23,860 nucleotides of DNA from a virus: positions 1-23,860 of the IMG/VR virus record IMGVR_UViG_3300030061_002337; one strand, 5' to 3'. A program made the translations under genes and the position numbers. Each line of letters begins with the position of its first letter. The stretch's first letter is position 1. Of this stretch, positions 1-23,860 are shown in pieces. The notes below the pieces were generated by a model that was not told where the DNA came from, made no database searches, and worked only from the letters and a program-made list of their open reading frames with translations.

Positions 1-216
1 TTGAAAGCATACAGGTATCTATCAGAGGGTATTGAGTTAGCAACCGAGTTAGGTATTCAAGTTGATGAAGCTGAATTGATTAGAACTAACTCAACAGGTT
101 TGACAATCTACAATCCGAGTAATTTGGCTAGTATGATTAAGGGTATGAAAAACAAACAACAATCAAGAGAGGCGAAAATATTGGCAAGAAAAAAATATGA
201 AGAAAGCGTAAATTAA
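1..216 (+). CDS. Hypothetical protein, 5' end probably cut off by the window
   Basis: An open frame runs from the first base to a TAA at 214-216 and gives 71 residues. The first codon is TTG, but no upstream sequence exists to test it as a start, so the gene is best treated as partial. The visible part has an acidic N-terminal half and a basic C-terminal half ending in a Lys/Arg/Glu helix-like stretch. No family was recognised. It is followed 2 bases later by the promoter/operator at 219-254, so it closes an upstream transcription unit. Confidence 0.55.
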   Translation: MKAYRYLSEGIELATELGIQVDEAELIRTNSTGLTIYNPSNLASMIKGMKNKQQSREAKILARKKYEESVN

Positions 217-218
217 GT

Positions 219-254
219 TTGACAATGTAAGGGATATCCTATAATATCCCTTAC
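219..254 (+). promoter_or_regulatory. Sigma70-like promoter overlapped by a perfect inverted repeat (possible operator)
   Basis: A consensus -35 TTGACA lies at 219-224. Seventeen bases later there is TAATAT at 242-247; an overlapping TATAAT at 240-245 has 15-base spacing. A perfect 11-bp inverted repeat, GTAAGGGATAT (227-237) and ATATCCCTTAC (244-254), fills the spacer and covers the -10. That is where a dimeric repressor would sit; the same repeat could also form an RNA hairpin if transcribed. The leader then reads AGAAAGGTATAATATG into the gene at 274. The promoter assignment is inferred from consensus; the repeat is seen directly. Confidence 0.7.
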
Positions 255-273
255 ATAACTAGAAAGGTATAAT

Positions 274-459
274 ATGAACAAAACATTTTACATAACTTAT
301 TGGGCTTCAAAACATAAGAAGCACATTACAAGACAAGGCAAACATGATGACAAGTCAAGATATGGTATATCAAAACAAGGTGTACCTTATTATGTTTATT
401 ATGATTTAGATAGTCATGGATATAGAACTGCAACGACAACTTGGAAAGTGAGGCACTAA
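274..459 (+). CDS. Hypothetical 61-aa protein behind the first promoter
   Basis: The start is ATG 274, with AGAAAGG at 261-267 as ribosome binding site. The 61-residue product is rich in Tyr, His and Lys (for example YYVYYDLDSHGYR near residues 39-51), basic overall, with no predicted membrane segment. No family was recognised. It is the first gene behind the promoter at 219-254 and shares its leader sequence with the gene at 1090, so the two are probably expressed at the same stage, most likely early in infection. That timing is inference. Confidence 0.6.
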   Translation: MNKTFYITYWASKHKKHITRQGKHDDKSRYGISKQGVPYYVYYDLDSHGYRTATTTWKVRH

Positions 460-461
460 AA

Positions 462-635
462 ATGGCACAACAAAACGAGGAACATTTAGAAGTGATTAGT
501 AGAAACAAAGCAAAAGCTTTTGAAGAACAAAAAGAAATGCGACAGGAATTAATTGATTGGATAAACAGTTGTAGCAAAATGCACATGCAAGAACTACATG
601 CTGAAATGACAAGAATGAAAAGGAGTTGGAGATGA
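462..635 (+). CDS. Hypothetical 57-aa charged helical protein
   Basis: ATG 462 is preferred over an in-frame TTG at 441 because it lies just past the stop of the preceding gene. The 57-residue product is highly charged, with many Glu, Lys and Met residues, and looks helical or coiled-coil throughout (EEQKEMRQELIDWINS in the middle). No family was recognised. Its stop overlaps the next start as ATGA at 632-635, suggesting translational coupling. Confidence 0.55.
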   Translation: MAQQNEEHLEVISRNKAKAFEEQKEMRQELIDWINSCSKMHMQELHAEMTRMKRSWR

Positions 636-724
636 TTAGAGGAATAGAAATTGCGATTGCCATAATAAGTTTTATGGCAATCATTACACCAATTATAATT
701 TTAAAAGTTGGGGGTGTGATCTAA
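632..724 (+). CDS. 30-aa single-span membrane peptide
   Basis: This tiny frame starts at ATG 632 inside the ATGA overlap and stops at TAA 722-724, which overlaps the next ATG (724) as TAATG. It encodes 30 residues, almost all Ile, Ala, Val or Leu after MIRGIE, forming one clear membrane-spanning helix. GGAG in AAAAGGAGTTGGAG (617-630) gives a ribosome binding site. Its membrane nature and coupling on both sides support it as a real gene; the function is unknown. Small one-span phage peptides can be lysis regulators or host-membrane effectors, but nothing here chooses between them. Confidence 0.5.
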   Translation: MIRGIEIAIAIISFMAIITPIIILKVGGVI

Positions 725-1059
725 TGCCAAACAAACATTTTTGCCAAGGACCACATTGCCATACTAGAGTTACATCAGATAGGTTTTTAAAATCGCGTGG
801 TGTAATTCGTGGGAGATATGCCTATACTAAAATAGATGAGAGTAGATATTATCAAGAGTCAGATAAATATTTCTGTAGTCAAGGTTGCAAGATTGAATGG
901 TTATCAGTTAACATGACTAACATCGAGCAAGGTCGACCGATTGAGTTTATCAGAAACAGACGAGAAACAGGTGGCTATGCTAAAGTTAAGAATGATGAAA
1001 GTAGGTGGGGTCCAGAATATAATATTTTAAGGGTTGACAACGGACAAATTGTAGAGTAG
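724..1059 (+). CDS. Small putative zinc-binding protein
   Basis: The 111-residue protein starts at ATG 724 (TAATG overlap with the previous stop). It carries Cys7-x4-Cys12 (FCQGPHC) and Cys51-x3-Cys55 (FCSQGC). Two Cys pairs about 40 residues apart, the second in an aromatic FCSxxC context, resemble small zinc fingers of the FCS, MYM or TRASH type. The rest is rich in Arg and Tyr. Zinc binding is inferred from the four cysteines; the target, if nucleic acid or protein, is unknown. The promoter at 1034 lies inside its 3' end. Confidence 0.6.
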   Translation: MPNKHFCQGPHCHTRVTSDRFLKSRGVIRGRYAYTKIDESRYYQESDKYFCSQGCKIEWLSVNMTNIEQGRPIEFIRNRRETGGYAKVKNDESRWGPEYNILRVDNGQIVE

Positions 1060-1088
1060 GATAGTCCTATATAACAAGAAAGGTATAA
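1034..1088 (+). promoter_or_regulatory. Second TTGACA promoter and leader matching the one at 219
   Basis: TTGACA at 1034-1039 is followed 17 bases later by TAGGAT (1057-1062), a weak -10. A short inverted repeat TAGGA/TCCTA (1057-1061, 1065-1069) overlaps it. The leader ATAAC-A-AGAAAGGTATAATATGA matches that at 256-277 almost base for base, and TTGACA-to-ATG distances are 56 and 55. The two sites therefore look like copies of one regulatory cassette. The weak -10 lowers confidence compared with the first copy. Confidence 0.5.
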
Positions 1089-1089
1089 T

Positions 1090-1302
1090 ATGACAAAAAC
1101 ACTAAAAAAAGAATTTCAACCAGGTGGATCTAAAAGACAATACATTTTAGATAAAGCGGTTGATTATTTACTTCAACCAGGGTTGCAAGCTGACAAGCAT
1201 GCATTCTGTACAAGTTATCTAATGATGACAGAAACAGAATACCTGGAAGCACTTAACAAAGCTACAAACGGTGGTGTAGTGGAGTCTGCATTATGGAACT
1301 AA
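1090..1302 (+). CDS. Hypothetical 70-aa protein
   Basis: ATG 1090 follows the conserved AGAAAGGTATAAT leader. The product has 70 residues: a basic N-terminus (MTKTLKKEFQPGGSKRQ) and a mixed helical remainder with a single Cys. No family was recognised. Its last 10 bases overlap the start of the next gene (1293), so the pair probably forms one coupled unit under the promoter at 1034. Confidence 0.55.
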   Translation: MTKTLKKEFQPGGSKRQYILDKAVDYLLQPGLQADKHAFCTSYLMMTETEYLEALNKATNGGVVESALWN

Positions 1303-1571
1303 AGATCATAGACAATGTTAAAGATGAGCCGACGCTAGAGTCGGCTCAAGAGTTCGTAGGTGGTTATGTTGAGGGAATTAGTTTACCTAATGGTGACTAT
1401 CTTCTTGTCAATGAAGAGGGCAAGTTAAAAGACTTACCTTTAAACCCAGAAGCAACTGCATTATGGAAAGCAACATTCGACAACGATCAATACATTACAG
1501 GTCGTAATGATTTTGTTGTTGGTCCTGCTATCCTAATAAAGAAGGACGCTCTAAAACGTTGGGCATCCTAA
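1293..1571 (+). CDS. Small DUF3846-like protein
   Basis: The 92-residue product starts at ATG 1293 with GGAG at 1281-1284. The pattern AQEFVGGYVEGISLPNG, then LLVNEEGKLKDLPLNPEA, then ITGRNDFVVGPAILI follows the order of conserved blocks that I recall for DUF3846: a GGYvE segment, an NEeGk-lplN segment and a late G-fvvGp segment. DUF3846 proteins are common in phages and plasmids and have no established activity. A perfect 9-bp inverted repeat (1325-1348) lies near the 5' end of the gene. It is the last gene before the terminator at 1580. Confidence 0.65.
   Translation: MELKIIDNVKDEPTLESAQEFVGGYVEGISLPNGDYLLVNEEGKLKDLPLNPEATALWKATFDNDQYITGRNDFVVGPAILIKKDALKRWAS
1325..1348 (+). repeat. Intragenic GC-rich hairpin
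   Basis: TGAGCCGAC (1325-1333) and GTCGGCTCA (1340-1348) form a perfect 9-bp stem with the 6-base loop GCTAGA. It sits about 30 bases inside the gene at 1293 and is much more GC-rich than its surroundings. There is no U-tract, so it is not a standard terminator. It could slow ribosomes, stabilise mRNA or bind a protein. Confidence 0.6.
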
Positions 1572-1579
1572 CCTTTCTT

Positions 1580-1621
1580 CTTGGTACCTCAATAGAGGTA
1601 CCAAGCCTGCCGCTTTTTTTT
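1580..1621 (+). terminator. Probable rho-independent terminator
   Basis: CTTGGTACCTC (1580-1590) and GAGGTACCAAG (1595-1605) form a perfect 11-bp stem with an AATA loop. A run of eight T begins at 1614 after an 8-base gap (CCTGCCGC). The gap is longer than ideal. The position right after the last gene of the small-gene block, and before a 145-base non-coding gap, supports termination. Confidence 0.65.
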
Positions 1622-1766
1622 AAAATTAAATATATATAAAAAAGATATTGTACAAAGGGGTCCCATAGCCTACGCCTTTATGCTTTGATTTAGACATAGA
1701 TATGTGTTAAATTCATTTTGAGTTCTAAAAAATATTACAAAAAATTTTTTAGAAAAAAATTTTAGA
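1622..1766 (+). other. Non-coding AT-rich gap with an inverted repeat before the packaging genes
   Basis: No gene was found here. A less AT-rich patch at 1656-1680 (GGGGTCCCATAGCCTACGCC) is followed by very AT-rich sequence. TTCTAAAAAA (1723-1732) and TTTTTTAGAA (1745-1754) form a perfect 10-bp inverted repeat, and a third TTTTAGAA copy (1760-1767) abuts the next ATG. The region could carry a promoter, a repressor site or a packaging signal, but none of these can be confirmed by reading alone. Confidence 0.45.
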
Positions 1767-2444
1767 ATGATTATAAGTCACAAATATAAGTTTATTTTTA
1801 TAAAAACACATAAAACAGGAAGCACTTCTGTAGAAATAGATTTGGCTTCTAAATGCGCAGATACAGATATAGTAGCTCCCGTGAACGAGTTTAGTAAAGA
1901 AAACGAAGTAAAAGGAAAACATTTTCCAAGAAATTTTGAAGGTTTTTTTAATCACATATCAATACGAAAAGTGAGAAAACAATTAAGACAGCGTAATCAA
2001 GAATCAAAATTTAATTCTTATTTTAAATTTTGCGTAGAAAGAGAACCTGTTGACAAATTGTTAAGTCATTTCTATTGGCAACATAAAGATATATTAAAAG
2101 ATAAAATTTTTGAAATTAATGTGAACTTATTATGGAAAACATTTATTTTTGGAGAATATCATAAATATAATCACAACCTTAATCATTGGACAATAGATGG
2201 TGAGTTAGCTGTAGATAAAATTTTAAGATATGAAAACTTAAAAGAAGAGTTGACACAAACATGTAAACAATTAGGTTTTGATATAGACTTATCTGCTAAA
2301 GCTAAAGTTTCTCTTAGAAAAGATAAACAAATTCCTAGACCAAAAATTACAAACGAACAAATTGAAAAAATTTATGATAATTGGAAAATATCTAACAGCT
2401 TTACAGGTTATAAAATAGAAGATTGTAAGTATTATGAAAATTGA
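1767..2444 (+). CDS. Sulfotransferase family protein (PAPS-dependent)
   Basis: This 225-residue protein would transfer a sulfate group from PAPS to an unknown acceptor. KTHKTGSTS (13-21), directly after a short hydrophobic strand, matches the 5'-phosphosulfate-binding loop of the Sulfotransfer_2-like families. VEREPVDKLLSHFYW (90-104) matches the 3'-phosphate-binding motif, with Arg92 and Ser100 as likely ligands. RYENLKEEL (154-162) and the late IPRP...IEKIYDNW segment also fit the family. The start at ATG 1767 has only a weak upstream AGAAAA. The gene overlaps the terminase by 11 bases. It is more AT-rich than the terminase body, which suggests an accessory gene gained separately. Phage sulfotransferases are known, but their substrates mostly are not. 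Confidence 0.75.
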   Translation: MIISHKYKFIFIKTHKTGSTSVEIDLASKCADTDIVAPVNEFSKENEVKGKHFPRNFEGFFNHISIRKVRKQLRQRNQESKFNSYFKFCVEREPVDKLLSHFYWQHKDILKDKIFEINVNLLWKTFIFGEYHKYNHNLNHWTIDGELAVDKILRYENLKEELTQTCKQLGFDIDLSAKAKVSLRKDKQIPRPKITNEQIEKIYDNWKISNSFTGYKIEDCKYYEN

Positions 2445-3906
2445 TTTAGATAAAATTAAAAATTTACCACCTGATGTAAAAAAAGATTTTATGAAAATGT
2501 ACATCAGATATGGTGATAAGAAAAAAGAATCTTTAATTAGAAATGATTTTATGGCTTTTGTAAAACATTGTTGGCCAGATTTTATTGAAGGAGAACACCA
2601 TAAAACAATTGCAGAAAAATTTAATAAAATTTCTACAGGTGAATTAAAACGTGTCATTATCAATATGCCACCTAGACATACCAAGTCAGAGTTCTCTAGC
2701 TTCTTGCTGCCAGCTTGGATGATCGGGCGTAACCCTAAATTAAAAATTATTCAATCTACCCACACCACAGAACTTGCAGTTAGATTCGGGCGTAAAGCAA
2801 AAACATTAATGGACACAGAAGAATACAAACAAGTTTTTAATACAAGACTTAGACAAGATTCTCAAGCAGCTGGTAAATGGGAAACAGAACAAGGCGGCGA
2901 GTATTTTGCAGCTGGTGTCGGTGGAGCAATTACAGGAAGAGGAGCGGATCTATTAATTATTGATGATCCTCACTCGGAGCAAGATGCCATGAATGCAGAT
3001 TCTCTTGAACGAGCTTATGAGTGGTATACATCAGGACCACGTCAACGTCTTCAACCAGGTGGTACAATTGTTTTAGTTATGACTCGTTGGAGTACAAAAG
3101 ATTTGACTGGTAAGTTATTAAAAGCACAATCAGAAACTCGTGCAGATCAGTGGGATGTAATTGAGTTTCCCGCTATCATGCCTTCAGGTGAACCGGTGTG
3201 GCCAGAATTTTGGAATAGAGACGAGCTGCTAGGAGTCAAAGCTTCACTTGCTGTAGGTAAGTGGAATGCACAATGGATGCAAAACCCAACTTCAGAAGAA
3301 GGATCATTATTAAAACGTGAGTGGTGGCAAAACTGGGAAGAAGATTATATTCCAAAACTAGCTCATGTAATACAATCTTATGATACAGCGTTTATGAAAA
3401 AAGAAACTGCAGACTATAGTGCTATTACTACTTGGGGAATATTTTATGATGAACGTTATAATGGTCCACAATTAATTTTATTAGATGCAATAAAAGATAG
3501 ATTTGAGTTTCCAGACCTTCGTCGTATTGCAAAAGAACAATATGATTATTGGCAACCTGAAACAGTTATTGTTGAGGCTAAGGCATCTGGACTACCTTTG
3601 ACATACGAATTACGTCAAATGGGAATACCTGTAATTAACTTTACACCGAGCAAAGGAAATGATAAACATACAAGGGTAAATAGCGTTGCACCTCTATTTG
3701 AGAGTGGATGCATATGGGCGCCCACAGAAAAAAGCTTCGCTCAAGAAGTAATAGAGGAGTGTGCTGCGTTCCCTTATGGGGATCATGACGATTTAGTTGA
3801 CTCTACGACTCAAGCTGTTATGAGATTTAGACAAGGTGGTTTTTTAACTCATCCAGAAGATGAACCGGATGAAGAGCTACCAGAACAAAAAAGGACGTAC
3901 TACTAA
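2434..3906 (+). CDS. terL: Terminase large subunit
   Basis: The 490-residue motor cuts concatemeric DNA and pumps it into the prohead through the portal. PPRHTKSE (79-86) is the Walker A variant usual for phage terminases. LLIIDDPH (173-180) is Walker B. MTRWSTKDL (216-224) is the coupling segment with the typical RWS. The C-terminal RNase H-like nuclease shows its three acidic sites: SYDTAF with Asp317, IVEAKASG with Glu381, and GDHDDLVD (449-456). The length is normal for the family. The gene overlaps the sulfotransferase by 11 bases and the next gene by one (TAATG at 3904-3908). No small terminase subunit was recognised in the window. Confidence 0.95.
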   Translation: MKIDLDKIKNLPPDVKKDFMKMYIRYGDKKKESLIRNDFMAFVKHCWPDFIEGEHHKTIAEKFNKISTGELKRVIINMPPRHTKSEFSSFLLPAWMIGRNPKLKIIQSTHTTELAVRFGRKAKTLMDTEEYKQVFNTRLRQDSQAAGKWETEQGGEYFAAGVGGAITGRGADLLIIDDPHSEQDAMNADSLERAYEWYTSGPRQRLQPGGTIVLVMTRWSTKDLTGKLLKAQSETRADQWDVIEFPAIMPSGEPVWPEFWNRDELLGVKASLAVGKWNAQWMQNPTSEEGSLLKREWWQNWEEDYIPKLAHVIQSYDTAFMKKETADYSAITTWGIFYDERYNGPQLILLDAIKDRFEFPDLRRIAKEQYDYWQPETVIVEAKASGLPLTYELRQMGIPVINFTPSKGNDKHTRVNSVAPLFESGCIWAPTEKSFAQEVIEECAAFPYGDHDDLVDSTTQAVMRFRQGGFLTHPEDEPDEELPEQKRTYY

Positions 3907-5147
3907 TGGCAGGACCAGGACCAGTTATAATGTTATTGCAAGCGATTAGAAACCTGACTAAATCAGGTGCAATTAAAACAATTAGAGATGCTTACAGACT
4001 TGCAGAAAGAGAATTAGGACCAAGATTTAATCAACTTAAAAAACAAGTTGATGATGCTTTCAATCAAGGCAAAAAAGAATTACAACAAAAACCAGCCCCT
4101 AAAAAACAACCACCTAAAAAAGAAGAACCATCAAATGTAATTCCTTTTCCAAAGAAAAAAGAAGGAATCATGTCTACTAAAGAATCTTCACCTATGATGA
4201 AAAATTTAGAAGATGTTGTAAATACATTACAAAAAAATCCAAGAAGACCTGGTGGTGGATTAGATATGACAACTGGACTTACACGTGCACTAGCTAGAAG
4301 AATTTTAGAAAAGAAAGGAATTGATTTCGCTGGTAAAGATCCACTAGATGCTTTCAGTGAAATTTTTGGAGATTCAATAATTGATGTTAAAAACCTTGCT
4401 GAAGAAATGATTGAGATAGATCAAATGGGTGGTGGCATGAAAGATATGGATCAGATGTTAGAAATAGAAGGTTTGTTTGATATTGAAGTACCAACTAATC
4501 CGAATCAAGGAATACCTGATGATGAATTTTTAAATATTTTAAAAGAAGATAAGGAAGCTGCTTCATTAGCTCCTAAACTAGTAGAACGATTTGAATTAAA
4601 ACAAAAGTATCCAGGTATTGATGAAGAATTATTAACTCAAATTATAGATGACCCAGATCCACAAAATAAAGCTGAAGCATTAGCAACATTAGATGAAGCT
4701 ATGAAATTAGCTGACGAAGGAAAAGGAACTGATGAAATTATTAGCATTCTTCAAAGAATAAAAAAAACTAGAAGAGATAATTCACAAGGTGGGTTAAATA
4801 CTTTAATGGCTTCAGTAGATGATCCTTTTTTCAGAGATTCGGATGCAGACGAGCATTCTTTTAGAATGTTTAACAAACCATACAAAGATTTAACTCCAGA
4901 TGAATTAGAAGAGTTTCGAGAAGAGATGATGAGACTGATGAATAAGTTTGCTTCAGCACCAGATCCTATGGATGAGAGAAATAATGCATTAGAAAATTTA
5001 GCTGATCAATATTATGGTAAACCTTTAAGAGATTTAAGTCCAAGAGAAATAGAATTATTAGAAGAAGCTCTAGATGAAATGACAATGAAAAGTGCACCAT
5101 CAATCACATTAGCTAAAGGTGGAATAGCTTATTTAATGGGTATGTAA
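3906..5147 (+). CDS. Large protein of unknown function between terminase and portal
   Basis: The 413-residue product begins with a helical and Lys/Pro-rich part (residues 1-88, including KPAPKKQPPKKEEP). An acidic, mainly helical body follows. Residues 322-352 and 370-398 are an internal duplication: FNKPYKDLTPDELEEF and YGKPLRDLSPREIELL, each ending near SAP. The C-terminus is LAKGGIAYLMGM. An internal ATG at 4170 (Met89) behind GAAGGA could give a second, shorter product starting at the better-conserved-looking body. I recall similar proteins in uncultured marine phages, unnamed. Lying between terL and portal, it may be a head or injected protein; that is inference. Confidence 0.7.
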   Translation: MAGPGPVIMLLQAIRNLTKSGAIKTIRDAYRLAERELGPRFNQLKKQVDDAFNQGKKELQQKPAPKKQPPKKEEPSNVIPFPKKKEGIMSTKESSPMMKNLEDVVNTLQKNPRRPGGGLDMTTGLTRALARRILEKKGIDFAGKDPLDAFSEIFGDSIIDVKNLAEEMIEIDQMGGGMKDMDQMLEIEGLFDIEVPTNPNQGIPDDEFLNILKEDKEAASLAPKLVERFELKQKYPGIDEELLTQIIDDPDPQNKAEALATLDEAMKLADEGKGTDEIISILQRIKKTRRDNSQGGLNTLMASVDDPFFRDSDADEHSFRMFNKPYKDLTPDELEEFREEMMRLMNKFASAPDPMDERNNALENLADQYYGKPLRDLSPREIELLEEALDEMTMKSAPSITLAKGGIAYLMGM

Positions 5148-6859
5148 TGAAGCTTGGTGATTATAAAAAAGCCATGCGCCCTAAAAAATATCTGACTTCA
5201 AGTTTTGTTGTCTACGATGGATCAATAGATGATGAAATAGTAGAAAGAACTGGTTTTTATGAAGGAGCGTTGGTCACAGAGGATGGACCTAATAAAGGTA
5301 AATACAAAGTTAAATTTTCTTATAATCAAGATTATGGAAATCCTAAATTTAAAGGAGTTCAATATGGAACTAAAGAAGAAATAGAAAAATTAATTGCAGA
5401 TAGAAAAATAGCAGCCGATGCTTCTTATAAAAAAGGTGTAGATAAAGCTGCTCAAATTGCAAAAGACAAAGCTGAAATAGATATTAAAAAAACAATAGAT
5501 TCTTTTATTGAAAAAGGTGACTATGAAAATTTTAAAACTAAACCTTATGAGTCTCAATTAAAACGTAAACTTCCTTCTGGAAATATAAGACAATCTGGTG
5601 GAGGTAGAGTTAATCCCAAAACTTTTCAGTACATAAGAGATATGTTAGACGCTGGAGATTATGAAAATCTTTCTAGAATTACAGGAAGATCAAAAGAAGA
5701 ATTAATTCAGTTTAGTAATAAGATACCTGAGAAGGGTATAATAGATGTAGAGCAAAGAGCTAAATCAGCAGCAGAATCTTATCCTGAAGAAAGAAAACTT
5801 ACTGAGGAACAAAAACAAGAAGCTGATAAAAAAGTTCAGGCTAAAAGAAAAGGTAGATTAGAAAAAACTACAGGAAAAGCTAAATTTATAAAAGGATCAG
5901 ATGATTTTCAATTCCACCATATAAAACAAATTGGTGGAGAAGCTCCTTTAACTGAAGCTGATGTAAAAGTTATTGATAAAGTTATGAATGGTGAACTCGC
6001 TCCTTACAACAGAAAATTAAATGATATAGCAGATGCTATCTCTCAAAAAATAACTGAATCATTTGAAGCAATGAGAAATAAAAATGAAGGTAAAGCTTTA
6101 GATCTTTTAGAAGAAGTAGACAATTTAAATAAACAAGCAGAAGCTATTGTTAAAAATGCTCATGATAAATTACCTGCAAAATTTAAACCTTTAATTGGTT
6201 ATAATAAAGTTTATGCTCGAACCGATGAATATGGATTTCCTTTAGATGATAAAGTTAGAATAGAACCTATTGGTGGTGGATTAAAAAAAGGTGAACGTTC
6301 TAAACCTTTAACTGAATATACAAGAAAAGATGCTCAAGAATTACAAAAAGAGATTGATAAACAAGTAAAAAAGTTAGAAAAAATAAGTCAACTTAAAAAA
6401 GATAATCCACTTTTAAAAAGTGGAGATGAAATAGAACAACCAGAAAAATCTAAAACAAGAAGTATGTTTGATTCTTTTAATGAAAGAATAAAAAATGCAG
6501 GTAATACATATAGAAGCGTTAGACCTAGTATTGATACACTTACTAAAATAATCCCTGGTAAAGCAGATAATGCTTTAGCTGCCGCAATAGATTTTCCTAT
6601 GATGTATATGTCAGGAGCACCATTAACTCAAGCTGCTGCAAGTGCAGGATCTATGTTTATTAATAATCCAAACATTGGTAAAGCAGTCAATATAGGTTTA
6701 GAGCAAGCTGCTTTAAGTGATGAAGAACAATTTTTAAAAAATGCGGCTAAAAGAAGAGAAGGAATCGAATCTATTTTACAAAATATTCCTACTAGATTAA
6801 GAGAAAATATAGAACAAAACAAAGGTATTGAAGATGAAACAGAAATCTTTGTACCGTAA
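5147..6859 (+). CDS. 570-aa protein with an FHHIKQ (HNH-like) block; possible virion protein
   Basis: The start overlaps the previous stop (TAATG). The N-terminal 14-86 region looks beta-rich (YEGALVTEDGPNKGKYKVKF). Residues 215-245 are highly charged. FQFHHIKQIGGEAPLT (254-269) resembles the His-His core of HNH nucleases, but the other metal and catalytic residues were not identified, so nuclease activity is only a possibility. A long helical stretch follows (285-345), then a Lys-rich coiled coil (395-420). An Ala-rich hydrophobic segment (477-505) could enter a membrane, as injected proteins of podoviruses do. Its place directly upstream of the portal fits a structural or injected role. Function unknown. 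Confidence 0.7.
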   Translation: MKLGDYKKAMRPKKYLTSSFVVYDGSIDDEIVERTGFYEGALVTEDGPNKGKYKVKFSYNQDYGNPKFKGVQYGTKEEIEKLIADRKIAADASYKKGVDKAAQIAKDKAEIDIKKTIDSFIEKGDYENFKTKPYESQLKRKLPSGNIRQSGGGRVNPKTFQYIRDMLDAGDYENLSRITGRSKEELIQFSNKIPEKGIIDVEQRAKSAAESYPEERKLTEEQKQEADKKVQAKRKGRLEKTTGKAKFIKGSDDFQFHHIKQIGGEAPLTEADVKVIDKVMNGELAPYNRKLNDIADAISQKITESFEAMRNKNEGKALDLLEEVDNLNKQAEAIVKNAHDKLPAKFKPLIGYNKVYARTDEYGFPLDDKVRIEPIGGGLKKGERSKPLTEYTRKDAQELQKEIDKQVKKLEKISQLKKDNPLLKSGDEIEQPEKSKTRSMFDSFNERIKNAGNTYRSVRPSIDTLTKIIPGKADNALAAAIDFPMMYMSGAPLTQAAASAGSMFINNPNIGKAVNIGLEQAALSDEEQFLKNAAKRREGIESILQNIPTRLRENIEQNKGIEDETEIFVP

Positions 6860-6989
6860 AGGTTTAAGTGGGGGTAAAAAGTTTGGCCCACCGCCAAAAA
6901 AAGGTCCAACACCACAAGGCTTGAATATTTCGTATAATACTATAAAGATAATAAACCCGGAGAAAAAAACAAATGGCAGACATAGATAA
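6834..6989 (+). CDS. 51-aa basic Pro/Gly-rich protein overlapping both neighbours
   Basis: ATG 6834 lies inside the 3' end of the 570-aa gene, and the TAA (6987-6989) lies inside the 5' end of the portal gene. The product contains YRKGLSGGKKFGPPPKKGPT and PQGLNISY. The GPPP-x-GP-PQG pattern is one I recall from tiny unnamed proteins next to marine phage portals, which is the main support. A ribosome binding site is not obvious; coupling to the upstream gene is likely. It also fills a gap that would otherwise be the longest between terL and portal. Confidence 0.5.
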   Translation: MKQKSLYRKGLSGGKKFGPPPKKGPTPQGLNISYNTIKIINPEKKTNGRHR

Positions 6990-9426
6990 GGTATTACCTA
7001 ACATAAGTGAACAACCTGAACAGACAACAGATGAATTAGCTGTTGAGATGTCTGAGCAATTACAAGAACAAGCTCAACCAGGAGAAGTAGAAATTATTAA
7101 TACTGAAGATGGTGGAGTTGAAGTAGATTTTGATCCTAACCAAATGGATCCGGGAGATGCATCAGATTTTAATGCTAACTTAGCAGAATTTTTAGATAGT
7201 CAACAATTAACCGTTATTGGTTCCGGTTTATATTCAAACTATGTTGATTATAAAACTTCAAGAAAAGATTGGGAAAAAGCCTATACATCAGGATTAGATC
7301 TGTTAGGATTTAAATATGAAGACAGGTCGGAACCATTCTCGGGTGCTTCGGGTGCCTCTCATCCGGTGCTTGCTGAAGCTGTTACTCAGTTTCAGGCGTT
7401 GGCATATAAAGAGTTACTCCCAGCTAATGGACCAGTCAGAACACAAGTAGTAGGAGTTCAAACTCCAGAAAAAACACAGCAGTCAAATCGTGTAAAAGAT
7501 TTCATGAATTATCAACTAATGGATAAGATGAAAGAATACGAAGCTGACTTTGATCAGATGTTATTCTATTTACCATTAAGTGGATCAGCTTTTAAAAAAA
7601 TTTATTATGATGAAGTATTACAAAGAGCGGTAAGTAAATTTGTCCCTGCAGAAGATTTAATCGTTCCATACACTGCAACATCTTTAGAAGATGCAGAAGC
7701 AATTGTTCACAAAATTAAAATATCAGAAAACGAATTAAGAAAACAACAAGTTGCTGGTTTCTATAGAGATATAGATATAGCTCCTGGTCAAGATAATTTA
7801 TCTGATATTGAAAAGAAAGAAATGGAACTTGAAGGTGTATCTAAAACTGGAAAAGACGAAGGTGTGTTTACTCTACTAGAGTGTCACGTAAATTTAGATT
7901 TAGAAGGTTTTGAAGATATGGGACCTGATGGTGAACCAACAGGAATTAAATTACCTTACATTGTAACTATAGAAGAAAACTCAAGAGAGATATTATCAAT
8001 TAGAAGAAACTACGAACAAAACGACCCATTAAAAAACAAAATAGAATATTTTGTACATTTCAAATTTTTACCAGGACTAGGTTTTTACGGTTTTGGTTTG
8101 ATCCACATGATTGGTGGTTTATCAAGAACTGCTACATCTGCTTTACGACAATTAATAGATGCAGGAACATTATCAAATTTACCTGCAGGATTTAAACAAA
8201 GAGGAATTAGAATACGAGATGATGCACAATCAATTAAACCAGGTGAATTTAGAGATGTAGATGCTCCTGGCGGTAACATAAGAGATGCATTTATGACTCT
8301 TCCATTTAAAGAGCCTTCTCAAACACTATTAAACTTATTGGGTGTCGTAGTAAATGCAGGGCAAAGATTTGCTTCAATAGCAGACCTGCAAGTAGGAGAC
8401 GGGAATCAGCAAGCCGCGGTGGGTACGACAGTCGCCTTGCTTGAAAGAGGAAGCAGAACAATGTCTGCTATTCATAAGAGAATATACTCAGCTCTTAAAA
8501 ATGAGTTTAAATTACTTGCAAGAGTATTTAAATTATATTTACCTGCTGAATATCCTTATGATGTTGTTGGAGGACAAAGAACAGTCAAACAACTAGACTT
8601 TGATGATAGAGTAGATATTCTACCTGTTGCTGATCCAAATATATTTTCACAAACACAAAGAATTTCTTTAGCACAAACAGAATTACAATTAGCAATGTCA
8701 AATCCACAAATGCACAATTTGTATCAAGCATATAGAAATATGTATGAAGCGATTGGTGTAAAAGATGTTGACACAATACTTATTAGACCACAACCACCAC
8801 AACCAAAGGACCCTGCATTAGAGCACATCGATGCACTTGCAGGGAAACCTTTTCAAGCGTTTCCAGGACAGGATCACAGAGCGCATATAACCGCTCACTT
8901 AAATTTTATGGCAACTAACATTGCTAGAAACAATCCACCTGTAATGGCAGGTCTTGAAAAAAACATTTTTGAACACATTTCATTAATGTCTCAAGAACAA
9001 GTTGAAATGGAATTTAGAGAAGAGATGCAACAGCTTCAACAAATGCAAATGCAGGCACAACAGAACCCACAAATGGCTCAACAAATGCAAATGCAGGCTA
9101 TGCAGATAACACAAAAAATAGAATCACGAAAAGCTGTGTTAATTGCAGAGATGATGGAAGAATTTAAGGAAGAAGAAAAGAAAATTACTTCACAATTTGA
9201 TAATGATCCTATTGCAAAACTAAGAGCAAGAGAATTAGACCTTCGAGCACAAGAAAATGCTAGAAAAGAGAAGGAAGGTGAAGAGAGAATCAACCTTGAT
9301 AAGATGAGAACTATGATGAATCAACAAAATCAAGATGAAAAATTACAACAAAACGAAGAATTAGCTAATTTAAGAGCTGATACTTCAATACAAAAAACAA
9401 TTTTAAGTAAAAATTTAGGAAATTAA
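6973..9426 (+). CDS. Portal protein (head-to-tail connector)
   Basis: The portal forms the dodecameric ring through which DNA enters and leaves the head. At 817 residues it is long, like P22-type portals. An acidic, Gln-rich N-terminus (1-75) precedes the conserved core: FKYEDRSEPFSGASGASHPV (113-132), then AVTQFQALAYKELLPANGPV (136-155). Further on, LPLSGSAFKKIYYDEV and a GFYGFGLIHMIGG segment belong to the same family pattern. The C-terminus is a Met/Gln-rich coiled coil (about 680-715) and a charged helix. GGAG at 6959-6962 sets the ATG 6973 start. Parts of the conserved core (7326-7420, 8381-8450) are more GC-rich than the rest. Confidence 0.88.
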   Translation: MADIDKVLPNISEQPEQTTDELAVEMSEQLQEQAQPGEVEIINTEDGGVEVDFDPNQMDPGDASDFNANLAEFLDSQQLTVIGSGLYSNYVDYKTSRKDWEKAYTSGLDLLGFKYEDRSEPFSGASGASHPVLAEAVTQFQALAYKELLPANGPVRTQVVGVQTPEKTQQSNRVKDFMNYQLMDKMKEYEADFDQMLFYLPLSGSAFKKIYYDEVLQRAVSKFVPAEDLIVPYTATSLEDAEAIVHKIKISENELRKQQVAGFYRDIDIAPGQDNLSDIEKKEMELEGVSKTGKDEGVFTLLECHVNLDLEGFEDMGPDGEPTGIKLPYIVTIEENSREILSIRRNYEQNDPLKNKIEYFVHFKFLPGLGFYGFGLIHMIGGLSRTATSALRQLIDAGTLSNLPAGFKQRGIRIRDDAQSIKPGEFRDVDAPGGNIRDAFMTLPFKEPSQTLLNLLGVVVNAGQRFASIADLQVGDGNQQAAVGTTVALLERGSRTMSAIHKRIYSALKNEFKLLARVFKLYLPAEYPYDVVGGQRTVKQLDFDDRVDILPVADPNIFSQTQRISLAQTELQLAMSNPQMHNLYQAYRNMYEAIGVKDVDTILIRPQPPQPKDPALEHIDALAGKPFQAFPGQDHRAHITAHLNFMATNIARNNPPVMAGLEKNIFEHISLMSQEQVEMEFREEMQQLQQMQMQAQQNPQMAQQMQMQAMQITQKIESRKAVLIAEMMEEFKEEEKKITSQFDNDPIAKLRARELDLRAQENARKEKEGEERINLDKMRTMMNQQNQDEKLQQNEELANLRADTSIQKTILSKNLGN
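9036..9098 (+). repeat. 21-bp direct repeat in the portal C-terminal coding region
   Basis: A 21-base sequence ending in CAAATGCAAATGCAGGC occurs at 9036-9056 and again, identically, at 9078-9098, 42 bases apart. It encodes repeated QQMQMQA units in the Met/Gln-rich coiled coil. This looks like a recent in-frame duplication. Confidence 0.75.
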
Positions 9427-9427
9427 T

Positions 9428-9820
9428 ATGTTACCTTGGAATTTAGTAGGAATGGCACTTAAAACCGGAGCGAAATTATACTCTGACAAGCAAAAAACTA
9501 AAGAAGCTTTGTCAGAAGCGAAGCTTTTGCATGCAGAAAAGATGAAACGAGGGGAGATCGAGTACAAGGGCAAGGTATTTGAGAACCAGAAGGGAGACTG
9601 GAAGGACGAATTCATACTTTTGACGCTCTCGAGCCCCCTGTTTCTGCTTGCATATTCTGTATTTGCAGAAGACAAAGAAATTGAAGCAAAATTAGACCTA
9701 TATTTTGAAAAACTCCAAAATATGCCGTGGTGGATAACTGGACTTTGGGTCAGCGTCGTTGCGGCCGTATATGGAATAAAGGCTACGGATATTATAAATA
9801 CAAAGGGAGGGAAAAAATGA
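9428..9820 (+). CDS. Holin-like membrane protein (GTA/3TM holin family type)
   Basis: Holins make pores in the inner membrane and time lysis. The 130-residue protein has an amphipathic N-terminus, then GDWKDE (56-61) directly before a hydrophobic segment (62-80, FILLTLSSPLFLLAY) and a second one after MPWW (101-117). The W-K-D-E plus SPLFLLA plus MPWW order fits the GTA holin 3TM family as I recall it. AGGAA at 9417 precedes ATG 9428. Bases 9540-9650 use GC-rich codons (AAG, GAG, GGC, CTC, CTG, CCC) unlike the flanks. No endolysin was recognised nearby. Confidence 0.75.
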   Translation: MLPWNLVGMALKTGAKLYSDKQKTKEALSEAKLLHAEKMKRGEIEYKGKVFENQKGDWKDEFILLTLSSPLFLLAYSVFAEDKEIEAKLDLYFEKLQNMPWWITGLWVSVVAAVYGIKATDIINTKGGKK

Positions 9821-9930
9821 TAAAAAAAATTAAACAGAAAGTTTGCGAAATCATTTTAAAAGTGTTAAATATAAAACAATGTTTTTGCACACATGACTGT
9901 GCCTGTAAAAATGCAAAGGAGAAAAAATGA
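9817..9930 (+). CDS. 37-aa Cys-rich peptide
   Basis: ATG 9817 overlaps the holin stop as ATGA, with GGGAGG just upstream; this beats an in-frame upstream start at 9727 inside the holin gene. The 37 residues consist of a basic helix (MIKKIKQKVCEIILKVLN) and a cluster QCFCTHDCACK with Cys22, 24, 28 and 30. The spacing CxCxxxCxC is typical of a metal-binding site. The function is unknown. It ends in ATGA overlapping the EF-hand gene. Confidence 0.65.
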   Translation: MIKKIKQKVCEIILKVLNIKQCFCTHDCACKNAKEKK

Positions 9931-10184
9931 TAAATAAGAAAAAATCTGATCTTAACAAAGATGGAAAATTATCTAGTTATGAAAAGAAAAGAGGAAAAGC
10001 CATTGCAAAATCTATTAAGAAAAGCGGTAGCAGAGTTAGAAAAGCTACTGGCGGCATGGTCAATTATGGTAAAAACGGTAAAATAACAATTTCTGAAAGT
10101 CAAGTTATGTCTAATGCTCCAAGAGCTCAAGTTAAAGGTTTTGGTTCTGTTAGATCTGACGTTAAAAATTTCAGAAAAGGATAG
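9927..10184 (+). CDS. Small basic protein with a single EF-hand calcium-binding loop
   Basis: DLNKDGKLSSYE (8-19) fits the EF-hand loop exactly: Asp8, Asn10, Asp12 and Gly13 at positions 1, 3, 5 and 6, Leu15 at 8, and Glu19 at 12. A Lys-rich helix follows (KKRGKAIAKSIKK). After ATGGMVNYGKNG (40-51) the tail is low-complexity and basic. AAAGGAG upstream and an ATGA overlap support the start. Calcium binding is inferred from the loop; whether it works with one hand, perhaps as a dimer, is unknown. I recall similar DLNKDGK proteins in other phages, without a function. Confidence 0.75.
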   Translation: MINKKKSDLNKDGKLSSYEKKRGKAIAKSIKKSGSRVRKATGGMVNYGKNGKITISESQVMSNAPRAQVKGFGSVRSDVKNFRKG

Positions 10185-10212
10185 GTGATCAACCTAGAAA
10201 AGGAGATAAATC

Positions 10213-10392
10213 ATGGCACTAAAAAACCCAAATAAATTTCCAAAATGGAGAGACGAAAACAGCAAGTGGTATGCAGCAGAGAATAAAGAGAAATCTTTAG
10301 CTAAGCTTGAGTCTAATCTTAAAAGAGATAAAGACATGCCAAAGAGAGTTGAGTTTTGGAACGAGTGTAAAGCAAAAGTAGAGGCTTTATAA
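10213..10392 (+). CDS. Hypothetical 59-aa Trp/Lys-rich protein
   Basis: A strong AAAAGGAG at 10197-10204 precedes ATG 10213; the TAA is at 10390-10392. The 59 residues include KFPKWRDENSKWYAAENKEK and a basic helical C-terminal half with FWNECKAKVEAL. It is short, hydrophilic and probably helical. No family was recognised. It sits in the middle of the small-protein run and uses the same codon style. Confidence 0.6.
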   Translation: MALKNPNKFPKWRDENSKWYAAENKEKSLAKLESNLKRDKDMPKRVEFWNECKAKVEAL

Positions 10393-10398
10393 TATATT

Positions 10399-10593
10399 AT
10401 GGCTAAACTTTGCCCAAGAGGAAAAGCTGCAGCGAAGCGTAAATTCAAAGTTTACCCTTCGGCGTACGCGAACATGTACGCATCAGCAGTTTGCTCGGGC
10501 AAAGTAACGCCTGGTGGTAAAAAGAAAAATAGAAAGAAAGCTGCTACGGGTGGCTTAATGAGTATGAATAGTTATTACAAAGGATTAGTATAA
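10399..10593 (+). CDS. Small conserved basic protein, LCPRGKAAAKRKF...YPSAYAN type
   Basis: The 64 residues contain LCPRGKAAAKRKFKVYPSAY (4-23) and ASAVCSGKV (28-36), with two cysteines (Cys5, Cys32) around a strongly basic core. I recall this block from many marine phage hypothetical proteins. The C-terminus is a linker, then AATGGL (48-53) and YYKGLV (59-64), matching the tail of the gene at 11202. Bases 10440-10515 encoding the core are GC-rich. The basic charge suggests contact with nucleic acid or an acidic protein; not demonstrated. Confidence 0.7.
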   Translation: MAKLCPRGKAAAKRKFKVYPSAYANMYASAVCSGKVTPGGKKKNRKKAATGGLMSMNSYYKGLV

Positions 10594-10853
10594 TGGCTGG
10601 AGTAGGAATAGCGTTAAGAGGACTTGGAAAAGTTTTAAGTAAGTTTGCTAAAAAACAAAAAACGACTGGTGGTGGCGCTATTAGATCTGTTCCTCCTTCA
10701 AAAGCAAATAAAAAATTTGCAGAAGCAAAAGAAAAGATATCTAAAAACACAAATGCGTTTACTAAAAAAGTTGACGACGCAACTAAAATAAAAATGAGAA
10801 GTGGTACATCAAAAGCTCTTAGTAAAATTTCTAAAATATTAAAAAAGGATTAG
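10593..10853 (+). CDS. Hypothetical 86-aa basic protein
   Basis: The start overlaps the previous stop (TAATG, 10591-10595). The product begins with a hydrophobic/Gly helix (MAGVGIALRGLGKVLSKFAK), then TTGGGAIRSVPPSKANKKF, then a Lys-rich helical half ending KISKILKKD. The Gly-Gly linker echoes those in neighbouring small proteins. It is highly basic. No family was recognised; a DNA-binding or membrane-active peptide are both possible. Confidence 0.6.
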   Translation: MAGVGIALRGLGKVLSKFAKKQKTTGGGAIRSVPPSKANKKFAEAKEKISKNTNAFTKKVDDATKIKMRSGTSKALSKISKILKKD

Positions 10854-10857
10854 TATA

Positions 10858-11196
10858 ATGGCAGTGTATAAAGCAACAGATAAAAATATAAATAAAAAAA
10901 CTACTGATGGAAGGTATGCTTCACCTATAAAAAAATCCCCTCCTAAGGTGCAAAAATATAAACATGGTAAAAACTATAAAAAATCTACCGATGGAAGATA
11001 TGCTTCACCTATAAAAAAAACTACTGATGGAAGATATGCTTCACCTACAAAAAAAATTAGAAAAAACGATATTAATAGATTACCTAGAGGTTTAAGAATG
11101 GATACTACTACAGGTATAGGAACCACTATTATTAAACCTAAAATGGGTCAAAGAATAGATACTAAGAAAAGCAGACCTAAAAAATTTAAAAAATAA
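10858..11196 (+). CDS. Basic repeat protein with three TDGRYASP units
   Basis: The 112-residue protein carries TTDGRYASPIKK (15-26), STDGRYASPIKK (43-54) and TTDGRYASPTKK (55-66). Between and after them lie Lys-rich linkers. The C-terminal part includes LPRGLRMDTTTGIGTTIIKP. It is very basic and probably disordered outside the repeats. AAGG at 10845-10848 sets ATG 10858. Repeated short motifs often give multivalent binding to one partner, such as DNA or a capsid subunit; here that is inference. No family was recognised. Confidence 0.65.
   Translation: MAVYKATDKNINKKTTDGRYASPIKKSPPKVQKYKHGKNYKKSTDGRYASPIKKTTDGRYASPTKKIRKNDINRLPRGLRMDTTTGIGTTIIKPKMGQRIDTKKSRPKKFKK
10901..11047 (+). repeat. Three copies of a 27-bp coding repeat
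   Basis: The 27-base unit beginning CTACTGATGGAAG occurs at 10901-10927, 10985-11011 and 11021-11047 with one or two mismatches (CTACCGATGGAAG in the second). Copies two and three are a 36-base tandem repeat including the oligo-A linker. The near identity, silent sites included, suggests recent duplication. Confidence 0.8.
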
Positions 11197-11201
11197 TTAC
11201 A

Positions 11202-11570
11202 ATGGCTGAAAAAGGTTTAAGAGAATGGGTAAAAGAAAAGTGGGTAGATATTGGAGCACCTAAGAAAAAAGGTAAATATCAACCTTGCGGAAGATCAAAA
11301 GGATCTAAACGTGCGTATCCAAAATGTGTCCCTTTAGCAAAGGCAAGAAGTATGAGTGAATCGCAAAAACGTTCAGCAGTAAAAAGAAAAAGAGCAGCAG
11401 GTAATCCTGGTGGTAAACCAACTAATGTTGCAACGTTTGCAAAAAGACCTAAAAAAGCTGGAGGGGGTTTAACAAATACTCCTTACGTAGGAACTTATAT
11501 TTCTGGAGATTTAGGTGGTGTAAAAGTTTCAAACCCAAGTTATAAAAAATACTATAAGGGGATGATTTAA
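11202..11570 (+). CDS. Small conserved basic protein, WVDIGAPKKKGKYQPCGRS type
   Basis: The 122 residues open with WVKEKWVDIGAPKKKGKYQP (9-28), then CGRSKGSKRAYPKCVPLAKA (29-48), and SAVKRKRAAGNPGGKPTN (58-75). This is a widespread phage domain of unknown function; I think it is DUF5872 but could not check. Two cysteines (Cys29, Cys42) flank a basic loop. The C-terminus adds KKAGGGL (84-90) and YYKGMI (117-122), like the gene at 10399. There is no clear ribosome binding site before ATG 11202. TAATG coupling links it to the next gene. Confidence 0.7.
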   Translation: MAEKGLREWVKEKWVDIGAPKKKGKYQPCGRSKGSKRAYPKCVPLAKARSMSESQKRSAVKRKRAAGNPGGKPTNVATFAKRPKKAGGGLTNTPYVGTYISGDLGGVKVSNPSYKKYYKGMI

Positions 11571-11725
11571 TGAATTTAGAAAAAGATTTACAAAGATTGA
11601 AAAAAGAAAAAGTATTAAAAGAATCTGCCATAGCTCAGCTAAGAAAAAGAAGTAAAGACTCAATAGCTAGACCAAAGGCAGAAAAAAATATTTTATCAAA
11701 CGATCCAAGAATGCAAAGAATTTAA
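11570..11725 (+). CDS. Hypothetical 51-aa charged helical protein
   Basis: ATG 11570 overlaps the previous stop (TAATG) and the stop at 11723-11725 overlaps the next ATG the same way. AAGGGGATG upstream supplies a ribosome binding site. The 51 residues start with a coiled-coil-like MNLEKDLQRLKKEKVLKESA and end SNDPRMQRI. The coupling on both sides supports translation. No family was recognised. Confidence 0.6.
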   Translation: MNLEKDLQRLKKEKVLKESAIAQLRKRSKDSIARPKAEKNILSNDPRMQRI

Positions 11726-12006
11726 TGTCTATTAGAAAAACAACAAAAGGCCCAAACGCCAATTATAGACCAACAAAATCTGGAGCTGGAATGACAGCAA
11801 AAGGTGTAAGAGCTTACAGGGCAGCAAACCCTGGAAGTAAATTAAAAACAGCCGTGACAGGAAAAGTGAAGCCTGGATCAAAAGCTGCTAAACGCAGAAA
11901 ATCATACTGCGCTAGATCACTCGGACAATTAAAACGTTCATCAGCTAAAACAAGAAATGATCCAAATTCTCGTATCCGTCAGGCACGTAGAAGATGGAAA
12001 TGCTAG
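11725..12006 (+). CDS. Small conserved basic protein, GAGMTAKGV...NPGSKLKTAVTGKV type
   Basis: The 93 residues contain GAGMTAKGVRAYRAANPGSK (20-39), KTAVTGKVKPGSKAAKRRKS (41-60), YCARSLGQLK (61-70) and the C-terminal NSRIRQARRRWKC (81-93). This is a well-conserved phage family of unknown function; I believe it is DUF6321 but could not check. It is very basic, with Cys62 and a C-terminal Cys93. It is the third such basic Cys-bearing domain in this cluster. A small DNA- or scaffold-binding role is plausible, not shown. Confidence 0.75.
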   Translation: MSIRKTTKGPNANYRPTKSGAGMTAKGVRAYRAANPGSKLKTAVTGKVKPGSKAAKRRKSYCARSLGQLKRSSAKTRNDPNSRIRQARRRWKC

Positions 12007-12140
12007 ATAGATTAGTATATAGATTTTGTGGTTTTTTAGACAATGCAATTGCATTTGTAGAAACCTATGCTATTAAATTTACTGAATGGTGTTGGAGTTC
12101 GAGAGTAAAAATTTTAAAAAAAAGAAGGAGAAAGAAATGA
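12000..12140 (+). CDS. 46-aa small protein with a basic tail
   Basis: ATG 12000 overlaps the previous gene by 7 bases, and the TGA (12138-12140) overlaps the next ATG as ATGA. The 46 residues are aromatic and mildly hydrophobic at first (LVYRFCGFLDNAIAFVETY), then end in KILKKRRRKK. It may be an amphipathic or membrane-associated peptide. Support is only from tight packing on both sides and filling an otherwise empty 130-base gap. Confidence 0.5.
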   Translation: MLDRLVYRFCGFLDNAIAFVETYAIKFTEWCWSSRVKILKKRRRKK

Positions 12141-12337
12141 AAAGAGCAATACTAGAAGCATTAGAAGCAAGATATAATGCAGATATAGCTGAAGCAGATG
12201 CTACAATAAAAATCTATTTAGAAAACAGTGTTGGTATCGGAGAACATCCTCAACATATTAATGAAGTAGATAAACAGTTAACTAAAATTACAGAAGCACA
12301 AGAAAAATTAAAAGAACTACAGGCGTTTAAAATATAA
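12137..12337 (+). CDS. Conserved-looking 66-aa helical protein
   Basis: ATG 12137 is chosen over an in-frame GTG-type start at 12086 because GAAGGAG (12124-12130) lies at the right distance. The product is helical: MKRAILEALEARYNADIAEA, then the loop SVGIGEHPQHINEVDKQL and a second helix. I recall SVGIGEHPQH-type proteins in marine phages, with no function. It overlaps the next ATG by one base (TAATG, 12335-12339). Confidence 0.65.
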   Translation: MKRAILEALEARYNADIAEADATIKIYLENSVGIGEHPQHINEVDKQLTKITEAQEKLKELQAFKI

Positions 12338-12582
12338 TGACTTTTGAAAAATTTATACAAGAACTAAGAAAAACTATACAAAATTCACAGCAATCAATAG
12401 GTGATACTATGATGGCTGGTGGAGTAAAAGATATGGAAAATTATAAATATCTTTTAGGACAAGCGCATGCGCTACAATTAATAAATCAGGAAATGATGAA
12501 CCTGCTAAATCCGAAGGAGGATACAAAAAATGATCAAGGAGAAAACGGAAACGTCGTCAAACTCGACAGAACCGAAAATTAA
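12337..12582 (+). CDS. Hypothetical 81-aa protein
   Basis: The start is coupled to the previous stop. The 81 residues are mostly helical (FIQELRKTIQNSQQSIGDTM, then YKYLLGQAHALQLINQEMMN) with an acidic, polar tail. Its last 53 bases overlap the start of the co-chaperonin gene in another frame, and contain that gene's ribosome binding site. The helix-Gly-helix layout resembles small phage proteins lying upstream of capsid genes; no role is known. Confidence 0.6.
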   Translation: MTFEKFIQELRKTIQNSQQSIGDTMMAGGVKDMENYKYLLGQAHALQLINQEMMNLLNPKEDTKNDQGENGNVVKLDRTEN

Positions 12583-13003
12583 ACTTGCTTTAGAAGAAAA
12601 ATATAAAGAAGAAGTTAAAAGTTTAGAAGAAACAAAAAGACTAGATGAAGAAAATATTGGAGACATTCAAAATGAATTACCTCAGCCATCAGGTTGGAGG
12701 CTTTTAGTTTTACCTTTTACACCAAAAGAAAAAACTAAAGGTGGTATTATATTTTCACAAGAGTCTTTAGATAAATCACGTATTGCTACAAACTGTGGAT
12801 ACGTAATTAAAGTAGGACCATTAGCTTATAAGGATAAAGAAAAATTTCCTGAAGGTGCATGGTGTAAAGAAAAAGATTGGGTGCTATTTGCACGATATGC
12901 GGGTTCGCGTATACCAATAGAAGGCGGAGAAGTTCGTCTTCTTAACGACGATGAGGTTCTTGGAACTATTAAAGATCCAGAATCTGTGTTGCATTACATA
13001 TAA
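12530..13003 (+). CDS. GroES-like co-chaperonin (viral Cpn10)
   Basis: Cpn10 caps the host GroEL chamber. A charged N-terminal extension (1-50) precedes the Cpn10 barrel: PSGWRLLVLPFTPKEKTKGG (53-72), GGIIF in a mobile-loop position (71-75), YVIKVGPLAY (91-100), WCKEKDWVLFARYAGSRIPI (111-130), and LLNDDEVLGTIKDPE (137-151). The order (PxGxRLLV, KxKGGI, GxVxxVGP, GDWVxFxxYAG, xLNDDEVLG) is the GroES pattern. AAGGAGG at 12514-12520 is a strong ribosome binding site. Placement just before scaffold and capsid suggests help in capsid folding, as T4 gp31 does. The extension is longer than in bacterial GroES (about 97 residues). Confidence 0.85.
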   Translation: MIKEKTETSSNSTEPKIKLALEEKYKEEVKSLEETKRLDEENIGDIQNELPQPSGWRLLVLPFTPKEKTKGGIIFSQESLDKSRIATNCGYVIKVGPLAYKDKEKFPEGAWCKEKDWVLFARYAGSRIPIEGGEVRLLNDDEVLGTIKDPESVLHYI

Positions 13004-13006
13004 CAT

Positions 13007-13012
13007 AGGAGG
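13007..13012 (+). promoter_or_regulatory. Ribosome binding site that decides the scaffold start
   Basis: AGGAGG at 13007-13012 directly abuts ATG 13013, too close for use. The second in-frame ATG at 13019 has 6 bases of spacing and is the better start. Confidence 0.7.
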
Positions 13013-13018
13013 ATGACT

Positions 13019-14008
13019 ATGCAAGAAACAGAAGAAAACAAAAACGTTCCTATGGTTGATATTGATACATCAGGTCCAGAACATGATGTTGAAATAAAAG
13101 AAGACAAACAACCAGAGGTAATAGAAGAAACATCTGACGCTACGGATAAAACTTATGAAAACGAGCGTGAGACTAAACTAGAAGAAACTAGCTCCGAGCC
13201 TAAAGAGGCTAGTAGCGAGGAACAACAAAAGAAAGACGAATTAGAGAATTATAGTAAAGATGTTCAAAGAAGAATAGCTAAGCTTACAGGTAAATGGAGA
13301 GAAGCTCAAAGACAAAGAGATGAAGCTCAAAGACAGAGAGATGAAGCTGTTAATTATGCCAAAGCTCAATCAAAAAGATATACTTCTTTAGAAACAGAGT
13401 CGATTAAAGATAGAACAAGTAAAATCCAATCTCTACTTGAAGCTTCAAAAGCAAAATTAGCTCAAGCAAGAGAAGCATCAGATATCAATGCTGAAGTAGA
13501 AATTCAAAAAGAAATATCTAGATTAGGTTATGAAGAAGCTAGATTAAGTGAATTTTCTGCTAAAGCTGAAAAAGAAGTTGATGAGCCAAGACAGGAGTTT
13601 ACTCAACCTATTCAAACTCAACAAGAAGAACCTATGCCTGATCCCAAAGCAGAACAATGGGCTTCAAGAAATAGATGGTTTGGTACAGATAAAGCTATGA
13701 CTTATACGGCTTTTGACCTACATAAAACACTTGTTGATGAAGAGGGTTACGACCCTAAATCAGACGAATATTATGTTGAAATTGATAAAAGATTAAGGGT
13801 TGAATTTCCACATAAATTTGATACTAATAATGATACTAAACAAGGTATTACGACTAAGCCTGTGCAGACAGTAGCGTCGGCGACGCGAAGCACAAAGTCT
13901 AGTCGCCAGACTGTCAGACTCACCCCTTCTGAAGTCGCTATCGCCAATAAATTAGGAGTGTCATTAGAAGATTATGCAAAACAAAAGAAAATCATGAAGG
14001 AGGTTTAA
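13019..14008 (+). CDS. Scaffolding protein (coiled coil)
   Basis: The predicted product has 329 residues from ATG 13019. An acidic N-terminus (about 1-75) leads into a long coiled coil (about 75-195), with a tandem REAQRQRDEAQRQRDEAV segment. A basic-polar stretch follows, then a C-terminal helical piece: LTPSEVAIANKLGVSLEDYA. Acidic, helical and directly upstream of the capsid gene is the standard picture of a head scaffold, which guides capsid assembly and then leaves. Bases 13860-13935 are unusually GC-rich and contain small hairpins (13874-13886, 13896-13912). No protease domain is visible. The role rests on context and composition, not on a family signature. Confidence 0.7.
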   Translation: MQETEENKNVPMVDIDTSGPEHDVEIKEDKQPEVIEETSDATDKTYENERETKLEETSSEPKEASSEEQQKKDELENYSKDVQRRIAKLTGKWREAQRQRDEAQRQRDEAVNYAKAQSKRYTSLETESIKDRTSKIQSLLEASKAKLAQAREASDINAEVEIQKEISRLGYEEARLSEFSAKAEKEVDEPRQEFTQPIQTQQEEPMPDPKAEQWASRNRWFGTDKAMTYTAFDLHKTLVDEEGYDPKSDEYYVEIDKRLRVEFPHKFDTNNDTKQGITTKPVQTVASATRSTKSSRQTVRLTPSEVAIANKLGVSLEDYAKQKKIMKEV

Positions 14009-14012
14009 GCAT

Positions 14013-14471
14013 ATGGAAAAAGATAAATTAAAGACCCCTCGTGCGAGTCAAACTAGAGAATCTGAAAACAGACCTCAAACTTGGACTCCACCGTCTGCAC
14101 TAGATGCACCCGAGGCGCCTATGGGTTATAGGCAAAGATGGCTAAGAGCCGAAGTACTAGGTTTTGAAGATACAAAAAATATGTCTGGAAAACTTAGAGG
14201 AGGATGGGAATTAGTGAGAGCTGATGAATATCCAGGAAAACATTATGACTCTTATGCTGAAGGAAAATACTCAGGTGTTATAGGCGGAGGCGGCCTTGTG
14301 TTGGCAAGGATACCGGAAGAGCTCGCAAAGTCTCGAGAGGAATACTATCAAAAGTTGACCAGAGATAGAGACGAAGCAATAGCAAACGACCCTCTTAAGG
14401 ACCAGCATAGTAGTATGCCCATCAACGCTGATAGGCAAAGTCGCGTAACTTTTGGTGGCCCTAAAAATTAA
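14013..14471 (+). CDS. Conserved 152-aa protein upstream of the capsid gene
   Basis: AAGGAGG at 13997-14003 sets ATG 14013. The protein contains TWTPPSALDAPEAPMGYRQR (23-42), then WLRAEVLGFEDTKN and GWELVRADEYPGKH. I recall the pattern W-PPs-Ld-P-P-Gy-hRWlRaev-GWElV from phages carrying this type of capsid protein, always without a function. It is hydrophilic, has no membrane segment and ends in VTFGGPKN. A minor head or assembly protein is the likely role by position. Bases 14281-14345 are GC-rich. Confidence 0.7.
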   Translation: MEKDKLKTPRASQTRESENRPQTWTPPSALDAPEAPMGYRQRWLRAEVLGFEDTKNMSGKLRGGWELVRADEYPGKHYDSYAEGKYSGVIGGGGLVLARIPEELAKSREEYYQKLTRDRDEAIANDPLKDQHSSMPINADRQSRVTFGGPKN

Positions 14472-14520
14472 TTTTTTAGCGATACCGAGTACGTAATATA
14501 AACTTTAAAAGGAGAACAAC

Positions 14521-15429
14521 ATGGCTATATCAAGAGCCCAGTTAACAAAACAACTGGAACCAGGCTTAAATGCCTTATTTGGTTTAGAGTATTCAAGATA
14601 CGAAAACCAACACGCTGAGATATTCGAGCAAGAGTCATCTGACAGAGCTTTCGAAGAGGAAGTAATGTTATCAGGATTTGCAAACGCTTCAACAAAAGGT
14701 GAAGGTTCTGCAATTACTTATGATTCTGCAAACGAAACATTTACAGCGAGATACACGCACGAGACTATTGCTCTAGCATTCGCAATCACTGAAGAAGCGA
14801 TTGAGGATAATTTGTATGACAGACTTGCGTCTAGATATACAAAAGCTTTAGCAAGATCTATGGCGAATACTAAACAAGTGAAAGCAGCAAATGTATTAAA
14901 CAATGCGTTTAGTTCTGCGTTTCCTGGCGGTGACGGAAAAGCGCTTTTAGCGACTGACCACCCAACAATTGCTGGATCTTTCAGCAATACTTTAAGCACT
15001 GCAGCTGACTTAAACGAAACTTCATTAGAGCAATCATTAATTGATATTAATGCATTCACTGATGAAAGAGGTTTAAAAATTGCAGCTAGAGGAGTAAAAA
15101 TGATTATTCCTTCTGAGTTACAATTTACAGCTGAGAGATTAATGAAATCTGCTCAAAGAGTTGGAACTGCTGATAACGACATCAACGCTATCAACAACAT
15201 GGGAATGATTCCACAAGGTTACACTGTGAATAATTTCTTAACTGATACAGATGCGTTTTTCATCAAAACTGATGTGCCTAATGGAATGAAATATTTTGTT
15301 AGAGCGCCAATTAAAACAGCAATGGAAGGTGACTTCGATACTGGTAATGTTAGATACAAAGCAAGAGAGAGATACTCTTTTGGTTTTTCTGACCCTAGAG
15401 GTATGTTTGGTTCACCTGGAACTGCGTAA
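14521..15429 (+). CDS. Major capsid protein
   Basis: The 302-residue protein builds the head shell. AFAITEEAIEDNLYDRLASR (103-122), followed by KQVKAANVLNNAF and GGDGKALLATDHP, is the pattern I recall for an HK97-fold head protein group related to Mu gpT. The end GNVRYKARERYSFGFSDPRG is also typical of that group. AAAAGGAG at 14508-14515 is a good ribosome binding site. It follows the scaffold and the 152-aa protein, the usual order. The length is normal. Confidence 0.9.
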   Translation: MAISRAQLTKQLEPGLNALFGLEYSRYENQHAEIFEQESSDRAFEEEVMLSGFANASTKGEGSAITYDSANETFTARYTHETIALAFAITEEAIEDNLYDRLASRYTKALARSMANTKQVKAANVLNNAFSSAFPGGDGKALLATDHPTIAGSFSNTLSTAADLNETSLEQSLIDINAFTDERGLKIAARGVKMIIPSELQFTAERLMKSAQRVGTADNDINAINNMGMIPQGYTVNNFLTDTDAFFIKTDVPNGMKYFVRAPIKTAMEGDFDTGNVRYKARERYSFGFSDPRGMFGSPGTA

Positions 15430-15451
15430 TAGAAAATAGGAGGAGATAATT

Positions 15452-16126
15452 ATGGCATTATCACAAGTTGGTTTCGGACTTAAACCAATAAACAAAGTAG
15501 GTTCAAACTATAACGCTGCCCAGGTTAGTGAATACATTGGTTTCAATGGTGGCTATAGCTTGGCATTTCAAATGCCAGTTAAAGTTGCGACTGGATTAGG
15601 TAATAGCACTCAAGTAAGACCGCAGTACAGTGAGAATGATACAATCACAGGTTCATTTATTGGTGTTTCATACGAAGACAGAAACACTGGTAAACCTGTA
15701 TTCGCTGATCACGTAACAAGTAACGATTTAATAATTAACCGTTTCAATTACGAAACAGACACTGCATCTTACTTTATTACTGATGATCCTTATCAATTAT
15801 ACTTGATTAAGGTTGATTCAGATATGACGGTAAGTGCAATGAATGGAAACTATTTTCCAAATTATGCTGGAGCGTTACCTAACGTAACTACTACAGCTGA
15901 TGGTAAAAGATCTATTGTTAAAATGGACACTGACAGTAGCCCTACATTCAACTCAGATGCAGTATTAAAGTTTATACATGTTGGATCTAGTGTTGACGAC
16001 AAAGAGTTCTCAAGCACTGGTACTTACTCACAAAGCAATAGTGATATACTAAATGCAGGAAGTAACGTTGTAGTAATGATTAATAGACACAGATACAAAG
16101 CTGGAACTTTCGGCGGAACTGGTTAA
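15452..16126 (+). CDS. Virion protein following the capsid gene
   Basis: AGGAGG at 15438-15443 precedes ATG 15452. The 224 residues are beta-rich with many Asn, Thr and Gly, and no membrane segment: FGLKPINKVGSNYNAAQVSE near the start and VVVMINRHRYKAGTFGGTG at the end. The position right after the major capsid gene, and before a terminator, fits an abundant structural protein such as a head decoration or minor capsid protein. I recall similar FGL-P proteins in marine phages. The precise role is unknown. Confidence 0.65.
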   Translation: MALSQVGFGLKPINKVGSNYNAAQVSEYIGFNGGYSLAFQMPVKVATGLGNSTQVRPQYSENDTITGSFIGVSYEDRNTGKPVFADHVTSNDLIINRFNYETDTASYFITDDPYQLYLIKVDSDMTVSAMNGNYFPNYAGALPNVTTTADGKRSIVKMDTDSSPTFNSDAVLKFIHVGSSVDDKEFSSTGTYSQSNSDILNAGSNVVVMINRHRYKAGTFGGTG

Positions 16127-16147
16127 TCATTAATTAAATTTTTTATT

Positions 16148-16179
16148 GAAAGGCCCCATTGATTGGGGCCTTTCTTTTT
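16148..16179 (+). terminator. Rho-independent terminator after the capsid operon
   Basis: GAAAGGCCCC (16148-16157) and GGGGCCTTTC (16165-16174) form a perfect 10-bp stem with the loop ATTGATT, followed by TTTTT (16175-16179). This is a textbook terminator and ends the highly expressed head gene unit. Confidence 0.93.
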
Positions 16180-16193
16180 GATAGAAAGGAAAA

Positions 16194-16448
16194 ATGAAGT
16201 ATTTAATAAAAATATATACAAAAGAAATACAAACTAAATTTGTTACAGAAAGTAAAAAAACTTTAAATACCATAGAAGATGTACATAAGATAATCATTGA
16301 CTATATGGGAGAAAATAGTATAGAATGGGAGCCAAATTCGTTACAATTTAATGGCACTGCCACAGGTTGCGAATTTTATATAACCTATGAGGAGGTTAAT
16401 GATGGCTACGAGCAAGATGGCATTATTCGCGAGAAAAATCCAACTTGA
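16194..16448 (+). CDS. Hypothetical 84-aa acidic protein
   Basis: The start follows GAAAGGAAAA (16184-16193). The 84 residues begin MKYLIKIYTKEIQTKFV and end YEEVNDGYEQDGIIREKNPT; the pattern looks like a small alpha/beta fold with one Cys. No family was recognised. It lies directly behind the terminator, so its transcription needs readthrough or an unseen promoter. It overlaps the next gene by about 47 bases. Confidence 0.55.
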   Translation: MKYLIKIYTKEIQTKFVTESKKTLNTIEDVHKIIIDYMGENSIEWEPNSLQFNGTATGCEFYITYEEVNDGYEQDGIIREKNPT

Positions 16449-16611
16449 ATCCACATGGAATCAGTTGTTTCTCAAGAATCAAGGAGTGATAACTCCTGAT
16501 ATGTCTGTGTTAGGAGATCAGATCAAAAAAACGATCAGAGAAATCCTATTAACACAAGAAGCTAAGCCTAGTAATCCAAGAGATGGTGAAAATCACCTTT
16601 TCGCTGGATAA
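16402..16611 (+). CDS. Hypothetical 69-aa protein
   Basis: ATG 16402 is chosen because AGGAGG (16390-16395) lies 6 bases upstream; ATG 16399 is also possible. The product contains MATSKMALFARKIQLESTWN, then PDMSVLGDQIKKTIREILLT and a polar C-terminus PSNPRDGENHLFAG. It is probably helical. No family was recognised. A strong ribosome binding site inside the preceding gene supports it over the overlapping frame being noise. Confidence 0.6.
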   Translation: MATSKMALFARKIQLESTWNQLFLKNQGVITPDMSVLGDQIKKTIREILLTQEAKPSNPRDGENHLFAG

Positions 16612-16716
16612 TTAGGTCTTTAAATATATTCTCTACAAAAGTGGTCAACACTTATAAGTATCTATTGCTTTTTTATAAAATTAGTTATATTTTAATTACA
16701 CTATACATTTATATTA
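16612..16716 (+). other. Non-coding AT-rich stretch, possible weak promoter
   Basis: No gene was seen. TTGCTT (16665-16670) with TATATT (16686-16691) at 15-base spacing, or TATTTT at 16688-16693 with 17, could be a weak sigma70-like promoter. The segment lies just before the structured leader at 16717, which needs a transcript. A palindrome CTTATAAG lies at about 16651-16658. Confidence 0.3.
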
Positions 16717-16770
16717 GAACGTAGACGAGTATAGTCGACGGCCTAGAGACTACGTTCGGAAACTAGGAGG
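16717..16770 (+). promoter_or_regulatory. Structured leader with a pseudoknot that covers the ribosome binding site
   Basis: Stem 1 pairs GAACGTAG (16717-16724) with CTACGTTC (16750-16757), 8 perfect pairs. CCTAG in its loop (16742-16746) is complementary to CTAGG (16763-16767), which includes the first half of the ribosome binding site AGGAGG (16765-16770) of the gene at 16779. This is an H-type pseudoknot geometry. A competing hairpin TAGTC/GACTA (16732-16736, 16748-16752) excludes stem 1. So two folds can be drawn, which may set translation of the virion gene. The five-base linker GGAAA across stem 1 is tight, so part of a stem may open. No match to a named RNA class was recognised. Confidence 0.55.
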
Positions 16771-16778
16771 ATACAATT

Positions 16779-17660
16779 ATGGCAAATACTACATTTTCAG
16801 GACCGGTACGATCACAAAACGGTTTTGAGAAAATTTCAAAAAATGGCACTACTGGTTTAGTGTCTGACGTTACACAGGACTATGGTGTAAAAGACGCAAG
16901 AAGACAATATTTATGCGAAAACTTTCAACGTAGACCTCAATTAAATGCATCAATAGGTGTTGCAGCAAATTTAGATTTTGAAGTTCTTGGAACTAATGCA
17001 GCAGATGCAGGTGTTACTTTTCCATCGACTACGTCTGGTATTAACATCGCAACAGCTGGAGCAGATCAAGATCAAATTATTATTGCTCCACATCTTGATA
17101 CTAACCAAACAGCTTGGACTGGTACTAAATGGGGTACTGAAAACCAAACTCAATGGGAATGTTCAATTTTATTACCAGCTCTTGACAATCAAAAAGTTTG
17201 GGCAGGTTTGAAATTAACTAATGATCAATTGATTTCAACAGATGCAGATCAAGTGTTTTTTAAATATCAAACAGATGCTAATAACTCAGAATCATTCACT
17301 GATTTTACTAAATGGCATTTTGTTCATAGTATAGGTGGAACTGATTTTATCAGTCAATTACCTATTACTGTTACTACTAACACACCATATCATTTTAAAA
17401 TAATTATAGATAAAGATAGAAAAGCAACTATCTTTGTAAATGGTGTTCAGTACAATGTAACTACTACATCTGGTAGTACAGGTGGAACTGCAGTTACTTC
17501 TGTAGCACCTGGACAAGTCCCTGTAAAAACAGGAGCGTTAACTAATGATGTAGACTTTATTCCTTATATTGGAATTGAAGCAGGCGCTGCAGCAGCAGAG
17601 TCTTTGACTGTTCAATACCAAAACATGAATAGAGAACATTTTGAAAATATAATTATATAA
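16779..17660 (+). CDS. Virion structural protein with a concanavalin/LamG-like domain
   Basis: AGGAGG at 16765-16770 sets ATG 16779, and that site is masked by the leader pseudoknot. The 293 residues start FSGPVRSQNGFEKISKNG (6-23). A beta-rich body has WECSILLPAL, then YHFKIIIDKDRKATIFVNG at about 204-222. The final part is Gly/Ala-rich and ends QNMNREHFENIII. The W-eCsi and yhFkI-iD-r-a-ifvNG spacing recalls the lectin-like jelly roll, so it may be a head decoration or fibre protein. The fold call is inferred by pattern. I recall similar FSGPVRS proteins in marine phages. Confidence 0.65.
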   Translation: MANTTFSGPVRSQNGFEKISKNGTTGLVSDVTQDYGVKDARRQYLCENFQRRPQLNASIGVAANLDFEVLGTNAADAGVTFPSTTSGINIATAGADQDQIIIAPHLDTNQTAWTGTKWGTENQTQWECSILLPALDNQKVWAGLKLTNDQLISTDADQVFFKYQTDANNSESFTDFTKWHFVHSIGGTDFISQLPITVTTNTPYHFKIIIDKDRKATIFVNGVQYNVTTTSGSTGGTAVTSVAPGQVPVKTGALTNDVDFIPYIGIEAGAAAAESLTVQYQNMNREHFENIII

Positions 17661-17680
17661 TAATTATTAATAACAAACTC

Positions 17681-17706
17681 GGGGCGCCTGGTAATGCAGG
17701 CGTCCT
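17681..17706 (+). repeat. GC-rich intergenic hairpin before the next ribosome binding site
   Basis: GGGGCGCCTG (17681-17690) pairs with CAGGCGTCCT (17697-17706) over a GTAATG loop: 10 pairs, two of them G-U. TCCTT (17703-17707) can instead pair with AAGGA (17711-17715), covering the next ribosome binding site. The hairpin lacks a clear U-tract, so it may be a weak terminator, an mRNA-stabilising element or a translational switch. Confidence 0.5.
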
Positions 17707-17721
17707 TTAAAAGGAGAAAAA

Positions 17722-18132
17722 ATGGCAGACACAGTTTTAAACACAACCGTATTTGACGGTGCAAAAAAATTAATAACTCATTACAATGTAGTTGGTGATG
17801 GAACAGGTAATACAACAAAGATAGTTGATGTTTCTACATTAGCAACAAGCACTTTAAATGGAAAAGCTTGTACAAGAGTTAAATTAATCAAAGTAGATTT
17901 TAACGTTTCAGTTACAGCTCCAGTTGATGGAATTAGATTAGCATGGGATGCTACAACTGATGTTGTATTTCAAACACTAGCAGGCGAAATGTCTTTTGAC
18001 TATTCAGCTTTTGGTGGACTAAGAAATACTAATGCAGCAGGAGTTACAGGAGACGTTAATTTAACATTGCCAGCTCACACATCAGGAGATACCGCTACTG
18101 TTGTATGTACGTGGCTAAAACAATACGACTAG
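17722..18132 (+). CDS. Small virion structural protein
   Basis: AAAAGGAG (17710-17717) precedes ATG 17722. The 136-residue product is beta-rich: VDGIRLAWDATTDVVFQTLA (72-91), then FGGLRNTNAAGVTGDVNLTL and VVCTWLKQYD at the end. I recall this WDAT-GGL-N-GvtGD pattern as a common small virion protein of marine phages next to head or tail genes. No membrane segment. Role unknown; head decoration or tail-associated are both open. Confidence 0.65.
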   Translation: MADTVLNTTVFDGAKKLITHYNVVGDGTGNTTKIVDVSTLATSTLNGKACTRVKLIKVDFNVSVTAPVDGIRLAWDATTDVVFQTLAGEMSFDYSAFGGLRNTNAAGVTGDVNLTLPAHTSGDTATVVCTWLKQYD

Positions 18133-18141
18133 GAGTATTAA

Positions 18142-18864
18142 ATGGCAATAGCCACAACTAGTAAATTTGAATCAACTTTTTCTATTGATGAAGTTATAGA
18201 AGAATCATACGAAAGACTTGGATTACAAGTTAATTCTGGTTATGATTTAAAATCCGCAAGACGTTCTTTAAACATAATGTTTCAAGAATGGGCTAATCGT
18301 GGTCTTCATTATTGGGAAGTTGCAAATAATTCTTTAACGTTAGTTGATGGTCAATCTGAATATACAATGTTTAGAGATCCTTCAGATGGAACATCTGATG
18401 CTACAGCAGTCTATGGAGTAGATGATGTTTTAGAAGCTGTTTATAGAAACTCACAAAATGTTGACTTTCCACTTACAAAAATAAATAGATCTGCATATCA
18501 AGCTTTATCAAATAAAACTGAAACAGGTTTACCTACTCAATATTGGGTCCAAAGATTTATAGATAGAGTTACAATTACTTTGTATCTAGCTCCTGGTTCA
18601 AATGAAGCAGGAAATACTATTAACTATTTTTATGTTAAAAGAATTAAAGACGCTGGTGATTATACAAATGTAGCAGATGTACCTTATCGTTTTGTTCCTT
18701 GTATGACAGCAGGGTTAGCTTATTATCTTGCAATTAAAAAAGCACCTGCAAGAATTCAAGAATTAAAAATTCTTTACGAAGATGAACTTCAAAGAGCGCT
18801 AAGAGAAGACGGCTCTTCTAGCAGCTCGTTTATAAGTCCGAGAACATATAATCCAAGTGTCTAA
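18142..18864 (+). CDS. Head-tail adaptor, P22 gp4-like tail accessory factor
   Basis: The 240-residue protein begins with a helical part: IDEVIEESYERLGLQVNSGY (15-34), then SARRSLNIMFQEWANRGLHY. The A-e-LG...LN-m-q-W-GlhyW pattern fits P22 gp4-type tail accessory factors, which form a ring under the portal. A beta-rich middle (TITLYLAPGSNEAGNTINYF) and helical C-terminus follow, with a Ser-rich tail. AGGAG at 18132-18136 sets the start. It overlaps the next gene by 8 bases. Confidence 0.75.
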   Translation: MAIATTSKFESTFSIDEVIEESYERLGLQVNSGYDLKSARRSLNIMFQEWANRGLHYWEVANNSLTLVDGQSEYTMFRDPSDGTSDATAVYGVDDVLEAVYRNSQNVDFPLTKINRSAYQALSNKTETGLPTQYWVQRFIDRVTITLYLAPGSNEAGNTINYFYVKRIKDAGDYTNVADVPYRFVPCMTAGLAYYLAIKKAPARIQELKILYEDELQRALREDGSSSSSFISPRTYNPSV

Positions 18865-19345
18865 TTTATCTTCAGGAAAATACGCAAAATTTATTTCTGA
18901 TCGTTCAGGATTAGAATTTCCATACTCTGAAATGGTTATAGAATGGAATGGTGCTAGAGTTCATATTTCAGAATATGAAAAGAAACACCCACAATTAGAA
19001 CCAAGACCTATAGTAGCTGATCCACAAGGATTAAGAAATGCAAGACCTGCAAGAACGGAGCCAAAAGTAGCTGCTTTATTAACTAGTAATCCTTTTTCTT
19101 TTGAAAGTGGCTCTACCACTATGACAGTTTCTATGGCTATTAATAGTCCAAGAGCTGTAGATGATGTAGTTGTTTTTAGAAATGTTTCTCCTATTTCAGG
19201 AGTTTCTAGTTTTAATAATTTGTCTTTTGTAGTAACTTCAGCTACAACTACTAATTTAACAGTTAATTTAAGTTCTGCTGCAACACAAACAACAAGAGGA
19301 GGTGGAGCTATTGCATCAATAGGTCCAGTAACATTAACACCATGA
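18857..19345 (+). CDS. Conserved virion protein, zinc-ribbon-like N-terminus with cysteines lost
   Basis: A GTG start at 18857 overlaps the adaptor gene by 8 bases; no ATG lies nearby and no strong ribosome binding site was seen, so coupling is likely. The first 62 residues, FISDRSGLEFPYSEMVIEWN (12-31) and HPQLEPRPIVADPQGLRN, follow a phage family that I recall as a zinc ribbon with CDxCG...EWxGlxVC..C. Here both Cys pairs are replaced (SDRSG, HISEYE). The C-terminal half (75-162) is a Ser/Thr-rich beta domain. It sits among head-tail connector genes, so it is probably structural. ATGA couples it to the next gene. Confidence 0.7.
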   Translation: MSNLSSGKYAKFISDRSGLEFPYSEMVIEWNGARVHISEYEKKHPQLEPRPIVADPQGLRNARPARTEPKVAALLTSNPFSFESGSTTMTVSMAINSPRAVDDVVVFRNVSPISGVSSFNNLSFVVTSATTTNLTVNLSSAATQTTRGGGAIASIGPVTLTP

Positions 19346-19995
19346 CATATGATGAATTAGTAACAAAAATTAGAGATTATACAGAAGTAGATGCAAATGT
19401 TTTAACATCTACTATTGTTAATGGTTTTATCCAAGACGCTGAATTTAGATTATTAAGAGATGTAGATTCAGATAATAATAGACGTTATGATACCTCTAAT
19501 TTAGTAAATGGACAAAGATTTATAGATATACCTTTAAATACTTTAGTTATTAGATCTGCTCAAGTTTCAGATGGTACAAATTTTAATGCAGGCACAACAA
19601 GAACTTTTTTAGAAAAAAGAGATACTAGTTTTATTTCAGAATATAATTCTTCAGGAGATACAGGACAACCTAAATACTACGCAAATTGGGATGAAAATAC
19701 AATTGCTTTAGCTCCTATTCCTGACAATACTTATGCAATTCAAGTAAATTACATCTTGAAACCAGAAGGTTTATCGAGTACTAATACAAATACATACTTA
19801 AGTGATGAATTTCCAAACGGTCTTTTGTATGCTTGTCTTGTTGAAGCGTATGGATTTTTAAAAGGTCCTGCAGATATGCTTCAATTTTATGAACAAAAAT
19901 ATACACAATCAGTTCAAGGTTTCTTAGCTGAGCAAGTGGGTAGAAGAAGAAGAGACGAGTATCAAGATGGAGTTCCAAGATTAAGTAAACAATAG
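19342..19995 (+). CDS. Probable head-tail connector / tail tubular A-like protein
   Basis: ATG 19342 overlaps the previous stop (ATGA). The 217 residues begin MTYDELVTKIRDYTEVDANV, then IVNGFIQDAEFRLLRDVDSD, the helical pattern of gp11-type adaptor proteins in podoviruses. The middle is beta-rich (LAPIPDNTYAIQVNYILKPE) and the C-terminal half is helical with a basic tail (GRRRRDEYQDGV). Position after the gp4-like gene agrees with a second adaptor ring below the portal. The assignment is by pattern and context. Confidence 0.7.
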   Translation: MTYDELVTKIRDYTEVDANVLTSTIVNGFIQDAEFRLLRDVDSDNNRRYDTSNLVNGQRFIDIPLNTLVIRSAQVSDGTNFNAGTTRTFLEKRDTSFISEYNSSGDTGQPKYYANWDENTIALAPIPDNTYAIQVNYILKPEGLSSTNTNTYLSDEFPNGLLYACLVEAYGFLKGPADMLQFYEQKYTQSVQGFLAEQVGRRRRDEYQDGVPRLSKQ

Positions 19996-20005
19996 GAGAA
20001 AAATT

Positions 20006-20446
20006 ATGGCAATAACACAAGCTTTAGCAGATTCTTTTAAGAAAAGTCTTCTTGATGGAGATATGGATTTTAGATCAGCAGGTGGAGATACTTTTAAATT
20101 AGCTTTATACACATCTGATGCAACTTTAAATGCATCAACTACTGCTTATACAACAACTGAAGAAATTCCAGCTAGCGGACAATACGCTGCAGGTGGAGGA
20201 ACTTTAATTAATAGTGGAACATCTGTTGCTACGAGCACAGCAATTGTAGATTTTCAAGATTTATCGTTTACCGGAGTAACTGTTAATACAAGAGGTGCAT
20301 TAATTTATAATTCATCTTCATCAGTTACATCAAACGCTGCAGTTGCAGTTTTAGATTTTGGTTCGGATAAAACAGTAACGGCTGGTACATTTACAATTCA
20401 GTTTCCTGCTTTTACAACAGCCGCTGCAATTATTAGAATAGCTTAA
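20006..20446 (+). CDS. Small beta-rich tail/virion protein
   Basis: AGGAG at 19994-19998 sets ATG 20006. The product has 146 residues. The first third holds DTFKLALYTSDATLNASTTA (28-47), then EEIPASGQYAAGGGTLINSG; the rest is low-complexity Ser/Thr/Val strands ending TIQFPAFTTAAAIIRIA. I recall this fkLALYts-atl-tt-Yt-gqY-GG motif from many phage proteins encoded next to fibres. It is a likely tail or decoration component; the exact role is not known. Confidence 0.65.
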   Translation: MAITQALADSFKKSLLDGDMDFRSAGGDTFKLALYTSDATLNASTTAYTTTEEIPASGQYAAGGGTLINSGTSVATSTAIVDFQDLSFTGVTVNTRGALIYNSSSSVTSNAAVAVLDFGSDKTVTAGTFTIQFPAFTTAAAIIRIA

Positions 20447-20457
20447 GGAGAAACCTG

Positions 20458-21600
20458 ATGGCAGATTTTGTCGTAGGTGCCAGTCTTAAAGCTAACCGTA
20501 GTGGTAGTCTTGGAAACTCAGGATCGTTAGTAACTACACCTATCCCATTTTCAGGATTAAGATCAGTTAATTGTGGAGCGCAAAGCGGATTAAACGGATT
20601 ATACCTACCAATTAATGAATTTGAATATTCATTCTATAATGATTTTACTATTGAATGTTTTTTAAGAGGAGATGGAACTACTAATGATGGTGGTTTTTTA
20701 AATTTTAATGTTCAAATGGGAACTTACACTCCTGGAGAATTAAATTTCATGATTGATGGAGATGAACTCATGATGAATAATTATGAGTTTCCAGGAACGG
20801 GTTATCGTAAAAAAATAGGAGTAGATATTGGTACAAGAACGACAACTGATTGGTATCATTTTGCTTGTGTAAGAAAAGATAATAAATATTCTTTATTTTG
20901 GAATGGTAATAGAGTTGCTTACGATGTTGATTCAGCAGGAAATGGAACTGCCGATACTATAGATATAGATAGTGATGATGCGTATTTGTTTAAACCTTTT
21001 GGAGGAAATTATCCAATTAATCAAGGAAGGTTACCTACTGTTTTTTTAGGATCGGGTGGTAATAAGCCTTCAGATCAATCTGGAAGTTTCCATTGGGGTG
21101 GATATATAGCTAATTATAGAACTTCATACATTGCTCAATATGATCCTAGTAGTTCTACTTATACTGTTCCAAGTGCTGCTTTTTCAAATTTTAGCGGAAC
21201 CACAACTTATTACAAAGATGCAACTAACAATGATTTTTATAATGAATCAGATAATTTACCTACAACTTTTAACGATCTTGTTTTAGAAAGTACGGCTGTA
21301 GGTAGTGTTACAACAGTGGAAGAGAATAACGTTAACTATCCAATTGTTGCAGCGACAAATTTAACTAATACTTTTTTAGGAAGTGTTACTACTCGAATAG
21401 ATATTTCAATTAGTGCAACTGGTCTTGGTATGACTTCGTCGGTAAGTAATGTAGGAGCCGGTTTAGGTATTTTAGTTCCGATAACAAGTTTTTCTGCGAC
21501 TGCTAGTTTAGGAGATGTAAAACTACCTTTAGTATGGTCAAAAGTTCAAACAGGAACTACTACAAATTGGACAGAAGTAGACACAGGTGAAACAGTATAA
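20458..21600 (+). CDS. Tail fibre-type protein with a LamG/concanavalin-like domain
   Basis: AAGGAG precedes ATG 20458. The 380 residues hold a jelly-roll lectin domain (about 30-225): FTIECFLRGDG (63-73), then DWYHFACVRKDNKYSLFWNG (131-150), the usual LamG strands, and a WGGYIANYRTS segment. A short linker leads into a C-terminal repeat-like beta region (about 300-380) with alternating Ser/Thr and hydrophobic residues. LamG domains bind sugars in many adhesins; here a glycan on the host surface is the likely target, by inference. Confidence 0.7.
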   Translation: MADFVVGASLKANRSGSLGNSGSLVTTPIPFSGLRSVNCGAQSGLNGLYLPINEFEYSFYNDFTIECFLRGDGTTNDGGFLNFNVQMGTYTPGELNFMIDGDELMMNNYEFPGTGYRKKIGVDIGTRTTTDWYHFACVRKDNKYSLFWNGNRVAYDVDSAGNGTADTIDIDSDDAYLFKPFGGNYPINQGRLPTVFLGSGGNKPSDQSGSFHWGGYIANYRTSYIAQYDPSSSTYTVPSAAFSNFSGTTTYYKDATNNDFYNESDNLPTTFNDLVLESTAVGSVTTVEENNVNYPIVAATNLTNTFLGSVTTRIDISISATGLGMTSSVSNVGAGLGILVPITSFSATASLGDVKLPLVWSKVQTGTTTNWTEVDTGETV

Positions 21601-21634
21601 TTGACAAAATAACACATAAAGGATAAAACAAGAT

Positions 21635-22471
21635 ATGGCATCAACATTTTCAACAAGTCTAAAATTAGAGCTTATGGCAACCGGCGAAAACGCTGGTACA
21701 TGGGGAACTAAGACAAATACAAATTTAAGTTTAGTAGAACAAGCGATTGGTGGTTATCAAGAAATAGATGTTGCGTCTTCTGATGTAACATTAACTATGT
21801 CAAATGCATCAATTTCAAACGCTAGAAATATGGTTCTTAAACTTACAGGAACTCTAGCAGGTACAAGAGTTGTTACATTACCAGATGATATAGAAAAAGT
21901 TTTTATAGTTGTAGATGGTACAACGCACTCAGGAAATACTCTAACTTTCAAAACTGCAACAGGTACAGGAGTAACTTTAACAGAAGGTAAAACAGATATT
22001 GTTTTTTCTGATGGTACTAATATTGTAGGTGTAACTGGAGCAAACTTATCAGGTGTTACATTAGATCAAGTTTTAGAAAACGGAGATACTTCAGATGGAA
22101 CTATAAATGTTAGTACAATAAATGTATCTGGTACTATGACTGCAGATCAAGTAGATGATTCTAAAGGTGAAATAAGATCAGTTCCTATTAATACAAAATC
22201 TTCAGACTATACACTTCAAGCAAGTGACCATGGTAAAATAATTTCTATCTCAGCTGGAGACATAACTGTTCCTTCAGGAGTTTTTACTGCGGGCCAAACA
22301 GTTACAATTTATGCAGATGGTGCAACAATAGACATAAATAGATCTGGTGTTACTATGTATTGGGCTCAAACAGGAGCTGACGCTGATAGAGATTTACAAT
22401 CTAGAGGTGTTGCAACTATTGTATGTGTTGCATCTAATACATTTGTAATAACAGGTGGTTTACTATCATAG
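21635..22471 (+). CDS. Tail fibre protein, STFSTSLKLELMATGENAGT type
   Basis: The 278 residues begin with the very common marine phage fibre N-terminus, FSTSLKLELMATGENAGTWG (5-24), followed by TKTNTNLSLVEQAIGGYQ. The body alternates Thr/Ser/Gly/Val strands (TLTFKTATGTGVTLTEGK), and a late TLQASDHGKIISISAGDITV segment resembles the capping domain of fibre proteins. Such N-termini attach to the virion and the rest contacts the host. The ribosome binding site is modest (AAAGGA, 21618-21623). Confidence 0.75.
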   Translation: MASTFSTSLKLELMATGENAGTWGTKTNTNLSLVEQAIGGYQEIDVASSDVTLTMSNASISNARNMVLKLTGTLAGTRVVTLPDDIEKVFIVVDGTTHSGNTLTFKTATGTGVTLTEGKTDIVFSDGTNIVGVTGANLSGVTLDQVLENGDTSDGTINVSTINVSGTMTADQVDDSKGEIRSVPINTKSSDYTLQASDHGKIISISAGDITVPSGVFTAGQTVTIYADGATIDINRSGVTMYWAQTGADADRDLQSRGVATIVCVASNTFVITGGLLS

Positions 22472-22480
22472 GAGTGTAAC

Positions 22481-23323
22481 TTGACACATTATTCACTTCT
22501 ACTAGGCTCATCAAGTGGTGCAAAAGAAGCTTCAAGTTATACAACTAAATCTGCAGGTCAATCTTTTACTATAACTGTACCTACAGGATATAATGCTATT
22601 CACGTTCAATACGCTGTTGGTGGTGGAGGCGGTGCTACTGGTGGTATCTCTTATGATAAAGCAGGTGGTGAATCTTCGGGGCCAGCTGGTGGTTCAGGAG
22701 CTTTCGTATCTGATGTAATATATTCTGTTAGTGAGGGATCTTCTTATTCTGCAAATACAGGATCTGGAGGATCAGGAGGAAATCAAACAGGTAATTTTGG
22801 TCATCCAAGAATAGGTTCAGCAGGCACTCTTTCTAAAATAAATGGATTATTTCAACTTAATCCAGGTGGTGGAGCAAGTTTGACTGGAGGAGGTGTACAA
22901 GGACCTTTAGCTTCTGGTTCAGGAGGATCAGCAGGAAGTTTTTCAGAATCTGGAACAAGAATTACATCTGGATCTTTTTTTAATAGCTCTTTTGATTTAA
23001 TCACAATTGGAAATGTTTCTGAACTAAGAGGTGGACCGACAGGCACTTTTAATTCATCAGGTAATGGCTATGCAGGCGCTTGGAATGGAAACTGTGGAGG
23101 TGATAACTGTAGAATTGGAGGAAGAGGAGGAGCTACTTCTTATGCAGGATCAGTTGCCGGAGGAACTGCAAGTAGTTCATCAGGTAGTGGTACTAATGGT
23201 GGAAATGGATCACGAGGATCAGGTGGTGGTGGAGGAGCTGCTCAAGTTACAGGTGGTGGTGCTACCAATGGAGGATCTGGCGGCGGTGGAGAAATGAGAT
23301 ACAGATTCTTAAATGTATTTTAA
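22481..23323 (+). CDS. Glycine-rich tail tip / adhesin-like protein
   Basis: A TTG start at 22481 is chosen because AGGAG (22470-22474) sits 6 bases upstream and no ATG is close. The 280-residue protein has a short N-terminal domain with VPTGYNAIHVQYAVGGGGG, then long glycine runs such as GGNGSRGSGGGGGAAQVTGG, and ends EMRYRFLNVF. Dense Gly/Ser/Asn with little else is like polyglycine-type adhesins of T4-like gp38, where glycine helices pack side by side and variable loops bind the host. The comparison is by composition. CGGDNC near the middle is the only Cys pair. Confidence 0.65.
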   Translation: MTHYSLLLGSSSGAKEASSYTTKSAGQSFTITVPTGYNAIHVQYAVGGGGGATGGISYDKAGGESSGPAGGSGAFVSDVIYSVSEGSSYSANTGSGGSGGNQTGNFGHPRIGSAGTLSKINGLFQLNPGGGASLTGGGVQGPLASGSGGSAGSFSESGTRITSGSFFNSSFDLITIGNVSELRGGPTGTFNSSGNGYAGAWNGNCGGDNCRIGGRGGATSYAGSVAGGTASSSSGSGTNGGNGSRGSGGGGGAAQVTGGGATNGGSGGGGEMRYRFLNVF

Positions 23324-23636
23324 ACCAAAAAAGATTGTATTTAATTCACTTTTAAAAAAAGTTTCTTTCGATATTATTAAACCTCATCAACAAAATTTAA
23401 ACAAAGAATTAATAATTCAATTAAAAAAAGAAATAAAAGAAGAAGGATTATTATGTCCTTTAGTAATAAATATTAATAATAAACTTATTGATGGTCACCA
23501 TAGATATGAAGCTATTAAAGATAAATGCACAGAAATAGATGTTTATATTGTTAATAGTAAATATATGAAAAAATATTTATCTACATTAAATAGTTATGTA
23601 TGGTTTGACACTCTTGAAAAATTAAAAGATTATTGA
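23313..23636 (+). CDS. ParB-like nuclease-domain protein
   Basis: The 107 residues contain DIIKPHQQNLNKELIIQLKK (20-39), then EGLLCPLVININNKLIDGHH (44-63) and RYEA (64-67). The P-h..n...i..L...I...G...P..v......DGHHRyeA layout is the N-terminal ParB/sulfiredoxin-like domain, with GHHR at 61-64. Such single-domain proteins may bind nucleotides, cut DNA or act on small molecules; phage copies are poorly understood. No DNA-binding helix-turn-helix is present, so a plasmid-type partition role is unlikely. It overlaps the adhesin gene by 11 bases and is very AT-rich. Confidence 0.7.
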   Translation: MYFKPKKIVFNSLLKKVSFDIIKPHQQNLNKELIIQLKKEIKEEGLLCPLVININNKLIDGHHRYEAIKDKCTEIDVYIVNSKYMKKYLSTLNSYVWFDTLEKLKDY

Positions 23637-23655
23637 TATATTAATAGTAGAAATT

Positions 23656-23860
23656 ATGAAAGTTCAATTTAATAAAATTTTTGGTGAAAACATCTATATG
23701 TCTAAATTAGATGATTTTGAAAAAATAAATAATAAACTTATACCTATTATTGAAAAAGACATAACTCCAACTAATTCTCAATTTGCAAGAACAACAGATG
23801 TTAAACCAAAAGATTTACAAGAAATAAATGACAACTTACATTTAAATAAAAAATTTAAAG
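23656..23860 (+). CDS. Partial gene of unknown function, runs off the window
   Basis: ATG 23656 opens a frame without a stop to the window end, 68 codons visible. The start FNKIFGENIYMSKLDDFEKI resembles the beginnings of some phage 2OG-Fe(II) oxygenase-type proteins (F-gp-iy-l-d.....n..l), but no iron ligand region is visible, so this is weak. The composition is very AT-rich like the ParB-like gene before it. No clear ribosome binding site was seen. Confidence 0.45.
   Translation, partial: MKVQFNKIFGENIYMSKLDDFEKINNKLIPIIEKDITPTNSQFARTTDVKPKDLQEINDNLHLNKKFK

Follow-up and report, generated by a model that had tools for sequence, protein, structure and literature searches.

A candidate double-pseudoknot leader RNA upstream of capsid decoration genes in pelagiphages

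Few viruses are as abundant as the pelagiphages, and the leader RNA described here occurs in hundreds of marine phages whose relatives infect the most abundant bacteria of the ocean. The window analyzed here, a stretch of 23,860 nucleotides corresponding to bases 1–23860 of a 56.9-kb virus record (IMGVR_UViG_3300030061_002337), was assigned to an HTVC023P-type pelagiphage because its capsid gene (14521–15429) and its portal protein match the cultured pelagiphage HTVC027P, the former at 79% identity (gp59) and the latter at 72%. On the plus strand, the gene at 16779–17660 encodes a 293-aa protein predicted to be of the capsid decoration or spike type, and the leader directly upstream raises the question of which structure it forms and what that structure does for the gene. 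The GC content of 16717–16770 is 52%, compared with 34% in the window and 21% in the 117 nt upstream, which confirms the enrichment described in an earlier note made from the sequence alone. The full record carries a single copy of the leader. A strong terminator-like hairpin (11 pairs with a T-rich tail) lies upstream at 16148–16174, after the ORF at 15452–16126, as would be expected if the gene at 16779 had a transcript of its own.

The 8-bp stem and the CCTAG and CTAGG segments reported in the earlier note were all exactly placed, as established by re-examination of the coordinates (all features are on the plus strand). The 5′ arm of the stem, termed P1 here (GAACGTAG, 16717–16724), pairs with its 3′ arm (CTACGTTC, 16750–16757), and CCTAG (strand Y, 16742–16746), located inside the P1 loop, pairs and covaries with CTAGG (strand Y′, 16763–16767), whose last three bases are also the first three of the Shine-Dalgarno (SD) sequence AGGAGG (16765–16770), 8 nt before the ATG at 16779. 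The 5-nt linker GGAAA (16758–16762) crosses P1. These two helices had been described as a pseudoknot; both are real, but two further helices had been missed. The hairpin P2 (CGA-GTATAG-TCG, 16726–16737) is formed by CGA at 16726–16728 and TCG at 16735–16737, and its 6-nt loop GTATAG (strand X, 16729–16734) pairs with CTATAC (strand X′, 16701–16706), the 5′ half of an upstream pseudoknot, which is separated from P1 by an AT-rich linker (16707–16716). The predicted fold is thus a double pseudoknot and not a single one of the H type: hairpin P1 encloses P2, the P2 loop pairs upstream and Y pairs with the ribosome-binding region.

This leader is a member of a class that occurs in hundreds of IMG/VR contigs, in two pelagiphages in culture, HTVC027P and HTVC023P, and in the lake phage DSL-LC04. 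The 20-mer GAACGTAGACGAGTATAGTC, which covers the 5′ half, was found in at least 119 IMG/VR contigs, and each copy is followed by the same loop, then by CTAGGAGG and then by a start codon. Model R1, which was built with the window copy included, gives that copy a score of 53.6 bits (E 6e-12). Two main types of leader, A and B, align colinearly in the order X′, P1, AC, the P2 hairpin with the 6-nt loop X, AC, Y, AGA, P1′ and Y′; a circular-permutation relation between them was considered and dropped once they had been aligned as P1-AC-X-GAC-Y-AGA-P1. Class members share the four helices P1, P2, X/X′ and Y/Y′ with compensatory changes, together with a loop spacing of GAC-10-GAC-7-AGAC (AC-10-GAC-7-AGA as the defining pattern). 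Across the class, X′ lies 14–22 nt ahead of the core, and the distance from the core end to Y′ in A-type leaders is 11–15 nt, the P1 3′ arm counted in. The short P2 stem is formed by CGA/UCG, CUG/CAG or CCG/CGG. Since motif searches biased the set of fetched sequences, an independent sample was chosen by protein profile only; the element was found in 77 of its 79 readable leaders, 50 by the strict pattern and the rest by eye. The P1-closing G-C pair is replaced by A-U in several leaders of this sample and by U-A in DSL-LC04, and the divergent copy 023Pt_psg01 keeps every pairing. The GAC triplets were fixed by the search patterns, so that their invariance is overstated, and they are altered in the divergent copies 023Pt_psg01 and DSL-LC04.

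Single-sequence folding and counts in Markov sequences were uninformative and therefore were not used as support: the folding z-score of the leader is +0.36, and an 8-bp stem with a 5-bp downstream pseudoknot occurs 7 times on the window's strand versus approximately 3 times (maximum 8) in Markov sequences. The helices are short, with isolated energies of −3.9 kcal/mol for X, −4.7 kcal/mol for Y and −9.6 kcal/mol for P1 and P2 together. It is comparison among relatives, rather than the window sequence alone, that is decisive for the predicted helices. Scans that required a change in one helix element retrieved compensated variants, including GAACGTA/TACGTTC, GAATCTA/TAGATTC, GATCATA/TATGATC and many others for P1, and CTGTA/TACAG, CTGCG/CGCAG, CTGAG/CTCAG, CTGAA/TTCAG, CTGCA/TGCAG and CTGGG/CCCAG for X/X′. 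The Y/Y′ helix changes from CCTAG/CTAGG to CCAAG/CTTGG in at least 40 contigs with A-type leaders, and 12 distinct Y/Y′ helices occur over the A and B1 types. A-type X loops match their own X′ partner in 173 of 174 cases, compared with 5 of 1044 when loops are swapped, and the X helix shows five of five Watson-Crick pairs in all 104 non-redundant sequences (mean 21, maximum 35 in 1000 shuffles with swapped loops). The Y helix of the A and B1 types is present in 67/67 sequences (shuffled mean 19.5, maximum 30). In a set of 69 sequences that differ from one another at three or more core positions, 94.6% of the P1 and P2 cells are paired versus 63.5% after shuffling, the covariation score of these stems is 0.832 versus 0.229 and is lost when the partners are slid by 1–3 columns, and double compensatory changes are found in nine of the nine modeled P1 pairs, eight of which form in the window. 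All 32 distinct loop sequences have a standard pair at the outer variable position of P2. Both helices of the earlier note are thus compensated in relatives, where uncompensated loss of either stem had been named as the outcome that would count against them. The conserved ACTATACAAT was also considered as a mere −10 box, which was ruled out by its covariation with the loop. A competing TAGTC/GACTA pairing, proposed to break P1 as a switch, is not supported: it can form in the window but is not conserved in the class, its five pairs being complete in 62 of 108 A-type leaders, where three of them fall on core letters fixed or strongly favored by the search, and the loops of the B types (ending in GCA) are incapable of forming it.

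The target of the downstream strand differs among leader types. In A-type leaders, Y′ lies on the first half of the SD, 8–12 nt before the ATG. In B-type leaders, which precede homologues of the window protein, an upstream CTAGG pairs with the loop CCTAG and a variable Y pairs downstream, forming GTAGTAG/CTACTAC, GTATAG/CTATAC, TTACGA/TCGTAA and other helices; HTVC023P has a B-type leader in which the two strands are exchanged. The Y partner in B1 leaders is located 9–20 nt before the start codon, adjoining the upstream edge of the SD without lying on it, and that in B3 leaders is the SD sequence GGAG. In B2 leaders, a GCC(A/G) loop is opposite AUGGC in 67/67 cases and CCC is opposite AUGGG in 2/2, and a hairpin of at least 5 bp involves the ribosome-binding site in 66 of 69 leaders versus 27 of 69 shuffled sequences. 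Conserved pairing over the SD or start codon is accordingly seen in A, B3 and B2 leaders and is adjacent only in B1, so that the proposal of a pseudoknot over the ribosome-binding site applies to the window and the A type, whereas B1 pairs just upstream of the SD and B2 uses the start codon and a ribosome-binding-site hairpin instead. Different letters thus converge on the SD or AUG, which points to control of translation initiation. One topological oddity was observed at L209:2606-2680, where the loop CCTAG seemingly pairs with a downstream CTAGG of the SD and has no upstream partner.

Among the 546 motif matches listed, 540 precede an ORF that starts with M-x-x-T/S-T-F, as judged by pattern; five of the remaining six precede start codons and one lies within a coding sequence. 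The products share only an N-terminal arm, MANTTFSGPVRS (MANTTFSGPV), which varies at synonymous positions and therefore is conserved at the protein level rather than as a part of the RNA. Past residue 25, they fall into 17 otherwise unrelated clusters, the larger of which are found downstream of A, B1 and B2 leaders alike. The largest cluster shows a predicted likeness to the capsid spike of Pseudomonas phage Pa223 (E 8e-5), and the second is homologous to a protein of DSL-LC04 that is annotated as a cement protein and encoded next to the capsid gene. No match to this cement protein was retrieved from the PDB by sequence alone. An AlphaFold model and a PDB fold search assign the body of the window protein to the ConA-like lectin beta-jelly-roll fold, and its first 42 residues are flexible in the model. 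The cement protein of phage Pam1 contacts the capsid via an elongated N-terminal loop (PMC9698820). We infer that the products decorate the capsid, to which they would dock through their common arm, and that their outer domains are exchangeable.

Of 257 leaders, 71 have a −10-like (TATAAT-like) hexamer that ends exactly 7 nt upstream of X′ (1 in shuffled sequences), and 138 have one that ends 5–10 nt upstream (12 in shuffled sequences). This peak suggests that transcription starts at X′ in many members, which would tie the 5′ end of the mRNA into the fold, and the approximately 65-nt RNA is often probably located at the 5′ end of the decoration-gene mRNA. HTVC027P encodes no RNA polymerase and depends on that of its host (PMC12753301), in line with a sigma-70-like start. 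In the window, no strong sigma-70 match was identified upstream of X′, where the hexamer is weak, and many B2 leaders lie behind a terminator-like hairpin and show no obvious promoter. In some leaders (L622 and leaders of the A type), a TATAAT-like hexamer directly adjoins X′ or shares bases with it, so that the promoter would be elsewhere or would share its sequence with the pseudoknot strand.

On the basis of these comparisons, the element most likely serves to control translation initiation, and we consider it reasonably probable that it is a cis-acting, translation-controlling leader RNA of approximately 65 nt for the capsid decoration gene. The nascent RNA would fold into P1 with the inner hairpin P2; the P2 loop X would then pair back to the first nucleotides (X′) and Y would pair forward to the initiation region (Y′). 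The folded state would restrict ribosome entry at the decoration gene alone, and its opening by a protein, a ligand or loading kinetics would allow production of decoration protein at the right time or in the right ratio to the capsid. The helices, their conservation, their location and their target gene are observed; a lowering of translation by the structure, and a switch that acts on it, are what we infer from them, and the knot probably controls the timing or amount of decoration protein. Our best guess for the switch, weakly held, is feedback via the shared N-terminal arm or capsid assembly, because the protein bodies vary and the RNA core does not; feedback via the body is hard to reconcile with 17 unrelated bodies. 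The 30S subunit might tolerate the Y helix upstream of the SD in B1 leaders, a point against the initiation model. A bolder extension, in which the leaders form a globally abundant family of phage RNA regulators whose two-sided (5′/3′) pseudoknot senses capsid assembly via the docking arm and matches decoration to capsid, is speculative and rather improbable.

The position of X′ near +1 in many members, with hexamers 7 nt upstream, is accounted for equally well by a 5′-end protector or processing element, which would shield the first nucleotides of the mRNA from decay and make a late virion transcript long-lived, with ribosome binding not the target. The mRNA of T4 gene 32, also with a leader pseudoknot, is unusually stable (PMC3014915). 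Protection from decay does not, however, require what is seen in all subtypes, a Y partner that tracks the SD or the start codon (the pairing of AUGGG with CCC included), and the many B2 leaders located behind terminator-like hairpins fit it poorly; we consider this explanation unlikely. Still less probable is a riboswitch, in which the invariant AC...GAC...AGA between the helices would form a small-molecule pocket and a ligand would stabilize the closed form. Compact double pseudoknots are a typical riboswitch architecture, and A10, C11, G22–C24 and A32–A34 (alignment A3) and the loop spacing are invariant while the helices vary, C11-G22 being the fixed P2 pair; against this, the GAC invariance derives partly from the search patterns and breaks down in the two divergent copies noted above, and the controlled gene is in every case a virion gene, not a metabolic one.

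Nested double pseudoknots with invariant unpaired bases are also found in ribozymes, a resemblance that would suit a self-cleaving or RNase-processed element. This reading is very improbable, as no Rfam ribozyme matched even below threshold and the conservation runs to the start codon instead of being centered on one scissile position. Chance complementarity or a DNA-level repeat, such as a protein-binding site or recombination hotspot, would agree with the lack of significant structure in the window sequence alone, but has a negligible probability given the compensatory changes in four helices over 69–104 non-redundant sequences and the restriction to the sense strand of one gene.

The suggestion of a new phage RNA element was borne out, in that a covarying class was found without a match in any Rfam 15 family at gathering or relaxed thresholds. 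The whole window gave no hits at the gathering cut-off and the leader gave a chance match only (E 9.9); nothing was retrieved for A, B1 and further A-type loci, and only chance matches for B2 loci. In INPHARED, neither megablast of the region nor tblastn of the window protein gave a match, and blastn with the short leader was the only search that recovered HTVC027P; another blastn match (H2), the Venkman phage, is without the element. In the papers searched, no prior description of this leader RNA and no structured RNA regulator in pelagiphages was identified; a catalogue of candidate structured RNAs from viruses and phages, compiled on a large scale and reportedly dating from 2023, may list the motif.

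The nearest known mechanism is the autogenous gp32 operator in the gene 32 leader of T4, T2 and RB69, likewise a pseudoknot in a phage mRNA leader upstream of the ribosome-binding site of the gene thought to be controlled, which was termed in 2010 perhaps the sole viral pseudoknot in translational autoregulation (PMC3014915). That operator, an H-type pseudoknot with two coaxial helices, lies 67 nt ahead of the start codon of a gene for an ssDNA-binding protein, with AU-rich repeats over the ribosome-binding site, whereas the pelagiphage element combines two pseudoknots with an inner hairpin, has its partner strand on or next to the SD or AUG of a capsid decoration gene, and is of greater breadth; topology, distance and target gene all differ from those of the T4-type operator. 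The E. coli S15/rpsO operator is also a translational pseudoknot at the ribosome-binding site, but of a cellular gene and with a different topology, its sequence comparison with the leader being the Rfam scan only. Riboswitches of the preQ1-II, SAM-II and SAM-V types are likewise small pseudoknots whose 3′ strand captures the SD, and differ in gene context and by the lack of an Rfam match to the leader. We therefore rate the leader as a candidate new RNA class within translation-controlling leaders. With it, phage translational pseudoknots would reach far beyond gene 32, and the question of how the amount of capsid decoration protein is set in a phage becomes open to direct test, in a system where one kind of gene swaps its protein body and keeps its RNA and N-terminal arm.

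Several further loci were observed. Related decoration/cement-type genes in Roseobacter phage CRP-901 (L685:540-720), L643 and L647 have a different leader, composed of CCCTGAC, a hairpin and TAGCCAnGACAGGAG, in which CCTG could pair with the SD sequence CAGG and GCCA with the start codon; this may be a third leader type, either unrelated or reduced. A B1-type leader with a decoration gene is present in contig QLUN01000005.1 (L602) of a Chloroflexi MAG, which is probably a binned phage contig and not a host locus. Directly 3′ of the gene at 16779, a GC-rich inverted repeat (GGGCGCCTG...CAGGCGTCC, 17682–17705) is followed by TTTAAAA, and may form a 3′ end or a further leader structure ahead of the ORF at 17722.
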